This document shows, in pieces, positions 1-64,000 of a stretch of 64,000 nucleotides of DNA. The position numbers were made by a program, and so were the translations under genes. Numbering within the stretch: position 1 is the first letter of the stretch; the number at the start of each line of letters is the position of its first letter. Origin of the DNA: Prosthecobacter fusiformis (GTDB lineage: Bacteria; Verrucomicrobiota; Verrucomicrobiia; Verrucomicrobiales; Verrucomicrobiaceae). The stretch is from contig NZ_SOCA01000003.1 of NCBI RefSeq assembly GCF_004364345.1, forward strand, positions 558,001 through 622,000. Direction: 5' to 3'. The notes under the pieces are model-generated. The model did not search any database. It was given only the letters and a program-made list of their open reading frames with translations, and was not told the DNA's origin.

Positions 1-165
1 TTCACCCACCCGGCCTCGCGTCATTCCTCCATCCGCCAGGTAAGGGCCGTGGCCAGAAACGTACGCCACGTTTCCCACGATGACGACCGGCTTGTAAATA
101 CCTCCCTTGGGCGGGGCAGGAGGCAGCGTGAGATCCAGGGCTAATAGTTGGGCTTCGGCGGACAT
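1..165 (-). CDS. RidA/YjgF-family protein (N-terminal fragment)
   Basis: The reading frame opens at an ATG at 163-165 and runs off the window edge, giving 55 codons. The translation begins MSAEAQLLALDLTLPPAPPK and continues with a YKPVVIVGNVAYVSGHGP stretch. This resembles the N-terminal half of RidA-like (YjgF/YER057c) proteins, in which a V-x-G-x-x-x-x-SG motif follows the first strands. Family members are small trimeric deaminases of reactive enamine/imine intermediates, though some subgroups have no known role. The longer N-terminus is closer to the RidA subgroup starting LALDL-LPPAPxP than to classical RidA. The 3' end lies outside the window, so catalytic residues cannot be checked. Confidence 0.7.
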   Translation of the reverse strand, partial: MSAEAQLLALDLTLPPAPPKGGIYKPVVIVGNVAYVSGHGPYLADGGMTRGRVGE

Positions 166-196
166 GTTCCGAAAATAACGAACTCCCTCGGCAATC

Positions 197-508
197 TCAA
201 GACCACAATCCAAGCCGCCGCTGAATCTGTGAACTGTCGCCATTTAGAAACGCGATCGCATGTACCACAATCCGTCGTCCTTCAACGGCATAAAACAGCC
301 CAATATCTCGCTTACCGATCAGCAAGCGTCTGAATGGCGGTTCATACATTGGAGCCATTTCTGGGAAAGAGCGGAGCAATTCAAGTGCGCTATCTACCAC
401 CACAATAAAATGGTCCCCAGCTTGTTCTGAATGTTCCTCCATCCAATTATAGAGCTTTCGAAGATCCGCCTCACCATCAGCCGTCCAAATCAGCTCTGGA
501 CGCTTCAT
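197..508 (-). CDS. RelE/ParE-family toxin
   Basis: This 103-aa protein has the ParE/RelE plan: an N-terminal helical hairpin (residues 8-45), then a beta sheet with the R-L-L-I-G-x-R-D-I-G-L-F-Y segment and the closing V-V-H-A-I-A strand typical of ParE-type plasmid stabilisation toxins. Such proteins act on gyrase or on ribosome-bound mRNA. Its ATG overlaps the stop of the preceding antitoxin gene (ATGA at 505-508), the usual translationally coupled antitoxin-toxin order. ParE cannot be separated from RelE by eye. The pair looks intact. Confidence 0.8.
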   Translation of the reverse strand: MKRPELIWTADGEADLRKLYNWMEEHSEQAGDHFIVVVDSALELLRSFPEMAPMYEPPFRRLLIGKRDIGLFYAVEGRRIVVHAIAFLNGDSSQIQRRLGLWS

Positions 509-720
509 CGGGCGGTAAGCCGGGCTTTAACGTCATCCCAGGTGGAAACAGCCTCTGGCTGTGTCTGGTATTTTTCAAGGCGCTCGCGAAGCATCTGCAC
601 CATTTCAGGGTCCGTATCGCCTTCTTCATTGACAATGTTTTCGCGCCATAGCTCCGCCGCGAGGATGAGGCGTTCATCCGAAGTCAATTTTGTCAGAGCT
701 GGGATGGATTCCAGGACCAT
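505..720 (-). CDS. Addiction-module antitoxin (RelB/CHP02574-like)
   Basis: The 71-aa protein starts at the ATG at 718-720. It has the L-T-S-D-E-R-L-I-L-A-A-E-L-W opening of the short addiction-module antitoxin family and an acidic middle, ending in W-D-D-V-K-A-R-L. The frame stays open upstream to a GTG at 756 that overlaps the pgsA stop (GTGA), but those extra 12 residues do not fit the family, so the internal ATG is preferred. It sits directly before the ParE-like toxin with a 4-nt overlap and should neutralise it by binding and autorepress the pair. Confidence 0.75.
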   Translation of the reverse strand: MVLESIPALTKLTSDERLILAAELWRENIVNEEGDTDPEMVQMLRERLEKYQTQPEAVSTWDDVKARLTAR

Positions 721-752
721 GCGTGAATTAGTAGCACATCCTCGTCCTACTG

Positions 753-1331
753 TCACGCATCGTTAAACAAGTGCCGGTTTTTCCAAAAGTAACTGAAGCC
801 GGAGACCAGGGTCAGCGCGGTCGTGAAATAGATGATGAATCCTCCCACCCACACGTGGAGAGTAGAGGGCGCAAACACGGGTTTTAGGAAGCCAAAAAGT
901 GGCTCATTCGAGGCCGCACTCAGCATGAAATAAAGCACAGTGATGATCTGCCAGACCATCTTGTGTTTACCCAGCTTTTCCGCCGCCAGCACAGCTCCCT
1001 GGCCAGCAGCGATCTGGCGGATGCCCGTCACAAAAAACTCACGGGACAGGATGGCGATAGTGATCCAGGAGGGGATCGTTTTATCCACGGAGAGGAGGAT
1101 GAAGGCGGCAGCGATGAGGATCTTGTCCGCCAGCGGATCAAACAGCTTGCCAAAATTTGTCACCAAATTCCGGTCCCGGGCGATTTTGCCATCCAGGTAA
1201 TCCGTGTAGCTGGCGATGCCAAAGATGATGACGGCGATGGAATACGAACTCGCCCAGGGAAGGTAAAAACAGGCCACAAAAAACCCGGTAAGCACCAGAC
1301 GTGCGAGGGTGAGTTGATTGGGCAAGTTCAT
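753..1331 (-). CDS. pgsA: CDP-diacylglycerol-glycerol-3-phosphate 3-phosphatidyltransferase
   Basis: This 192-aa integral membrane enzyme makes phosphatidylglycerol phosphate from CDP-diacylglycerol and glycerol-3-phosphate, the committed step to phosphatidylglycerol and cardiolipin. The CDP-alcohol phosphotransferase signature is complete: D44, D47-G48, A51-R52, G61, D65 and D69 in the segment SYTDYLDGKIAR...GKLFDPLADK. Several hydrophobic helices flank it, including 8-25, 75-90 and 130-175. Length matches PgsA. The antitoxin gene follows closely. A cardiolipin synthase candidate lies elsewhere in the window (45377-46828). Confidence 0.92.
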   Translation of the reverse strand: MNLPNQLTLARLVLTGFFVACFYLPWASSYSIAVIIFGIASYTDYLDGKIARDRNLVTNFGKLFDPLADKILIAAAFILLSVDKTIPSWITIAILSREFFVTGIRQIAAGQGAVLAAEKLGKHKMVWQIITVLYFMLSAASNEPLFGFLKPVFAPSTLHVWVGGFIIYFTTALTLVSGFSYFWKNRHLFNDA

Positions 1332-1420
1332 CGTGGGGGTAAGATGTCTCCTTGTGTTACCGGGAAAAGCCCCCTCCTGTCAATGGAAGGCTTCGGTTTG
1401 TGACGGAATCGTCAGTCTAC

Positions 1421-1996
1421 TCATACATTTTTCAGCCAGGGTTGCAGGAGTTCCTTCAATTGCTTCCTTGCCCGGTAGAGCCGCATTTCCACCACCTTTT
1501 CTGACGTCTCCATAATGGTGGCGATCTCCGAATGGGTCATACCTTCGTAGGTGGACAGGATTAGCGTTTCCTTTTGTTCCGGGGGCAGTTTTAAAATGGC
1601 CGCGCGCACGGCCTCCGCACGTTCCTCCTGTTCCATATGGCCGCTCGGGCAGGGCTGTCCACATGGTAGTGGCAAGTCAGAGACCTGCTCAGGCTCCAGG
1701 AGGGTCACCGGATGGCGCTTTTGCCAGCGTGCGTGGTTTCGGGCCAGATTCGTGGCGATGGCGAAGAGCCACGTGGAAAATTTTTGGGCCGTGCGGAAGC
1801 GGTGCCGGTGTTTATAAACGCGCACAAAAGTCTCCTGCGCCAGATCACACGCCGTCGCATGACTGCCGCATAGACGATCCAGATAACTGGTCAGGCGCAC
1901 GTTCCACCGCCGCATCAGGACGTTTAGCGCCGGGTCGTTCCCCCCGGCCAGCGCGATCATGAGATGTCTGTCCTCGTCGTCCTCGGGGGCAGTCAT
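1421..1996 (-). CDS. ECF RNA polymerase sigma factor (CnrH-like position)
   Basis: The 191-aa protein has sigma-70 region 2 at about residues 22-90 (C-D-L-A-Q-E-T-F-V-R-V-Y; F-S-T-W-L-F-A-I-A-T-N-L-A-R-N) and region 4 at about 128-185 (L-P-P-E-Q-K-E-T-L-I-L; S-E-I-A-T-I-M-E-T-S-E-K-V-V-E-M-R-L). It should direct RNA polymerase to a small regulon. Its start overlaps the stop of the 157-aa periplasmic protein gene (ATGA at 1993-1996), and a membrane protein resembling an anti-sigma factor precedes that. This anti-sigma, sensor, sigma order is that of CnrYXH. The inducing signal is unknown. Confidence 0.9.
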   Translation of the reverse strand: MTAPEDDEDRHLMIALAGGNDPALNVLMRRWNVRLTSYLDRLCGSHATACDLAQETFVRVYKHRHRFRTAQKFSTWLFAIATNLARNHARWQKRHPVTLLEPEQVSDLPLPCGQPCPSGHMEQEERAEAVRAAILKLPPEQKETLILSTYEGMTHSEIATIMETSEKVVEMRLYRARKQLKELLQPWLKNV

Positions 1997-2466
1997 TGAA
2001 GAGGGGTCACCTGAGAGCGCAGTTTTTGCAGCTCAGGAGGGTTGATGACTTCAGGAAGGATATCCGCAAGGAAGCGTTCTCCCTCGGCAGGCGGCATCAG
2101 GGCAGCGACTGTCCTGAGGTGCTGCACCATATTATCCAGGCAGTTTTCACAAACTGCCTTTTCACGGCTCAGAGCAGCGGATTTCTGTTCGCGGGACGTT
2201 GGATTTCTGCTCCGTTGGATCAATGGCCGGTGGGCGCGCTTCATCGTCGCACACATCTCATCACAGCGGAGAAAGTAATCCTGGTGCAGTCTGGCGATCT
2301 TTCCATAGGCCTCGTCCGGGATCTTGTATTCCTGCCTCAGCCACTCCAGGCCGATCTCCTGGGGGGAAGGTGGCTTCGGCCGCAGATGGATCACCAGCTC
2401 ATGTGCCGAATAGGCCAGGATGATCACTGCCAGGGCCATGAAGAACAGTTTTTCGCGGACGTTCAT
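1993..2466 (-). CDS. Membrane-anchored periplasmic sensor, CnrX/Spy-like
   Basis: This 157-aa protein has one N-terminal membrane anchor (residues 7-24) and a helical periplasmic domain. The pattern L-x-x-E-Y-x-I-P-x-E-A-Y-x-K-I-x-x-L-H-x-x-Y, followed by a later L-M-P-P-A-E-G-E-R-F-L, is typical of the heavy-metal-resistance/CpxP/Spy/CnrX fold. Two cysteine clusters (C-D-E-M-C and C-E-N-C) and nearby His and Met residues could bind metal or respond to redox state. It lies 3 nt after the anti-sigma-like gene and overlaps the sigma gene by 4 nt. In the Cnr system the equivalent protein senses periplasmic Co/Ni. The ligand here is inferred, not shown. Confidence 0.6.
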   Translation of the reverse strand: MNVREKLFFMALAVIILAYSAHELVIHLRPKPPSPQEIGLEWLRQEYKIPDEAYGKIARLHQDYFLRCDEMCATMKRAHRPLIQRSRNPTSREQKSAALSREKAVCENCLDNMVQHLRTVAALMPPAEGERFLADILPEVINPPELQKLRSQVTPLQ

Positions 2467-2469
2467 GCC

Positions 2470-2775
2470 TCAGTGCGATGCCAGGTGCTGGGAGGCGAAT
2501 GGGCTGATGGAGTGTACATAAGCCTCATGAGGATTGAGCCGGCTTGGCCGTGTCTCCATCCATGCCATGCCGGCCCCGATGAAAATCGAAGTCACGGCTG
2601 CTACCATCCAGCCGCGGGGTTGGATGAGAAAGCTGGATAGTTTTTCCCATAAACCCGGGTCCGCCTCATCTGCAGCGATGCGTGCCCACACCTCCCTTTG
2701 AAAGGAAGGCGGGGCCTCCCCAGGCACCTGCCATTGGGACAGCAGCTCGTCGAGAGGATCGTCGGGTGTGTTCAT
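2470..2775 (-). CDS. Small membrane anti-sigma-like protein (CnrY-like position)
   Basis: The 101-aa protein is read from the ATG at 2773-2775; the frame could open 24 nt earlier. A short cytoplasmic N-terminal helical part (D-D-P-L-D-E-L-L-S-Q-W; F-Q-R-E-V-W-A-R-I) precedes one membrane span at about residues 60-76. A His/Ser-rich periplasmic tail follows. Such a layout suits a minimal anti-sigma factor that holds an ECF factor at the membrane. It is the first gene of a tight trio with the sensor-like and sigma genes. No zinc-binding H-x3-C-x2-C motif is present, which argues against a ZAS-type anti-sigma factor. Confidence 0.55.
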   Translation of the reverse strand: MNTPDDPLDELLSQWQVPGEAPPSFQREVWARIAADEADPGLWEKLSSFLIQPRGWMVAAVTSIFIGAGMAWMETRPSRLNPHEAYVHSISPFASQHLASH

Positions 2776-2832
2776 GGCAGGTGTGGGGTGTGTTGGCATC
2801 AGGCAAGCCAGTTCGGCGATCCATGCAAGAGC

Positions 2833-3084
2833 CTAGCGCACCTGGGCGATTTGCAGCCCGGTTTTGCTGGCCATGGGGGTTGTGGAGTGATGGTAGCGCA
2901 CTGCACCGTTGCCGCTGGCTGGCCTTTGGGTGCGGGTGTCTGTCCAGCTGATGCCGGTCCGGCCCTGGACTGGATTTGGGGAGGAATGATAACGACGGCC
3001 GGCTGAGTCCGTGTTCGGGGTGGAGCAGCTCACGCCGGTCATCATCAGGGCAGCCGCAGCAAAGGAGAGGGTCAGTTTCTTCAT
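2833..3084 (-). CDS. Small putative lipoprotein
   Basis: This 83-aa protein has a signal sequence ending in a lipobox-like V-S-C (Cys20), so it is probably lipid-anchored. The mature part is short, polar and rich in Arg, Ser, Thr and Pro, with no recognised domain. It ends 57 nt before the anti-sigma-like gene on the same strand, so it may be co-transcribed with the Cnr-like trio or be one of its targets. No function can be assigned from sequence. Confidence 0.6.
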   Translation of the reverse strand: MKKLTLSFAAAALMMTGVSCSTPNTDSAGRRYHSSPNPVQGRTGISWTDTRTQRPASGNGAVRYHHSTTPMASKTGLQIAQVR

Positions 3085-3183
3085 GGTCGTAGTTAGGTGG
3101 TTAGGTTGGTTGGATGAAGACGCTTGGTTGGTTCGTCTTCATCGGGTGCTACCCCGCCGCTCCACTGACCCCTCAAACTTTTT

Positions 3184-4068
3184 TCACTTTTTCCCCACCA
3201 CCCGCTGAAACCACACCCGCGCCATTCGCCTTTCCGCGATGTCACGCAGCACCCAGGCATCGCTGTGATTGCGGTAGTAAAGGGGGACAAAAGTCCAGTC
3301 GCCAGCCACCCCGGTATTATTCAGCCATTCCTCAGTAGCGGCCGTGGACATTTCCTGGCTGATGAACTGCGGCCGCCCATTCAGACGCTTTAGCCGCGTC
3401 AGAGCGGAGGCCCGGTCCGCATGGGCATACGGCCAGCCGACGTTCACCCCATCATAGTGACTGTGGCAGATGAAGCCGCACCACAACCGGGCAATTTCAT
3501 CGTCATGCAGGCCGATGTAATTGCACCCGATGCTGCCGCGCGAAAAGCCCGCCAGGACCACCCGTGCTGGGTCCCCGCCGTATTTCAGGCACACGTCTTT
3601 CACCGTCGCCAGACAGTAGCGTTTGGTCTCCTCCACATCGCCCCACCACTGGGTGGCGTTGCGCATCGTGCCTTCGGCTTTTTCCACATAGGGCAGGCAC
3701 AGCCATAGACAGCCCTGGCCACTGGTGATGCCGTAGCCCAGGCGGCTGCCCTCCACTGTGCCATCGCAGGTATCGCCGAATTTACCCCTGTACCCGCCAT
3801 TGCCCGCGTATTCCACGATCACCGGCAGGCTCTTCCCTGCCTCCCAGTCGGTCGGCAGGTATAGCGCATGATGCACCTTCGTCCCCTCCCAGCCGACGGT
3901 CGTCTGAATCACTCGTTTGCCAGCCCCCGCCGCTCCTTCGCTGATGGCAGGAATGACCAGATCCACAGACACATTGGCCAGATCTGGAAGCGTGATGTCT
4001 GCTCTGGATAAATGCGGGCAGAACAGGAGGATAGCAAAAGTCACTCCGAGCCGGGCTTGATGGATCAT
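3184..4068 (-). CDS. Secreted alpha/beta hydrolase
   Basis: Read from the ATG at 4066-4068, this 294-aa protein has a signal peptide (M-I-H-Q-A-R-L-G-V-T-F-A-I-L-L-F, cleavage near S-R-A). The frame stays open 25 codons upstream, but that part is charged and unlike a leader. The core has the nucleophile elbow A-G-F-S-R-G-S-I-G, an oxyanion-type V-E-Y-A-G-N-G-G-Y loop, and a late N-H-S-D-A-W that may hold the catalytic His. It resembles secreted esterase/acetyl xylan esterase-like enzymes of Planctomycetes and Verrucomicrobia. The substrate is not predictable. Confidence 0.65.
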   Translation of the reverse strand: MIHQARLGVTFAILLFCPHLSRADITLPDLANVSVDLVIPAISEGAAGAGKRVIQTTVGWEGTKVHHALYLPTDWEAGKSLPVIVEYAGNGGYRGKFGDTCDGTVEGSRLGYGITSGQGCLWLCLPYVEKAEGTMRNATQWWGDVEETKRYCLATVKDVCLKYGGDPARVVLAGFSRGSIGCNYIGLHDDEIARLWCGFICHSHYDGVNVGWPYAHADRASALTRLKRLNGRPQFISQEMSTAATEEWLNNTGVAGDWTFVPLYYRNHSDAWVLRDIAERRMARVWFQRVVGKK

Positions 4069-4181
4069 TCCTTTACAACGTTGGCGCCGCCGCCAGCTAT
4101 GCGGCTTTCGTTCGCTTTTATTTAAGCCCCCTGTCTTTTCCACACCCGCCTAAAATCATCCGCATACGTATCCATAAGCCT

Positions 4182-6899
4182 ATGCCCCCGCTTCTCACGG
4201 TCACTCATCCCAAAGGTATTTACCTGCCTGAGGCGGACCTGTGGCTGGACCCGCACTTCGGCGTGGAGCGGGCCTTTATCTCCCATGCCCATAGCGACCA
4301 CGTTGCGCGGCATCAGCTCACCTTTTCCTCGGAGCTTACCTTGGAGCTGATGCGTGCGCGATACGGGGTCAAAGAAAGCAGCTCCTTTCAGGCCCTGCCC
4401 ATGCGCCAGGTGTTTGAGTGGGAGGGCTGGAAGTTGCGGCTTTTCCCTGCCGGTCACATCGTCGGCTCCGCCATGCTGCATCTCACCCGCATTGCGGATG
4501 GTGCCACCCTGCTTTACACCGGGGATTATAAGCTGCGGCAGGGACTCAGTTCGGAGCGTTGTGAGCTTCTGCATGCGGATACACTCATCATGGAGACCAC
4601 CTTTGGCCTGCCGCAGTTCCGCTTTCCGCCCACGGGTGAAATTGTCGCCTCCATGTTAAAATGGGTGCGTGAAACTTTGGATGATGGCGGCATCCCTGTA
4701 TTGTTAGGTTATTCGTTAGGCAAGGCTCAGGAGATCCTCTGCGCCCTGGGTGATGCCGGGCTGCCGGTCATGGTGCACAAGTCCATCCTGGAAATGACCG
4801 AAGTCGTCGCCCCGCTGCTGGGAAAGCTGCCCGCCTACCGTCCCTTCGTTGCTGCCGAAGCCAAAGGCCATGTGCTTCTTTTCCCTCCCAGCGGCGCACG
4901 CAGCCTGGCCATCCGCAAGCTCAAGACCTGCCGCACCGCCATGCTCAGTGGCTGGGCCATGCAGCCAGGGGCCAAATATCGCTATCAGGTGGATGAGGTG
5001 TTTCCGCTCAGTGATCATGCCGATTATCCTGAGTTATTGGAAACTGTCGAAACCGTCTCCCCACGCCGAGTTTATCTGGTGCATGGTTATACCCAGGAAT
5101 TCGCCGCCGACCTCCGCGCTCGCGGTTATGAAGCCTGGACCCTGGAACGTGCCGACCAGTTGGAAATCCAGTTAGGCCAACCCAAACGCAAAATCATGGA
5201 GGCAGGCGCGCCCGCAGTTTTGCCCGAGTCCGCCGAAGGCAAGCCGGAAAGCTTTGCTCAATGGGCCTATGTCTGCGCCCAAGCAGCCGCCGAATCTTCC
5301 CGTCTAAAAAAGGTGTCTTTACTCGCCGATTACCTGCGTGCTCTGGAGCAGGAAACGGATCTGGAACTGGCCGTACGTTACTGCTCCGGTCTTCTCTTTG
5401 ATCCCGCAGGCGGCGAAGGCCCGCTGAATACCGGCTGGGCCGTCATCCGCCGTTCTCTTCAGGAGCTTTCCGGCCTCAGCGATGCGGAGTATCGCACGCT
5501 TTCACGCAGCCAGGCAGATGCAGGCCGCACCGCTTACCTCGTCCTCAGCCGTTGCCCACTCGTGGTGGCAGACATGGATCTTCAGGAAACCGCGCATTTT
5601 TTCCGAGAACTGCGGGAGGCACGTGGGCCGCTGCCCAAAACAAAACTCCTTCGTGAAAGGCTGGCTCACCTGTCCGCCCACACCGGCTCCTGGCTCGTGC
5701 GGCTCATGACGGGTGAACTGCGCATGGGCTCCAAAGAAGGCCTCATCGAAGAAGCCATCGCCACCGCTTTCCAGCAACCTGCCGATGCCGTGCGTGAGGC
5801 CGCCATGCTCAGCGGGGACATTGGCCGCGCAGCCGTTCTGGCCCGTCAGGCGCGGCTGCATGAGGCCGTGCCGCGCCCCATGGTGCCCATCAAAATCATG
5901 CTGGCTACTCCTGAAGAAACCGCCGCAGACATCTGGCAGCGCATGCTGGGCGCAGAGCCAGACGGGGCAGGGGAGGTGTGGCTGGAGGACAAGTATGACG
6001 GCATCCGTGCCCAGTTGCATCGCAGCACCGGCAAGGTGGAAATTTATACCCGCGATTTAAAACCCATCGGCGTCCAGTTTCCCGAGATCACCCAGGCAGC
6101 AGTCGGCCTGCATGATGAAGTCATCATGGATGGTGAAATCATCGCCTATGCAGAAGACAAAAAGCTCTCCTTCTTTGATTTGCAAAAAAGGTTAGGCCGT
6201 CGGGATCAGGCGGATCTTTTTCTACCCAGTGACATCAGTGTCAGGTACGTCGTCTTTGACCTGCTCTGGAAAAACGGCAGCTCCCTGCTCAGCCAGCCTC
6301 TGGCGCAAAGGCGGCTTGCCCTGGAGTCCGTGACCATGCCCCCAGGCATGACCTTGATCGATGTTCACCATGTCCGTTCAGAGGTAGAAATTGAGGCCGC
6401 ATTCATGGCGGCCCGCCGTCGGAATAACGAAGGCCTCATCGCCAAAGACCCCGCTACTGCCTACACTCCCGGGCGACGCGGAAAGGCCTGGCTAAAGCTG
6501 AAAAAAGCCTTCGCCACTCTGGACGTCGTCGTCGTCAAAGCCGAGCAGGGCCATGGCAAACGCAGCCATGTGCTCAGTGATTACACCTTTGCCGTGCGGG
6601 ATGAGCATGGTGCCCTGCGGGTCATCGGTAAAGCATACTCAGGCCTCACCGATGCCGAGATCGAAACGCTCACGGAACACTTCACCAGCACCACCTTGCA
6701 GCAAAAAGGCAGCGTGCGCACCGTCATCCCGGACACCGTTTTGGAGATCGCTTTTGATTCCATCCAGGCCAGCACCCGCCATGACAGCGGCCTCTCACTT
6801 CGCTTTCCTCGCATCAAGGCCATCCGCACGGATAAGACGCCTGAAGACATCGATACCCTCGCCTATGCCCGCAAGCTGGCTGGCGTCACCGTCTCATAA
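4182..6899 (+). CDS. Fused ligase-associated exonuclease and ATP-dependent DNA ligase
   Basis: Two enzymes are joined in one 905-aa protein. Residues 1-340 are a metallo-beta-lactamase/beta-CASP nuclease with the metal motif H-A-H-S-D-H (35-40), a later G-H-I-V-G-S and L-S-D-H-A-D. They match the ligase-associated DNA damage response exonuclease. Residues about 345-905 are an ATP-dependent DNA ligase: an N-terminal helical domain, the nucleophile Lys604 in E-D-K-Y-D-G-I-R, motif D-G-E-I-I-A, N-E-G-L-I-A-K-D, the K-A-W-L-K-L-K end of the nucleotidyltransferase domain, and an OB fold. In many bacteria these are separate neighbouring genes next to a DEXH helicase and a PdeM-like phosphoesterase. 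Neither partner is adjacent here. Confidence 0.9.
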   Translation: MPPLLTVTHPKGIYLPEADLWLDPHFGVERAFISHAHSDHVARHQLTFSSELTLELMRARYGVKESSSFQALPMRQVFEWEGWKLRLFPAGHIVGSAMLHLTRIADGATLLYTGDYKLRQGLSSERCELLHADTLIMETTFGLPQFRFPPTGEIVASMLKWVRETLDDGGIPVLLGYSLGKAQEILCALGDAGLPVMVHKSILEMTEVVAPLLGKLPAYRPFVAAEAKGHVLLFPPSGARSLAIRKLKTCRTAMLSGWAMQPGAKYRYQVDEVFPLSDHADYPELLETVETVSPRRVYLVHGYTQEFAADLRARGYEAWTLERADQLEIQLGQPKRKIMEAGAPAVLPESAEGKPESFAQWAYVCAQAAAESSRLKKVSLLADYLRALEQETDLELAVRYCSGLLFDPAGGEGPLNTGWAVIRRSLQELSGLSDAEYRTLSRSQADAGRTAYLVLSRCPLVVADMDLQETAHFFRELREARGPLPKTKLLRERLAHLSAHTGSWLVRLMTGELRMGSKEGLIEEAIATAFQQPADAVREAAMLSGDIGRAAVLARQARLHEAVPRPMVPIKIMLATPEETAADIWQRMLGAEPDGAGEVWLEDKYDGIRAQLHRSTGKVEIYTRDLKPIGVQFPEITQAAVGLHDEVIMDGEIIAYAEDKKLSFFDLQKRLGRRDQADLFLPSDISVRYVVFDLLWKNGSSLLSQPLAQRRLALESVTMPPGMTLIDVHHVRSEVEIEAAFMAARRRNNEGLIAKDPATAYTPGRRGKAWLKLKKAFATLDVVVVKAEQGHGKRSHVLSDYTFAVRDEHGALRVIGKAYSGLTDAEIETLTEHFTSTTLQQKGSVRTVIPDTVLEIAFDSIQASTRHDSGLSLRFPRIKAIRTDKTPEDIDTLAYARKLAGVTVS

Positions 6900-6952
6900 A
6901 AAAGTTCACAAGAGCATGATCCGTTTCCTCCTGCCGCCCCGCATGAGCAGAT

Positions 6953-7282
6953 ATGAAACCGGAATCACTCACCGCACCATCCGTCCATCTGGCTCAGGAT
7001 CTTCTCACCAGTCTGCTCCTCCTCACGCTCTCCCTCGCGGGCGGCTGGCTGGCCAGTCAGTCGCTTTCTCCACGGGGCATGGATTCCGTCCACCAGCGCC
7101 TGCTCATGATTCTTTTGGTGCAGCCCTTCGCCCTGGCGGCCTGGTTTTTCTGCGGCCTTCCCGGTCTCGGCCTCGCCTTGCAGAGCCTCTTCACCGCCAT
7201 CACTCAACGGCGCGTGACCGTCACCCTCCTCAGTGCCGGATTGCTGGCATTGGCCCTGGTATCCGCCACGCTTTGGATATGA
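6953..7282 (+). CDS. Small hydrophobic membrane protein
   Basis: This 109-aa protein has three probable membrane spans (about 17-34, 48-68 and 88-107) and no recognised domain. It starts 53 nt after the ligase fusion. Its stop overlaps the first possible start of the following ECF sigma gene (ATGA at 7279-7282), so the two may be translated together. It could be a membrane partner of that sigma factor, but nothing in the sequence resembles a known anti-sigma factor. Confidence 0.6.
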   Translation: MKPESLTAPSVHLAQDLLTSLLLLTLSLAGGWLASQSLSPRGMDSVHQRLLMILLVQPFALAAWFFCGLPGLGLALQSLFTAITQRRVTVTLLSAGLLALALVSATLWI

Positions 7283-7293
7283 TAGCCCCTGCC

Positions 7294-7848
7294 ATGAACC
7301 AGATCACGCTCCTCCTCCAGTCCTGCCAGCAGGGAAACGCGGATGCGCCTAACCAACTATTGGCCGAAGTGTATGCCGAGCTCCGCCGCGTCGCCTCCGC
7401 CAAAATGGCCCGCGAGCTGCCCGGGCAGACACTTCAGGCCACTGCCCTCGTCCATGAGGCCTGGCTGCGCCTGGGAGATGCCAGTTTTCAAAACCGGTCG
7501 CATTTCTTCGCCGCTGCGGCGGAGGCCATGCGCCGCATTCTCATTGATCGCGCCCGCAGGAGAAAAGCCGTCCGCCACGGCTCCGGGCAGGAGCATGTGG
7601 AGCTGGAAGATGGACTGCAAATCGCCGCCCCCGCCGTCCAGGATGATGAACTCCTGGCCGTGCATGAAGCCCTGGATAAACTCGCCGTAGAGGACGCCCG
7701 CAAGGCCGAGCTGGTGAAGCTGCATTATTTCGTCGGCCTCACCTTTGCAGAGGCGGCGGAGGTACTCGGCGTCTCTGAGCCCACCGCCAAGCGGGATTGG
7801 GCCTATGCACGCGCCTGGCTGCACCGGGAAATCACCGCCGCACGTTGA
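7294..7848 (+). CDS. ECF sigma factor, TIGR02999-type
   Basis: The 184-aa protein has a sigma region 2 with L-P-G-Q-T-L-Q-A-T-A-L-V-H-E-A-W-L-R-L, a signature of the ECF group common in Planctomycetes, Acidobacteria and Verrucomicrobia. It continues with A-M-R-R-I-L-I-D-R-A-R-R-R and a region 4 helix-turn-helix (T-F-A-E-A-A-E-V-L-G-V-S-E-P-T-A-K-R-D-W). The start used here is the ATG at 7294; an in-frame ATG at 7279 overlaps the previous stop and is an equal alternative. A much longer frame open from 6553 is spurious because it runs through the ligase gene. Confidence 0.88.
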   Translation: MNQITLLLQSCQQGNADAPNQLLAEVYAELRRVASAKMARELPGQTLQATALVHEAWLRLGDASFQNRSHFFAAAAEAMRRILIDRARRRKAVRHGSGQEHVELEDGLQIAAPAVQDDELLAVHEALDKLAVEDARKAELVKLHYFVGLTFAEAAEVLGVSEPTAKRDWAYARAWLHREITAAR

Positions 7849-7996
7849 CTTCCGCGCGTTCTTTCTCCGCCAGTGGAAATTCTGCTGGGGATTCCGGTTG
7901 CCATTTTTACGAAAGCACCGCACTATCCGCGCTCTTTTCCGCCCCTTCATCTGTCGGGCGGAAGTCCAGCGAACCAACGCCCCAACCTCACGAGCC

Positions 7997-9019
7997 ATGC
8001 CTGCCCAAAAGAAGCCAGCGCCCAAAGCTCCGGCCCCACCTGCGAAAAAAGCCCCAGCCAAGCCTGCCCCAAAACAGGCCAAAGCGGCCACCCCCGCATC
8101 TAAATCCCCGGCTAAGCCCGTGAAGAATGAGGCGGCGAAACCCGCGCCCAAGAAATCTCCCCCTGTGAAGAAAGCCCCAGCCAAACCTGCCACGAAACCC
8201 GCTGCCAAAAAGGCCGCGACGACGCCTGCCGCTCCAGCTAAAAAAGCCGCAGTAAAAGCCGCCCCGGCCAAAAAAGCCGCCGCTGCTAAAAAAGAGGCAC
8301 CAGTCAAGGCTGTAGCCCCTGCCCCTGCCCCTGAGCCAAAGCCAGCCCCAGCCAAAAAAGCCGCCCCGGCCCCCAAGGCTGAAAAAGCACCTGCGGCACC
8401 TGCCAAGACCAAGGCCGCACCCCCCGCTCCAAAGATCACCAACGTGCGCCGCACCGGTCGTGTGGAGGATGAAGGCATCACCATGGATTCCCCTCCAAAG
8501 AAGCCTGTCCTTCCTGCCGCTTTCCTGAAAAAGCAGCGCCAGCGCCTCGCGGAGCTTCGGGACGCATATCTGAATTCGGCTGAAGGCGTCACCAACGAAA
8601 ACCTTCGTGGCGGTGAAGGCGGCGATTCCTCCGCCTTCGGCATGCACCAGGCCGATGCCGGCAGCGATGCCTATGACCGCGATTTCGCCCTCAGCCTTCT
8701 CGCCAAAGAGCAGGACGCCATCTATGAAATCAATGAAGCCCTCAAGCGCATTGACTCAGGAATGTACGGCATTTGCGAAATGTCCGGCGATACCATTTCC
8801 GAAGAGCGCCTTGAGGCCCTCCCCTTCACCCGCTTCACCGTCGTCTGCCAGGAGCGCCTTGAGCGTGAACAGCGTAGCGGCCGTTGGAACCGTCCCGTGC
8901 GCTCCCTTTTCGGTCTCGATGAGACCGCCGATGACGCCGATGACGACCGTGATGAAGAAGAGACCACCACCTCTTCTAGCAGCAATAGCAATGAGTCGCT
9001 TGACTTCAGCAAAGAGTAG
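7997..9019 (+). CDS. DksA/TraR-like protein with histone H1-like Lys/Ala/Pro tail
   Basis: This 340-aa protein has two parts. Residues 1 to about 147 are almost only Lys, Ala and Pro (repeats such as P-A-K-K-A), like bacterial H1-type DNA-binding tails. Residues about 175-300 are a DksA/TraR-like coiled coil and finger: A-I-Y-E-I-N-E-A-L-K-R-I-D-S-G-M-Y-G-I-C. The four-cysteine finger is incomplete: only C260 (CEMS) and C284 (CQER) remain, so zinc binding is doubtful. An acidic Asp/Glu/Ser tail follows. DksA-type proteins bind RNA polymerase through the secondary channel. The ATG at 7997 is chosen because upstream codons are unlike the tail. The ribosomal gene rpmG follows 23 nt later. Confidence 0.75.
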   Translation: MPAQKKPAPKAPAPPAKKAPAKPAPKQAKAATPASKSPAKPVKNEAAKPAPKKSPPVKKAPAKPATKPAAKKAATTPAAPAKKAAVKAAPAKKAAAAKKEAPVKAVAPAPAPEPKPAPAKKAAPAPKAEKAPAAPAKTKAAPPAPKITNVRRTGRVEDEGITMDSPPKKPVLPAAFLKKQRQRLAELRDAYLNSAEGVTNENLRGGEGGDSSAFGMHQADAGSDAYDRDFALSLLAKEQDAIYEINEALKRIDSGMYGICEMSGDTISEERLEALPFTRFTVVCQERLEREQRSGRWNRPVRSLFGLDETADDADDDRDEEETTTSSSSNSNESLDFSKE

Positions 9020-9042
9020 TCTAGTCTCCTGCCCCCAATTTT

Positions 9043-9216
9043 ATGGCACGCGAAATCATCATCCTCGAATGCACGGAAGCTAAGGCGGAGGGCAAGCCCA
9101 CGTCCCGTTACGTCAGCACTCGCAACAAAAAAAGCCCGCGCACACCGGGCCGTCTTGAGAAAGTGAAATTCAACCACTTCCTCAAGCGCCGCACCCTGCA
9201 CCGGGAGATCCGCTAA
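9043..9216 (+). CDS. rpmG: 50S ribosomal protein L33
   Basis: This 57-aa basic protein reads [18 protein letters not shown] and continues with [23 protein letters not shown], which aligns along its length with L33. Only one cysteine remains of the two CxxC pairs of zinc-binding L33, so it is a zinc-free form. It lies between the DksA-like gene and rpsR, 18 nt upstream of the latter, and is probably co-transcribed with S18. Confidence 0.92.
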
Positions 9217-9234
9217 TCCGCTGCCTTCACTGTC

Positions 9235-9474
9235 ATGCAACCCAAGACTACCGAACGCCTCATCTCCCTCCGCAAGAACAACCGCCGGATGCCCCGCCGT
9301 CGGATGGACATCCCGGTTGAGAAGCTTATTTACACCAACCCTGAGTTGCTGTCCCGTTTCCTCACAGAGACTGGCAAGCTGATCCCTCGCCGCACCACCG
9401 GTCTGCCAGCATGGCTGCACCGCAAAGTGACTCGCGAAGTCAAGCGTGCCCGTGCGGTGAACCTTCTGCCTTGA
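9235..9474 (+). CDS. rpsR: 30S ribosomal protein S18
   Basis: The 79-aa protein has the S18 core: Y-T-N-P-E-L-L-S-R-F-L-T-E-T-G-K-L-I-P-R-R-T-T-G-L followed by a basic C-terminal helix. S18 binds in the 30S platform next to S6 and S11. rpmG is immediately upstream and a strong terminator hairpin follows at 9501-9533, so the two ribosomal genes end the transcript. The usual neighbour rpsF is not here. Confidence 0.95.
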   Translation: MQPKTTERLISLRKNNRRMPRRRMDIPVEKLIYTNPELLSRFLTETGKLIPRRTTGLPAWLHRKVTREVKRARAVNLLP

Positions 9475-9500
9475 TCCGCCCCCCAGCGGCTTAAAATCTT

Positions 9501-9545
9501 TTTCCCACTGTTGCTTGCTGCGGCAGTGGGAAATTTTGTTTCGTT
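9501..9545 (+). terminator. Rho-independent terminator after rpsR
   Basis: A 10-bp stem (9501-9510 with 9524-9533; TTTCCCACTG / CAGTGGGAAA) closes a 13-nt loop and is followed by a T-rich run TTTTGTTTCGTTT. It lies 27 nt after the rpsR stop. Confidence 0.85.
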
Positions 9546-9554
9546 TATTCTCGG

Positions 9555-10346
9555 ATGCCCAATCTCAAAGACACCCAAAACGAGCGCGATGATCGCAAGA
9601 TCGCCATTGATCGCGTCGGCGTAAAAAATCTGCGTTTCCCCCTGCGCATACGTGACCGCGACCAGGCTCAGCAGCACACGGTCGCCACCGTCACCATGGC
9701 CGTGGACCTCCCACACCATTACAAGGGCACCCACATGAGCCGTTTTGTGGAGATCCTCCACGCCCATGGCCGTGAGCTCACCGTCGCCAGCATCGCCGCC
9801 ATGCCCAAGGAGCTCCTCTCCCGGCTCAATGCTCGCAAGGCCCATGTCGAAATGCGCTTCCCATACTTCCGGGCCAAGCGCGCACCCGTCACCAAGGCCG
9901 AAGGCCTCCTGGATTACGGCGTCATTTTCGCCGTCGATGCCGAAGGTGATGAAATCGATTACGTCGTCACCGTCGAGGTCCCCGTCACCACCCTTTGCCC
10001 CTGCTCCAAGGCCATCAGCGAGCGCGGTGCCCACAACCAGCGCGGCACCGTCACCCTTTCCGTTCGCTTTCGCCAGCCCGTTTGGATTGAGGACCTCATC
10101 GAACTCGTCGAAGCCAGCGCCAGCAGCCAGCTTTACAGCATCCTCAAGCGCCCCGACGAAAAATTCGTCACCGAAGCCGCCTACGACAATCCCGTCTTTG
10201 TCGAGGACCTCGTCCGCAGCGTCGCCCAGAAAGCCTCCGCCCATAAAAAGATCAAATGGTTCCGGGTGGAAGCCGAAAACTTCGAGTCCATTCATAACCA
10301 CAACGCCTGGGCCGTCATCGAAAGCCACAACGAGGCCGAAAGTTAA
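9555..10346 (+). CDS. folE2: GTP cyclohydrolase FolE2 (type IB)
   Basis: This 263-aa enzyme converts GTP to 7,8-dihydroneopterin triphosphate, the entry to folate (and often queuosine) synthesis. The type IB signature is clear: T-L-C-P-C-S-K-A-I-S-E-R-G-A-H-N-Q-R-G, containing the metal-binding Cys and the conserved His, and an upstream E-M-R-F-P-Y region. FolE2 is metal-promiscuous and is often used when zinc is scarce. No folate gene is adjacent. The repeat field begins right after the stop. Confidence 0.93.
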   Translation: MPNLKDTQNERDDRKIAIDRVGVKNLRFPLRIRDRDQAQQHTVATVTMAVDLPHHYKGTHMSRFVEILHAHGRELTVASIAAMPKELLSRLNARKAHVEMRFPYFRAKRAPVTKAEGLLDYGVIFAVDAEGDEIDYVVTVEVPVTTLCPCSKAISERGAHNQRGTVTLSVRFRQPVWIEDLIELVEASASSQLYSILKRPDEKFVTEAAYDNPVFVEDLVRSVAQKASAHKKIKWFRVEAENFESIHNHNAWAVIESHNEAES

Positions 10347-10456
10347 ACCCTCCCCATCTCCGGATGGGTCCAGCTGACCTGCCATCCCCAGGTAAACTCC
10401 GCGCGAAACCGCGCCCATACCCACCTGCATCACCAGCAGGTGGTCGTTCAGGTGTC

Positions 10457-11095
10457 GTAGCCGCCTGCACCAGCAGGTGGACGTCCGCCCCCTCAAGTAC
10501 CGTGGGCACTCCTGCCCGCGCCGTCCGCCCCAAAAAGCCCGTCCGCCCACACCTGTAGCCGCCTGCACCAGCAGGTGGGCGTCCGCCTCCTCAAGTACCG
10601 TGGGCACTCTTGCCCGCGCCGTCCGCCCCAAAAAGCCCCCGTCCACCCCATCAAGTGACGCTGGCACTCCTGCCTCCCCGGTGCCGTAGCCGTCTGCACC
10701 AGCAGGTGGGCGTCCGCCCCCCTCAATTACCGTGGGCACTCCTGCCCGCGCCGTCCCCTCCAAAAAGCCCCCGTCCGCCCCATCAAGTGAAGCTGGCACT
10801 CCTGCCTCCCCGATGCCGTAGCCGCCTGCACCAGCAGGTGGGCGTCCGCCCCCCTCAAGTACCGTAGGCACTCCTGCCCGCGCCGTCCCCTCCAAAAAGC
10901 CACCGTCCGCCCCATCAAGTGCGCCTGGCATTCCTGCCTGCCCGGTGCCGTAGCCGCCTGCACCAGCAGGTGGGCGTCCGCCCCCTCAAGTACCGTGGGC
11001 ACTCCTGCCCGCGCCGTCCGCCCCAAAAAGCCCCCGTCCGCCCCATCAAGTGCGCCTGGCACTCCTGCCTTCCCCAATACCGCACCGTCCGCTAA
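10457..11095. repeat. GC-rich tandem repeat field, about 132-bp period
   Basis: Five copies of a unit start at 10457, 10555, 10686, 10818 and 10950 (spacings 98, 131, 132, 132). Each starts GTAGCCGCCTGCACCAGCAG and contains the palindrome CTGCACCAGCAG, a GTGGGCACTCCTGCCCGCGC box and a CCAAAAAGCC box. Copies differ by point changes, and the first is shortened. Frames are open on both strands, but the protein is low complexity and shifts with copy length, so this is noncoding. The whole stretch 10347-11191 between folE2 and the ATP-grasp gene holds nothing else except a double-box element at its right end. Confidence 0.85.
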
Positions 11096-11111
11096 CCCAC
11101 CCCCCCACCCC

Positions 11112-11180
11112 CAAAAAATCTTTCTACCCAAAATCTTTCTACCCTCTGCCCAATCCCCCACCAAAACTCCACCACTCCAC
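11112..11180 (-). repeat. Dispersed double-box repeat (minus copy)
   Basis: It carries AAATCTTTCTACCCAAAATC and a second TTTCTACCC box, then TCTGCCCAATCCCCC and a short CCACCACTCCACC run. It is the inverse of the GGGTAGAAAGATTTT elements at 26046, 28625 and 29752 and nearly identical to 12935-13018. Confidence 0.8.
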
Positions 11181-11191
11181 CTCTCCCCGCA

Positions 11192-12310
11192 TCACCTCAC
11201 CACATGCGGCACAAACGCACTGTCACCCGTGATGATCAGCCGCTCACTCTCACGCATGCCCAGCGCCACCGGTTCACCTCCCACCATCCACACCCCCAGT
11301 TGAGCCTGCCGCCCTGTATACCCACCATTCACCACCCGCGCTTGATACACCTGCTGCTGGTCCCCACATTCCCCGGTTAGCTCCTCCGCCACCTCCCCGT
11401 TCTCCACCACACAGACATTGTTTCCCTCTCTGCCGAAAAAAGGCTTCCTAACAAACGATGCTCCCAGGCGGTCCGCATCAGCATAGGCAGGCAGCAGCGC
11501 CGGATGATCGGAAAACAGTTCCCACAGCAGCGCCAGCATTCCCTTGCTGCTCAGCATCAGTCTCCACGCCGGTTCCACAAACACCGTCTGACTGTCCATC
11601 AGGCACCGCGCAAACGGCTCCCTCAGCATCCAGTCCCAGGGATAGAGTTTGTAGCAGCAGTCCACAGGCTCGCCGTCGCAGTCCACAAAACTCCCCCGCC
11701 CAGCATCCCACCCCAGGCTGTGCATCGCCATCACCGTTGCCCGCAGGCCCGCCTCCCGCACCAGCCCGGCTAGGTAGCGCAGCGTTCCTGCCGTCTCTGG
11801 GTGCCGGGGTCGCCAGGCACAGTGCACATGCTGCCTCCCGCACCGCCGCCATGCAGCCACCAGGCTCTTCTCCAGCTCATTGAACTGCCCATACCCCGGC
11901 ATCACCTCCTGCTGCCATTTTCGCTGTACAGGACCTGTCTCGATCACCGAAAGCGCCGTCTCCGCATTGAATTCGATCAGCTTCGCCTGCCCCTGTTCAT
12001 CCAGTAAAAAATCAAACCGGCCCATCAGGCTCCAATCCTGCCTTTCCCAGGATGCCTTCAGGATCGGCACATCCGCCTCATGCACCCCCAGCCTGCTCCA
12101 CAGCCCATGACGTACCACATGGGCCGCCGCTAGAAGGTGCAGTTCATACACCTCCCGTGCCGTTGTCCGGATACGGCCCAGCTCCGCCTCCGTAAATTCA
12201 TAAAACGCACCCTCATTCCAGCACCCTCCGCCCTCTCCGTGCCAGGTTAGCCCGCCTGCCTCCACACGCGCCTGCCAGTCGCCTCGTGGGTGGATCACAC
12301 GCCGGATCAT
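11192..12310 (-). CDS. Glutathionylspermidine synthase-like ATP-grasp ligase
   Basis: Read from the ATG at 12308-12310, this 372-aa protein matches the C-terminal synthetase half of glutathionylspermidine synthase (PF03738; YgiC/YjfC group). Motifs include G-R-F-D-F-L-L, L-I-E-F-N-A-E-T-A and F-V-R-K-P-F-F-G-R-E-G-N-N-V, the ATP-grasp metal and nucleotide residues. No amidase domain is present. Stand-alone members are peptide-amine ligases of uncertain substrate. The gene is coupled to the upstream small membrane-protein gene by an ATGA overlap (12307-12310), so the pair is one unit. Confidence 0.85.
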   Translation of the reverse strand: MIRRVIHPRGDWQARVEAGGLTWHGEGGGCWNEGAFYEFTEAELGRIRTTAREVYELHLLAAAHVVRHGLWSRLGVHEADVPILKASWERQDWSLMGRFDFLLDEQGQAKLIEFNAETALSVIETGPVQRKWQQEVMPGYGQFNELEKSLVAAWRRCGRQHVHCAWRPRHPETAGTLRYLAGLVREAGLRATVMAMHSLGWDAGRGSFVDCDGEPVDCCYKLYPWDWMLREPFARCLMDSQTVFVEPAWRLMLSSKGMLALLWELFSDHPALLPAYADADRLGASFVRKPFFGREGNNVCVVENGEVAEELTGECGDQQQVYQARVVNGGYTGRQAQLGVWMVGGEPVALGMRESERLIITGDSAFVPHVVR

Positions 12311-12717
12311 GACCCTTCCCGGCGTTCCACCGCCGTGCCAAAACCGCCCCTCTCCACCCGTCCCCAAAATTGGGCCATCCGGTCAGGGTCTGCCTTTCGC
12401 CAGGCCGCATTAGCCCGCTCCACTTCCCCCGCAGCGGGCAGGGATGGCAAGACCTGCCGTAGATCAGGTTCTGGATGCCACTCCCCCTCCCAAAAAAAGC
12501 CCAGGCCCTCTCGAAACTCATTCCACGGATGCACAAACCACACACCCGCCGCCGCGTGGAAATACCCCACACCCAGAAGATGATGATTATTCGGATATTC
12601 CGTTCCCTCCCTCACGCCCATCTGGTTGGCATACTTCCAACGCCGCCGGTACACCTCGGTCAGCCAGACCGAGACCGGAATGAGAATCATGATCACAACA
12701 ACAATCAAAGCTTCCAT
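12307..12717 (-). CDS. Membrane-anchored partner of the ATP-grasp ligase
   Basis: Starting at the ATG at 12715-12717, this 136-aa protein has one strong N-terminal membrane helix (residues 3-20) and then a Trp/His-rich soluble part (Y-P-N-N-H-H-L-L-G-V-G-Y-F-H). No known domain is recognised. The frame is open 18 codons upstream, but the hydrophobic start is more natural. It overlaps the ligase gene by 4 nt. A role in placing or assisting the ligase at the membrane is inference from context only. Confidence 0.6.
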   Translation of the reverse strand: MEALIVVVIMILIPVSVWLTEVYRRRWKYANQMGVREGTEYPNNHHLLGVGYFHAAAGVWFVHPWNEFREGLGFFWEGEWHPEPDLRQVLPSLPAAGEVERANAAWRKADPDRMAQFWGRVERGGFGTAVERREGS

Positions 12718-12772
12718 CACTCCATCACCCTCACCCCACATCCCCCTCCACGCAAAATCAATTTCCCCCAAG

Positions 12773-12825
12773 GTACCATAGACACTCCTGCCTTCCCCAA
12801 TACCTCACCGTCCGCCCCAACCCAC
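12773..12825. repeat. Fragment of the 132-bp repeat unit
   Basis: The stretch GTACCATAGACACTCCTGCC and the following T-T-C-C-C-C-A-A-T-A-C-C bases match the middle and end of the units at 10457-11095, notably the last one near 11060-11095. It shows that parts of that repeat occur outside the tandem field. It is the first piece of the 440-bp geneless stretch 12718-13157. Confidence 0.6.
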
Positions 12826-12846
12826 CCCCAAACACCCTCTCTCCCC

Positions 12847-12887
12847 CTCCTGTTAATCCTGAAATCTTGTTAATCCTGTAAAAAAAC
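12847..12887 (-). repeat. AACAGGATT dispersed repeat (minus copy)
   Basis: Read on the minus strand it gives a poly-T, ACAGGATTAACAAGATT, then CAGGATTAACAGGA. A closely related plus-strand copy lies at 45250-45300. Short tandem ACAGGATTA units of this kind occur in intergenic DNA of many Verrucomicrobia and Planctomycetes genomes. Confidence 0.6.
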
Positions 12888-12934
12888 CACCCAAAAAAGC
12901 AGGCACCCCCGTTCGCTCACTCCCCTGTCCCCCT

Positions 12935-13018
12935 AAAAGAAATCTTTCTACCCAAAATCTTTCTACCCTCTGCCCAATCCCCCCCAAAACTCCACCACTC
13001 CACCACTCCACCACTCCC
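12935..13018 (-). repeat. Dispersed double-box repeat (minus copy)
   Basis: It repeats the 11112-11180 element almost base for base: two TTTCTACCC boxes spaced by AAAATC, TCTGCCCAATCCCCC, then CCACCACT repeated three times. Together with the pieces at 12773 and 12847 it fills the stretch between the membrane-protein gene and the terminase-like gene. Confidence 0.8.
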
Positions 13019-13157
13019 ATCTTTTTTCCCCACTTAGCCCAAGTCACCCCCGTACCCCCTTGCATCCTCCTCTCCACCTCCCCGATGTTACCCCATTCTC
13101 ACCCCACCCCGTCCTCTTCTTCACATCCTCATACATCATTAAACACCATTCATCGTC

Positions 13158-14069
13158 ATGATCCCGCCCCTCACCCTCAAAGAGCCCCGCCACGAATCCT
13201 TCGCCTTCCACCTCGCCTCCGGTCTCGAGCCTAAAAACGCCTACCACTTCGCCGGCTTCAGTCCCAACAACGCCAAAGCCCGCGCCGAAGAACTCGCCCA
13301 GGACCCTGACATCCAGGACCGCGTCAACCACCTCAAATCCACTCTCCCCCACACCGCCCATCTACGGGATCGCTTCGCTCCCTCCCTCCTCCTCATGCCC
13401 GAGACCCAGGACCAGATGCTCGCCTGGCTTTGGCAGGTCATGAACGGCACCCGCAAAGTCCTCCCCCTCCAGCTCCGCGCCGCCACCCTCTTCTGTCGCC
13501 TCAAAGGCTGGCACCTCCTCAAGCCCATCCCCGCAGAGCAACAGCCCGCGCCCATTCCCCTCATGGAAGAGGAGCGCCACATCCTCGCCACCTTCAACCA
13601 GCACACCCTCACCCAGGACCTCTCCGCGCGCCCCAGCGATCCCAGCAGCCTCATCACCTACCACGCCCACATGGCCGATACCGCCCTGCTCGCCTGCGTC
13701 CACTTCCCCAAAGAGCGCCCCCTGCTGCACCCCTCGCCCTTGGCCAAGCCGAAAAACTCAGTGGCACCGCCAGCCCCGACTGCGCCTGAATCCACCCCGG
13801 AAACCCTCCCTCCAGAAGTCGCCACCTCCCCAGATGAGGAAGCCGCATCCCCCCATGGGGAAACTCCATCCCCATCCCAACCCGTTGAACCTCAAGCTAA
13901 AACACCCCCAAATCCCCAAATGGGGAAAAATGCGGGCTTTACCCCATCCCTCCTTCCCCCTGGCAATACTCACCCCAGCCTTCCAGCGGGCGGCCCACGC
14001 ATTCCTCTTTCGCAACCCTTTCCCACCCCCATTCAAACCCCTCGTGTCCTAATCCGCAAAACAAGTTAA
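13158..14069 (+). CDS. Terminase small-subunit-like protein with proline-rich tail
   Basis: The first 60 residues of this 303-aa protein (S-G-L-E-P-K-N-A-Y-H-F-A-G-F; A-R-A-E-E-L-A-Q-D-P-D-I-Q-D-R-V) match the helix-turn-helix of phage terminase small subunits, where A-Y-x-x-A-G-Y is followed by a short helix and L-x-x-x-P-x-V-x-x-R-I. The middle is helical, and residues about 195-303 are Pro/Ser/Glu-rich and probably disordered. No large terminase, portal or other phage gene is nearby, so it is either a domesticated remnant or a DNA-binding protein sharing the fold. The function is unknown. Confidence 0.5.
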   Translation: MIPPLTLKEPRHESFAFHLASGLEPKNAYHFAGFSPNNAKARAEELAQDPDIQDRVNHLKSTLPHTAHLRDRFAPSLLLMPETQDQMLAWLWQVMNGTRKVLPLQLRAATLFCRLKGWHLLKPIPAEQQPAPIPLMEEERHILATFNQHTLTQDLSARPSDPSSLITYHAHMADTALLACVHFPKERPLLHPSPLAKPKNSVAPPAPTAPESTPETLPPEVATSPDEEAASPHGETPSPSQPVEPQAKTPPNPQMGKNAGFTPSLLPPGNTHPSLPAGGPRIPLSQPFPTPIQTPRVLIRKTS

Positions 14070-14246
14070 ACCACCGCCTTGCCCCCAGCCAGTTTCCCCC
14101 ATGAAGACCCGCCTGCAGAGTCGGATTCTAACTACATTCGTTCCAGGGTTGTCAAAAGGGCCAAGATGCTCTAGCCTGCGCGCCCCTCCGGCCTGGGCGC
14201 TGTGCCAGCCGCCATGCCGGACGGAATTTTTAGCCCGTTTCAAGCC

Positions 14247-15605
14247 ATGAACATCAACGTCGAACACCAGCCTAACTGCCGCGCCATCGCACACATCCGC
14301 GTTCCTGCAGAAGAAGTCGCCAAGCAGCGTAACACCATCACCGCTTACTTTGCCAGCCAGGTCCGCCTGCCCGGCTTTCGCCCCGGCAAGGCCCCTGCCG
14401 CCGCAGTACAGAAGCGTTTCGGCGATGACATCCGTAGCGAGCTTGAAAAGCAGCTCATCAACGACGGCCTGCGCACCGCCATCAAAAATGAAGGCCTCGA
14501 AGTCCTCAACATTCTCTCCGTCACCGACAAGATCCTGCACGAGACCGACAAGAGCTTCAGCTTCAGCGCTGAGATGAGCCTGGCACCCAAGTTTGAGCTT
14601 CCTGAATACAAAGGCATCCCCGTGAAGCTCCCCCGCATCGAAGTCACCGATGCCGATGTGGACCACGACATCCTGCATCTGCGTGAGCGTTACGCCTCCT
14701 TTGATGACATCGATACCCCGGCTGCCAATGGCAATGCCGTCGTCCTCGGTTTCACTGGCAGCCTCGACGGCCAGCCCCTGGCTGAAGCCATGCCTGACGC
14801 TCCGGAACATCTCAAGAAGATCGAAGAAAACTGGTTCCTTCTCGACGCTGAAGAAGACTTCCTCCCTGGCTTCTACGCAGGCCTCGTCGGCATCACCAAG
14901 GATGAGCAGCGCACCCTTTCCATCACCCTTGCGGATGACTTCGCCTTCGAAGGCCTTCGTGGCAAGACCATCGAACTCGCCGTCACCTGCAAAGGCGTGA
15001 AGGACAAAGTCGTCCCCGCCTTGGATGAAGAGTTCATCAAGAAAATCGGCGGTGGTGAAATGACCGAAGAAACCCTCCGCTCCGAGATCAAGGAAGCCAT
15101 CCGCCGCCGCAAAGAGCAGTCCCGCGAAACCGCCAAGAGCAATCAGGTCATCGCTCACATCTTTGAGAAAGTGGAATTCGACCTGCCGCAGGAAATCGTC
15201 AATCGTGAGGCCCAGCGCCGCACCAATGACATCGCCAGCCGCGCCATGCAGCAGGGCATCTCCCAGGAAGACCTCCTGAAGCAGCAGGATGAAATCCTCA
15301 ACAGCGCCACCAACCAGGCTCGCATGAGCGTGAAATCCGAATTCATCCTCGGGCAGATCGCCAAAAAAGAAGGCCTGACCGTCACCGAGCAGCAGCTCAC
15401 TTACGCCCTGGCTAACATGGCCGCTCGCCAGAACAAGCCGGTCAAAAAGTTCATGGCCGAAGCCCAGAAGTCCGGCACGATCGATCACATGCGCGATAAC
15501 CTCCTCCTGGAAAGCGCCCTTCAGTTCCTGAAGGATAACGCCCAGGTGGAAGAAACCGAGCCTGAGGCTGAGCATTGCGACACGCATTCTCCTGCCGCCG
15601 CCTAG
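14247..15605 (+). CDS. tig: Trigger factor (ribosome-associated chaperone)
   Basis: This 452-aa protein is read from the ATG at 14247; an upstream in-frame ATG at 14202 would add 15 residues with no match. The ribosome-binding loop G-F-R-P-G-K-A-P is at residues 43-50. A PPIase-like domain spans about 150-235, and the long helical C-terminal arms follow (T-E-E-T-L-R-S-E-I-K; N-Q-V-I-A-H-I-F). Trigger factor binds L23 at the exit tunnel and shelters nascent chains. The tail ends H-C-D-T-H-S. The usual clpP/clpX neighbours are absent. A terminator follows 33 nt later. Confidence 0.93.
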   Translation: MNINVEHQPNCRAIAHIRVPAEEVAKQRNTITAYFASQVRLPGFRPGKAPAAAVQKRFGDDIRSELEKQLINDGLRTAIKNEGLEVLNILSVTDKILHETDKSFSFSAEMSLAPKFELPEYKGIPVKLPRIEVTDADVDHDILHLRERYASFDDIDTPAANGNAVVLGFTGSLDGQPLAEAMPDAPEHLKKIEENWFLLDAEEDFLPGFYAGLVGITKDEQRTLSITLADDFAFEGLRGKTIELAVTCKGVKDKVVPALDEEFIKKIGGGEMTEETLRSEIKEAIRRRKEQSRETAKSNQVIAHIFEKVEFDLPQEIVNREAQRRTNDIASRAMQQGISQEDLLKQQDEILNSATNQARMSVKSEFILGQIAKKEGLTVTEQQLTYALANMAARQNKPVKKFMAEAQKSGTIDHMRDNLLLESALQFLKDNAQVEETEPEAEHCDTHSPAAA

Positions 15606-15637
15606 TTTTATGCAGCCGAACAGTTGACCAAACTCGA

Positions 15638-15668
15638 ACAGCGTCGGTACTCCGGCGCTGTTTTTGTA
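15638..15668 (+). terminator. Terminator after tig
   Basis: A 10-bp stem (15638-15647 with 15652-15661, ACAGCGTCGG / CCGGCGCTGT, one G-T pair) and a 4-nt loop are followed by TTTTT at 15661-15665. It separates tig from fabG, whose ATG is at 15684. Confidence 0.8.
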
Positions 15669-15683
15669 TCTCCCGCCCATTCC

Positions 15684-16418
15684 ATGTCAGATCCCCGTCG
15701 CATTCTCATCACCGGAGCCAATGGCACCCTCGGTCATGCGACCGCCCGTTACTTCCTGGAAAAAGCCCCCGACTGCCAGGTCTTCCTCGGCGTGCGGGAG
15801 CGCCGGGAAAAGGCAGAATCCCTCGCCGCATCCCACCCTGGTCGCGCCTTTCTCTGTCCTCTGGAAATAACCCAACCGGATTCCTGGACCACTGCCCTTT
15901 CCCAGATCGAAACGGAAAGCGGCCCCCTTTCCGTTCTCATCAACAATGCCGGCTATCACGATGATGCCCTGCTTGCCACCATGACCCTACCCCAATGGTC
16001 CGGTGTCCTGGATGCCAACCTCAATGCTGTCTTCCTTGGCTGTCAGGCCGCCATTCAGCCCATGATGCGCCAGCGCTGGGGCCGCATCATCAACATCGCC
16101 TCCCTCAGTGCCCTGCATTCCCCGGCTGGCCAAACCAATTATGCCGCCGCCAAGGCTGGCGTCATCGGCCTAACTCAAAGCTTGGCTAAGGAAACCGCCC
16201 GTCTCGGCATCACGGTCAATGCCGTCTGCCCCGGCCACATTGAAGGTGCCCTCCCCACAGGTTGGAGCGATGAGCAGATCAAGGCCGTGAAACGCGAGAC
16301 CCCCATGCGGCGATTTGCACGACCCGAGGAAATCGCCGCTGTTGTTTTCTTTCTTGCCAGTCCTGAGGCTAGCTATATGACTGGCGCTTCTTTAAAACTA
16401 GACGGCGCTCTTGTCTGA
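15684..16418 (+). CDS. fabG: 3-oxoacyl-ACP reductase (SDR family)
   Basis: The 244-aa short-chain dehydrogenase/reductase is read from the ATG at 15684; 20 extra upstream codons overlap the tig terminator. It shows the cofactor motif T-G-A-N-G-T-L-G (10-17), N-N-A-G, the catalytic Ser in I-A-S-L-S, and Y-A-A-A-K, with P-G-H-I and the C-terminal F-L-A-S-P-E-A-S-Y-M-T-G. It probably reduces 3-oxoacyl-ACP with NADPH. An acyl carrier protein gene follows after 36 nt, supporting a fatty acid or lipid role. It may be a pathway-specific FabG rather than the housekeeping copy. Confidence 0.85.
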   Translation: MSDPRRILITGANGTLGHATARYFLEKAPDCQVFLGVRERREKAESLAASHPGRAFLCPLEITQPDSWTTALSQIETESGPLSVLINNAGYHDDALLATMTLPQWSGVLDANLNAVFLGCQAAIQPMMRQRWGRIINIASLSALHSPAGQTNYAAAKAGVIGLTQSLAKETARLGITVNAVCPGHIEGALPTGWSDEQIKAVKRETPMRRFARPEEIAAVVFFLASPEASYMTGASLKLDGALV

Positions 16419-16454
16419 AACCTGCTTATACTTCTTATTTTTTCCCACCCACGA

Positions 16455-16709
16455 ATGAACCTACGCCAACGCATCAAAGAAGTCATGGCCAGCGAACTCA
16501 TGCTGGAAGTCAGTGTGGACGAAATCGCTGACGAAGCCCCCCTCTTTGGTCCCGATGGCATCGGCCTGGACAGTGTGGATGCCCTGCAACTCGTCGTGGC
16601 CATTGAAAAGCACTTCAAACTGAAGATCAGTGATCAAAACAAAGCCCGCGAAATCCTCCACAGTGTGGATAGCATCGCCAAGGCCATTGAAGAGGCGGGC
16701 CTGGCCTGA
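16455..16709 (+). CDS. Acyl carrier protein
   Basis: This 84-aa acidic four-helix protein has the phosphopantetheine attachment Ser40 in G-I-G-L-D-S-V-D-A-L-Q-L. The D-S-V/L-D motif and helix II pattern are those of ACPs. The G-P-D-G-I before it resembles specialised ACPs of aryl-polyene or lipid clusters more than the housekeeping AcpP. The flippase-like gene starts 14 nt after its stop. Confidence 0.9.
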   Translation: MNLRQRIKEVMASELMLEVSVDEIADEAPLFGPDGIGLDSVDALQLVVAIEKHFKLKISDQNKAREILHSVDSIAKAIEEAGLA

Positions 16710-16723
16710 GCCACCTTGGGCGC

Positions 16724-17728
16724 ATGAAAAAGGCCCTGCTCATCCTGCTGAAGATCGGCATCACCACAGCACTGCTGTGGATGATTTTCCGTGAGCACCG
16801 TTTCACCGTTTCCATCTTGCCTCATCTTCAGGCCTTGAAGACGAATTGGGAATGGACCCTGGGCGGCTTTGCCTTGGTCGGTCTTTCCTGCTGGTTTCAT
16901 GCCCTCCGCTGGCAGGTTCTCCTCATCGGCCAGGAGCATCCCGTTCCCAGCGCCACCATTCTCCGTCTGACCTTTGTTAGCAATTTTTTCAACATCACCT
17001 CCCTGGGTGCCGTGGGTGGGGATGCCTACAAAGTGCTGGCTCTGCTGAAACGCCCCGGTGCACGCAAGCTGCCCATCATGGTGTCAGTGATGCTCGACCA
17101 CATGCTCGGCATCTTCGGCCTCGCCATCCTTTTCATCGGTTTCGGTTATCCCTTTCGTCACCAACTCGAAAGTTACGGACCTGAAGTCCATGCCATCGTA
17201 AAAGGCTTTTCCTGGTTCCTCGCTGGCTCAGTCATTGGCATCACACTCTCTGCCATTTCCTTCACTCCGCGCCTTTACAGCTGGGGGGAGAAACAGTGGC
17301 CCTGGATCCTCGGCTGGCCGCCTCTGAAAAGCTTTGCCCAAGCCTGTGATGCCATCCGCCGTGCCTGGGGCTGCTCCCTTCTCGCCATCATCCTTTCCGC
17401 TCTCATCTTTGCCGCCCACTTTCTTTCCTTCTTCTGTGCCATCTTTGCCGTGGGGGGCCAGGCTCCACTGTGGGAGGTGATGGCCGCCATGCCCATTGTG
17501 GATACCGCCGCTGGCCTCCCTCTTTCCGTCTCCGGCTTGGGTGTCCGTGAAAAGACTTTCGAAACGCTTGTCCATGCCATGACCGGCCTTCCCGAAGCCA
17601 CGGCCGTCTCCGCCTCCCTTGCCGGGTGGCTCATGATGGTGGCCTGGGGCCTGATCGGCGGACTGATGTTTATTTGCGGCCCGCGCCCTGCTGTATCTCC
17701 CATCCCTCTTTCCACTTCCGAAGCTTGA
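16724..17728 (+). CDS. Flippase-like (LPG synthase TM/UPF0104) membrane protein
   Basis: The 334-aa protein has about eight membrane helices and the family motif N-F-F-N-I-T-S-L-G-A-V-G-G-D-A-Y-K (residues 86-102), plus G-L-P-L-S-V-S-G-L-G-V-R-E later. These match the lysylphosphatidylglycerol synthase transmembrane (UPF0104/AglD) family, whose members move or modify lipids in the membrane. It sits between acp and the patatin gene with almost no spacing, and its TGA overlaps the TTG start of the next gene. Confidence 0.85.
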   Translation: MKKALLILLKIGITTALLWMIFREHRFTVSILPHLQALKTNWEWTLGGFALVGLSCWFHALRWQVLLIGQEHPVPSATILRLTFVSNFFNITSLGAVGGDAYKVLALLKRPGARKLPIMVSVMLDHMLGIFGLAILFIGFGYPFRHQLESYGPEVHAIVKGFSWFLAGSVIGITLSAISFTPRLYSWGEKQWPWILGWPPLKSFAQACDAIRRAWGCSLLAIILSALIFAAHFLSFFCAIFAVGGQAPLWEVMAAMPIVDTAAGLPLSVSGLGVREKTFETLVHAMTGLPEATAVSASLAGWLMMVAWGLIGGLMFICGPRPAVSPIPLSTSEA

Positions 17729-18561
17729 AAAACCGCATCGCCATCTCCCTCGGCTCCTCCTTTCTTGGCTTCGCCACCCATGCGGGTTTTATGGCCCGCC
17801 TGCATTCACTGGGAGTGCGACCCGTCGCTGTCGGCGGTTCTTCCGCAGGGGCCATCGCCGCCGGGTTGTATGCTTCCGGACTGCCTCAGGAAGAGATCCG
17901 CAAAACCGTCCTCGCGCATCGCTTTCGCCGTTCCTTCGTCCGCCGCACCCCGTGGCTTACCCATTATCTCCGCAATACCTTCAATGGCCAGGGCGTGGGT
18001 GCTTTTAAGACGGATGGTGCCATTGCTTACCTGGAAAACGTCTTGGGTAAACGCGATATCGAGTCCCTGCCCGGACCCCGTTTCATGGCTGCCGTCAGCA
18101 ATCTCGAAACCTGCAGCACTCATTTCATCACCAGCGGACCCCTGGCCCCGGCTATGATTGCGAGTTGTTGCATCCCCACCGTCTTTGCCCCAGTGACCCA
18201 CCAGGGCATGGTCTGCTTTGATGGGGGTGTGGCTCATGAGGCCCCGATTGATCCCTGGCTGGATGATGATGACATCGACCTCATCGTCATGCATCGCGTC
18301 ACCCATACCGAAGCACCAGCCCCGAGGCTCTTTCCCTTCAACTTCTTCCACCTCGCCTCGAAGGCCCATGAATGTGCCAGCGAGCAGCTCCAGGAATACC
18401 GTATCCGCCTCGCCGCCCATCATGGCAAGAAGGTCCTCGTCACCCGCACGGTCCATTCACGCCCCGTCACCTTCTCAGGCCGGGAGATGCCCAACTACTA
18501 TGCCGCCGGGGAAGCCCAGGCCCAGAATCTATACGACACCCAGTTGAAGGATCTGCTATGA
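17725..18561 (+). CDS. Patatin-like phospholipase
   Basis: Read from a TTG at 17725 that overlaps the upstream stop, this 278-aa protein keeps the N-terminal glycine loop (I-S-L-G-S-S-F-L-G-F-A) needed for the oxyanion hole. A later ATG at 17788 would remove it. The Ser-Asp dyad is complete: G-G-S-S-A-G (nucleophile S40) and D-G-G (D166). Patatins are acyl hydrolases of phospholipids. In this block it could release or remodel acyl chains made with the FabG/ACP pair. Its 3' end overlaps the convergent protease-like gene by 6 nt. Confidence 0.85.
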   Translation: MKNRIAISLGSSFLGFATHAGFMARLHSLGVRPVAVGGSSAGAIAAGLYASGLPQEEIRKTVLAHRFRRSFVRRTPWLTHYLRNTFNGQGVGAFKTDGAIAYLENVLGKRDIESLPGPRFMAAVSNLETCSTHFITSGPLAPAMIASCCIPTVFAPVTHQGMVCFDGGVAHEAPIDPWLDDDDIDLIVMHRVTHTEAPAPRLFPFNFFHLASKAHECASEQLQEYRIRLAAHHGKKVLVTRTVHSRPVTFSGREMPNYYAAGEAQAQNLYDTQLKDLL

Positions 18562-19503
18562 AGCCCCGCCGTATACCTCGGCCAGGGAGCGCAGCAGCTT
18601 CTCCAGCTCGGTATAGTATAAGTCTTCCCCGAACTCACCTCGTTTACCTTTCAGTACATCCAGTTCACGCTCCAGCGCATCACGCTTCTGGCGCTGCTCA
18701 TCCGTGAGCTTTGTTTCCTCTTCACTCAGCACCAGGGCTATCTGCCCGGCACGAGCCCCGTCTGCCTTCGTATCCTTCGCCTTCACCCCTTCAAAGACCT
18801 CCGCCCGTGTCCCGGTTCCATCGCCATTGTCCTCCAGCAGGGCATGCTCCGTGGCCAGCCGACCTTCCTTTTCATAGAACTCCGCAGTCATCTTGCTGGC
18901 GTATAAGAATGCCTCCAGCAAAGATACTTGTCTGTCCTGATCCAGATCCGCCTCCGGCAACCCGCCGATGGCCGGGGCGAAGTATTCGCCAAACCTTGTA
19001 TAGTAGATCTCATCGGCCCCTTTCGTCGCGCTGACAATGACCCGGTTCTTCCCTGATACCGGCGGTATAAACCCCGCCCCCGCTGAAGCTGTCTGAATGA
19101 ATACCACTTCCCTGAGTATCGGCTTCAGCCATTCACCAAGCTGCCGCGCTGTAAGGTCTGGTCCCCGCAGGTTAAACTTGGCCTCGCGCCCGTCAAAGGT
19201 TCCATGGCCGATCATGACCAGCCAGAGCTGGCCTTCTTGTGTGCTGACTGCTTTCTTCAAACCAGACTCCAGCTTCTTCAGATCATCCTCGCCTCCGTCT
19301 TGGCCGATAACACTGACCTGCACTGAGGCTTTGGTGCAGGCTTCCTTCCATGCAGTGACCTGGGCATCGAACAGCTTGCCATACTGCTCCTCACCCGCAG
19401 CCCCAACAATGAGCATGACCTCCAGGTCACGTGCACGCGTCGGCTGCGGCATACCTAACAATAAGTATAATAATACACAGAGGGCCGTTCGAAGATTGTT
19501 CAC
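18556..19503 (-). CDS. Caspase/legumain-fold protein with Ser in place of the catalytic Cys
   Basis: Read from a GTG at 19503 that overlaps the upstream stop (GTGA), this 315-aa protein starts directly with a signal peptide or membrane helix (residues 4-22). The fold signature follows: V-M-I-G-H-G-T-F-D-G with His100, then E-V-V-F-I-Q-T-A-S-A-G-A-G (132-144), where active C13/C14 peptidases have A-C-x-S-G. Here S140 stands at the Cys place. It then has D-L-D-Q-D-R-Q-V-S-L-L-E-A-F, as in C13-like proteins, and a charged coiled coil at 245-310. It is the last gene of the MoxR operon. It is probably an inactive or altered peptidase of the periplasm. Confidence 0.65.
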   Translation of the reverse strand: MNNLRTALCVLLYLLLGMPQPTRARDLEVMLIVGAAGEEQYGKLFDAQVTAWKEACTKASVQVSVIGQDGGEDDLKKLESGLKKAVSTQEGQLWLVMIGHGTFDGREAKFNLRGPDLTARQLGEWLKPILREVVFIQTASAGAGFIPPVSGKNRVIVSATKGADEIYYTRFGEYFAPAIGGLPEADLDQDRQVSLLEAFLYASKMTAEFYEKEGRLATEHALLEDNGDGTGTRAEVFEGVKAKDTKADGARAGQIALVLSEEETKLTDEQRQKRDALERELDVLKGKRGEFGEDLYYTELEKLLRSLAEVYGGAS

Positions 19504-21866
19504 GCCATGCCTCCTTTCCTTCTGAGAAACCATTCCGCACTCAGCAGTGCCAGCACCAAGGCAAACACCCACGGGGTATGCCAGAGCGGTGCTGTCACCG
19601 TTTCCTCCACAGGGACACGAATGTTTTTCAAAAGCTCCGGCAACTTGCCTAGCTCATCCAGCCTCAGCATCTGGCCGCCGGATTCTTTGGCCATTCGTTC
19701 CATCCATTCAGTGCCAGGCTTAACGGAGGCGAACTCGGCGGCGAGTGGATCATGAACCCAGCCTGTTGCCTTGGTTCCCAGGATTTTCTCGGCAGGTGCC
19801 GTGCTGTCAGCGGTGGACTCAACGGTTGCCGCAGCGCGATAGGGACCGGAGTCACGAGGGAAGAACTCGGCTTCAAAGAGGCCGGCTTCTTTGAGGCTGG
19901 GCTCGGCAAAGAGGGTGGAGGGTTTACCATCGGGACCGGTGACTTCGATCTTCACCATGGCATCATCTTCAGCACGGAAAGCGCGGTCACGGACGCGGAC
20001 TTCGATCTTCATGCGACCATCCTCAGGAGTGCTGACGATCTGAATGCGGTCTGGTACATCCACAACGAGCCAGCGCATCATCTGACGCCAGGCGCGTTCG
20101 AGGTCCTTGGCGGTGGCTTCGTCACGCATGCCCCAGCGCCACATGTCAGCGATCATGAGGGAGGCAACACGTCCTTCACCGAAACGCTGGGCTGCGAGGG
20201 CAGGGAGGGAGTCCTGTTCATCGCCGCTGACGGTGGCCAGGACACTGGCACCGGGCTTGATGGAGAAGGTTTGGTTGACGGACTGGAAGCCGGGCATCTG
20301 GGCGAGGCGCTGCTCATCTTCCTCGCGGGCGGTGCGCAGACGAGTCCAGGGTTCCAACCAGCCTTCGCGAGTGAGGTTGAGCCGACCATTGGCGACGGCG
20401 GGAGCCTGGCTGATACGGTCAAGATAGACGGGCAGCATGCGACCGACGGGCGTGTGGTCATAACCTCCCGCCTGATAGTTTTCCTGACCTCCAAGCATCA
20501 GGAGTGCCCCACCGCGTTCACTGACAAAACGCTCCATGAGATTCATCTGCTCCTGGGTGAAAAAGGCGGCCTCAAGGTCATCAATAATGATGGCTCGGTA
20601 TTCGCCAAACAGCTCTTCGGGGGATTTGGGAAATCCGTCGCTGAGTTCCTTGGAATCGCGGGTACCGAGGCGGATGAGGACGGGCTGGTCATATCGCTGG
20701 GCTTCACCTTGCTGGCCGAAGCCGCGGAAAAGGGGGTTGCTTGTTTCGCCGGTGCGGCCGCGCCATTCGAATTTGGGCTCGCGTTTGGCGATGCGGATCA
20801 GGGAGGGCATCTGGATTTCTTCGTCGCCCATCAAAGCGCGACGGAGGAATTTATACTCCCAGTTAGGCCGTCCGGACACGTAGAGGACACGATAGGGACC
20901 TGCCCCGCGATCAATAGCAATATGCCGGACGTTGTTGGCAAGGGTGGCTTCTTTCGAAAGGGACTTCCATTCGTCTTTGGTGACTTTGGTCACGAGTTCC
21001 GCCTCCATGACGGCGAGGCGGTAAAAGGAGACACCCGGTTTCAAGGCAGGAACCCGGAGGCGGACTGCCTGTGTTGCGTCATCTTTGGTTAGGCGAAGTT
21101 TTTCAGTTACAATGGCGCGGCCCTCTTCATCCAGAACACAAATGGCGATGTCTTTTCCCGTGAATCCATGTCCTGCAATCTGGGCCGTGATGGTGACCGG
21201 AGTATCTTCAAAGGAGGTCTGGGTGATGCTGTGGCCAACGATGTGGAGATCGGGGGCAGGTGAGTTCTGGCCCACGAGGACAGGAAAGACCGGGATGGTG
21301 GAAGTGGAAGCCTCGGGGGCAGCGACGTCGGTCGGGGAGCCGTCCGTGATGAGGACGACGGCGGCAACGCGGCTGGCCGTGCCGCCACTGCGGACCGTGC
21401 TGAGGGCGCGGTTGAGTTCGGATTTGGTACCGGTGAAGTTGAGTTTGGAGAAGTCGGCAACACTTTGCAGACGTTCGTCGGCGAGCTGGGTCTTGACGCG
21501 GAACATGAGGCCGAGTTCATCAAGCCAGGGCGGAGGGGTGGTGTCGTCTGCCCCGAGTGCCTTGCGCATTTGTGCGGCGCGGGTGGGGGTGCCTTGCTTT
21601 TCGGTGATGTCCAAGGAAGTGCTGTTATCGGCAATGATGATGACTTCGTTCTCGCCAGTCTTGGGTTGCTTGCGTGACCAGACAGGGTCTGTGAGGCAAA
21701 GGGCGAGGATGGCCCAGGCGGAGGCTTTGCAAGCGAGGGCGGCCCAGCGGGTAAAGCCGCGAAGAGGGGAACGACGGTAGCCGATGTAGAGCAGGACCAG
21801 CACCACGGCCATGAGGCCGAGTGAGAGCCAGAGGCGCTCGGGGTGCTGGAAGGTGAGGGTGGGCAT
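19500..21866 (-). CDS. Membrane protein with VWA and GATase-like domains
   Basis: This 788-aa protein has two N-terminal membrane helices (about 12-28 and 40-58). A von Willebrand A-type domain with MIDAS D-N-S-T-S follows from residue 73, then a beta-sandwich part. A glutamine-amidotransferase-like region comes next (V-L-Y-V-S-G-R-P-N-W-E-Y; I-I-I-D-D-L-E-A-A-F-F; G-G-A-L-L-M-L-G-G), with a C-terminal helix near 765-780. Proteins of this layout accompany MoxR/BatA operons in Planctomycetes and Verrucomicrobia. VWA domains bind partners through metal. It overlaps the protease-like gene, and a degenerate repeat occupies the 168-bp spacer upstream. Confidence 0.8.
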   Translation of the reverse strand: MPTLTFQHPERLWLSLGLMAVVLVLLYIGYRRSPLRGFTRWAALACKASAWAILALCLTDPVWSRKQPKTGENEVIIIADNSTSLDITEKQGTPTRAAQMRKALGADDTTPPPWLDELGLMFRVKTQLADERLQSVADFSKLNFTGTKSELNRALSTVRSGGTASRVAAVVLITDGSPTDVAAPEASTSTIPVFPVLVGQNSPAPDLHIVGHSITQTSFEDTPVTITAQIAGHGFTGKDIAICVLDEEGRAIVTEKLRLTKDDATQAVRLRVPALKPGVSFYRLAVMEAELVTKVTKDEWKSLSKEATLANNVRHIAIDRGAGPYRVLYVSGRPNWEYKFLRRALMGDEEIQMPSLIRIAKREPKFEWRGRTGETSNPLFRGFGQQGEAQRYDQPVLIRLGTRDSKELSDGFPKSPEELFGEYRAIIIDDLEAAFFTQEQMNLMERFVSERGGALLMLGGQENYQAGGYDHTPVGRMLPVYLDRISQAPAVANGRLNLTREGWLEPWTRLRTAREEDEQRLAQMPGFQSVNQTFSIKPGASVLATVSGDEQDSLPALAAQRFGEGRVASLMIADMWRWGMRDEATAKDLERAWRQMMRWLVVDVPDRIQIVSTPEDGRMKIEVRVRDRAFRAEDDAMVKIEVTGPDGKPSTLFAEPSLKEAGLFEAEFFPRDSGPYRAAATVESTADSTAPAEKILGTKATGWVHDPLAAEFASVKPGTEWMERMAKESGGQMLRLDELGKLPELLKNIRVPVEETVTAPLWHTPWVFALVLALLSAEWFLRRKGGMA

Positions 21867-21870
21867 GGAG

Positions 21871-21915
21871 GACGGGAGAAAGATTTGGGAGAAGAAGATT
21901 TTTTTGGCGGGGGAT
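21871..21915 (+). repeat. Degenerate double-box repeat
   Basis: GGGAGAAAGATTTGGGAGAA and the following GAAGATTTTTTTGG resemble the paired GGGTAGAAAGATTTT boxes of the better copies at 26046, 28625 and 29752, with a few changes. It lies just upstream of the VWA/GATase gene start. Confidence 0.55.
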
Positions 21916-22034
21916 CTTTGGTGTGAACGTGGGTTCGGGGAAAGGCGGGTAATCCGGCGAGAGGGGTGGAGAGCGAAAGGGACTGTTAGGTGCCGGACAC
22001 ACCCGCCCTACGGGTTGGCGGGCGCAGCAGGTTG

Positions 22035-25000
22035 TTAATTGCCATTGCCGAGTTCTTTGTAGTAGCGTTTCACGAGGTCGCGGAAGGCGGGGGGGACGGG
22101 GTCGCGGTCAACGGGGACCATGGGGTTGTCGGTGTCGCGTTTGGCGAGTTCTTCGGCGACGCGATTGCGGAGCTCGACGAGGGGCTGGGTGATGCGCATG
22201 GAGAGGTGGTCGGACTGGGGAGCCTGGTTGTTGCGTTTGTGGTCGATGCGCATGGCGCGGGCGTTGTCGAGGACCTTGGCGGCTTCGTTGCGGAGGTCGG
22301 GTTGGTTGAGGAGTTCTTCGACATTGCGGAGGCGGTCGGCCCATTGGTCGTAACCTTCGCCGGTGAGGGGGCTGCGGTCGGGATGCTCGGCGGTTTCGTC
22401 GAAGAAGAAGGCACCGCCGCCGTCGGCTCCACCGCCGCTGGCATTGGGCTGGAGGGTGCGACGGCGGTCATCGCTGCCGGTATTTGAGTTGCTCCGGTTG
22501 GCGGTGGAAGGGGAGTTGGGTTGGTCTTGACCTTGGCCTTGGCCGGGCTGGCGTTGGGATTGGTTTGAGGACTTGCCTTGGCCGGGTTGCTGGCCTTCTT
22601 CATTTTGGGCTGTTTGGCCAGGCTGCTGGCCCTGTCCTTGACCCTTGCTCTTACTCTGGCCTGGCTTTGCACCTTCGCCTTCGGCACCTTGTTCGATGGA
22701 CTGCTGTGATTCTGGGTTGCGGGCGAGGGTGCCCGCGCTCCGCTCGGAGTCTGCGCCGGGCTGCGGGCTTTGGCCGGGTTGGCCTTCTTTGTTGGGCTCG
22801 CTGGTGGAAGCTTGGTTTTGCTGGGAGTTGGAGGGTGAGGGAGTGGATCCGGGGGCTTCGTTGCGGACAGGAGTGTCCACGCTCCCTTCGGAGCTTTGGG
22901 TTTCTTGGTTGCGGACGGGGGCGTCCGCGCTCCGGGCTGAAGGGGTATCGGCGCTCTTTTCGGGGCTTTGGGTTTGTTCGTTGCGGACGAGGGCGTCCGC
23001 GCTCCGGGCTGAGGGGGTGTCGGCGCTCTGGTCTGTTTGTTCGGATTCGATGTCTTGGATGAGTTTGTCGAGCTCGGAGCGGGCGAGGCGGAGGGCTTCG
23101 GTTTCGCTGCCGAGGACGCTTTCGGCGGCTTTGTCGACGTTCTTTTGGAGTTGCTCGACGGAGGTGGTGGCTTGGCGTTCGGCCTCCTGGGCGTCTAGGC
23201 GGTTGCCATAGCGGGACTGGAGGCGGGCTTTTTCGAGGTTTTCTTCGAGGCCGCTGGTCTGGGCATCGCGAACGGCTTCGTAGAGGCGGCGATGAAGAAG
23301 GGGGTTGTTGCCTTCGGCCTGCTCGCTGATGCGGCGCATGTTTTCGAGGAGGTCATTGACCTGGGTGGTTTGCTCCTCGATCTGGCGGGCGACCTGGCTG
23401 CCATCGAGCATTTTTTCCAGGGCGTTGCTGGTGTCGCTACTGGCATCGGGGGTCTTTTGATTTTCGAGGGAATCGCTGATTTGCTTTTGGTTTTCGGCGA
23501 CTTCTTGGGCCTGCTGGCGGACTTGCTTCATTTCATCGCTGAAGCGTTTGGCGGTCTTCTGCTTGAAGTCTTCCTGCATCTGCTCGAGGTCACGCTGGGC
23601 GCGGGTGGCGGCATTGGCGGCATCGGCAAGCTTCTCCTCCTGGAGCTTTTCTGCGGCTTCCATGACTTGCTCGCGAGTTTGCTCAAGCTGGTCTTTGGCC
23701 TCGGCCATGTTGGTGGCGTTTTCGGAGGTTTCCATGCGCTCCTTGAGATCATCCACATCGCGGAGGAGCTGTTCCTGCTCGTCTTGAAGACGCTGAAGCT
23801 GGTTGGCGAGCTGTTCTTTTTCCTGCTCGGTTTCAGCTTTTTCGATCTGCTTTTGAAGCTCCTTCATTTTTTCGGCGAGGGCTTCCTGGCGGCGGGCGAG
23901 TTCCTTGAGGCGGTTGAGGACCTGGAGGTTTTCCTGTTGCTCGGCGGTCTGCTCAGGGGTGGCTTGTTTTTCTTGTTCGTAGCGTTGCTCCTCCTGTTTG
24001 AGCTCGAGATTCATGAGCTGGTTCTGCTTCGCCTGTTGGGAGGCGCTGCCGGGAGGGCTGGGCTGCTTTTGGCGCATGACGCTGTGCTCGCGGCTCTGGG
24101 CGCGGTGGAGCCATTCGAGGGCGCTTTGTTCAAAGGTGAGGGCCTGGTTCAGAGGCGTACGCTTCTTTTCGGAGGAGGCTTGATCCAGAGGATCCAGCGC
24201 GTCCTTCATGCTCTTCCAGGCTTCGGTGAGGGCGGTTCTGATTTCGACATCTTCGACCTTTTCCATGACTTCTTTGGTCTGGTCCAGGGCGAGGGCCTGG
24301 GATTCGTGAACGACCTCCACATCGGGGGCGGCGGTTTCCATGGTGCGACCGGCACTGGTTTCGCGGACAATGCGCCAGGTGGCATTGACGATCTGTTTTT
24401 GGAGTTCGACGAGTTTGTCAGTATCGGTTTTTTTCTCCGACATGCCGGGTTCTGGAGGCGGGGCTTCGGCTTCGCGGAAGATGTCTTCAAAGTGGCGGAC
24501 GTCGGCAAAGAACATGTCGCTCATGGAGCGACGGACCTCGCCCTGGGGGCCGGTATCCTCAGCCCAGAAATGGTAGCTGACGAGCTGGCGCGGCTCGGCA
24601 CTTTCATGCTCGAGGGCGAGGAGTTCTTTTACGTCCTGCTTTTTGGCGGGCTGGGTAATGCCGTGCTTGAAAGTGATTTCCTTGCTCTTGCCAGCGAGGC
24701 TGAAGCTGACACCACTTTTGGTTACGCCGAGGTCGTCCCAGACTTTGGCTTCGACAGGCAGCTCCTGGATGGAGGAGACCTGGATGTCACGCTTGGGGAA
24801 AACGATTTCGATTTTTGCGAGCTGGTTGGACTGGACTTTGAGGCTGAGCCAGGGCGGGTTTTTATTGGCGCGCTCTTTGTCATCAACGAGGTGGAGACGC
24901 CACTTTTGGGATTTGTCCACCTTCATGCGGGCGGTGAGGACGGTGGGGTCTGTGGGAGAAGGAACGAGGGGGATGATGGTTCTGTCCTCGCCGAAGAGTT

Positions 25001-26000
25001 CGGCTTCCTTGACGGGTTTGTTGATCTTGAAAGTGAAGTCGAGGGCGCTGCCTTCCAGGGCGGTGACCTTGAGGGTGTTCTTGATTTCTTTGGAGGGGAG
25101 GCCGGTGTATTCGGGCGGGGTGATCTTGACATCGGCACGTTCGAGAGCGGGATAGACGAAGGTGGTGATGGTGTGTTGCTGGGATTTCTCTGAGGCAAAT
25201 TCGACGTGGTAGCGGGCGTCTTTGTCCACGCGAGTAATGAGGGCACCAAAGACCTGGCCATCAATGGTTAGGCGCATGGGGATACGTTCACGGACGGAGG
25301 CGTCGGCATCGGGTTCAGTGACGACGAGGGTGGCCTCGGCGGGGACATCTTGGGCGAAGGTGGCCTCAATGATGAGGCGAGAGCCGCGCTCGATCTCGGT
25401 ATCACCGGGAGTGAGGGTGACGGACAGGGCGGATGGAGACGGGGAGGGGGTGGCGTTTTCTTTGACGGCTATTTGGTTAGGCTGGGAGGGGTTGTGGGCC
25501 TGGTTCCAGCGATGGTTCATGAAGAGGAAGGCATTCACCCAAAGGAGGAGGCCGAAGTACATGAGCCAGCGAAGAGGGCGTGACTGAGAGCGGGTGAGGG
25601 TGGCGGTCCAGTCGTGACTGGCGGCGTGGTCGGTGGCGGCGGAGATGACGCGCTGTTCGAGGATGTTGAGATCGGGCTTGTCCAGCAGGCCCTCGGCGGT
25701 AAGGAGGAGGCCGTTGAGGTCGGGGAGCCGGGTCTCCAGGGTGCGGGCGACAGAGCGTCGCTGGCGGATGCGGCGGGTCAGGGCGAAGGCCAGGATGGCG
25801 GCGATGGGGATGGGGGCGAGGAGCAGCCACCATGGGGCGGTGCCGGTCATCCAAGAGAGGGCCTGGACCTTCCAACCGATGAGGATGCAGGTGGCTGCGG
25901 CGGCGAGATAGATGAGGAAGTAACTGAACGAGGTGTGCGCGCCCTGCCAGCCGCGGTGGGCGGCCTGGAATTTTTCTTTGAGGATCTGTTGTTCGATCAT
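22035..26000 (-). CDS. Large coiled-coil membrane protein (DUF4175-like)
   Basis: The 1321-aa protein starts with three membrane helices (about 24-42, 57-75 and 148-165). A periplasmic beta-rich part follows (about 190-480), then a long Gln/Glu/Lys-rich coiled coil (about 600-1000; E-K-M-K-E-L-Q-K-Q-I-E-K). A low-complexity Gln/Gly/Ser/Pro tail ends in a short conserved block (G-E-G-Y-D-Q-W-A-D-R-L-R-N-V-E-E-L-L). It resembles the DUF4175/TIGR02302-type membrane proteins beside MoxR operons. Residues about 1010-1110 are made of translated GC-rich palindromes (S-A-D-A-L-V-R-N), so repeat DNA has entered the gene in frame. The stop is genuine and lies in unrelated sequence. Confidence 0.8.
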   Translation of the reverse strand: MIEQQILKEKFQAAHRGWQGAHTSFSYFLIYLAAAATCILIGWKVQALSWMTGTAPWWLLLAPIPIAAILAFALTRRIRQRRSVARTLETRLPDLNGLLLTAEGLLDKPDLNILEQRVISAATDHAASHDWTATLTRSQSRPLRWLMYFGLLLWVNAFLFMNHRWNQAHNPSQPNQIAVKENATPSPSPSALSVTLTPGDTEIERGSRLIIEATFAQDVPAEATLVVTEPDADASVRERIPMRLTIDGQVFGALITRVDKDARYHVEFASEKSQQHTITTFVYPALERADVKITPPEYTGLPSKEIKNTLKVTALEGSALDFTFKINKPVKEAELFGEDRTIIPLVPSPTDPTVLTARMKVDKSQKWRLHLVDDKERANKNPPWLSLKVQSNQLAKIEIVFPKRDIQVSSIQELPVEAKVWDDLGVTKSGVSFSLAGKSKEITFKHGITQPAKKQDVKELLALEHESAEPRQLVSYHFWAEDTGPQGEVRRSMSDMFFADVRHFEDIFREAEAPPPEPGMSEKKTDTDKLVELQKQIVNATWRIVRETSAGRTMETAAPDVEVVHESQALALDQTKEVMEKVEDVEIRTALTEAWKSMKDALDPLDQASSEKKRTPLNQALTFEQSALEWLHRAQSREHSVMRQKQPSPPGSASQQAKQNQLMNLELKQEEQRYEQEKQATPEQTAEQQENLQVLNRLKELARRQEALAEKMKELQKQIEKAETEQEKEQLANQLQRLQDEQEQLLRDVDDLKERMETSENATNMAEAKDQLEQTREQVMEAAEKLQEEKLADAANAATRAQRDLEQMQEDFKQKTAKRFSDEMKQVRQQAQEVAENQKQISDSLENQKTPDASSDTSNALEKMLDGSQVARQIEEQTTQVNDLLENMRRISEQAEGNNPLLHRRLYEAVRDAQTSGLEENLEKARLQSRYGNRLDAQEAERQATTSVEQLQKNVDKAAESVLGSETEALRLARSELDKLIQDIESEQTDQSADTPSARSADALVRNEQTQSPEKSADTPSARSADAPVRNQETQSSEGSVDTPVRNEAPGSTPSPSNSQQNQASTSEPNKEGQPGQSPQPGADSERSAGTLARNPESQQSIEQGAEGEGAKPGQSKSKGQGQGQQPGQTAQNEEGQQPGQGKSSNQSQRQPGQGQGQDQPNSPSTANRSNSNTGSDDRRRTLQPNASGGGADGGGAFFFDETAEHPDRSPLTGEGYDQWADRLRNVEELLNQPDLRNEAAKVLDNARAMRIDHKRNNQAPQSDHLSMRITQPLVELRNRVAEELAKRDTDNPMVPVDRDPVPPAFRDLVKRYYKELGNGN
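22714..23010. repeat. GCGGACG palindromes inside the coiled-coil gene
   Basis: Four copies, near 22718, 22861, 22910 and 22981, share TTGCGGACGAGGGCGTCCGC followed by GCTCCGG or GCTCCG variants. The arms GCGGACG and CGTCCGC form a short hairpin. All lie in frame in the 1321-aa gene, giving S-A-D-A-x-V-R-N peptides. Identical cores occur at 26649-26800 and 31035-31165. Confidence 0.8.
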
Positions 26001-26336
<336 letters not shown>

Positions 26337-28601
26337 TTATGAATACGTGGGCTGGGGGGTGGGGTGGCGGATTCTTCCGGAGAGCCAGGTTTCGAGGGCT
26401 AGGAGGAGGAGGAGGGCGGTGAGGAGCCAGAGCCAGGCGCGTTGGCGGCCTTCTTGCTCGGTGGTGGCGAGGCGCTCGCGGTCTTCAGGAGGGGAGGGGG
26501 TGAGGTCTGTGGAAGGGGAGTCGAGGGGGAGTCCGAATTCGAGGAGTTTGTTAGGCTCTAATGGGGTGATGCGGGTTTCTTCGGGGGGGAGATTGACGGC
26601 GATGAGGCGGGGGGTTTGGGCGGACGGGGAGGGGTTTTGTGTTTGGGATGCGGACGAGGGCGTCCGCGCTCCGGGGGACGAGGGGGCGGACGGGGAGGGT
26701 GTTTGAGTTGCGGACGGGGGCGTCCGCGCTCCGGGGGAGATGGGGGCGGACGGGGAAGGGCTTTGTGTTTGGGATGCGGACGAGGGCGTCCGCGCTCCGG
26801 TTATCGTGTAGAGGCCGGGGGTAAGGGCGGTGGATTGGGAGAGGGGGTGGCCGTCGGGGGTGAGGATTTGGGTGTTGGCTTCTTGGGGGAAGGCATCTCC
26901 TACTAAGAGGGAGGAGGCGGGTTCGTTGTGGAATCCGGCGGCTTCGAGCCAGCCGTAGAGGAGGGGGACAAACTTGGTGGAGAGGGCGAGCTGGCTGTCG
27001 GCGGGGTGCCAGCCGCTGGTGAGGAGGATGAGGGTGCCTTTTCCGGGGGAGGAGGTGAGGATGGCGGGGGTGCGGTCATCAAACGAGGCGATGACCTTGA
27101 GGAAGGGGGTGGCGGCCTCCGATAGGGACAGAGAGCGGTGTTTCCAAAAGCGGAGTTTGGTGAAGTCCCGGAGGCGCTCGTCGGCAAAGGGGCGGAGGAG
27201 GGGGTGGGCTATATCTACCTGGGCCAGCATGAGGTAATCCTGTGAAGGGGCGGCTGGACTGAGGGCGATGGCGGCGGCCGGGGCACTGGAGAGGGTGCTG
27301 AGGATGGCGGGGGTGGTGGTATCCTCCACGACGGTGACGACCATGCCGCCGTTTTCCATGAAGGTGTGGAGGGCCTGGGCCAGTGGGAGCTGGAGTGGGG
27401 TGCCGGAGGTGAAGACGATGTCGGTTTCCGCCGGGATGCTGGTGGCGGAGGACGAGGGTATAACCTGAAGTGTGGGAAGGAGAGTGGGGGTCTGCTGAAG
27501 TGCGCGGCTGAGGTAGAAGAGGGGGGAGGCGGCTTCGTTGCGGGTGGATTCATCTCCGATGAAGAGAATGTGGACGGGGCGGGGCTGTGGGGGGGCGATG
27601 AAGACGCGATTGTCAAAATCCCAGGCATCTCCGGTGAGGAGGAGTGTGCGGGCCTGGGATTCATCCGCGATGGGAGGGGCGGTGAGGACGCGGGTGGCAC
27701 CGGGTGGGAGGTAACCGGTGATGGCTTCTGCGCCGCCTTTTTCCCAAGCAAGGGTGAAATTCGCCGCTTTGGAATCGCGGGTATTGGAAAGGCGAAGGCG
27801 GGCGGTGGGGCGGCGGGGTGAGGAGGTTGGCAGTGAGGCGGTGTTGTCATCCTCATTGTTATCCTCCGTGGTGGTGGCGGCGAGGGACAGGGAAAGATTG
27901 TCCGAATCTGGGGCGTCCAGGCGGTGGAGGGAGACGGCGATGGTCTCTGGCCAGACTTGGCTGCGGAGGGCATCGAGGCGGGTGCCTTCCTGGAAATCGG
28001 TGAGGACGATGATGCGTTTTTTGAGTCCTGTGAGGCCGGGCTGGCTGGTGAAAAGGGTGGTGGCCTGGACGAGGGCGAGACCGAGATCTGTGGAGGCCCA
28101 GCCGGGGCGGGTTTGCTGAAGGCGCTGATTTGCCGTGGCGGTGCGGGTGCTGGCGGAGGAGGCGTCCTCGGAGAAGGTCCAGAGTGGGGTGAAGTCGCGG
28201 TCAAAGGTGGCGAGGGCGAGGCGGTCCGCCGGGGTGGCGGCGGCGAGTAGGCGCGCGGCTTCGGCCTGGGCGCGGGGCCAGAGGTCTGCGCGCTGCATGG
28301 AGGCGCTGCGGTCCACCAGGATGAGGGTGGCGTGGTTTTGACTGAGGGCGGCGGTTTCCTCTCCGCGCCAGAGCGGGCGGGCGAACATGAGGGCGAGGAG
28401 AATGAGGGCGAGGCAGCGGAGAAGGAGGAGGAGCCAGTGCTCCAGGCGGCGCTTGCTGACGGGCATGGGGGGCTGCGCGTCCAGGAACATGAGGGAGCTG
28501 AACTCCACCCGGTCCTGCGGCGGGCGGCGGCGCAGGTGCATGAGGATGGGGCCGATGATGGCGGCGGCTCCGAGGAGGTAGAGGGGGAAGAGCCAGGTCA
28601 T
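26337..28601 (-). CDS. BatA-like VWA membrane protein
   Basis: This 754-aa protein starts with the BatA N-terminal helix pair (M-T-W-L-F-P-L-Y-L-L-G-A-A-A-I; then E-H-W-L-L-L-L-L-R-C-L-A-L near residue 54). A VWA domain with MIDAS D-R-S-A-S-M follows at about residue 95, then a large periplasmic region, a Pro/Ser/Thr linker, and a C-terminal membrane helix (L-W-L-L-T-A-L-L-L-L-L-A-L). BatA-type proteins work with MoxR ATPases, apparently in envelope protein maturation. The linker at about 600-660 is formed by three translated GC palindromes (G-A-R-T-P-S-S-A). It sits third in the operon. Confidence 0.85.
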   Translation of the reverse strand: MTWLFPLYLLGAAAIIGPILMHLRRRPPQDRVEFSSLMFLDAQPPMPVSKRRLEHWLLLLLRCLALILLALMFARPLWRGEETAALSQNHATLILVDRSASMQRADLWPRAQAEAARLLAAATPADRLALATFDRDFTPLWTFSEDASSASTRTATANQRLQQTRPGWASTDLGLALVQATTLFTSQPGLTGLKKRIIVLTDFQEGTRLDALRSQVWPETIAVSLHRLDAPDSDNLSLSLAATTTEDNNEDDNTASLPTSSPRRPTARLRLSNTRDSKAANFTLAWEKGGAEAITGYLPPGATRVLTAPPIADESQARTLLLTGDAWDFDNRVFIAPPQPRPVHILFIGDESTRNEAASPLFYLSRALQQTPTLLPTLQVIPSSSATSIPAETDIVFTSGTPLQLPLAQALHTFMENGGMVVTVVEDTTTPAILSTLSSAPAAAIALSPAAPSQDYLMLAQVDIAHPLLRPFADERLRDFTKLRFWKHRSLSLSEAATPFLKVIASFDDRTPAILTSSPGKGTLILLTSGWHPADSQLALSTKFVPLLYGWLEAAGFHNEPASSLLVGDAFPQEANTQILTPDGHPLSQSTALTPGLYTITGARTPSSASQTQSPSPSAPISPGARTPPSATQTPSPSAPSSPGARTPSSASQTQNPSPSAQTPRLIAVNLPPEETRITPLEPNKLLEFGLPLDSPSTDLTPSPPEDRERLATTEQEGRQRAWLWLLTALLLLLALETWLSGRIRHPTPQPTYS
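26649..26800. repeat. GCGGACG palindromes inside the BatA-like gene
   Basis: Three copies start at 26649, 26709 and 26775, each TGCGGACGAGGGCGTCCGCG or with one base changed, then CTCCGG. They are spaced 60 and 66 bp, keeping the reading frame, and translate as G-A-R-T-P-S-S-A-S-Q-T blocks. They match the coding copies at 22714-23010 and the intergenic ones at 31035-31165. Confidence 0.85.
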
Positions 28602-28624
28602 GTGGGGTTAATGGGGGAGGGGGA

Positions 28625-28740
<116 letters not shown>

Positions 28741-28835
28741 GGGGCGGGGGCTTTGGGAGGATGAGAGTGTTTAGGACGGGGGGATCTCCATTGAGGACAA
28801 GTCGGACGCGGCGCAGCGCGTCCCTACCAAGGGGG

Positions 28836-29735
28836 TTATCGGCGGGGGCCTCCTTTTTTGCGGGCGCGGGCGGAGAGGAAATCGAAGAGGACGGATTCGA
28901 GGGGGGTGTCGGTGGGGGTCCAGTGGTATTCGATGGCCTGGCGCTCGCAGGCGCGGCGAATGAAGTCGCGGTGGACGGTGAGGCGGTTGAGGTAGGTATC
29001 GCGGGCGGTGGCGGGGTCGATGAAGCGCTCGGTGCCGGTTTCGGCATCGCGGAAGTGGGCGGACTTTTCGAAGGTGAAGTCGATTTCGGCACGGTCCATG
29101 ACGTGGAAGAGGACGACGTCGTGGCCCATGGCGCCTAACCAGCCGAGTTGTTTTTCGAGCTTGTCCACGGGGGCGAGGAGGTCTGAGACGAGGCAGATGA
29201 GGCCGCGTTTGCGGACAAGATCGGCGAGCTGTTTGACACTGAGATCCAGGGAGGTGGCACCAGCAGGGGCTGGCTTTTCAAGCTCCAGCATGAGGCGGCG
29301 GAGGTGACCGGGGCGGTTGCGGGCGGGGATGTGCTCTTGAAGAGTCTGGCCGAAGGTGGTGACGCCGACGGCATCCCCCTGCTGCATGAGGAAGAGGGCC
29401 ATGGTGGCGGCGAGGGTGGCGGCGTAGGCGGCCTTGGTCATGGGGCCGGAGCCGAACTGCATGGAGCGACTGTGGTCCACGACGAGCTGGCAGCGGAGGT
29501 TGGTCTCGTCCTCGAATTTTTTGATGAAGGTGCGGTCGCTACGGGCGAGGACTTTCCAGTCAATGGAGCGGGGGTCGTCGCCCTGGACATAGGCGCGGTA
29601 TTCGCTGAACTCGACAGAGAAGCCGTGATAAGGGCTGCGGTGCATGCCTTTCCAGAGGCCCTCGACGATGACCTTGGCCCGCAGCTCGAGGGAGCGGATG
29701 CGGGCGAGGGCGGCGGTATCGAGGTGGGAGGGCAT
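28836..29735 (-). CDS. DUF58 domain protein
   Basis: The 299-aa protein has the DUF58 signature Y-V-Q-G-D-D-P-R-S-I-D-W-K-V-L-A-R-S-D at about 51-69, followed by a VWA-like domain (V-V-D-H-S-R-S-M, residue 91 on; L-I-C-L-V-S-D-L-L-A-P). It ends in a basic tail. DUF58 proteins pair with MoxR ATPases in nearly all such operons. It lies between the MoxR and BatA-like genes on the same strand, with a heptamer/double-box element in each spacer. Confidence 0.92.
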   Translation of the reverse strand: MPSHLDTAALARIRSLELRAKVIVEGLWKGMHRSPYHGFSVEFSEYRAYVQGDDPRSIDWKVLARSDRTFIKKFEDETNLRCQLVVDHSRSMQFGSGPMTKAAYAATLAATMALFLMQQGDAVGVTTFGQTLQEHIPARNRPGHLRRLMLELEKPAPAGATSLDLSVKQLADLVRKRGLICLVSDLLAPVDKLEKQLGWLGAMGHDVVLFHVMDRAEIDFTFEKSAHFRDAETGTERFIDPATARDTYLNRLTVHRDFIRRACERQAIEYHWTPTDTPLESVLFDFLSARARKKGGPRR

Positions 29736-29751
29736 GGGAGAAAGTGCTCAG

Positions 29752-29880
29752 TATGCAGTGCGCAGTGCGCAGTTCGGAGAGGGTAGAAAGATTTTGGGTA
29801 GAAAGATTTTTTTGGGGGACGGGGAGGGGCTTTGGGGTGTGGCTGAGTCTGAGCACTGCGGACTGAGAACTGAGCACTTG
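29752..29880 (+). repeat. Heptamer and double-box element with inverted tail
   Basis: AGTGCTCAGTATGCAGTGCG and related units (29752-29773) are followed by GAGAGGGTAGAAAGATTTTG and GGTAGAAAGATTTTTTTGGG. At 29847-29879 the sequence returns inverted as GAGCACTGCGGACTGAGAAC and TGAGCACT. It is the only copy here with heptamers at both ends, which suggests a complete unit bounded by inverted repeats. It occupies the spacer between MoxR and DUF58. Confidence 0.85.
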
Positions 29881-29887
29881 CTCGTTT

Positions 29888-30901
<1,014 letters not shown>

Positions 30902-31034
30902 AAGCGCTGTTTAACAAACAGCCTCAGATGTGCCAAGCTATCGCCTGCTTTGGGTGATTTATTTTGGGGGCGGGGGGACGGGGAGTGGGAAACTGCTGAT
31001 GCTCAGCTATTTGCAGGGATGGTCTGAAGATTTT

Positions 31035-31165
31035 TGCGGACGAGGGCGTCCGCGCTCCGGGGGCGTGAGGGTTGTTGCTTTGCGGACGGGGGCGTCCGCG
31101 CTCCGGGGGGACGGCGATGGGTTGTTGCTTTGCGGACGGGGGCGTCCGCGCTCCGGGGGGTTAGC
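31035..31165. repeat. Intergenic GCGGACG palindromes
   Basis: Three copies of TTGCGGACGAGGGCGTCCGC plus GCTCCGGGGG (near 31035, 31080 and 31131) lie in the spacer between moxR and glgX. The last two are separated by GATGGGTTGTTGCTT-type sequence that is itself repeated. They end at the glgX stop codon. Confidence 0.85.
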
Positions 31166-33257
31166 AATGGGCGTTGGCGAGGGCGGGGCCGCGTTTGAGG
31201 CGGAGGCAGGCGATGGAGCTGGCTTTGATCTGGAAGGAGACGCTGCCTTCGATGAGGCGTGAATCTGGGGGAAGGAAGCCGGTGACGAGGCTGGTATCAA
31301 AGATAAGGCTCCAGACGGTGGCATTGGTGCCGGGGAGCTCGAAGGTCTGAGGGAGATCCCCGCGATTGAAGAGGAGGAGTACGGGAGGCTGGCCATCCAA
31401 GAGTGCACCGAAGAAGGAGCGCTTGGGGTCGTGCCATTCTTCATGGCAGAGGAGGCTGGCATCTCCCTCCAGCCAGGTGACATCGGCGATGCCAGTGGCT
31501 GGATCTGTCTGGCCGGAGAAGAACTGGGTGCGGCGGAGATTGGCCATGCTTTTCCGCAAGGCGATGATGCGGCGGGTGAAATCCAGCATCTCTTCATCGC
31601 ACTGGCTCCAGTCGATCCAGCTAAGCTCGTTGTCCTGGCAGTAGGCGTTGTTATTGCCTTTCTGGGTGCGGCCTCGCTCATCCCCGGCATTGATGAAGGG
31701 GACGCCGACGGAGGTCATGAGGGTGGCGAGGAGACTGCGGCGTAGGCGGGCGCGGAGATTGAGCACACGGGGGTCCTGGGTGGGGCCTTCGACGCCGCAA
31801 CTGACGCTGTGGTTGGCATTGTCGCCATCGCGGTTGTCCTCGCCATTGGCTTCGTTGTGCTTGCTGGCATAACTGACGAGGTCCAGGAGGGTAAAACCAT
31901 CGTGACTGGTGAGGAAATTGATGGTGCTGAGGGCGGGGCGCTGATTCCAGCCGAAGACGTCCTGGCTGCCGCAGATGCGCTTGGCGAATTCGGCAGTCGA
32001 GCCTTCATCCCCAGCCCAGAAGCGGCGAACGGAATCGCGATATTTGCCATTGAGCTCACGCCATGGCTCGGGGAATCCGCCGACTTGGTAGCTATCCATG
32101 CGGAAGATGTCCCAGGGCTCGGCGATGAGCTTTACCTGAGACAGGACGGGATCCTGGGCGACGGCGGCGAGGAACTGGGAATTGGCATCGTAATTGTCAT
32201 GATGATCCCGGGCGACGGTGACGGCGAGGTCAAAACGGAAGCCGTCCACATGCATCTCTGTGACCCAATAGCGGAGGCTATCGAGGATGAGGCGGAGGGT
32301 GGGGGGCGTGGCGGAATCCACGGCATTGCCGCAGCCGGTGATGTTGATGTAATTGGAGCCGTGCTCGTCAAAGGTATGACGGTAGTACATGCGGTCATCC
32401 AGGCCACGAAAGAGGAGGGTGGGGCCGCGTTCATCGCCTTCGGCGGTGTGGTTATAAACGACGTCCAGAATGACCTCGAGCCCGGCGGCGTGGAGGCCTT
32501 TGACCATGTCTTTGAACTCGCGCACCTGTACGGTGGGGTCTGCGTTGGAGGCGTATTCGTTGTGGGGGGCGAAGAAGCCGATGGTGTTGTAGCCCCAGTA
32601 ATTGGTGAGGCCTTTTTCCAGGAGGAACTGGTCATCCAGATGCTGGTGGACGGGGAGGAGCTGAAGGCTGGTGACGCCGAGTTTTTTCAGATACGAGGTG
32701 ACGGCGGGATGGGCGAGACCGGCGTAGGTGCCCCGGAGTTTTTTGGGTACGTCTGGGTGGTTTTGTGTGAAGCCTTTGACGTGCAGTTCATAGAGCACGG
32801 TGTCCTGCCATGGGATGCGTGGGGGGGCGTCTTTGCGCCAGTTGTAGTAGGTATCGACAACGGCGGATTTGAGGGCTTCGGCCCCGTTGTCAAAGGCACC
32901 GGGAAAGTGGGTGGTGCCGCCGGTGCCGAGCATGCCAGTGCTGCCATCCGGCTTGCCGACGATGGCGAGGGCGTAAGGGTCCAGCAGGAGTTTATTGGGA
33001 TTGTAACGCAGGGCGCTGCCGGGCATCCAGGGACCATGGGCGCGATAGCCGTAAAGCTGGCCTGCGCGGGCCTTGGGCACAAAGGCCTGCCAGAGGTCGC
33101 TCTCCCCGCGGGTCATGCGGATGCGGGCGGTTTCGCGGGAGGGGTCCGAAGGAGCGTAGAGGCAGAGATCTACGTGGGTGGCATGGCGTGAAAAGACCGT
33201 GAAATGCGTGCCCTCGCGAGTGAGGGTGACACCGGGACGGTTGGGGTCAGAAGGCAT
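31161..33257 (-). CDS. glgX: Glycogen debranching enzyme
   Basis: Read from the ATG at 33255-33257 (seven codons inside the longest frame), this 698-aa GH13 enzyme has an N-terminal CBM48-type domain (about 1-140: G-V-T-L-T-R-E-G-T-H-F-T-V-F-S). The TIM barrel carries D-V-V-Y-N-H-T, the nucleophile Asp in G-F-R-F-D-L-A, the acid Glu in I-A-E-P-W-D, and N-F-L-T-S-H-D-G-F-T-L. It hydrolyses alpha-1,6 branches of phosphorylase-limit glycogen. Length and motifs are those of GlgX/TreX. No other glycogen gene is adjacent. Confidence 0.93.
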   Translation of the reverse strand: MPSDPNRPGVTLTREGTHFTVFSRHATHVDLCLYAPSDPSRETARIRMTRGESDLWQAFVPKARAGQLYGYRAHGPWMPGSALRYNPNKLLLDPYALAIVGKPDGSTGMLGTGGTTHFPGAFDNGAEALKSAVVDTYYNWRKDAPPRIPWQDTVLYELHVKGFTQNHPDVPKKLRGTYAGLAHPAVTSYLKKLGVTSLQLLPVHQHLDDQFLLEKGLTNYWGYNTIGFFAPHNEYASNADPTVQVREFKDMVKGLHAAGLEVILDVVYNHTAEGDERGPTLLFRGLDDRMYYRHTFDEHGSNYINITGCGNAVDSATPPTLRLILDSLRYWVTEMHVDGFRFDLAVTVARDHHDNYDANSQFLAAVAQDPVLSQVKLIAEPWDIFRMDSYQVGGFPEPWRELNGKYRDSVRRFWAGDEGSTAEFAKRICGSQDVFGWNQRPALSTINFLTSHDGFTLLDLVSYASKHNEANGEDNRDGDNANHSVSCGVEGPTQDPRVLNLRARLRRSLLATLMTSVGVPFINAGDERGRTQKGNNNAYCQDNELSWIDWSQCDEEMLDFTRRIIALRKSMANLRRTQFFSGQTDPATGIADVTWLEGDASLLCHEEWHDPKRSFFGALLDGQPPVLLLFNRGDLPQTFELPGTNATVWSLIFDTSLVTGFLPPDSRLIEGSVSFQIKASSIACLRLKRGPALANAHC

Positions 33258-33332
33258 GGTTCCAACTTCATGGAGCAAGGGCCGGGCCGCTGCATGAGGT
33301 ATTTGTGGAATGTGCGCTTTCCTTTACCGAGA

Positions 33333-35135
33333 TCAGGCTGCGAGGGGAGCCTCAAACCAGCGGCCATGCTCCTTGATGAGGTCCACGAGTCGCTCGACGG
33401 CCTCTTCTTCCGGGATGTTAAATTTGACGGCCGTTTTGCCGACATAAAGATTGATCTTACCCGGAGCGCCGCCCACGTAGCCAAAATCTGCATCGGCCAT
33501 TTCGCCGGGACCATTCACAATGCAACCCATGACGGCGATGCGCACGCCTTTGAGATGGCCGGTGGAGGAGCGGATTTTTTGGGTGGTGCTCTGGAGATTG
33601 AAGAGGGTGCGGCCGCAGCTCGGGCAGGCGACGTAGTCGGTCTTAAAGATGCGGACGCCTGCGGCCTGGAGGATGTTGTAGCTGAGGCGGAGGGACTGGC
33701 CGGGGGCTTCTTCGCCATTGACCAGAACGGCATCGCCTATGCCATCGCAGAGGAGGGAGCCGATGTTGGTGGCGGCGGTGAGGAGATTGCTGGTGAAGTC
33801 CTGGGGTGTTTCCGGGGTGGCTGCGGCCTCGCCCAGGAGGGTGTCTTTGAGGAGGATGGAGTGGCGGGCATCCAGCTTAGCCGCGAGGAGGCGGAAAGCG
33901 TGGATGGGAGCGAGATCGAGGCCATCGGCGACGGTGACGAGCCGGGCATCGACAGAGGAGTTGAGGTCGTGCAGGGAAGTGTCTTCGCGGGGGTCGATGG
34001 CGATGACGCCGCTGTCTTCGACGACGATCTCAGGCTTGAAGTCGCCAAGCTTGTCGAACTTGTGGGAAACGGCATCCCATTTACGGCGGGAGGTGAAAAC
34101 GGCAACGGTGGCTCCACCGCCGACTTCGATACCATTAATGGTTAGGCGGTCCGTGGCGCGACGGCTGTAGGTGAAGGGATCGTAGCTGATGGGCAGGGTG
34201 CTGCTGGTGGCCCCGCAGTGGCCGTCGCGGACGCCAGCCTGAACGGATTTTACCAGGGCCTGGGCGACGGGAATTTCATAAATGGCATCCTCCGTGAGGG
34301 AGACGCGGATGGTATCGCCAATGCCATCGGAAAGGAGGGAGCCGATGCCGATGGCGCTTTTGATGCGGCCGTCTTCGCCATCGCCGGCCTCGGTGACGCC
34401 GAGATGAATGGGGTAGTTCCAATCACTGCCGAGGGAATTGAGATGGGCGACGAGCAAGCGATAGGCCTCGATCATGACCTTGGGATTGCTGGCCTTCATC
34501 GAGAAGAGGAAGTTGTGGAAGTCGTTGGCGCGGGCGATGCGGGCGAATTCGAGGGCGCTTTCCACCATGCCATGGGGGGTATCGCCATGGCGGTTCATGA
34601 TGCGGTCGCTAAGGCTGCCGTGGTTGGTGCCGATGCGCATAGCGCGGCCGAGTTTTTTACACTCCTGAACCAGCGGTACAAACTGGGCCTCCATGTAGGC
34701 GACTTCTTCGGCGTATTGCTCGTCCGTGTACTCCTTGACGGCGAACTTCTTTTTGTCGGCGTAGTTGCCGGGATTGACGCGGACTTTTTCCACCCACTTG
34801 ACGGCCTCCATGGCGGCATCGGGCTTGAAGTGGATATCGGCAACGAGGGGGACATCACAACCGGCGGCGCGGATGCCATCGCGGATGTGCTGGAGGTTTT
34901 CCGCGATGACGCGTGTCTGGGCGGTGACGCGGACGATTTCACAACCTGCGGCGGCGAGATCCAGGGACTGGCGGATGCAGGCTTCGGCATCGCGGGTATC
35001 GCTGGTGATCATGGACTGCACACGGATGGGATTGCCGCCCCCAATGCCGACATTGCCCACAGTCACCAGGCGCGTCTCGCGGCGCTGGTAATGGTAGAGG
35101 TCAGGGCAGTAACGGAGCAGGCTGGTGGCAGTCAT
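33333..35135 (-). CDS. ispG: 4-hydroxy-3-methylbut-2-enyl diphosphate synthase, long form
   Basis: The 600-aa enzyme of the MEP isoprenoid pathway reduces MEcPP to HMBPP. The ATG at 35133-35135 is used because the 80 upstream codons are Pro/His-rich and unlike the family. Residues about 1-290 are the TIM barrel (I-R-V-Q-S-M-I-T-S-D-T-R). A middle insert domain follows, as in plant and Chlamydia IspG. The C-terminal iron-sulfur domain has C-P-S-C-G-R-T and V-M-G-C-I-V-N-G-P-G-E, which supply the [4Fe-4S] cysteines and the conserved Glu. The insert form is about 200 residues longer than E. coli IspG. Confidence 0.95.
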   Translation of the reverse strand: MTATSLLRYCPDLYHYQRRETRLVTVGNVGIGGGNPIRVQSMITSDTRDAEACIRQSLDLAAAGCEIVRVTAQTRVIAENLQHIRDGIRAAGCDVPLVADIHFKPDAAMEAVKWVEKVRVNPGNYADKKKFAVKEYTDEQYAEEVAYMEAQFVPLVQECKKLGRAMRIGTNHGSLSDRIMNRHGDTPHGMVESALEFARIARANDFHNFLFSMKASNPKVMIEAYRLLVAHLNSLGSDWNYPIHLGVTEAGDGEDGRIKSAIGIGSLLSDGIGDTIRVSLTEDAIYEIPVAQALVKSVQAGVRDGHCGATSSTLPISYDPFTYSRRATDRLTINGIEVGGGATVAVFTSRRKWDAVSHKFDKLGDFKPEIVVEDSGVIAIDPREDTSLHDLNSSVDARLVTVADGLDLAPIHAFRLLAAKLDARHSILLKDTLLGEAAATPETPQDFTSNLLTAATNIGSLLCDGIGDAVLVNGEEAPGQSLRLSYNILQAAGVRIFKTDYVACPSCGRTLFNLQSTTQKIRSSTGHLKGVRIAVMGCIVNGPGEMADADFGYVGGAPGKINLYVGKTAVKFNIPEEEAVERLVDLIKEHGRWFEAPLAA

Positions 35136-35342
35136 GGGGTGGGGTGTATCAAACTCCAAGGTGGCGGGTGTGCAATGGCGGAGTGGAGGGGGGACGGATT
35201 GGGGGAACGATGGGGAACGGGTTACTGGATGGGGATTTGTGGCGTGATGGCTATGGGGCGGACTTGGGGGGAATCGCATCACTCGGAGAGTGATGAATAC
35301 TGTACGGCTTGCGGGATTGGTGAGAAGGGGTAATTTAGGGGT

Positions 35343-35948
35343 ATGATTGACCTGCTGACTAAGCCCGCTTTTCAAAAGCGTGCCCTGCCATTATCGGTGG
35401 CGGCGTGGCATGAGATGATCGCCAAGAACATGGTGCCGAAGAGGTCGGAACTCATCCGGGGAGTGATTGTTGAGAAGATGCCTAAATCCATTCTGCATGT
35501 GAAACTGGTGGGGCGGCTGTTGCAGTTGCTGCAAACGTGGGTCGGTAGTACGCATTGGGTGCGTAAGGAAGACCCCCTCACTTTGGCTGACTCGGAACCG
35601 GAACCGGATGTTTCAGTGGTGTCAGGGAGTGAAAGTGATTATGTGGCTCATCCTGTCACCGCACTTCTGACGGTGGAGGTCTCGGTATCTACGCTGGAGG
35701 AGGACCGGGAGATGGCGGCTATTTATGCTGAGGCCGGGGTGGTTGAATTTTGGATCGTCAATGCGCGGCAACAGTCCATTGAAGTTTATCGGGAACCGAC
35801 GCCAGCGGGCTATGCTCGTGTGGAGAGCGTTTCGCTGGAGGGAACGCTTGTTTGCGGGAGCCTGCCAGGGGTGACGGTGGCGGTGAGGGAGCTTTTCGAC
35901 GGGTTGGTACCTGGAGAACAGGTGGATGGGGCAGTCCAGGAGAGCTGA
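35343..35948 (+). CDS. Uma2-family (DUF820) putative nuclease
   Basis: This 201-aa protein shows the Uma2 pattern: S-E-L-I-R-G-V-I-V-E-K-M near residue 38, S-E-P-E-P-D-V-S-V-V, L-T-V-E-V-S-V-S-T-L, the Y-A-E-A-G-V-V-E-F-W-I-V-N stretch and a late V-Y-R-E-P. Those acidic and Lys residues form a PD-(D/E)xK-like site. Family members are numerous in cyanobacteria and Verrucomicrobia, and their biological role is not settled. It is a single gene, divergent from ispG. Confidence 0.85.
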   Translation: MIDLLTKPAFQKRALPLSVAAWHEMIAKNMVPKRSELIRGVIVEKMPKSILHVKLVGRLLQLLQTWVGSTHWVRKEDPLTLADSEPEPDVSVVSGSESDYVAHPVTALLTVEVSVSTLEEDREMAAIYAEAGVVEFWIVNARQQSIEVYREPTPAGYARVESVSLEGTLVCGSLPGVTVAVRELFDGLVPGEQVDGAVQES

Positions 35949-35974
35949 TTGAGGGATGTGGGGGAGAGCTCTTA

Positions 35975-36412
35975 CTATGGCTGAACTTTCAGCCCTTGAG
36001 ATTCTGCGAGCATACGCTGGTTTTTATCAAAGGTTAGCAGGCCATCGGCTTTGAAGATTAAGGCAGCAGAGATGTGCAGGATGTCCAATGCGCGGCCTAT
36101 GGAAGATGTTCCCGAATGAGCGCTGATGCGATGGGCCTGGGGAAACCATTGATGTTGAGGTGCGTCTTTTCGATGCAGGTAACCCTCCAAAGTGGCTCGA
36201 TGAACCCCAGCGATGGCCAGGGTCATTTGTTGCTCGGAAAGCCGTTTCCCCGCAACGGCAGCACGCAAAGCCGTTTCGGCTTCCAAAACAGACAACCTCG
36301 TGATCAGTAATGGAAAATCAGTGCATTTTCGCAGCCAAGCTTTGGCTTCGGCGGTGTTGGTATCTTCGCCAAAGGCGGACACCAGAAAGCTGGCATCAGC
36401 ATACCAGATCAC
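35975..36412 (-). CDS. VapC-type PIN-domain toxin
   Basis: The 145-aa PIN protein starts with a GTG at 36412. Acidic residues in the right places are D6 (W-Y-A-D-A-S-F), a Glu in S-V-L-E-A-E-T-A-L, and D in H-I-S-A-A-L/L-L-T-F-D-K-N-Q. VapC toxins cleave tRNA or rRNA. The start overlaps the stop of a 54-aa upstream frame (GTGA at 36409-36412), which is the expected antitoxin arrangement. Confidence 0.85.
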   Translation of the reverse strand: MIWYADASFLVSAFGEDTNTAEAKAWLRKCTDFPLLITRLSVLEAETALRAAVAGKRLSEQQMTLAIAGVHRATLEGYLHRKDAPQHQWFPQAHRISAHSGTSSIGRALDILHISAALIFKADGLLTFDKNQRMLAESQGLKVQP

Positions 36413-36573
36413 GAGCGTCGGAGAACAAGCACCGGATTTTCAGGAAGCTGTTCCTGCGCAGGCAGTTCCCGGTTCAAGAGCCAGGACAAGCCAGAAGCGT
36501 CGAGTTTTGAATTTTTGAGAACCTTACGAGAGGCAGTCTTCGACTTGCGAGGAAATGAAGATACCGATTTCAT
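36409..36573 (-). CDS. Probable VapB-type antitoxin, 54 aa
   Basis: A short frame from the ATG at 36571-36573 encodes MKSVSSFPRKSKTASRKVLK and ends N-P-V-L-V-L-R-R-S. It is basic at the N-terminus, with W-L-L-N-R-E-L-P in the middle. It overlaps the PIN gene by 4 nt. Position and coupling make it the antitoxin candidate; sequence similarity to named VapB classes is not evident. It is shorter than usual (70-90 aa), though length varies greatly in this class. Confidence 0.55.
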   Translation of the reverse strand: MKSVSSFPRKSKTASRKVLKNSKLDASGLSWLLNRELPAQEQLPENPVLVLRRS

Positions 36574-36612
36574 AAACTAAATTACGCGCAGCAACCTTGG
36601 TGCGTCAAATGT

Positions 36613-38130
36613 TCAGTTCGTGTCGGGCCGTTGATCCTTGGGCAGCCATTTGAGTTCTTCGGAGGGGTTGGGTTTTTTGTTGCCGCCGCCGATGAAGATG
36701 TCTCCGAGGTCTTTGAAGGTGACGAAGAAGATGAAGCCGAAGAGGGTGAGGGCGCAGGCGGTCTGGATCCATTCGAGGGCGCGGGAGTGGAGGGGCTTGC
36801 GGCGGATGGCTTCGGCGATGGCCATGGTGATGTGGCCGCCATCGAGCACGGGGAAGGGCAGCATGTTCATGATGGCGAGGTTGATGTTCAGCACGACGCT
36901 GAACCAGAGGATCTGGAGGAGTGCAGCAGGGTCCTGGAGGAGGTTGTAATACACACGGCCAATGCCGACGGGGCCGCTCATGTGGGCAGGGCTGATGTCG
37001 GAATTGCCAGAGACCAGTTTGCTGATCATGCTGAACATGCTACGGGCAGCGTCGGAGATCTGCTCGGACACGGGAGGGTAGGCGAGCTTGCGCTCTCCTG
37101 TGGCGTGCCATTCGATGCCGACCATGGGGCGGTCATATTCCGGCGGGGCTTTGTCGGGAATACGAGGGGTCAGGGAGACGGTCAGCTCAACCGATTGGGC
37201 GGTTGTTGCTTTTTTGTCTGTGCGGCGAACGAGGACCTGGACGGATTTGCCACCTTTGTCTTCGAGGTATTCGCGCAACTGAACGGGGCTGAGCAGGGGA
37301 ATGCCATCAACGCTGAGGATCTCGTCATTGGGCTGCAGGCCTGCATCGGCGGCGGGGCTGTTTTCCTGGACGGCACCGACCATGGGGGTGGATTTGCCCA
37401 TGATGCCGACTTCACGGAGGACGGGGCGTTCGAAGATGCTTTTCCACCAGGAGCTGGGCTTTTTGTCCACATCCGGCCACAGGGCGGAGACGGGGATTTT
37501 TTTGATGCCTTCACCGGGACGGTCCACTTCAAAAAGGATTTCGGTGCCCTCGCTGGCGATGACGCCCCAGCGGACGCTGTCCACAAACCCTTCAAAGCGG
37601 CGGATGGGGAGGCCATCGATGCTCTTGATGACGTCACCGGCCTTGAGACCGGCTTTGGCGGAAGGGCTGTCTTCAACAACGTAGCCGATGGTGGTGGTGA
37701 CGAAGGCTTCGGACTGGGGTTTGCCCAGCCAGCTAACGAGGAGGGCGAAGACGCAGGCGAGGCCGAAGCTGAAGAGGGGACCGGCGAAGGCGACGATCAT
37801 CTTGTCCAGCGGCTTGATGGGCGGAAGAGGCTCTTCGGAGGTGGATTCCCCTTCAATGGTGCCCATGGGGGCCATCTGGGGGAGTTTGACGAAACCGCCG
37901 GCGGGGATACTGCCAAGGCCGTATTCGACGCCGTTGATGGTCTTTTTCCACAGGGGCTTGCCAAACCAGATGTAGAAGGCTTCCACCTTGAGTCCACGCC
38001 AGCGGGCGGCGAGGAAATGGCCCCATTCGTGGACGAGAATCATCAGGTTGAAGACGAGAAGGACTTCAAAAATGAGGATGATGATGCGGAGCACTTCACC
38101 AACAGTGCCGAGAGAGGAAAGCCATTGCAT
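36613..38130 (-). CDS. rseP: Site-2 protease, RseP-like
   Basis: This 505-aa intramembrane zinc metalloprotease has H34-E35-x-x-H38 in I-L-V-H-E-W-G-H-F, with two PDZ domains (about 145-230 and 235-330; the second has N-S-P-A-A-D-A-G-L-Q-P-N-D-E-I). The third zinc ligand lies in P-F-P-V-L-D-G-G-H. RseP cuts anti-sigma factors after site-1 cleavage. Substrates in this genome are unknown, but the window encodes two ECF sigma factors. Length is slightly above E. coli RseP (450 aa). Confidence 0.93.
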   Translation of the reverse strand: MQWLSSLGTVGEVLRIIILIFEVLLVFNLMILVHEWGHFLAARWRGLKVEAFYIWFGKPLWKKTINGVEYGLGSIPAGGFVKLPQMAPMGTIEGESTSEEPLPPIKPLDKMIVAFAGPLFSFGLACVFALLVSWLGKPQSEAFVTTTIGYVVEDSPSAKAGLKAGDVIKSIDGLPIRRFEGFVDSVRWGVIASEGTEILFEVDRPGEGIKKIPVSALWPDVDKKPSSWWKSIFERPVLREVGIMGKSTPMVGAVQENSPAADAGLQPNDEILSVDGIPLLSPVQLREYLEDKGGKSVQVLVRRTDKKATTAQSVELTVSLTPRIPDKAPPEYDRPMVGIEWHATGERKLAYPPVSEQISDAARSMFSMISKLVSGNSDISPAHMSGPVGIGRVYYNLLQDPAALLQILWFSVVLNINLAIMNMLPFPVLDGGHITMAIAEAIRRKPLHSRALEWIQTACALTLFGFIFFVTFKDLGDIFIGGGNKKPNPSEELKWLPKDQRPDTN

Positions 38131-38268
38131 AGGAATGAAAGTCTATACGCACCACTGCGGTGCGCGGATGGGAAGCTAACATCCCACATCACAAGGGCAA
38201 TCAGCCAATGGTGATTTTATAGATTTTCCAGATGGAGTCTTTTGCCGCGGAGCAGGGTATTCCTGCCA

Positions 38269-39462
38269 TTAGCGCCGCCGGGCGACCATGAGGCTGGTGG
38301 TGGAGCGGTTATATAGGTAACCGAAGCCAAAATCCACGGGCTGTACCCGGTGCTGTCCGCTGTAATAGGCTGCGGTCAGATCCGGCTGCTGCTGGCTGAA
38401 GATGCCCAGGGTGCCCTGGTAGTTGCCGTATAGATCCACAGTGAGGCCGGCATTGACAAGATCCCGGTAAGGTACGCCGGAGGGATCCTGGACAATGCCG
38501 GGGGTGAAGCGGGTGAGATAGGTGCGGATATTGGAAAAGCCGCTGTCATGCATGAGGTAGGAGGCGCTTTTCACCAGGGCGGGTGGATAGCCCTGCTTGG
38601 CCACAAAGGTAAGGAAGGCCCCGCCCGGCCGGGTGCTGCCATTGGACAGGTCCTGGCGGAAATAGAAGAGGCGCTTCATGCTGCCCATGCTGGAGCGGAA
38701 GCGGATCATGAGACCGGGAGCTGCACCACCCGTGACACCAGCCAGGACGGGGGTGCCTGTGCCGTCTAGTTGCACAATGTCCACACTTTCCACCGTGGCT
38801 CCGGTGCGGGCGAGGAAGGCCAGAAGGACGGGCAAGGTGCCACGGAAGCGGGTGGACTGGAGGTCATTGCGCATGTCCTTGGTGACGAAGTATCCGGCAT
38901 CGGTGATGCTGCTGAGGGAGTTTCGCAGTCCGTCGAGGCCCAGGGCGACTTCACCGGGACTGAGGGTACGCAGGTCTGGCAGAGGTTCCGCAGGCTCCAG
39001 ACCGCAGAGGATGTAGGTTTCCGCCAAGGGGAAGATTTCATTGGCGAAGAGGAAGTCCGGGCCGCTGAAAGGATAAAACAGGGCACGGTGACGTTGGAGA
39101 TCGCCGATTTCCAGGGCAGCCCAGGCGCGGATTCTTTCCCCGCGTCCTCGTTCGTGACGGCTCCACATGGCATTCATCTGCTGCTGGTGATAGGGCCAGG
39201 CGGAGGAATCCCGGACGGCGGCAAAGGCAGTCTGCCCTGCATAGGCCTCCATGCCGGCGAGCATGCGAGCGACGTCGTTGATGGCGGAGGCACGGATGGG
39301 GACATTCAATTCGGCAGCCCCGGTATAGAGAGGGCCCTGACCAACGGATTCAGCCCGTTTCACAGTGGCTGACACGCCCTCCTCAGGAAGTTGACAGCCC
39401 GTGAGCAAGAAGCTGAGGGCGGCTAAGCAGGAAATCGCGCGTTTGGAGAAAGCGGGAGGCAT
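38269..39462 (-). CDS. Putative lipoprotein of unknown function
   Basis: The 397-aa protein has a lipoprotein signal (hydrophobic 8-20, then L-L-T-G-C-Q) and a long soluble domain without a recognised motif. The later part is beta-rich and ends S-T-T-S-L-M-V-A-R-R-R. Pieces such as F-L-F-A-N-E-I-F-P-L-A-E-T-Y resemble no family I can name. It stands alone, between rseP and moaE on the same strand. Confidence 0.6.
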   Translation of the reverse strand: MPPAFSKRAISCLAALSFLLTGCQLPEEGVSATVKRAESVGQGPLYTGAAELNVPIRASAINDVARMLAGMEAYAGQTAFAAVRDSSAWPYHQQQMNAMWSRHERGRGERIRAWAALEIGDLQRHRALFYPFSGPDFLFANEIFPLAETYILCGLEPAEPLPDLRTLSPGEVALGLDGLRNSLSSITDAGYFVTKDMRNDLQSTRFRGTLPVLLAFLARTGATVESVDIVQLDGTGTPVLAGVTGGAAPGLMIRFRSSMGSMKRLFYFRQDLSNGSTRPGGAFLTFVAKQGYPPALVKSASYLMHDSGFSNIRTYLTRFTPGIVQDPSGVPYRDLVNAGLTVDLYGNYQGTLGIFSQQQPDLTAAYYSGQHRVQPVDFGFGYLYNRSTTSLMVARRR

Positions 39463-39571
39463 AGGAGCCTGAATGTATCAAGAGCCGTGCCTTCTCAAAG
39501 TTCCCATTGAAGCAGGTGCCTGCGTTTATTTCGACTCCGTTTAAAGGTTATGAAAATTCAGCAAAACATTT

Positions 39572-39988
39572 TTAGTCAGGTTGATCATCAGCCTCGGTGA
39601 TCTTTGGCGGTGGGCTAAAAACGGGTTTTTTCCAAATCGGGACTTGGGTTTTGATTTCCTTCAAATACCAGCGGCAAAGGTCAAAGGCTTCCGCGCTGTG
39701 CTTGGTGCGGACGAAAATGAGGATGGAGGGTTCTGCGGCTGCTACGAAGCCGAGGCGGTGCTGAATGAAGACCTGATGCGGGCCGAAATCCTGGCCACCC
39801 TGGGCGATGAGCTGCTCCAGCATGCGGGAGGCCATGGGTAGATAGGCGGAGTAATCGATGCCGGAGATGTCGCGGTCGGTTTCCAACTCGCGGACGATGC
39901 CGAGGAAACGCACCTCAGCCCCCTGCCCAGGGCCAAAAGGGGAGGTGGCATCGGGGATGGGGTCTGAAGAAAGGACGAAGGGGGGCAT
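39572..39988 (-). CDS. moaE: Molybdopterin synthase catalytic subunit
   Basis: This 138-aa protein matches MoaE: F-L-G-I-V-R-E (F-x-G-x-V-R), Y-S-A-Y-L-P-M-A, H-R-L-G, R-T-K-H-S-A-E-A-F and the catalytic Lys segment E-I-K-T-Q-V-P-I-W-K-K-P. MoaE with MoaD inserts dithiolene sulfur into precursor Z during molybdenum cofactor synthesis. No moaD or other moa gene is in the window. The hemoglobin gene diverges from it. Confidence 0.9.
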   Translation of the reverse strand: MPPFVLSSDPIPDATSPFGPGQGAEVRFLGIVRELETDRDISGIDYSAYLPMASRMLEQLIAQGGQDFGPHQVFIQHRLGFVAAAEPSILIFVRTKHSAEAFDLCRWYLKEIKTQVPIWKKPVFSPPPKITEADDQPD

Positions 39989-40072
39989 GGGCAGAGGGAT
40001 TCTCTACACTTGGCTTGCGCAAAATCTATCCTGGGCTGGAAATGACCGTGAGTCTGGCCATGAGTCTGCCCC

Positions 40073-40459
40073 ATGGATTCTGTGGGCAATCTTTATCATG
40101 AAGTGGGCGAGGAACGCCTGCGTAAGCTGGTGACGGCTTTCTATGCACGCGTGCGTGGCGATGACCTGATCGGCGCGATGTATCCGCCGGGAGACTGGGA
40201 AGGGGCGGAAAAACGGTTGTCGGATTTTCTGATCTACCGTTTTGGCGGTCCCCAGACTTATATCCAGGAGCGTGGGCATCCACGGTTACGGGGACGCCAC
40301 ATGCCCTTTGCCATCGGAGTGGCGGAGCGGGACCGCTGGCTGGACCTGATGGGGGCAGCGATGCGGGAGGTGGAATTTCCGGTGGAGCATGTGCCTGCCA
40401 TTGGGGCCTTTTTTGCACAGACGGCGGATTTCATGCGCAACCGGGAGGAACCTGCATGA
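40073..40459 (+). CDS. Group II truncated hemoglobin
   Basis: The 128-aa protein has the 2-on-2 globin features: F-Y-A-R-V-R-G-D-D, F-L-I-Y-R-F-G-G-P-Q-T-Y near the EF region, the proximal-His segment H-P-R-L-R-G-R-H-M-P-F, and W-L-D-L-M with a Trp at the G8-like position typical of group II. These proteins bind oxygen, NO or peroxide. The stop overlaps the next gene by 4 nt (ATGA at 40456-40459). Confidence 0.88.
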   Translation: MDSVGNLYHEVGEERLRKLVTAFYARVRGDDLIGAMYPPGDWEGAEKRLSDFLIYRFGGPQTYIQERGHPRLRGRHMPFAIGVAERDRWLDLMGAAMREVEFPVEHVPAIGAFFAQTADFMRNREEPA

Positions 40460-41391
40460 AACCCGCTGCCCTCCTCCTGGCCCCGGTGCCTGATTTTTTG
40501 ACAGATCCTCTAAGTGAAGTGTGCCAGGTGCATGACTATTACCATACGGAGGACAAGCAGGAGTTGCTGAATGCGGTGGGGCCACAGATCCGTGCGGTCA
40601 TCATGTACGGTGCCAGCATGGCCTCGGACAAACTGCTGGACCGGCTGCCAGCGCTGGAGATCATCAGTGTCTATGGAGTGGGCTATGATGGCGTGCCGCT
40701 GGACTATTGCCGGAGACGCGGCATCCATGTGACGAACACCCCGGATGTGCTGACGGATGATGTGGCAGACATTGCCATGGGGCTGGTGCTGATGACGAGC
40801 CGACGGCTCGCGGTGGCGGAGCGGTTTGTGCGGGCAGGGCAGTGGCTGGAGGGGACCTTTCCCCTTGCGCATGCACTGAGGGGGAAGACGGCGGGCATCG
40901 TGGGGCTGGGGCGCATCGGCAAGGCCATTGGCGAGCGGCTGAGTGCGCATGGAATGAAGGTGGCGTATCATGGCCGGACGCCGCAGGCAGTGGATTACCC
41001 ATACTGTGAAAGTGTGACCGGCCTGGCTGAGATGGCTGATTTTCTCATCGTGGCATGTCCAGGGGGGCCGGGAACGAGGCACTTGATCAATGCGGAGGTG
41101 CTGGCAGCCCTGGGGCCTGAGGGGACGCTCATCAACATTGCACGTGGGAGCGTGGTGGATGAGCAGGCTCTGGTGGAAGCTCTGGAGACGGGGGCCATCC
41201 GAGGGGCGGGGCTGGATGTCTTTGAAAAGGAGCCGGAGATACCGGCAGCGCTGCTGGGGAGTGACCGGGTGGTCCTGCTGCCACATGTGGGCAGTGGCAC
41301 TCACGAAACACGACGGGCAATGGCGATGCTGTGTGTGGCGAATGTGGCAGCACATTTTGCAAATGAGCCGCTGCTGACGCCGGTGAGTTAA
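40456..41391 (+). CDS. D-isomer 2-hydroxyacid dehydrogenase
   Basis: This 311-aa NAD(P)-dependent oxidoreductase has the Rossmann motif G-L-G-R-I-G-K-A-I-G, the catalytic Arg in I-N-I-A-R-G-S-V-V-D-E, an Asp/Glu in G-L-D-V-F-E-K-E-P, and catalytic His in L-P-H-V-G-S-G-T. The specificity resembles glyoxylate/hydroxypyruvate reductases. It is coupled to the hemoglobin gene. Substrate is uncertain. Confidence 0.88.
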   Translation: MKPAALLLAPVPDFLTDPLSEVCQVHDYYHTEDKQELLNAVGPQIRAVIMYGASMASDKLLDRLPALEIISVYGVGYDGVPLDYCRRRGIHVTNTPDVLTDDVADIAMGLVLMTSRRLAVAERFVRAGQWLEGTFPLAHALRGKTAGIVGLGRIGKAIGERLSAHGMKVAYHGRTPQAVDYPYCESVTGLAEMADFLIVACPGGPGTRHLINAEVLAALGPEGTLINIARGSVVDEQALVEALETGAIRGAGLDVFEKEPEIPAALLGSDRVVLLPHVGSGTHETRRAMAMLCVANVAAHFANEPLLTPVS

Positions 41392-41436
41392 AAAGGCGGG
41401 TTGTCAGATCTGCAGGCGGGCTGCAAACTGGAGGGG

Positions 41437-42030
41437 ATGAAATTCTTACTCGCCGCACTGCTCGCTGCCATCATCTCCTTTGCCTGGGGATTTGTGTCCT
41501 GGATGGTGATGAGCTGGCATGACCAGGGCATGCATGATTTCAAAGATGAAGCCGCCGTGAGCGAGGTCATCAAGGAAAACTCGACGCATGGTACCGGACT
41601 TTATGTGCTGCCGTATCCCAGAAAAGCGGTGTCCTATGCAGATCCAGCAGAGCAGAAAAGACTGGAGGCAGGCCATCGAAAAGCGAATGATGAAGGGCCG
41701 TATATGTATGCGATCGTGCGGCCGGGCCGGCATGACTGGAACATGAATGCAAACCTGGGGTGGAGCTTTGGTAGGTCCCTTCTGGCGGCGCTGATCCTGG
41801 GTGCCCTGCTGCACCAGACGGTGCTGGCTTTTCCTGCCAGGCTGACGTTTTGCGCAGCGGCGGGGCTTTTCGCGGGTGTGGTTTGCATCCTGCCGCAGAT
41901 GGTGTGGTTCGAGCTGCCTCAGCGGGATGTCATCGTGGGGGTGGCAGACTACGTCATCGAGTGGACTCTGGCTGGCGTCGTGCTGGCGCTTTTTCTGGGA
42001 AAAGAGCCGACCGACCGGGACCTGAACTGA
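41437..42030 (+). CDS. Four-helix membrane protein of unknown function
   Basis: Starting at the ATG at 41437, directly behind a GGAGGGG run, this 197-aa protein has four membrane helices (about 3-24, 113-131, 139-157 and 168-188). A soluble loop lies between the first two (residues 30-105; Y-A-I-V-R-P-G-R-H-D-W). The first 12 codons of the longest frame are left out because they overlap the ribosome-binding-like sequence. No family is recognised. Confidence 0.6.
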   Translation: MKFLLAALLAAIISFAWGFVSWMVMSWHDQGMHDFKDEAAVSEVIKENSTHGTGLYVLPYPRKAVSYADPAEQKRLEAGHRKANDEGPYMYAIVRPGRHDWNMNANLGWSFGRSLLAALILGALLHQTVLAFPARLTFCAAAGLFAGVVCILPQMVWFELPQRDVIVGVADYVIEWTLAGVVLALFLGKEPTDRDLN

Positions 42031-42119
42031 GGGGTTTTACAGGTTCAATTTTCCCCAAAAATCACGCCGCTTGCATCCAGGCGGCTTGGCTTTATTCTGA
42101 CGACCCCAATTAAGAAAGT

Positions 42120-43073
42120 ATGAATCAGCTCGATCAGCTCAAGCAGCACACCACCGTCGTGGCAGACACTGGCGACTTCGAGGCCATGAAGGCCTATAAG
42201 CCCCAGGACGCCACCACCAACCCTTCTCTCATTCTCCAGGCTTCGCAGAAAGCTGAGTATAAATCGCTGGTGGACCAGGCCATCGCTGAGCACAAAGGCA
42301 GCTCCCTGTCTGGCGCAGCCAAGGTGGAATCCATCATGGACCGCATCCTGATCCTCTTTGGGGTGGAGATTTTGAAAATCGTGCCAGGACGCGTTTCCAC
42401 AGAAGTGGACGCCCGTCTTTCCTTCGATACCCAGGGGAATGTGGACAAGGCCCGTCACCTGATCAGCATGTATGAGAAGGAAGGCATCGGCCGTGAGCGC
42501 GTGCTGATCAAGATCGCCTCCACCTGGGAAGGCATCAAGGCTGCAGAAATCCTTCAGAAAGAAGGCATCAACTGCAATCTCACGCTCCTTTTCAGCCTGG
42601 CTCAGGCCGTGGCTTGTGCGGAAGGCGGCATCAAGCTGATCTCTCCTTTTGTCGGCCGTATTCTGGACTGGCACAAGAAGAGCACGGGCAAGGACTACGG
42701 TCCGACGGAAGATCCCGGCGTGGAATCTGTGACGCAGATCTACAACTACTACAAGCACTTCGGCTACAAGACGGAAGTGATGGGCGCAAGCTTCCGTAAC
42801 AAGGGCGAGATCACTGAGCTGGCCGGTTGCGACCTGCTGACCATCAGCCCAGGACTGCTGGGTGAACTGGCTGCCTCCGACGAAGCCATCACCGCCAAGC
42901 TGAACACGGAAAACGCGAAGTCCCTGAAGATCGACCGCATCGGCAGCGATGAGAAGACCTTCCGCTGGCTCTTCAACGAAGATGCGATGGCCACTGAAAA
43001 GACGGCTGAAGGCATCCGCAACTTCGGCAAGGACATCGTGAAGCTGGAGAAGCTGATCGAGGCCGGTCTGTAA
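42120..43073 (+). CDS. tal: Transaldolase
   Basis: This 317-aa enzyme transfers dihydroxyacetone between sugar phosphates in the pentose phosphate pathway. It has the N-terminal D-A-T-T-N-P-S-L-I motif, the Schiff-base Lys in [28 protein letters not shown], and the late G-A-S-F-R-N and C-D-L-L-T-I-S-P. Length and motifs are those of classical TalB. A strong terminator follows. Confidence 0.96.
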
Positions 43074-43116
43074 GACGGAAGCGGGTTTCGACCCGGTTCT
43101 ACAGGCGATAAAATTT

Positions 43117-43149
43117 GAGCGCGATCCCGCAAGGGATCGCGCTTATTTT
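43117..43149 (+). terminator. Terminator after tal
   Basis: An 11-bp stem (43118-43128 with 43133-43143; AGCGCGATCCC / GGGATCGCGCT), GCAA tetraloop, then TATTTTTG. It ends the tal transcript 45 nt past its stop. Confidence 0.9.
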
Positions 43150-43189
43150 TGATCATGGGGGAGGATGCAGATTCTCTCCAAAAGGCGGG

Positions 43190-45157
43190 TTATTCGTCGA
43201 GGCCGTATTGGAGGATGAAGCTGAGCATTTTCTCAGATTCGAAGAAGCCGGGGTCGTATTCGTGGCCTTTGCCAGGGATGGTGATGAGTTCCATCTGGCC
43301 GCCGAGGGCTTTGTATTTTTCAGCTAGGGCGGCGCTGTTGGCTTCGATAGGGACGACGACATCGGAGTCGCCATGGATATGCAGGATGGGGATTTTAGCG
43401 GCGGCGATGGGGGCGAGGCGCTCCACTGGGGTATGAAGGGAGATTTGCCTACCGAGCTGGTCCGGGGTGAGTCCATAAGCGGGGGCGGCACGCTCAAGTC
43501 CGGGGTAGCTGCGGAGGTCGCACACGGTGTAGATGCCAGCGATGCACTCGATCCATTGGGGGTGATCTGCGGCGAAGTTGTAATGATTGAGACCTCCGCG
43601 ACTCTGGGCGATGAGGGTGACCTTGGGGGCGAGCTGATAGTGTTGACGAAGGTGATGGTAGAAGGTGGTGAATTGCTCGCGGCTTTTCGGGTTGGCGAAG
43701 GTTTCACCCACGTAAAGACCGACGACGTAGAAGCCTTTATCGAGAAGGCGCTGAATGAGCCAGGTATTGCCCGTGCCTGGGTTATTACCAATGGTGGGGG
43801 CATACCAGGCCCAGGGGCGGGTGCCGTTGGCGGCAGGTTTGGTGGGATGAAGGACAAAACCTTCGACCCCGGCGACATCGAAGTCATCACGTTGGGTGCC
43901 GAAATCGATTTTGCCATTGAGGGGACCTTTGAGGGAGTCCTTGCCATTGCTGACCCATTCGAGATTAAACCGGGCGATGGTGAGGTGGGTATAGTAGGTG
44001 GATTTTTTCTGTTCGATGCCGGATTCAAGTCCGCGCTCATAGAGGCAGAGGGCATCTCCGCTGGGGAGGACGGCAAGGTCGCTGTAACCGCCGTAAGTGG
44101 CCTCGAGGGTTTGGTTAAACTTCCAGGTTTTTCCTTCGTCCTGGCTGAGCTTGATGGAGAGGTTGCGGCGGTCGCGGGGCTTGCCTTCGGCTGCTTTGCC
44201 ATCCAGGCGATCGAGGTTATGGGGATTGGCAAAGAGGATGCGGTTTTTATCTGCCGCAGGGCGCATGGAATAACGAACGATGCTGCCCATGCAGATAGGC
44301 TCCAGGAGCTTTTCATCAAAGCGGGGCTTGGCCCAGGATTCGCCACCATCGCGGCTGAGATTGATGAGGCGGCGATGATTTTTGGATTCGGTCCGGGCAT
44401 TGATCATGACGGTGCCGACGAGGGTCTCGACAATGCAGGTTTCATTGGGATAAACCCACTCTGGGGTGTCTGGAATGGCGACGGCCCCGCGCTGCCAGGT
44501 GGTGCCGTGGTCGTCGCTATAAATGGTGGCGGTGATGGAGGGGCGATGGGCATGACCGCCGGTGCCGAGTGAGAGCCAGACGGGGACGATGAGGCGCCCG
44601 GTGCGAAGCTGGATGCCATGTGCAGGGCCGGTGGCGAGGATCTTCCAATCGTAATCTGGAAGGAATTTTTCGAAGGTGGCGGTGATATCCACGGGCTCTG
44701 TCCAGGTGACGCCTTCATCATCGCTGCGGATGTAATAACAACGGGCGTATTCGAGGCAGTACAGGAGATGGACGGAGCCGTTGCGGTCGGCGAAGGCGAC
44801 GGGGTTGTTGGCGGTGTTGTCCCCAGGTTTGTCCAGGTTTTGGGCGGCGGCGAGGGGATTGACGGGCAGCTCTCCTTTAACCTGGACGATGGTCTGGCGG
44901 GGGAGCCAGGTCTTGCCGCCATCGGTGCTGCGGCGCATGACGATATCAATGGGACCCCAGTCGCCTTTGCCTTCCTTGCGGGCTTCGCAGTAGGCGAGGG
45001 CGGTGCCTTTTTTGGTGACGATGATGCCGGGGATGCGGTACAGGGCGTAACCGTCTTTGCCAGCTTCGAAGAGATCCGTTTTCTCAAGGAAGGGCTCGGC
45101 AGCCGGGGCGGTGCTGGCGATAAGGGCGGCGAGCAGGGACAGGAAGTGGCGTTTCAT
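43190..45157 (-). CDS. Secreted sialidase fused to an alpha/beta hydrolase
   Basis: The 655-aa protein has a signal peptide (1-19). Residues about 25-390 are a six-bladed sialidase with the Y-R-I-P-G arginine motif and five Asp boxes (S-T-D-G-G-K-T-W, S-D-D-E-G-V-T-W, S-D-D-H-G-T-T-W, S-R-D-G-G-E-S-W, S-Q-D-E-G-K-T-W). Residues about 420-655 are an alpha/beta hydrolase with A-Q-S-R-G-G nucleophile loop, H-G-D-S-D acid and G-K-G-H-E-Y His. The two could act together on acetylated sialic acids or other host or algal glycans. This pairing is inference. It diverges from no transporter in the window. Confidence 0.85.
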   Translation of the reverse strand: MKRHFLSLLAALIASTAPAAEPFLEKTDLFEAGKDGYALYRIPGIIVTKKGTALAYCEARKEGKGDWGPIDIVMRRSTDGGKTWLPRQTIVQVKGELPVNPLAAAQNLDKPGDNTANNPVAFADRNGSVHLLYCLEYARCYYIRSDDEGVTWTEPVDITATFEKFLPDYDWKILATGPAHGIQLRTGRLIVPVWLSLGTGGHAHRPSITATIYSDDHGTTWQRGAVAIPDTPEWVYPNETCIVETLVGTVMINARTESKNHRRLINLSRDGGESWAKPRFDEKLLEPICMGSIVRYSMRPAADKNRILFANPHNLDRLDGKAAEGKPRDRRNLSIKLSQDEGKTWKFNQTLEATYGGYSDLAVLPSGDALCLYERGLESGIEQKKSTYYTHLTIARFNLEWVSNGKDSLKGPLNGKIDFGTQRDDFDVAGVEGFVLHPTKPAANGTRPWAWYAPTIGNNPGTGNTWLIQRLLDKGFYVVGLYVGETFANPKSREQFTTFYHHLRQHYQLAPKVTLIAQSRGGLNHYNFAADHPQWIECIAGIYTVCDLRSYPGLERAAPAYGLTPDQLGRQISLHTPVERLAPIAAAKIPILHIHGDSDVVVPIEANSAALAEKYKALGGQMELITIPGKGHEYDPGFFESEKMLSFILQYGLDE

Positions 45158-45249
45158 GGCAGGGTGGGGTCTGGAGAGGAAACGGCAGATGCAAAGAGGT
45201 GTGGCTGGTTAGAGTAAATAACCAGCATGCAAAACCGGTGGTCGGAGCG

Positions 45250-45300
45250 AGGGAGATTTTTTACAGGATGGACAAGATGGCAGGATTAACAGGATTTGAA
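45250..45300 (+). repeat. AACAGGATT dispersed repeat
   Basis: TTTTTTACAGGATGGACAAG followed by GCAGGATTAACAGGATTTG matches the minus copy at 12847-12887. It is the main feature of the 219-bp spacer between the sialidase and cardiolipin synthase genes. Confidence 0.6.
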
Positions 45301-45376
45301 GATGAATGGGAAGGATATATTTTATTTAATGATGTTTATGGATATTTGTGAAGCGGTCAAATGAGAGGCGGGAAGC

Positions 45377-46828
45377 TTACAGGACGGGGATGAAGAGGCG
45401 GGCGAAGCCGTTGCGGAGACGGTGGGGGAGGGGCAGGGCTTCGAGAAGGGCAGGGGTGACTTCGGTGCACTCCTGGAGACGGACATCGAAGATGGACTGG
45501 AGGCGGGCGCTGAGCTGGGTGGAGCGGCAGGCGAGGTTGAACTCAAAGTTAAGCCGCAGGCTGCGGGGATCCCAGTTGGTGGAGCCGATGCAGCTCCAGG
45601 TGTTGTCGATGAGGAGGAGCTTGGAGTGATCAAAGGGGGCCTGGGATTCGTAGATGCGGCAGCCTGCTTCGAGCAGTTCCGGATAAAGGGTGCGGGCGGC
45701 CCATGCGACGAAGGGGATGTTGTTTTTGGCAGGGGTGATGATGGTCACGGCAATGCCACGGCTGGCGCAGAGCTTCAGCGCGGCCATGAGGATGGTGGTG
45801 GGCAAGAAATAGGGGGTCATGATGCAGACGCGATCATGGGCTGCATTGAGCGCGGCAAAGAGGGCGACAGGCATGACCTCCAGGTCCTCATCTGGACCGT
45901 CCACGATGCCGAGGGCGTGGGTTTCACCGGTGGGGGTGATCTGGGGGAACCAAGCGGGGCCTTCGATCAATTCCCCTGAGCAAAAATGCCAGTCCTCTGC
46001 AAAGACACGCTGCATCTGGCCAACGACGGGGCCGGTGATGCGAAAATGGAGGTCGCGCACGGGGTGGGAGGGGCTGCGGGAGATCATGTTTCCCTCGCGG
46101 ATATTCATGCCGCCTGTGAAGCCGATGTGGCCGTCCACGATGAGGATTTTTTTATGGTTGCGGAGGTTCATGCTGAGCAACCGGAGGATGAAGTGGTTGG
46201 GCATGAAGCGGCGGACGGGGACGCCTTTTTTCCGCAGGATGCGGGTGACGGGGGGCCAAGAATAACGGGTGCCTGCATCATCCACGATGACGCGCACCTG
46301 GACGCCGCGGTCATGAGCAGCGGCGAGGGCGGTGACAAAATCTGCGCCGATGTGATGGGCCTCAAAAATGTAGCTAGAAAGGGAGACGCTGGTCTGGGCA
46401 CTGTGGATGGCCTGAAGCATGGCGGGCATGGCTTCATCCCCATTGATGAGGGGCCCTACCGCATTGCCAGCGGCAAAGTGAAAACGGGAGATGCGGTCCA
46501 GGGTGATGGCCAGGGAGCAATCGCGGTCAGCCAGGACGGGGTCGGTCTCGTTAAAGGCGGGACTGGTGGGGAGAGGATCCCGGTAGGCAGGGCCGATACT
46601 GCCACGGTAGTCGCGACCTTTCCGGCGGACAAAGTTGATGCCCAAGACGCCATAAAGGCAGGCACCGACGAGGGGGGAGAGGAGGATGAGGGCAAACCAG
46701 AAGGCAGCGGAGCGGTGGTCCCGGTGATGGGTGAGCAGATGCAGCAGAGCCGTCAGGCTGAGAGCGAGGGTCAGAATGGCGAGGGAGATGGTCCCCCAAT
46801 GCCATTCAAGGATCACGTAAGACAACAT
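45377..46828 (-). CDS. cls: Cardiolipin synthase (phospholipase D family)
   Basis: This 483-aa protein has two N-terminal membrane helices (about 12-30 and 40-62) and two HKD motifs: N-H-K-K-I-L-I-V-D-G (H-x-K-x4-D) near residue 220 and D-H-S-K-L-L-L-I-D-N with G-S-T-N near 400. It condenses two phosphatidylglycerols to cardiolipin, or PG with CDP-DG. The layout is that of ClsA. It fits with pgsA in the same window, though not linked. Confidence 0.92.
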   Translation of the reverse strand: MLSYVILEWHWGTISLAILTLALSLTALLHLLTHHRDHRSAAFWFALILLSPLVGACLYGVLGINFVRRKGRDYRGSIGPAYRDPLPTSPAFNETDPVLADRDCSLAITLDRISRFHFAAGNAVGPLINGDEAMPAMLQAIHSAQTSVSLSSYIFEAHHIGADFVTALAAAHDRGVQVRVIVDDAGTRYSWPPVTRILRKKGVPVRRFMPNHFILRLLSMNLRNHKKILIVDGHIGFTGGMNIREGNMISRSPSHPVRDLHFRITGPVVGQMQRVFAEDWHFCSGELIEGPAWFPQITPTGETHALGIVDGPDEDLEVMPVALFAALNAAHDRVCIMTPYFLPTTILMAALKLCASRGIAVTIITPAKNNIPFVAWAARTLYPELLEAGCRIYESQAPFDHSKLLLIDNTWSCIGSTNWDPRSLRLNFEFNLACRSTQLSARLQSIFDVRLQECTEVTPALLEALPLPHRLRNGFARLFIPVL

Positions 46829-46865
46829 GGCTGCATCATGTGGGGGAAAAGCGGGGTGTGCAGCA

Positions 46866-46902
46866 ATAAAAAAACGCCGCCAGGAGAAGCTCCTGGCGGC
46901 GT
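46866..46902 (-). terminator. Terminator after the prepilin-like gene
   Basis: On the minus strand a 13-bp stem (46890-46902 with 46874-46886; ACGCCGCCAGGAG / CTCCTGGCGGCGT) is followed by a T-run (A-run at 46868-46874 on the plus strand). It ends transcription from the prepilin-like gene before cls. Confidence 0.88.
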
Positions 46903-46939
46903 TGTGATTTAACCGGGCCTTTTTATGCCCAGGTATGGA

Positions 46940-47842
46940 CTACTGTGGAGGGGCAGGCAGAGCGCCTGGGGCCGCAGGGGCCACGGGGGCACCTGGGAGA
47001 CCGCCAGCAGGTGGCAGACCGCCAGCAGGTGGCAGACCAGTAGGCAGGCCACCAGGCTGGGCACCGTATCCTGGGGCAGCGGGCAGGCCGCCCGGGGCAC
47101 CCGGGGCACCTGGGAAGGTGTTGGGGTCGTTGGTGTAGCTACCGCCACCTTTAGGGACGATGTTCAGGATCTGCTGCGGGGCATTGGGGCTGGCCATGGT
47201 GAACATGTCAAAACCACCGCCGAGAAGGCGAGGACCGACGGAGGCACCCGTGCGGGACATGAGCTTGACGGTTTCCACACTGGCGTCGTTTTTGCCAATG
47301 AGGATGGTGCCACCCTGCCAAGCGCGACCGGCGACAGGCTTGCCAGCGGCGTCACAATTCCACTGTGGAGGCCAGCCTGCGGCGGCTGGATTCTCAAACA
47401 CGATGGGCATGATGCTGGAGCTGGTATTGGACTGGCCCTGGGTGAGCGCCCAGTGGTTTTCACCGGCGACGAGCGCCTGGTCATAGGTGGGAGCGATGCC
47501 GATGTTTTTATCTGGCATGAACATGCTGCCTGGGCAGCCGAAGATGGTTTCATCCTGGACAAGGCCTTCCTGGACAAGGGCGCGGAAAGCGTCATTGGAG
47601 GTCAGGGGCACGCTGCCTGTGACTGGATTGGTCACGGAATCTGGATAGAGACCGTTGTTGTCCGAGGCATAGGAAAGCATCAGACCGATGATCTGACGGC
47701 AGTTGCTGCCGCCTTTCATCTGGTTGGCCTTGACGGTGATCAAGTTATAAGTAGGGACCGCCAAGCTCGCGATGATCGCGATAATGGTGATCACCACCAG
47801 GAGTTCAATGAGGGTGAAACCTCGTTGGAGTGCTCTTTTCAT
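46940..47842 (-). CDS. Type IV prepilin-like protein with Pro/Gly-rich tail
   Basis: The 300-aa protein has a leader M-K-R-A-L-Q-R-G cleaved before F-T-L-I-E-L-L-V-V-I-T-I-I-A-I (conserved E5 after cleavage) and one membrane helix. A globular part (about 35-230) follows. Residues about 240-300 are a disordered G-A-P-G-A-P-G-G-L-P / P-P-A-G-G-L repeat. It is a type II secretion/PilA-like pseudopilin of the kind abundant in Verrucomicrobia and Lentisphaerae. The tail is long and unusual. It is probably a monocistronic unit, with a terminator at 46866-46902. Confidence 0.88.
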   Translation of the reverse strand: MKRALQRGFTLIELLVVITIIAIIASLAVPTYNLITVKANQMKGGSNCRQIIGLMLSYASDNNGLYPDSVTNPVTGSVPLTSNDAFRALVQEGLVQDETIFGCPGSMFMPDKNIGIAPTYDQALVAGENHWALTQGQSNTSSSIMPIVFENPAAAGWPPQWNCDAAGKPVAGRAWQGGTILIGKNDASVETVKLMSRTGASVGPRLLGGGFDMFTMASPNAPQQILNIVPKGGGSYTNDPNTFPGAPGAPGGLPAAPGYGAQPGGLPTGLPPAGGLPPAGGLPGAPVAPAAPGALPAPPQ

Positions 47843-48128
47843 AGTAGTAGTGCGTTTATGGGTTGGATTATGATGTTATGTGTCACCCCATCCGAAGACA
47901 GGCTAACAGTCTGATTATGACAAACTTGAGGGCCTAAAGGCGAGAAAAATCTTTTTGGGAGCGGTTTGCCGTCGCCAGGGAAGCGCGGCTGTCTGTTGGA
48001 GGAAACTGGGATGCCTTTTTCAGGAAAGCCGGGGGGGCGTACTGGGAGATGATGCGGGGCAAAAGGCATAATGTGAGCTGAGCCCAGGGCGCTGAGGCAG
48101 TTTGCATGTGAATGCCGGTGCGACCCGA

Positions 48129-48962
48129 TCAGTTACGCTTCTTGAGCGTCAGCCATAGCAGGGCAGTTGCTGCAAGGCTTGTCACAAGGACGATGCTCCA
48201 TGGCATGGGGTCGTGCTGTTCTCTGGCTTGTGGCTCGAACTGAGGTGTTCCTGGTATGGAAGAGTGCTGGGGCTGCGCTATGCTGCTAACGGATGGAGCG
48301 GAGGAATATGACGCCGCAGCAATACGAGCCTCAATCTGTGCAAGTGCCGTCACGGCGGTTTCGTAAAAGCGGCTTTTGGTTCCTGGTAGAGGCTTGCGCG
48401 TTTTGGCATATTCTCGCAGTAACTCAATACTTGAGGAGTCACCGATCCTCCCAAGACTTGCAGCCGCTTCCTCAGTGAGATCGGCATGCAATGGCCCACC
48501 GTTGGTATCGGAGAGGTAGAGCGATAATAGCTGTTGATTCTCATTTGAAGGATAGTGTCCAAGAAACGTTAATCCTAATCTTTTGAAGGTTGAGCCACCT
48601 GGGTCGGCATTACGATTCAACAGCATCTCCAGTTTCTTGCGGACAAAACCCTGCTCGCTAATGGATGCATCCGTTCTTTGGGAGAGTATTCCCCAAGTAC
48701 GAGTGTAGCCATCCCATTCCTGCTCAGTTTCAAGGTGATTGGCTAATTCAAGCAATGCTGGTGTCAAGCCGGGTGTGGTGGTCAGAAGCTTAAAGCCCTT
48801 TTCATTGTCTGTAAACAAAGCTTCATAGCTACCCGAGCAAAGATTGGCGAAATACAGCCTCACTTGCGGCGGCACTGATGCGAAGTGTTGGAGCCTCTGA
48901 GGCTCCACTCCGCTCAAATTCAGCCCTGTCATAATGAGAGCCATTAAAGTGAGGGATTTCAT
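48129..48962 (-). CDS. Membrane-anchored repeat protein, paralog A
   Basis: This 277-aa protein has a signal-like N-terminus (L-M-A-L-I-M-T-G-L-N-L-S) and an armadillo/HEAT-like helical middle (E-E-A-A-A-S-L-G-R-I-G-D-S-S-S-I-E-L-L). A Ser/Pro linker and one C-terminal membrane helix (W-S-I-V-L-V-T-S-L-A-A-T-A-L-L-W-L) ending in K-K-R follow. It has the same length and plan as 50243-51076. The last about 230 bp are more than 90% identical in DNA, while the earlier part is more diverged. No function is recognised. Confidence 0.6.
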   Translation of the reverse strand: MKSLTLMALIMTGLNLSGVEPQRLQHFASVPPQVRLYFANLCSGSYEALFTDNEKGFKLLTTTPGLTPALLELANHLETEQEWDGYTRTWGILSQRTDASISEQGFVRKKLEMLLNRNADPGGSTFKRLGLTFLGHYPSNENQQLLSLYLSDTNGGPLHADLTEEAAASLGRIGDSSSIELLREYAKTRKPLPGTKSRFYETAVTALAQIEARIAAASYSSAPSVSSIAQPQHSSIPGTPQFEPQAREQHDPMPWSIVLVTSLAATALLWLTLKKRN

Positions 48963-49073
48963 GGTCGGTAAGATTCAGGATACGATGCCGTACCGTAGCC
49001 CATATTGGTCATGAGATGAGGAATGGACTCCGGCTCGGGAGGAGCACCAGGTCCGTCTTATTCATTATCATGT

Positions 49074-49873
49074 TCATTGAAAGCTGGAACTGAAGAATAC
49101 TTTTGAGGTGTCAAAACTTGGCTGGAGTAATTCTATTAAGGTAATCATCCCGGCGCGGGGTACAGTGTGTGAAGGAATGTTTGCCGCAGACAAAAAATTC
49201 ATAAAGACGGACTTGTTGCCTATTTGCTCAGCAGAGAACTCTCCTCCTGCTGAGATGAATATGACGGCAGAGCCTAATGAATCATTAAGCTGTTGAGTAA
49301 AGGCTAAACGACTTATTAGGCTAAGAGCGTCAGGTTTGTAAATTAGCGAAGAGGCTTTTGGCAATGATTTTGAAAATGCAGCCTCCATGACCTTGTTTTC
49401 GGGTATGTTCATCTGCAATAGAGTAAGCACCAATGAACTCTCAATTTTTTTGGATGTGTAATAACAATGCCATCGAGACTCATGTCTTCATTTTTGATTT
49501 CTATAAGCATATCAAAAATGTCTCGCTTCAGAGGAGGAATAGATTGAAGCAATTGATTTAATTTATGGTGATTTTTTTGATTTGATTCAAGTGTTCGCGC
49601 AATGCGATATAATAAAACTCTTCGGATAGCATCACCAAGAAGATAGTTTATGTAGCAGCCTTCAGCTTCGATTTTTATCAATGCGGCCGTGGCATTGCGA
49701 GTCCATATATCGAGTTCTCATCCTGGTCGGAGGCTTTGTAGGCCCCTGCACAGGCAGTCAGGACAATATTTGCCAAAGATAGGACGTTATCTCGATCTGA
49801 CTGTGCTGCAATATTTAGGTCTCGGCTATCTGGAAAATGAATCCATCGCGGTTGCTCTATTTGTCCAATCCAT
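49074..49873 (-). pseudogene. Gene of unknown function broken by frameshifts
   Basis: Three overlapping frames read as one protein. It begins at an ATG (49873) overlapping the previous stop (TAATG), MDWTNRATAMDSF. It then continues in a second frame (D-L-N-I-A-A-Q; L-A-N-I-V-L-T-A-C-A-G-A-Y) to 49684, in a third from about 49710 (A-T-A-A-L-I-K-I-E-A-E-G-C-Y), and after the T7 run at 49445-49451 in a fourth segment to the stop at 49074 (I-E-S-S-L-V-L-T-L-L-Q-M-N). Codon use and protein-like sequence carry across each break, so these are frameshifts in one about 265-residue gene, from decay or sequencing error. It is AT-richer than its surroundings. Confidence 0.6.
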
Positions 49874-50133
49874 TAAAGTGCACTAATAGATTGATTTTGT
49901 TTAAACTGATCGTTCCGCCATCTCAGTTTATTGGTCGAATCTTGTGCGCTAACAATAATTGGCAGCAGCATATATGTTAAATAAACGATAGTTTTTGTCA
50001 TGTTAGTCAGTGTAATAAAAAGGATGCCCCCCTGCCACCCGCAAATGAAGAATGGGGCCACCCACCCCACTGTGGCAGCTAGTAGGAAAAGCCAGCGGGC
50101 TAGGATGGTCCAGGTGGTAAGTTTCAATGCCAT
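49873..50133 (-). CDS. Small membrane protein of the duplicated patch
   Basis: This 86-aa protein has two membrane helices (about 8-27 and 30-62, the second perhaps two short spans) and a polar tail. It starts at the ATG at 50131-50133 and its TAA overlaps the ATG of the broken gene downstream. It resembles no known family. It sits between paralog B and the broken gene, on the same strand, and probably belongs to the same transcript. Confidence 0.6.
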   Translation of the reverse strand: MALKLTTWTILARWLFLLAATVGWVAPFFICGWQGGILFITLTNMTKTIVYLTYMLLPIIVSAQDSTNKLRWRNDQFKQNQSISAL

Positions 50134-50242
50134 AAGGGCGCAGTAGGGTTGGTTTGTGTCTCGCTGCGATTATGGGGAGCGAAGCTGGGAGACTTTTAGA
50201 AGCAATAAAAGGGTGTTCAGGAAGGTGTGAGAGTGGGGCTGA

Positions 50243-51076
50243 TCACTTGCGCTTCTTGACCGTCAGCCATAGCAGGGCAGTTGCTGCAAGGATTGTCACA
50301 AGGACGATGCTCCATGGCATGGGGTCGTGCTGTTCTCTGGCTTGTGGCCCGTGCTGCTGTGTTCCTGGTGCGGAAGAGTGCTGGGGCTGCGCTGTGCTGC
50401 TAGCAGATGGAGCGGAGGAATATGACGCCGCAGCAATACGAGCCTCAATCTGAGCAAGTGCCGTCACGGCGGTTTCGTAGTAGCGGCTCTTGCCTCCCGG
50501 CGCTGGCTTGTGTTTCTCAGCATACGCTCGTAATGCTGCAATGCTGGATGCTGTGCCGATTCGGCCAAGGCTTTCGGCGGCTTCTCTCGTTGTATTGCCT
50601 CGTAATGGACCGCCGTTGGTATCGGAGAGATACATTTTCAAAATCCGCTCATTCTCGGGCGATGAGTAGTGGCCGAGAAGAGTTAAAGCGCAATCTTTGA
50701 ATGTTGTCCCTCCGGGGTCAGCGTTTCGATTGACCAAACCTTCCAGCTTTGACCTTACAAACAGTTGCTCACTTTCGGTCGCATCGGTGCGCTGAGCCAG
50801 TAGACCCCAAGCCCTCGTGTAGCCGTCCCATTCCTGCTCAGCTTCGAGACGATTAGCCAGTTCGAGCAGTACTGGGGTCAATCCAGGCGTGCTAGCAAGC
50901 TGGGTGAAGCCAAGCTCATTGTTGGCCCACAATGTCTCATACTGCCCCAAGCAAAAGTTGGTGAAATGAAGCCTTACTTGCGGCGGGACTGCTGGAAAAT
51001 GATTAAGGCTCTGAGGCTCAATCGCATGCAGGTTTAGCCCCAGGAAGATAACAGCTATTGTAAAAACGGAATTCAT
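50243..51076 (-). CDS. Membrane-anchored repeat protein, paralog B
   Basis: Read from the ATG at 51074-51076, this 277-aa protein has the same length and layout as paralog A: leader M-N-S-V-F-T-I-A-V-I-F-L-G-L, shared Q-E-W-D-G-Y-T-R-A-W-G and N-R-N-A-D-P-G-G-T-T-F-K blocks, HEAT-like A-A-E-S-L-G-R-I-G-T-A-S-S, and a C-terminal helix with K-K-R-K. The 33 codons open upstream are not used because they are unlike the paralog. It is the first gene of the patch, 110 nt before the small membrane protein. Confidence 0.6.
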   Translation of the reverse strand: MNSVFTIAVIFLGLNLHAIEPQSLNHFPAVPPQVRLHFTNFCLGQYETLWANNELGFTQLASTPGLTPVLLELANRLEAEQEWDGYTRAWGLLAQRTDATESEQLFVRSKLEGLVNRNADPGGTTFKDCALTLLGHYSSPENERILKMYLSDTNGGPLRGNTTREAAESLGRIGTASSIAALRAYAEKHKPAPGGKSRYYETAVTALAQIEARIAAASYSSAPSASSTAQPQHSSAPGTQQHGPQAREQHDPMPWSIVLVTILAATALLWLTVKKRK

Positions 51077-51436
51077 AGCGGGGTTTAGCTGGTTGTGGAT
51101 AGCATAGTTTCCTAAATCATATAGAGCCTGCTTGGTGTCATTAACTTCCTCGGGTGGTGTCTTGGAATACCGCATCAGATGATGGCTGAATTGGAATGGT
51201 AAGAGGATAAGCTGTCAGGGGTGCGATCTACCTGATGCTGGTATGATCCGACAAAGAATGCACGATTCATGGCAGTGGTGAGGATTCCTTGATGCCCTCC
51301 CAGTGAACAGGTGAACGAAAGTCGCGTTGAAAAACAAGGTGAAGGGTTTTCCTTCGTGGATCAAGACGGGAATAAAGAGTTGTCTATGTCCATCTTGACG
51401 CGTGCCTTCAAAAGGATCCTGCCAATGATCCGCGCG
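51077..51436. other. 360-bp intergenic region beside tRNA-Arg
   Basis: No credible gene is seen between paralog B and the tRNA. A plus-strand frame at 51311-51532 runs through the tRNA and is spurious. The composition is mixed and no clear direct repeat of the tRNA 3' end was found here. Confidence 0.5.
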
Positions 51437-51508
51437 TATCCCCGACAGGAATCGAACCTGTATTTAGAGTTTAGGAAACCCTCGTTCTATCCATTGAACT
51501 ACGGAGAC
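51437..51508 (-). tRNA. tRNA-Arg (CCT anticodon)
   Basis: On the minus strand the 72-nt cloverleaf folds fully. The acceptor GTCTCCG pairs with CGGGGAT (two wobble pairs). The D arm is GTTC/GAAC, the anticodon stem AGGGT/ACTCT with loop TTCCTAA (anticodon CCT), and the T arm ACAGG-TTCGATT-CCTGT. The discriminator is A at 51437 and CCA is not encoded. Its 3' side faces the accessory patch at 48.1-51.1 kb. Confidence 0.93.
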
Positions 51509-51583
51509 GCATGCGCTATGCGCAGGGGTTAACATTCAGAGGCTTCGGGTCATGCTCAAGTGTGAACTTGGCCTTTTTTCACC

Positions 51584-53026
51584 ATGGTTTCAGGCATTTC
51601 ATCAGGTGCGCAGGCGGTGCCGCTCTATCAGGAGGTGGCGGATAAGATCGTGCGCCTGATTGAGGAGGGGGTATTGAGGCCGGGGGAGAGGGTGTCTTCG
51701 CTGCGGAAGGTGAGTGAGCAGTATGGGGTGAGCGTGACGACGGCGATCCAAGCTTTCATTTTGCTGGAGGACCGGGGGCTGGTGGAGGCGCGGCCAAAGT
51801 CGGGCTTTTTCGTGCGGGTGCCGCGTCCTGTCTTGAGGGAGCCTGCGATGGCGAAGACGCCGCGCGCGATCACGGCGGTGACGGTGGGGGCCTTGCAGTC
51901 GCGGTTGTTTGAGGCGGCGATGATGCCTCACATCCTGCCATTGGGCGGGGCGGTGCCCAGCCCTGAGCTGCTGCCGACGGTGAAACTGAACCGTATTTTG
52001 GCATCGGTGGCGCGGCGGGCGGGGAAAAGTGGCATTTCCTATGACATGCCGCCGGGGTCTGAGGCTTTGCGACGGGAGATCGCCAAACGGACGATGAATG
52101 CAGGTGCAACCATTCTGCCGCAGGAGATCATCACTACCTCGGGAGCGACGGAGGCGCTGATGCTGTGCCTGCGGGCGGTGACAGTACCCGGCAATGTGGT
52201 GGCGGTGGAATCGCCGACTTATTTTGGCGTTCTGCATGCGCTGGAGGAGCTGGGTTTAAAGGCCATCGAAGTACCTACTCACCCACGCGATGGCATGGAC
52301 CTGGATGCTTTGGAGCGGATGCTGAAAACACGCAACCTCGCCGCGTGTCTGGCGGTGCCGACATTCAGCAATCCGCTGGGTGCGCTGATGCCGGATGAGG
52401 GTAAGGAGAGGCTGGTCAGGATGCTGGAGGAGCGGCAGGTGCCTTTGATTGAGGACGATGTTTTCGGTGAGCTGCACCATGGGCCGCATCGTCCCCGTCT
52501 GGCGAAGGGGTATGATCAAACGGGGAATGTGCTGCTATGCAGTTCTTTTTCCAAATCGCTGGCTCCGGGGTATCGGGTGGGGTGGGTGGCACCGGGGCGT
52601 TTTTATGAGCGGATCAAAACGCTGAAGCTGACCAGCACCCTGGCCACGGCGACCCTGCCGGAGCTGGCCATTGCGGAGTTCCTGGCCAATGGCGGATACG
52701 ATCACTATCTGCGATCGGCGCGATCGTTTTATGCGGCGAATGTGCAGCGGGTGGGGCAGGCGGTGGCGGCGGCATTTCCTGAGGGGACGAAAGTCACGCA
52801 GCCTCAGGGCGGGTTCGTTATTTGGGTGGAGATGCCTGCCGGAGTGGATGCGTTGCGCCTACAGGATGATGCACTGGCTCACGAGATCAACATCGCACCG
52901 GGACCTATGTTTTCGCCCACGCAGGGGTATAAAAACTGCATCCGCCTTTCCTGTGGTGTGCCCTGGACACCGCGGCTCCAGCAGGCCATCCAGACCTTGG
53001 GCAAGCTGGCGCAGCGGCAGTTATAA
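51584..53026 (+). CDS. MocR/PdxR-type regulator (GntR helix-turn-helix plus aminotransferase)
   Basis: This 480-aa protein joins an N-terminal GntR winged helix (about 12-82; L-Y-Q-E-V-A-D-K-I-V-R-L-I; G-E-R-V-S-S-L-R-K-V-S-E-Q-Y-G-V-S) to a class I aminotransferase domain (about 105-475). The latter has the PLP Lys in S-S-F-S-K-S-L-A-P-G-Y-R-V-G and an N-P-L-G motif. MocR proteins sense PLP or amines and act on nearby genes such as pdxST or gab. The ATG is 75 nt after the tRNA gene on the opposite strand. The target is unknown. Confidence 0.9.
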   Translation: MVSGISSGAQAVPLYQEVADKIVRLIEEGVLRPGERVSSLRKVSEQYGVSVTTAIQAFILLEDRGLVEARPKSGFFVRVPRPVLREPAMAKTPRAITAVTVGALQSRLFEAAMMPHILPLGGAVPSPELLPTVKLNRILASVARRAGKSGISYDMPPGSEALRREIAKRTMNAGATILPQEIITTSGATEALMLCLRAVTVPGNVVAVESPTYFGVLHALEELGLKAIEVPTHPRDGMDLDALERMLKTRNLAACLAVPTFSNPLGALMPDEGKERLVRMLEERQVPLIEDDVFGELHHGPHRPRLAKGYDQTGNVLLCSSFSKSLAPGYRVGWVAPGRFYERIKTLKLTSTLATATLPELAIAEFLANGGYDHYLRSARSFYAANVQRVGQAVAAAFPEGTKVTQPQGGFVIWVEMPAGVDALRLQDDALAHEINIAPGPMFSPTQGYKNCIRLSCGVPWTPRLQQAIQTLGKLAQRQL

Positions 53027-53098
53027 AAGCGTCTGTATATGAGGGGATAAGCACCATCTGTATCTGGTGGAGCTGTGTGGGTGTGGAAGGGTGGGAGC

Positions 53099-53347
53099 AT
53101 GAACCTAGAACTGCTCGCCACGCTGAATCGCGAAGACCTGTATCCGTTTAAAATGCTCGCCTTTGTGGGTATCGCCGCCACTCTGGCGCTGGGGGTTTAC
53201 TTCTTCAAACACCAGACACGCCTGTTCGGATTCGATGACGAAATCCCCAGTGATACCAGCGGCGGACGTGATTACGGCCGCATGCAGACCTGGGTTCTCT
53301 GGTGGGGGATGCTGGCTGTGTTTACCTTCTTTGGCTTTGCTTTGTGA
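53099..53347 (+). CDS. Small two-helix membrane protein
   Basis: This 82-aa protein from the ATG at 53099 has two membrane helices (about 16-36 and 62-80) around a short polar loop (F-D-D-E-I-P-S-D-T-S-G-G-R-D). An in-frame ATG eight codons upstream has little to support it. No family is known. It leads the block containing the CPLC protein and the TonB receptor. Confidence 0.6.
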   Translation: MNLELLATLNREDLYPFKMLAFVGIAATLALGVYFFKHQTRLFGFDDEIPSDTSGGRDYGRMQTWVLWWGMLAVFTFFGFAL

Positions 53348-53399
53348 AGGTGATGGAGAGCTGTTGACAGGAAGGCGGTCACTCTCTAGCCTCGCCGCC

Positions 53400-53807
53400 G
53401 TGTCCAGCCAACGAGTCTTCACCTCCCCGCTTCCGCGCTTCGCGCGCTGGATGGTGGTGGGCGTGTTATGCATTTCGTTAGGCCTGCAATGGGCGGTGCT
53501 GCAAGGGGTGGCCTGGACGGGGATGTTGATCAGCTATGCGCGTGATGGGTCGCTGATCGAGGCGGTGAGCAAAACTTTTGACGGGGAGCATCCATGTCCG
53601 CTTTGCAAAGCGGTGGAGAATGGCCAGAAGCAGGACCAGGAAAAGTCGGCGAATACGCCGATCAAGAAACTGGACGCCGTATTGGTGGAGGTGTTCCACA
53701 TCGTGGCTCCGGTGCCGCAGGTGATGATTTTTGCCAGATTGAACCAGCAGGGGGAGCGGCGGGCGGATGCCCCGCTGAGAATGCCGCCAAGAACGGGGGC
53801 GGCTTAA
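53400..53807 (+). CDS. Small membrane protein with CPLC motif
   Basis: Read from a GTG at 53400, the 135-aa protein has one membrane helix (about 17-40) and then an extracytoplasmic part with C66-P-L-C69 in H-P-C-P-L-C-K. It ends in a short basic tail. The C-x-x-C and following Lys/Gln-rich stretch are seen in small proteins placed before TonB-dependent receptors in several phyla, where a metal or redox role is assumed. The start is uncertain; an internal ATG at 53451 would remove 17 residues. The receptor gene follows about 100 nt later. Confidence 0.55.
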   Translation: MSSQRVFTSPLPRFARWMVVGVLCISLGLQWAVLQGVAWTGMLISYARDGSLIEAVSKTFDGEHPCPLCKAVENGQKQDQEKSANTPIKKLDAVLVEVFHIVAPVPQVMIFARLNQQGERRADAPLRMPPRTGAA

Positions 53808-53913
53808 AGTCACAGCCACCCCAGAGGTGGCCCTTGGTTTCTTTTACCCCGGTGCGGTGAATCGCGTCTGCCATGTGCGGCGTGTTCATGCCCATTCTCC
53901 CTTTTCAATCTTT

Positions 53914-56034
53914 GTGAAACATTCTCTTTCTCTGACCCTGCTTGTCGCGGGTGCCTTGTGGTGCCCCATTGCCTATTCTCAAACAACCGCCCCTTCCGCC
54001 ACCCTGCCTGAAGTGGTGGTGACGGCGGATGCCAGACCTCAGTCCCTGACCGTTCCTAGTGTGGCGACGGTGAAAAAAGAACTCTCCAAGATCCCCGGCG
54101 GGGTCAATGTGGTAGATGCGGAGGATTACAAGCGTGGCCGTGCCACGACGCTGAAGGATGCCCTGGATTATTCCCCGGGTGTGTTTGTTCAGCCGCGTTT
54201 CGGTGCGGAGGAATCCCGTATCTCCATTCGTGGTTCCGGTATTCAGCGTACCTTCCACGGGCGCGGACTGAAACTGATGCAAGACGGCTCCCCGCTGAAC
54301 TTGGCGGATGGTGGATTTGACATGCAGGCCATCGAGCCTCTTTCCGCCCAGTATGTGGAGGTCTTTCGTGGGGCGAATGCTCTGCAATATGGCTCCACCA
54401 CACTTGGCGGCGCCATCAACTTTGTCTCCATGACAGGTTACAGTGCTTCGCCTGCGCAGATGCGTTTTGAAGCTGGCAGCTTCGATTCCTTCCGTGCACA
54501 GATCAGCTCCGGTATGGTGCTGGGGGATGCGGATTATTATGCCAGCTTCACGCACTCTTCTTCAGATGGTTACCGGGACTGGAGCCGCCAGAGCAACCAG
54601 CGTTTCTTTGGCAACGTGGGCTACCAGTTGAATGACGAAGTGGAGACCCGCTTTTATGTGACGTATGCGAAAACGGATTCCCAACTGCCAGGCGCGTTGA
54701 CGCGGGATCAATTGGAGAGCCGTCCTGACCAGGCAAATGCGGGCAGTGTGGCCCTGGAACAAAAGCGGGATTTTGAGCTTCTGCGCATCGCCAACAAGAC
54801 GACTTTTGGTACGGGTGACAATAAACTGACGGTGAGCAGTTTCTGGTCCTGGAAGGATCTGGACCACCCTATCTTTCAGGTGATTGACCAGCTTTCCAAC
54901 GACTTCGGTGTGGACGTGCGTTATGACTCGCTGGCGGATCTGGCGGGGCATCGAAACCTCTTCACCCTGGGACTGGGTGCGATGTATGGCCTCACTCAAG
55001 ACAATCGTTTTGTAAACCTTGGGGGTGAGCGTGGGCTGCGTACGGCTGAAAACCAGCATCAGTCCACGAATGTGGACCTGTATCTGCAAGACACGTTTTA
55101 TGTGACAGACTCCGTGGCCCTGATCCTGGGTGCACAGGGCAGCTATGCCAAGCGTGATTTTAAAGAGCAACGCATCTTTGGTGCCGACAATACGGATGTG
55201 CAGGAATACTGGGGCTTCAGTCCCAAGCTGGGTGTGTTGTGGGAGGTGAATCCGGAGACGCAGGTCTTCTTTAATGTCAGCCGCAGCTTTGAGCCGCCAT
55301 CCTTCGGTGAGCTCTCCAGTGTGGGGGCAGCCCCTGGGCTGGTGCAGTTGGATGCGCAACGCGGCACGACGATTGAACTGGGCACCCGTGGCCGTGCGGA
55401 CCGGGTGAGCTGGGATCTGGCTTGGTACTATTCCTGGTTGGACAATGAACTGCTTTCTCTTGGCATTCCCGGGGTGAGCGATACGCAAACGGTGAATGCA
55501 GGGCGGACGATCCATCACGGTATTGAAGCGCTGGTGGACATCGATATTCTGCGCGGAATCGTGGCCCCCTGGCAGGATGCAAGCCTGGGCAGTGGCAAGC
55601 AGGCAGGGACTGAAGCTGTGAAAGGCGACCGCCTTTTCCTGCGGCAGGTTTATCTGTTCAGTGATTTCCGCTTCGATGGCGACGGCGATTTCGGCAACAA
55701 TGAGCTTCCCGGCATGCCCCGTCATTATTATCGTGCGGAGCTTCTGTATGAGCATCCTTGCGGTTTCTATGCGGGGCCGAATGTGGAATGGGTCCCACAG
55801 GCTTATTTTGTGGATCTGGCAAACAGCCAGAAGGCTGGCAGCTACGCGCTGCTGGGCTTTAAGCTAGGCTACCGGACACCCAAAGGCCTCTCTTTCTTCA
55901 TCGAAGGCAAGAACCTGACGGACGAGACCTATGCTGCCACCACCGGCGTGCTGAAAACGGCGAATGCCGGCAGCGCTGCTTATTTCCCTGGCGATGGCCG
56001 TGCTGTGTATGCCGGCATCGAGTGGAAGTGGTAA
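53914..56034 (+). CDS. TonB-dependent receptor
   Basis: Read from a GTG at 53914, the 706-aa protein starts with a typical signal peptide (V-K-H-S-L-S-L-T-L-L-V-A-G-A). A longer frame reaches back to 53827 but its leader is not signal-like. A TonB box (L-P-E-V-V-V-T-A) comes next, then a plug domain at about 55-180 (L-K-D-A-L-D-Y-S-P-G-V-F-V; R-I-S-I-R-G-S-G; Y-G-S-T-T-L-G-G-A-I-N-F-V). A 22-strand barrel with the C-terminal G-R-A-V-Y-A-G-I-E-W-K-W ending in an aromatic residue follows. It imports an iron chelate or other metal or small ligand. It is terminated before the PepSY gene. Confidence 0.93.
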   Translation: MKHSLSLTLLVAGALWCPIAYSQTTAPSATLPEVVVTADARPQSLTVPSVATVKKELSKIPGGVNVVDAEDYKRGRATTLKDALDYSPGVFVQPRFGAEESRISIRGSGIQRTFHGRGLKLMQDGSPLNLADGGFDMQAIEPLSAQYVEVFRGANALQYGSTTLGGAINFVSMTGYSASPAQMRFEAGSFDSFRAQISSGMVLGDADYYASFTHSSSDGYRDWSRQSNQRFFGNVGYQLNDEVETRFYVTYAKTDSQLPGALTRDQLESRPDQANAGSVALEQKRDFELLRIANKTTFGTGDNKLTVSSFWSWKDLDHPIFQVIDQLSNDFGVDVRYDSLADLAGHRNLFTLGLGAMYGLTQDNRFVNLGGERGLRTAENQHQSTNVDLYLQDTFYVTDSVALILGAQGSYAKRDFKEQRIFGADNTDVQEYWGFSPKLGVLWEVNPETQVFFNVSRSFEPPSFGELSSVGAAPGLVQLDAQRGTTIELGTRGRADRVSWDLAWYYSWLDNELLSLGIPGVSDTQTVNAGRTIHHGIEALVDIDILRGIVAPWQDASLGSGKQAGTEAVKGDRLFLRQVYLFSDFRFDGDGDFGNNELPGMPRHYYRAELLYEHPCGFYAGPNVEWVPQAYFVDLANSQKAGSYALLGFKLGYRTPKGLSFFIEGKNLTDETYAATTGVLKTANAGSAAYFPGDGRAVYAGIEWKW

Positions 56035-56049
56035 TCCAGTTTGAAACCG

Positions 56050-56087
56050 GGGCAGGAGACATGTCTTTGTCTCCTGCCCTCATTTTT
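56050..56087 (+). terminator. Terminator between receptor and PepSY genes
   Basis: An 11-bp stem (56050-56060 with 56069-56079; GGGCAGGAGAC / GTCTCCTGCCC), 8-nt loop, then TCATTTTTT. It lies 15 nt after the receptor stop and 20 nt before the next ATG, so it may attenuate rather than separate the two genes. Confidence 0.85.
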
Positions 56088-56098
56088 TAACCGCCCCT

Positions 56099-56812
56099 AT
56101 GAATAAAAATTTCGTTCGTAAAGCTCATCGTTGGTTAGGCCTGATTTTCAGCCTCACCATTCTCATGTCCGCCGGGAGTGGTGTGATCCACAATGTGATG
56201 ACCCGCACGCAGGCTCCGCCACCATCCGCCAGGCCGAGCGGGCAGGGGCTGAATGTGAGCCAGATCCAAATGGGAGTGGCTGAAGCGACAGCCAAACTGC
56301 CGGAGGCGGCTCAAGGCGTGAGCGCGGTGAATGTGCGCAGCATCGGTGGCCAGCCCTGGTACCAGGTGTATCTGAATGCCTCCCGCTCCGCCCAGTATGT
56401 AAGCGCGGTGGATGGTCGGGTGGATGCGGCCCAGGATGAAGCTTATGCCAAGGAGATCGCCAGTGCTTTTTTAGGCGGGGCGCAGGTGGAGAAGACGGAT
56501 TTTCTAACGGCGTTTAACAATGAGTATATCAATATTTTTCGCATTCTGCCGGTCTATCGTTTCGACCTGAAGGACGAGCTGAATACCCGGGTCTATGTCT
56601 CCACCATGACCGGCAGTGTGACCCGGCATACGGATGATGGACGCCAGTTCGAGGCGCGAATCTTTACCAACTTTCACAAGTTTGGCTTTATCCCGAACAA
56701 GGATGTGCGGGATTTTGTGCTGACCACGCTGACCTTCGCCACCTGTGTGGTGTCACTGTCGGGCATCGTTCTGTTTTTTATGACGAGGCCGAAGAAACGT
56801 CAGATGCCTTGA
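56099..56812 (+). CDS. PepSY-associated membrane protein
   Basis: This 237-aa protein starts K-A-H-R-W-L-G-L-I-F with a membrane helix at about 12-32, typical of PepSY_TM proteins. A periplasmic PepSY-like domain follows (W-Y-Q-V-Y-L; Y-V-S-A-V-D-G-R-V), with a second helix near the C-terminus (208-230). Members often accompany siderophore receptors and help reduce or release iron at the inner membrane. Its position behind the TonB receptor supports that. Confidence 0.85.
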   Translation: MNKNFVRKAHRWLGLIFSLTILMSAGSGVIHNVMTRTQAPPPSARPSGQGLNVSQIQMGVAEATAKLPEAAQGVSAVNVRSIGGQPWYQVYLNASRSAQYVSAVDGRVDAAQDEAYAKEIASAFLGGAQVEKTDFLTAFNNEYINIFRILPVYRFDLKDELNTRVYVSTMTGSVTRHTDDGRQFEARIFTNFHKFGFIPNKDVRDFVLTTLTFATCVVSLSGIVLFFMTRPKKRQMP

Positions 56813-56838
56813 TGCGGTAGCTGGTTAGACGGGTTTTA

Positions 56839-56880
56839 TCCGGCGGGGATCCAGCTGATAGCTTGTTTATCCCCGCCGGA
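56839..56880. terminator. Hairpin between convergent genes
   Basis: A 12-bp stem (56839-56850 with 56869-56880; TCCGGCGGGGAT / ATCCCCGCCGGA) lies between the PepSY gene and the converging lipoprotein gene. There is no clear T-run on either side, so its strength as a terminator is uncertain. Confidence 0.55.
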
Positions 56881-56896
56881 CAAACCTGCCCCATGT

Positions 56897-57277
56897 TTAC
56901 CAATGGCGATGGTAATGCCCGCGATGACCGTAACGGGGACCGTATGGGTACCCGGTGCGGTAATAGCTGCTGCGATAGGGGTAATAGCGAGGGCCTGTGC
57001 GGTAATAGACTGGACGGCCGTAGCCATAATAACTTTGGTCACGGCTGGCACCGATGGAGGAGCCTGCGAGAGCACCAATGGCACCGCCGATGGCGGCACC
57101 CTCCAGGGGGCGTCCGCTTTGACTGCCAATGATGGCACCGAGGGTTCCGCCGCCGACGGCACCGATAACCGCGCCGTCACGCTCGTAGGGACCGGCATAA
57201 GGACTCACGCAAGAGGTGAGAGCCATCGCCAGACCCACGGCACCGACGGATAGCAGATGACGAAATTTCGTTTTCAT
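56897..57277 (-). CDS. Glycine-zipper lipoprotein
   Basis: Starting from the ATG at 57275-57277, this 126-aa protein has a lipobox (L-T-S-C, Cys23). A glycine-zipper block follows (G-A-V-I-G-A-V-G-G-G-T-L-G-A-I-I-G; A-A-I-G-G-A-I-G-A-L-A-G) at about residues 34-75. The tail is Tyr/Arg/His-rich (Y-Y-R-T-G-P-R-Y-Y-P-Y). Such YMGG-like proteins are outer-membrane or periplasmic with no fixed role. The longer frame (16 more codons) is not used. Confidence 0.75.
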   Translation of the reverse strand: MKTKFRHLLSVGAVGLAMALTSCVSPYAGPYERDGAVIGAVGGGTLGAIIGSQSGRPLEGAAIGGAIGALAGSSIGASRDQSYYGYGRPVYYRTGPRYYPYRSSYYRTGYPYGPRYGHRGHYHRHW

Positions 57278-57416
57278 AAGGGTGGAGAATGGAGTTTTTT
57301 CGCGCTCCGGGAAACCGGAGCACAAGAGTTAGACCTTCTGACTCACCAAACTATTCGAAAGAAGCTGCATGAGGGCGTGTAACGAAAAGTGACAGCCCTG
57401 TCATTAGCAGACGGGG

Positions 57417-58547
57417 TTACTTTTTCTCAAAGTAAGGGATGCCCAGGCGTTTGGCCACGCGGAGGGGGCGGCGCATGGCCTCTTCCATCCGCAGGGCTTC
57501 GTCGGCACCACGAAGATCTTTGCAGTCTGGGTGGGATTCGGGGGCATCAATGAGGCCGAGGTGATGAAGCACATGGGCGGTGCTGTGCTTATACGGGGCG
57601 GCGCTCATGCGGTCATCCAGACGGAAGACGAGGTCTTCGAAGGACTGGAAGGCCTCGAAGAGTTTATAAACCCGGGTATCGAAACGGCCGCTGCCGGTCT
57701 TGAATTTTTTATCGGCCACGCTGTCCAGCAGCCACATGTCACGGGCCGCGCAGATGAGCGGGCAGGCGCTGACGCCGGCACCGATGAGGAGTGGCAGGCC
57801 CAGGCGGATGGCAGTGGGGATGCCGTAGTCGTCACCGCTATGGGGGGCGAAGGGCAGATTGAGGTCCTTGCACATGGCGGCCCAGTAGAGGAAGTGCGGC
57901 TCGTCCAGGGTGCTGATCTTGCCGCCGACGTATTTTGGATGATTGGCGATTTCGTTCAGCAGCCACGGTTCATAAGGACTGGCCCAGGGGACAAAGGATG
58001 GCTCCAGGGCGTGAGCGATGGCCGGGTGGGTGATGTGCTCGGCGATCTCGAAATAGGCATCGCGGCGGGCTTCGGGTTCCAGGATGTTCAGGAGCCGTGA
58101 GGTCATGATCATCATCTCGCCATTGTCATGGCTCTGGGCGATGTCCAGTAGGGGCCAATAGCGCTCGGCCTTGAAGACCTCGTCCTTTTCAGCGCCGCGT
58201 GCGGTGACGCCGGCGATGAATTTCTGCGTGGGAAACTCAGCGCGGAATCGCTTCAGCACCTCAGCATAAAGCTCGTTGCTGAGGTCAAAGATGTAACCGG
58301 TATCCGCATTCAGGACGAAGACCATTTCTACGCCATAGTACTCCCCGCATTGCTGCATCCAGCGGACGCTTTTGGAGAAACCGTCCCAGTCCGGTTTTTG
58401 ATCCTTGAAGGGCAGCAGGGTCGCCACGCAAAGGCGGGCCTTGGTGGTGTGATCCACCAGGGATTCTTCCGGGGTATAAGCCCAGACGGTTTCTTGCCAA
58501 GTGGTGGTGGGCTTGAGATCGGCGGCGGAGGAGATCAGGTCTGACAT
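57417..58547 (-). CDS. DapA-like TIM-barrel protein
   Basis: The 376-aa protein resembles the dihydrodipicolinate synthase/aldolase group: A-T-L-L-P-F-K (opening strand), V-L-N-A-D-T-G-Y, F-I-A-G-V-T-A-R-G, P-S-F-V-P-W-A-S-P-Y-E and Y-V-G-G-K-I-S-T-L-D-E-P-H, where the Lys could form a Schiff base. The match is partial and the substrate unknown. Neighbouring sugar dehydrogenase and start spacing (33 nt) suggest a possible shared carbohydrate role. Confidence 0.55.
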   Translation of the reverse strand: MSDLISSAADLKPTTTWQETVWAYTPEESLVDHTTKARLCVATLLPFKDQKPDWDGFSKSVRWMQQCGEYYGVEMVFVLNADTGYIFDLSNELYAEVLKRFRAEFPTQKFIAGVTARGAEKDEVFKAERYWPLLDIAQSHDNGEMMIMTSRLLNILEPEARRDAYFEIAEHITHPAIAHALEPSFVPWASPYEPWLLNEIANHPKYVGGKISTLDEPHFLYWAAMCKDLNLPFAPHSGDDYGIPTAIRLGLPLLIGAGVSACPLICAARDMWLLDSVADKKFKTGSGRFDTRVYKLFEAFQSFEDLVFRLDDRMSAAPYKHSTAHVLHHLGLIDAPESHPDCKDLRGADEALRMEEAMRRPLRVAKRLGIPYFEKK

Positions 58548-58580
58548 GGGACGGGAAAAGAAAGAGCGATGGAGCGGAAC

Positions 58581-59768
58581 TTACTTGCTGAGGCGGTGGA
58601 TGGCACCATTCCAGTCCAGGACCAGCAATTCGCCATTGGCATCTGCGCAGAAGGCGGTGGGCTTCATGTGCACACTGGGCTTCTTTTTGGCATCTGTGGC
58701 CACGGTCTGCGGGCTTGTGTAGAGGAGGGTGTTGCTTTCGACCTTGCCTTCGTCGCTGACTTTGAGTGCCCAGATTTTGCCCAGGACGAAGTCGCCATAG
58801 ATGTAGGCATCCTTGAGCTCAGGCAGAGCAGTGCCGGTATAGACAATGCCGCCGGTGATGCTCAGGCCATCGCCATGATGGTATTCGTGGATGGGGTCGA
58901 TGAGCTTGGCTTCTGCTGGCGCGGGATCCAAGCGCAGCGGGAATGGACGGGAACCTTCGCGGAAACTCCAGCCATAGTTGCCGCCTTTGACGATCCAGTT
59001 GATCTCCTCCCAAAGGTCCTGGCCCACATCGGCCAGCCAGAGGCGGTCTTTGGCATCGAAGTACATGCCCCAGGGATTGCGAATGCCGTAAGCATAGATC
59101 TGCGGCAGTGCATTGACGCCGTCGGCAAAGGGGTTGTCCGCTGGGATGCCATAAGCGTTTTTGTATTCGCGGCTGTCCACGTCGATGCGCAGGACCTTGC
59201 CCACAAGCACGGCGTTGAGCTGGGCCATGCGCTGCTCATCGTTGCGCTTGGAGGTATCTCCCACGCCCATGTAAAGGTAGCCGTCAGGTCCGAAGAGGAT
59301 GTTGCCGCCATGGTGGTTCCAATTGATGAGCGGGATCTCCAGGAGGGTGCGCTCCGTGCTTTCATCGGCCTTATCAGCATCGGCGCTGACCTTCATTTCG
59401 GTCACCACCAGGCGCTTGGGCTTCTGTAAGGTGTAGCAGAGGTAAAAGAGGCCGTTTTCCTTGTATTTTGGGTGAAAGGCCAGGCCGTTGAGGCCTTCTT
59501 CAAATTTGCCGTTGTCTGCCTCCATGGCGCGGGTGCTCAGGTCCAGAAAAGTTTTCGCTTCGGCGGCCTGTTCGTCCTTCGGCAGAATGAGGATCTGCCC
59601 GCGCTGCAGGGCCAGAAACTGGCGCTGGCTGCCATCCGGTGGGATGACCACCGCGATGGGGAACTTGGTGTCCAGCTTCTCATAGATGCGTGCGAGCTTG
59701 ACGGTGTCCTGCGCTAAGGCGCTGCTGGCCAGGAGAAGACCGGTGGTGAGAAGGGAGGCGAGTTTCAT
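58581..59768 (-). CDS. Secreted PQQ-type sugar dehydrogenase (Gdh-like)
   Basis: This 395-aa protein has a signal peptide (1-19) and the soluble aldose dehydrogenase beta-propeller pattern: G-L-N-G-L-A-F-H-P-K-Y-K-E-N-G, L-I-N-W-N-H-H-G-G-N-I-L-F-G-P-D-G-Y-L-Y-M-G-V-G-D, R-N-P-W-G-M-Y-F-D-A-K-D-R-L-W-L-A-D-V-G-Q and Y-G-W-S-F. The His in N-H-H-G could be the catalytic base. It should oxidise sugars in the periplasm, possibly with PQQ, though cofactor identity cannot be read here. Confidence 0.85.
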   Translation of the reverse strand: MKLASLLTTGLLLASSALAQDTVKLARIYEKLDTKFPIAVVIPPDGSQRQFLALQRGQILILPKDEQAAEAKTFLDLSTRAMEADNGKFEEGLNGLAFHPKYKENGLFYLCYTLQKPKRLVVTEMKVSADADKADESTERTLLEIPLINWNHHGGNILFGPDGYLYMGVGDTSKRNDEQRMAQLNAVLVGKVLRIDVDSREYKNAYGIPADNPFADGVNALPQIYAYGIRNPWGMYFDAKDRLWLADVGQDLWEEINWIVKGGNYGWSFREGSRPFPLRLDPAPAEAKLIDPIHEYHHGDGLSITGGIVYTGTALPELKDAYIYGDFVLGKIWALKVSDEGKVESNTLLYTSPQTVATDAKKKPSVHMKPTAFCADANGELLVLDWNGAIHRLSK

Positions 59769-60118
59769 GCGATGACAGATTGGTGAGGTGACCCACTTTG
59801 GGAAAGGAGAAAACGCAGTGAGGACGGGATTTATCCGGGTGGATTGAGGATTTTGTGGGAGGAACGTGGAAATTAGAAAGAGCGAAAGCGTGAGTATCCT
59901 ACTCGCTGGGCTTTCTTAGTGTGTTGGAGGCCGGAAAAGTGTGGGCGCAGGGGGTGATCTCGCCGGAGGCTTGGCCGACGGGTATTCTTGAGGCTCAGGC
60001 ATCTTCGTCATCCATAAGAGGCGAGTAGTCTCGCTTCGCTCAACATACACGCGCTCCTCGGAAAGGGGACGTTGAGGCGGGAGCGCGAGTATCCTACTCG
60101 CCTAGCTTTCTAACGGCG
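59769..60118. other. 350-bp intergenic region with hairpin repeats
   Basis: The region between the sugar dehydrogenase and SGNH genes holds the paired GAGTATCCTACTC elements at 59885-59918 and 60081-60112 and no open frame resembling a protein. A related GAGGCGAGTAGTCTCGCTTC motif lies at 60018-60038. Confidence 0.7.
59885..60112. repeat. GCGAGTATCCTACTCGC hairpin repeats
   Basis: Two copies share GCGAGTATCCTACTCGC or the near-form GTGAGTATCCTACTCGC, both followed within a few bases by a CTTTCT box (59889-59916 and 60084-60111). The palindromic core forms a short hairpin. A third, reduced version lies at 60018-60038. Confidence 0.65.
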
Positions 60119-61123
60119 CTACTTAACGATCCCAGGCGCTGGCAGCCAGCCTTTGTCTTTCAAGGTGCGGGCGATGGCTTCGGCGATAAGGCGGTGACCT
60201 TCGGGGCGGACGTGGTTGGAGTCGGTATAAAGAGCGGTGACTTGAGTGGGAGGAATGACGCTTTTCATGGTCACGCGGGCCACAAGGTCGCTGGTGAGGG
60301 GGGCGGTCCAAGAGTCGGTGACGCGGTCATCCAGGAGGATGCCACCTTGGCCATCCTCCTTTTTGGTGTTGCTGGCCTGCACGACGAGAAGGGTAGGGAT
60401 GCGGGCGGCTTGCAGACGCTGGAGGCCGTCCTGGGTGACTTTTTGGAGCCTTTCCAGCCATTCGCGCTGGGTGTTTTCATCACTGGTGGCGAGGAGTTCC
60501 ACATTGGCATCGGAGACGCCGGACTGGTTGCGGACGGTGTTGGGCAGCCATTGCCAGTAGATTTTTTCGGTCTTCATCTCGTAGAGCTGACGCAGCACGA
60601 GGGAGCGCATGAGCCAGTTTTTAGGATGCGGGCTGTTGAAGTCATCGCGGCGGCGCGATTCACGTTCGTCCTCGTATTCATTGGACATGCCGACGTGCAG
60701 GATGACGAGGCTGGGCTGGTACTTCATCACCTGGCGGAGGACGATGTCTTTACGCCGGGCACCATAGCCAGGCAGGCCCAGGTTCAGGCACTCCGCCTGG
60801 ATGCCCTGGGCGCGGAGCTGTTTTTCGAGCTGGCCTGCGTAGGATTCTTTGACGCTTTTTCCACGGGCCACGGAATCGCCAATGACCATGATCCGGTAGG
60901 TGCCTTCCGGGCGCTGCTGGGCGAAGGTCTGGGGAAAGAAGCGGCGGCCACCGGCGCGTTGCAACTCCACCTTTCCATCGGGTTTTTCGACAAAGCCGAC
61001 GGTAGGGTGGTAGCCATAGTCAAACCGGCCCTCCATGGTGCGGACGAAGGCGAAACGGGTGAGAAGCTCTGCGCCGATGAGCAGGGCGGCGAAGAGGAGG
61101 AAGCTGCGGGTGATGGCACGCAT
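60119..61123 (-). CDS. Membrane-anchored SGNH hydrolase
   Basis: The 334-aa protein has one N-terminal membrane helix (about 5-20) and an SGNH/GDSL domain: I-G-D-S-V-A-R-G (block I Ser), L-N-L-G-L-P-G-Y-G (II), L-H-V-G-M-S-N-E (III) and D-S-N-H-V-R-P-E-G-H (V, Asp/His). It follows the MBOAT gene with a TGATG overlap (ATG at 61123). In alginate and cellulose acetylation systems an SGNH partner transfers acyl groups supplied by the MBOAT protein; this pair fits that scheme. Confidence 0.85.
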   Translation of the reverse strand: MRAITRSFLLFAALLIGAELLTRFAFVRTMEGRFDYGYHPTVGFVEKPDGKVELQRAGGRRFFPQTFAQQRPEGTYRIMVIGDSVARGKSVKESYAGQLEKQLRAQGIQAECLNLGLPGYGARRKDIVLRQVMKYQPSLVILHVGMSNEYEDERESRRRDDFNSPHPKNWLMRSLVLRQLYEMKTEKIYWQWLPNTVRNQSGVSDANVELLATSDENTQREWLERLQKVTQDGLQRLQAARIPTLLVVQASNTKKEDGQGGILLDDRVTDSWTAPLTSDLVARVTMKSVIPPTQVTALYTDSNHVRPEGHRLIAEAIARTLKDKGWLPAPGIVK

Positions 61124-62694
61124 CAGAACTGGAAATAGATGAACTCCTGCTCCGTGGCGACGGAGCTGACAAAGGCGGCGAAGAGAAGGAAAAAGACGAG
61201 GCCACGGGCCACCCAGGGAAGGCGGGTCAGCTCGGCCTCGTCGCGGGGTTTCAGCGTGAGGAGCTGGAGGAGGATGAGAGGTACGATGTGAAAGAGAAGC
61301 CAGAGGGCCGGTTTGGTCCAGTCTTCACCGCGTGTCCAGTCCGTCAGGGCGTGCAGCCAGACACCGAGCTGGGGCATGGTCTGGGCGCGGAAGATGGCCC
61401 AACCGAAAAGAGTGAGAATGAACATGAGGCAGACTGCCAGCACGGGCTTGCCACCGGAGGTGGCCTTTTCCAGGGAGGCGAGGCCGGGGATGAGGCGGTA
61501 AGCCGTCTGCATGGCGGCATGATAGCCACCCCAGAGGACAAAGGTCCAACTGGCCCCGTGCCAGAGACCGGCCAGGAGCATCGTGATCCAAAGATTGATG
61601 ATCGTACGCGCAAGCCCGGACCGGTTTCCGCCTAACGGAATGTAAACATAATCGCGGAACCAACTGGAAAGGGTGATATGCCAGCGCTGCCAGAAATCTG
61701 AGGGGCCCGTGGCCAGATAAGGGAAGCGGAAATTCATGCTCAGGTGAATGCCGAGGAGGCGGGCGGAGCCGCGAGCTAGGTCGGTATAACCGGAGAAGTC
61801 ACCATAGATCTGGAAGGCAAAGGCGATGATGCCGAGGAGGGCCCAGGGAGCATTGGGGGTGGCACCGGGATTGAAGACGTAATTGGCGACGATGGCGCAA
61901 TTGTCCGCCACGAATACCTTTTTGAAGGCACCGATGAGGAGCAGGCGCAGACCCGCATGCAGATGATCCCACTCCCACACGGCCGCCCGGGTGAACTGCG
62001 GCATGAAGTGGGCGGGGCGCTCGATGGGACCGGCGACGAGCTGAGGGAAAAAGGCGAGGTAGGCGGAAAAGGTGAGGAGGTCCGGTGCGGGCTGTACCTT
62101 GCCCTTATACACATCCACCGCATAGGCGACGGACTGGAAGGTATAAAAGGAAATGGCGACGGGCAGGATGATGTTTGGCAGCGTCCAGCCAGGGTCAATT
62201 CCAGCGGCACCGAGCAGGGAGACGAGGCTGTCTGCAAAAAAGCCGAAGTATTTAAAGAAGCCCAGCACGGCTAGGTTCGTCAGGATGCTGAGCCACATGA
62301 AACTGCGGCGGCGGCTCTCCTCCGGCCGGGTCCAGATCCACTCATGCACGGGGACGAAGAGGAGGGGAAAGACCGCGGCGACGATGAGGCTGGTCTGGCT
62401 GATGCTGACGTGATCCTTCCCAAAAAGGGCGCATCCACCCAGCCAGAGGAATGGGGTGAGGGTGGTGGCGATGATCTTTAACCGGCTCTCCCGTGCGCCG
62501 ACCAGGGAGCGTGCGCAGAAATAATCAATGCCCGTGGAGGCCATGAGCAGCGCCAGGAAGCGCAAGTCCCACATGCCGTAAAAGAAGTAACTGGCGATGA
62601 GCAGCAGCCCCATCCGGCCTAAGCGTGGAAGCGGCCAGTAGAGGAGAACTACGAGCGGGAGAAAAAGGGCGTATTGCCAGGACGTGAAGGTCAT
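61123..62694 (-). CDS. MBOAT-family O-acyltransferase (AlgI-like)
   Basis: This 523-aa membrane protein has about twelve helices and the AlgI core: F-S-G-Y-T-D-L-A-R-G-S-A, F-R-F-P-Y-L-A-T-G-P-S-D-F-W-Q-R-W-H-I-T-L-S-S-W, and the catalytic His in A-G-L-W-H-G-A-S-W-T-F. Such proteins move acyl groups across the inner membrane for polysaccharide acetylation. The SGNH gene overlaps its stop. No glycosyltransferase cluster is adjacent, so the acceptor glycan is unknown. Confidence 0.92.
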   Translation of the reverse strand: MTFTSWQYALFLPLVVLLYWPLPRLGRMGLLLIASYFFYGMWDLRFLALLMASTGIDYFCARSLVGARESRLKIIATTLTPFLWLGGCALFGKDHVSISQTSLIVAAVFPLLFVPVHEWIWTRPEESRRRSFMWLSILTNLAVLGFFKYFGFFADSLVSLLGAAGIDPGWTLPNIILPVAISFYTFQSVAYAVDVYKGKVQPAPDLLTFSAYLAFFPQLVAGPIERPAHFMPQFTRAAVWEWDHLHAGLRLLLIGAFKKVFVADNCAIVANYVFNPGATPNAPWALLGIIAFAFQIYGDFSGYTDLARGSARLLGIHLSMNFRFPYLATGPSDFWQRWHITLSSWFRDYVYIPLGGNRSGLARTIINLWITMLLAGLWHGASWTFVLWGGYHAAMQTAYRLIPGLASLEKATSGGKPVLAVCLMFILTLFGWAIFRAQTMPQLGVWLHALTDWTRGEDWTKPALWLLFHIVPLILLQLLTLKPRDEAELTRLPWVARGLVFFLLFAAFVSSVATEQEFIYFQF

Positions 62695-62752
62695 GTGTCA
62701 GCACCGGCGGAAGTCTGACGGGAGGCCAGATCTGAGCTGGGCGCACCGCCTC

Positions 62753-63340
62753 TCAAGTGGCGGACGCTTTGGTGACAGATCCGACGGATTCTTCCGACGG
62801 CGCCCGATCATGGGACGCCACTAGGCATAAGTCAAAGACATGATCAGCGGGGATGCCGACTTCATCAGAGGAATGGAGGGTCTTGCGGAAACGCGCTTCA
62901 CCATCGTGATCTCTCTCCCGGAGGCGCTGGGCCCGGATCTCCTCCGGAAGGCGCAGGCGCAGGGCCACATCACAGCGCTCCAGGCGTCGCTCCGGTTTGC
63001 TGTTCACATACACCACCAGCTTTTTGCGCCTGAGGAAGTGGAGAAAGGGGGCCAAGTTGTCACGCTCCTGACTGCGGCTTTTGATGCGGCGGGTGAAGAT
63101 TCCCAAAAGAGGGACGGCCAGGACGCCATCGTCGATGACGCCAATTTTCCGGGGGGAGATGCCTGGGAGGCCTTTTTTGCGGAGGAGCTTTCCGAGGGTG
63201 GATTTTCCAGCCCCTGACTTGCCCGTGATGCACAAAATGATCTGCCTTTTCTGCTGGAGCATCTGGGTGCACGTTTCGGCCAGCCTGCCATGCCAGGCAT
63301 CAGGCGTGAGGGCTACGGGCTCTGGGGCAAAGGATGACAT
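62753..63340 (-). CDS. P-loop kinase-like protein
   Basis: The 195-aa protein has a Walker A motif G-K-S-G-A-G-K-S-T (40-48), I-G-V-I-D-D-G near 68, and late V-Y-V-N-S-K-P-E-R-R-L-E-R-C-D-V-A-L-R-L-R as in the AAA/adenylate- or adenylylsulfate-kinase-like group. The acceptor is unknown. It is divergent from ychF across 140 bp. Confidence 0.6.
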   Translation of the reverse strand: MSSFAPEPVALTPDAWHGRLAETCTQMLQQKRQIILCITGKSGAGKSTLGKLLRKKGLPGISPRKIGVIDDGVLAVPLLGIFTRRIKSRSQERDNLAPFLHFLRRKKLVVYVNSKPERRLERCDVALRLRLPEEIRAQRLRERDHDGEARFRKTLHSSDEVGIPADHVFDLCLVASHDRAPSEESVGSVTKASAT

Positions 63341-63480
63341 GTGTCAATTTTGACGCAAAGGAAACGGGCGCAAGTTTGAATATGCCAACTAGGTAGATGC
63401 AGGAAAAAGGAGGAGACGCAGGCAGGGACACACACTTTTCGTTCGCACCTGCGGCGGAGACCGCTATCCTCGCCACCCTT

Positions 63481-64000
63481 ATGCTCCAAGCTGGAATCGT
63501 CGGCCTGCCCAATGTAGGCAAATCCACTCTCTTCAATGCAGTCACCCGCACCCGCAAAGCGGAGGCTGCGAACTATCCCTTTTGTACCATTGAGCCCAAC
63601 CAGGGCGTGGTCGTCGTTCCAGATGAGCGCCTGGCGGTGCTTTCCAAGATCAGCGGCTCGCAGAAGCTGGTGCCAGCGGCCATTGAATTCGTGGACATCG
63701 CCGGTCTGGTGAAAGGAGCCAGCCAGGGTGAAGGCCTGGGCAATAAGTTCCTGAGCCACATCCGCGAAGTGGATGCCATCGTGCACGTCGTGCGCTGTTT
63801 TGAAGGCGGGGACATCACCCATGTGGACGGCAGTGTGGACCCCATCCGCGACATCGAGGTCATCAACACGGAGCTGATCCTGGCGGACATGGACAGTGTG
63901 TCCAAGCGCAAGAGCCGCTCTGAAAAGGATGCCAAGCGCGGCGTCAAGGAAGCGCAGGCCGAGTTTTCCCTCTGTGAAAAACTGCTGCCGCACCTGGACG
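63481..64000 (+). CDS. ychF: Redox-regulated ATPase YchF (5' part)
   Basis: From the ATG at 63481 the frame runs to the window end, giving 173 codons of the Obg-like GTPase family: [12 protein letters not shown] (Walker A), [27 protein letters not shown] (G3), and the start of the coiled-coil hairpin. YchF prefers ATP and links to ribosomes and oxidative stress response. The 3' half lies beyond the window. Confidence 0.95.

What the first reader, a model, noticed from the sequence alone, without database searches (positions are those of the whole stretch)
21871..29880. Heptamer/double-box repeat lies in nearly every spacer of the MoxR operon
Elements made of tandem AGTGCTC units followed by two GGTAGAAAGATTTT boxes occupy the spacers at 26046, 28625 and 29752, a degenerate copy lies at 21871, and inverted copies at 11112 and 12935. 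The 29752 copy has inverted heptamers at its far end (29847-29879), as a mobile unit would. The preference for one operon's junctions suggests a nonautonomous element, or recombination between neighbouring copies.
Basis: seen in the sequence. Interest (0 to 1): 0.62.

Follow-up and report, generated by a model that had tools for sequence, protein, structure and literature searches.

The report
Junction-invading repeat ends of selfish genes
The odd repeats between genes of one operon look like leftover ends of two kinds of small gene-carrying elements that slip into the gaps between neighbouring genes, and the same kind of end may account for several puzzling bacterial repeats that have had no explanation.

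Summary
The repeats are real but not confined to this operon: the genome holds 12 double-box pairs, 5 of them in this window, and 229 heptamer hits.

In relatives the same sequences flank genes. The double box, in inverted or palindromic copies, flanks a gene for a GxxExxY (PD-(D/E)XK) protein. The exact AGTGCTC heptamer flanks, in inverted arrays, a gene for a four-helix-bundle protein (TIGR02436, S23 / 23S-rRNA-IVP family). Inverted arms occur at 56 of 96 GxxExxY genes and 35 of 66 four-helix-bundle genes, against 0 of 326 and 6 of 161 shifted controls. On plasmids, 15 of 16 of them cyanobacterial, 14 of 16 four-helix-bundle genes have them. Two plasmids of one Nostoc strain carry such elements at different junctions of the same operon; each junction has 3 bases in the other.

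Best reading: the spacers hold cargo-less ends of two kinds of selfish element that occupy stop/start junctions and are built like 23S rRNA intervening sequences. How they move is not shown. Ten paper searches found no report linking these genes to such repeats.

The parts
29743..29773 (+). AGTGCTC-type heptamers, 4 units and a part unit; reads as a 3' arm 21 bases or less upstream of the DUF58 start
29782..29810 (+). Double box GGTAGAAAGATTTT x2, arm of a GxxExxY-type element
29843..29878 (-). Inverted heptamers, reads as a 5' arm about 9 bases after the MoxR stop; pairs with 29743-29773 in the predicted RNA stem (z -8.1)
28628..28679 (+). AGTGCTC/GGTGCTC array, 7 units, 26 bases upstream of the BatA-like gene start; solo arm
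28703..28731 (+). Double box, one mismatch in the first box
26046..26083 (+). AGTGCTC array, 5 units, 45 bases upstream of the 1321-aa gene start; solo arm
26101..26129 (+). Double box, one mismatch in each box
21871..21910 (+). Degenerate double box without heptamers
11115..11143 (-). Double box, perfect; octamer tandem (TGGTGGAG-like) beside it at about 11156-11186
12939..12967 (-). Double box, one mismatch; octamer tandem beside it at about 12979-13017
12848..12879 (-). Solo ACAGGATTAACA arm, identical over the searched pattern to an arm of the L078 GxxExxY element of this genome
45263..45294 (+). Solo ACAGGATTAACA arm, 2 mismatches
29888..30901 (-). MoxR-type AAA ATPase (host operon)
28836..29735 (-). 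DUF58 protein (host operon)
26337..28601 (-). BatA / VWA protein (host operon)

Best explanation
The spacers hold relic ends ('arms') of two kinds of compact gene-carrying selfish element that settle between a stop codon and the next start codon. Kind 1 carries a four-helix-bundle gene (TIGR02436/PF05635, the S23 or 23S-rRNA-intervening-sequence protein) between inverted tandem arrays of a short unit of about 7-10 bases; AGTGCTC is one such unit. Kind 2 carries a GxxExxY PD-(D/E)XK gene between inverted arms; the double GGTAGAAAGATT box and the ACAGGATTAACA arm are two such arms. In this genome the copies seen have lost their cargo, most have one arm only, and arms of different kinds lie side by side in one spacer. 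Shown: the same repeats flank these genes in relatives, the arms are inverted, spacers come and go between relatives, and heptamer arms keep a fixed orientation toward neighbouring genes. Inferred: in transcripts paired arms form a long stem like the RNase III substrate of 23S rRNA intervening sequences, so that an insertion between two reading frames does little harm. Not shown: the enzyme and chemistry of movement; for kind 2 the encoded nuclease acting on its own arms is my first guess.
For: Double box as inverted halves around a GxxExxY gene in G019 and G029. Exact AGTGCTC arrays, inverted, around a four-helix-bundle gene in G016 (L271). In this genome a GxxExxY gene between inverted ACAGGATTAACA arms (L078) and another between palindromes of a related box (L081), and 15 further solo ACAGGATTAACA arms. 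Inverted arms (score 30 or more) at 56 of 96 GxxExxY and 35 of 66 four-helix-bundle genes against 0 of 326 and 6 of 161 shifted controls; control genes 1 of 51, that one being the window's own DUF58, and 2 of 53, one locus counted twice. 14 of 16 plasmid four-helix-bundle genes with arms. Two Nostoc plasmids with elements at different junctions of one operon, each junction with 3 bases in the other. Junction of 4-base overlap in 14 of 30 relatives against 234 bases here. Orientation rule met by 22 of 25 heptamer arrays. Paired arms in the predicted RNA of L271, L358 and window 29736-29887 (z -2.5, -8.0, -8.1).
Against: 40 of 96 GxxExxY and 31 of 66 four-helix-bundle genes do not reach the cut-off, among them two of the five GxxExxY genes of this genome that have no repeat by eye. 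A four-helix bundle is not a known recombinase, so kind 1 has no obvious engine. No clean target duplication was found. Double boxes follow the orientation rule in 9 of 12, not significant. The solo-arm spacer 28602-28835 has no unusual fold (z 0.23). Neither a GGTAG-type GxxExxY element nor an AGTGCTC-flanked four-helix-bundle gene was found in this genome, so the cognate genes of the window's arms are known only from relatives. One copy spread by segmental duplication.
Confidence: 0.68

Rival explanations
1. The repeats are MITE- or REP-like repeats moved by an unrelated transposase, and the four-helix-bundle and GxxExxY genes are only frequent passengers caught between two copies.
For: Solo arms outnumber gene-bearing copies in this genome; the four-helix bundle has no catalytic activity known to me; in L058 and L081 each side of the gene is itself a palindrome, as if two miniature elements had captured a gene.
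Against: Only two gene families would be caught, over several phyla, while control genes were not; arms agree within and differ between protein lineages. A transposase gene for these repeats was not searched for.
Confidence: 0.16
2. The repeats are fixed regulatory or RNA-processing sites next to starts and stops, and the two protein families are host regulators that bind them and control their own genes through the same sites.
For: Fixed orientation toward starts and stops (22 of 25 arrays); MacGregor suggested translational control for TAACTGA repeats just upstream of starts (PMC4679880, abstract and passages).
Against: Spacers are absent or carry other repeats in relatives; elements occupy alternative junctions in sister operons; this genome has AGTGCTC arrays and double boxes without a gene flanked by them.
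Confidence: 0.11
3. The arrays are ordinary slippage repeats that arose independently in spacers and have nothing to do with the genes.
For: Unit number varies from 2 to 29, so slippage clearly changes array length.
Against: The same unit recurs at many unrelated loci with a backwards control of 0; inverted pairs surround particular genes; orientation rule; tandem 7- or 8-mers lie within 110 bases upstream of 7 of 12 double boxes, against 24 of 2313 control windows.
Confidence: 0.04

Closest known systems
23S rRNA intervening sequences (IVS) that encode S23p, e.g. Warrier et al. 2016 (PMC4990558, passages read)
   Same: Inverted complementary ends that form a stem, and a frame of the same protein family (PF05635/TIGR02436).
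   Different: Here the elements lie between protein-coding genes, the ends are tandem heptamer arrays, and many copies are solo ends. RNase III cutting was not tested.
REPIN/RAYT system (listing and starts of abstracts seen; details recalled)
   Same: Palindromic ends around a gene, with scattered miniature copies lacking the gene.
   Different: The gene matches only PDDEXK_3 (L057, L058, L081) or the four-helix-bundle families and the weaker related bAvd/Avd models (L271); no HUH/Y1 transposase was matched.
G-rich heptamer repeats of Xanthomonas and Anabaena, Rehm et al. 2015 (PMC4692102, two sections and passages read)
   [quoted passage not shown] campestris; the same orientation rule as here.
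   Different: Different unit; read as G-quadruplex sequences of unknown function and reported as generally not associated with mobile elements. The four-helix-bundle protein XCC0516 (structure 2gsc) comes from X. campestris; its flanks could not be read here.
TAACTGA repeats of Beggiatoaceae, MacGregor 2015 (PMC4679880, abstract and passages read)
   Same: Tandem heptamers in spacers, mostly upstream of starts in one orientation; horizontal spread suspected.
   Different: No protein family linked and no mechanism proposed for the spread; proposed role translational.
23S_rRNA_IVP genes in cas loci, Zhang and Ye 2013 by recall of authors (PMC3936711, passage read)
   Same: 18 such genes reported inside CRISPR-Cas loci; here two plasmid examples, between cas10 and a cmr3-family gene and between cas6 and cas4.
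   Different: Discussed there among functions associated with CRISPR-Cas; here the same genes also lie beside ribonucleotide-reductase and other genes, so they look like passengers of junctions in general.

Membership tests
23S rRNA intervening sequence (IVS) | Inverted complementary ends forming a stem | tested here: met
   L271, L358 and window 29736-29887 fold with arms paired; the solo-arm spacer 28602-28835 does not
23S rRNA intervening sequence (IVS) | Frame of the S23/IVP family | tested here: met
   Met for gene-bearing relatives; the window's copies have no such frame (searches list none on this stretch)
23S rRNA intervening sequence (IVS) | Lies inside a 23S rRNA helix | tested here: not met
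   The copies described lie between protein-coding genes; therefore not filed as an IVS
23S rRNA intervening sequence (IVS) | Excised by RNase III | not testable with these tools
   Needs RNA experiments
REPIN/RAYT | HUH (Y1) transposase gene between the repeats | tested here: not met
   Cargo matches PDDEXK_3/GxxExxY or four-helix-bundle families
REPIN/RAYT | Palindromic repeats in inverted pairs with gene-less copies elsewhere | tested here: met
   Palindromes at L058 and L081; short palindromes without a gene at L022 and L025
MITE | Terminal inverted repeats | tested here: met
MITE | Target-site duplication | tested here: inconclusive
   TGACCTGGC on both sides of one G024 insert; TTCTA on both sides in Nostoc pNsp_a, but the arm unit itself resembles it
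MITE | Matching autonomous transposase | not tested
   No genome-wide search for transposases was made
GxxExxY (TIGR04256) for the gene of the double-box element | Family profile above cut-off | tested here: met
   P0001 and P0002 at 68.5 and 76.8 bits against a cut-off of 35
Four-helix-bundle protein (TIGR02436) for the gene of the AGTGCTC element | Family profile above cut-off | tested here: met
   L271 at 93.3 bits against a cut-off of 24

The most novel reading that the evidence does not exclude
Bacteria host a widespread, so far unrecognised class of selfish gene cassettes (four-helix-bundle S23-type and GxxExxY nuclease-type) that live in the stop/start junctions of operons. Their scattered solo ends are the tandem heptamers and similar spacer repeats described separately, and without explanation, in cyanobacteria, xanthomonads and Beggiatoaceae, and 23S rRNA intervening sequences are the rRNA branch of the same class.
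Probability: 0.5. Interest if true: 0.9.

Novelty: new variant of a known kind. Interest (0 to 1): 0.8.

Why it matters
Heptamer repeats in bacterial spacers have been reported without a known function or way of spreading (PMC4692102, PMC4679880). Two protein families often named only by motif or fold, four-helix-bundle S23 and GxxExxY, lack a known role as far as I know; 'GxxExxY' occurs in 2 papers of the searched library and 'PDDEXK_3' in none. Linking each repeat to a gene family gives both problems one testable answer. It predicts which repeat belongs to which gene, suggests that S23-family genes seen in cas loci are passengers, and offers natural occupied/empty pairs for studying how a tiny element enters an operon without breaking a reading frame.

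Tried and rejected
Considered and set aside: simple slippage repeats; an operon-specific element; a known RNA family in the spacers (Rfam at gathering scores gave one tRNA at 51437-51508 and nothing else in the window, L353 or L058); REPIN/RAYT membership (cargo is not HUH).

Led nowhere: structure prediction of the long GxxExxY protein (mean pLDDT 33, not used); no GxxExxY relative among solved structures at E 0.01; a scan of genome contigs with 17 short GxxExxY proteins could not run, and the scan with three long forms gave 2 loci; a first analysis that ignored the strand of minus-strand matches was wrong and was redone; target duplications stayed ambiguous.

Selection and rows dropped: family loci are the best-scoring matches of each search, not a random sample. 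One search dropped loci cut by contig ends (7 of 34 GxxExxY, 4 of 31 four-helix-bundle). One search dropped L243 (1 of 30 phylum loci) and one search dropped L273 (1 of 67 four-helix-bundle loci). L081 counts as a miss because the automatic frame ran over its palindrome. Shifted controls of the four-helix-bundle set can contain real arms. One search covers 19 of the 20 heptamer clusters that the cut listing showed, plus the window's 29743/29843 pair; the cluster at the start of contig C12 was left out. Plasmid loci opened: 16 of the 25 records with a four-helix-bundle hit and 5 of the 8 with a GxxExxY hit. With the first flank definition 10 of 16 four-helix-bundle genes passed; 14 of 16 passed when arms were allowed to overlap the gene ends, a change made after reading. 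Some shifted controls reached 30 or 52 (L365, L366). Occupied, remnant and empty states at the Gfo/Idh locus were judged by eye.
Full report
Observation. Three spacers of a MoxR-DUF58-BatA operon (Pfam) carry an AGTGCTC array and a double box; a fourth carries a degenerate box; two more double boxes lie near 11.1 and 12.9 kb, with an octamer tandem in place of AGTGCTC. Chance gives 0.17 boxes and 0.41 heptamer pairs in the window against 12 and 14 seen. The whole genome (5.83 Mb) has 12 double-box pairs, five of them here, 229 heptamer hits and 17 copies of a second repeat, ACAGGATTAACA, each with a backwards-pattern control of 0. The genus is probably Prosthecobacter.

Turning point. Of 56 genomes, 7 (own included) have the double box at up to 3 mismatches. 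In relatives several copies are one half of an inverted pair. Where the two halves lie about 0.87 kb apart, in G019 (L057) and G029 (L058), they enclose a gene for a protein of 264-265 residues whose first half matches GxxExxY/PDDEXK_3; in G029 each side is itself a palindrome of about 76 bases. In G013 a broken piece of such a gene lies between halves 0.6 kb apart. The window's genome has five PDDEXK_3 genes. One (L081, long form) lies between two palindromes of a related box. One (L078) lies between inverted ACAGGATTAACA arms, the repeat that stands alone at 12848 and 45263 in the window. One (L077) lies between direct repeats. Two (L079, L080) have no flanking repeat.

The heptamer. The only four-helix-bundle gene (PF05635) found in this genome is preceded by a long GATTTGA heptamer array, on one side only. 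In relative G016 (L271) such a gene lies between AGTGCTCAGTGCTCAGTTCTCAGTGCTC and five GAGCACT units, the exact heptamer of the window, and it matches TIGR02436. L274 in G059 carries an AGTGTTC array on its 5' side and related units on the other.

Statistics. With 350-base flanks, local alignment of one flank to the reverse complement of the other scores 30 or more in 56 of 96 GxxExxY genes (27 from the genus, 69 from the phylum) against 0 of 326 shifted intervals, and in 35 of 66 four-helix-bundle genes (genus) against 6 of 161. At a cut-off of 26 the figures are 60 of 96 against 4 of 326, and 43 of 66 against 10 of 161. Real genes as controls: 1 of 51 DUF58 or Gfo/Idh genes, that one being the window's own DUF58, and 2 of 53 neighbour genes, one locus counted twice. 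Loci were the best-scoring family matches, and truncated ones were dropped (see Tried and rejected). Arms agree within protein lineages and differ between them: GxxExxY pairs of 50-60% identity share arms in 43 of 327 (permuted mean 21.8; 0 of 1000 permutations as high) and of 60-75% in 37 of 106 (6.9; 0 of 1000). Below 50% they share fewer than permuted pairs. Four-helix-bundle pairs share arms above 60% identity (10 of 64 against 2.8, 7 of 1000; 27 of 63 against 2.7, 0 of 1000); below that in 0 of 773. Common descent of whole elements is enough to explain this; it does not prove recognition.

Other phyla. A protein search of plasmids with a four-helix-bundle query gave 25 records, 19 of them cyanobacteria; 16 were opened, 15 cyanobacteria and one Gemmatimonadota. 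In 14 with annotated neighbours on both sides, both gaps are under 100 bases in 10, and the gene lies on the strand of its neighbours in 11. Examples: between two ribonucleotide-reductase genes in Nostoc edaphicum (opposite strand), between cas10 and a cmr3-family gene in Picosynechococcus, and between cas6 and cas4 in Pseudanabaena. Inverted arms (26 or more) are found in 14 of 16 when they may overlap the gene ends, in 10 of 16 when they may not. Of five opened GxxExxY plasmid loci two passed, among them Bernardetia with CACAGAG arms; a third (Fusobacteria) has direct repeats.

Mobility. At the DUF58/BatA junction 14 of 30 genomes have a 4-base stop/start overlap, 8 have spacers of 58-234 bases, and 8 could not be scored. 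The close relative G064 (DUF58 841 of 897 bases identical) shares the first part of the spacer but then has an ACAGG-type arm and ATTCGTC repeats where this genome has the double box and GAGCACT repeats; this may be replacement or differential loss. Downstream of a Gfo/Idh gene, G029, G011 and G019 have the full GGTAG element, others (G068, G005, this genome and several more) have remnants, and others (G058, G018 and G014 among them) have none visible; of 30 loci four were not read by the script and one was cut (by eye). The clearest case is Nostoc sp. ATCC 53789. Its plasmids pNsp_a and pNsp_c carry the same operon (compared pieces 263 of 288, 322 of 348 and 343 of 355 bases identical). In pNsp_a an element with AGTCAGA arms sits after the 441-base gene; in pNsp_c an element with GGGAAAA arms sits after the next, 288-base gene. 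Each of these junctions has only 3 bases in the other plasmid.

Orientation. In this genome AGTGCTC reads in the sense of the gene when a stop is nearest, and GAGCACT when a start is nearest: 22 of 25 arrays, p 8e-5. Of the 20 clusters read, three have both orientations. Double boxes follow the same rule in 9 of 12, not significant. Rehm et al. 2015 describe the same preference for GGGAATC and GGGGATT repeats, and 70 close convergent pairs in X. campestris, with no function found (PMC4692102, sections read). MacGregor 2015 found TAACTGA repeats mostly just upstream of starts and writes that no mechanism of transfer is evident (PMC4679880, abstract and passages).

How it may work. The gene-bearing elements have the anatomy of 23S rRNA intervening sequences: inverted ends and an S23 frame (PMC4990558, passages). 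L271, L358 and window 29736-29887 fold with arms paired (z -2.5, -8.0, -8.1), whereas the solo-arm spacer 28602-28835 has no unusual fold (z 0.23). I infer that RNase III could cut the stem in the mRNA without harming either reading frame. This is not shown. GxxExxY proteins keep E27, D66, E79, K81, Q93 and Y97 in 17 of 17 aligned short forms and could act on their own arms, also not shown. One double-box copy clearly spread with about 1 kb of flanking DNA, so copying of larger segments adds to whatever movement there is.

Novelty. Ten paper searches found no paper linking these repeats to these genes. The library holds open papers only, so absence there is not proof. The anatomy is a variant of intervening sequences and REPIN-like systems; the junction-dwelling habit, the tandem-heptamer arms and the GxxExxY cargo are, as far as I know, new.

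Noticed in passing
window 10440-11074: Five tandem copies of a repeat of about 132 bases in a spacer (D1), different from the elements described.
   Followed up: no
window 22870-23007, 26609-26800, 31041-31156: Seven copies of a repeat ending GCGGACG(A/G)GGGCGTCCGCGCTCCGG, with a built-in short palindrome (D2).
   Followed up: no
window 48127-48426 and 50241-50540: Two 300-base stretches 87% identical, 2.1 kb apart (D4).
   Followed up: no
L003 (contig C1) and L004 (window about 12.9-13.9 kb): About 1 kb shared at 93.7% identity including a double box: a segmental duplication.
   Followed up: partly
L129 and L131; G008:C6:523820-524569: Double-length GxxExxY proteins (272 and 319 residues; two family matches in one frame in G008), as if the gene had been doubled.
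   Followed up: no
L196, L197, L199, L202 (G032, G008, G004, G068): The DUF58/BatA junction holds an inverted TCCTCCTCTTCCTCCTACTC-type repeat pair in these relatives, perhaps another arm family.
   Followed up: no
L184 (G024), DUF58/BatA junction: An insert with TGACCTGGC at both ends, a possible 9-base target duplication.
   Followed up: partly
G000 double-box loci L003, L004, L009: An ACAGG-type arm or a trace of one follows the double box at short distance in at least L003 and L004, so arms of two GxxExxY types sit side by side.
   Followed up: partly
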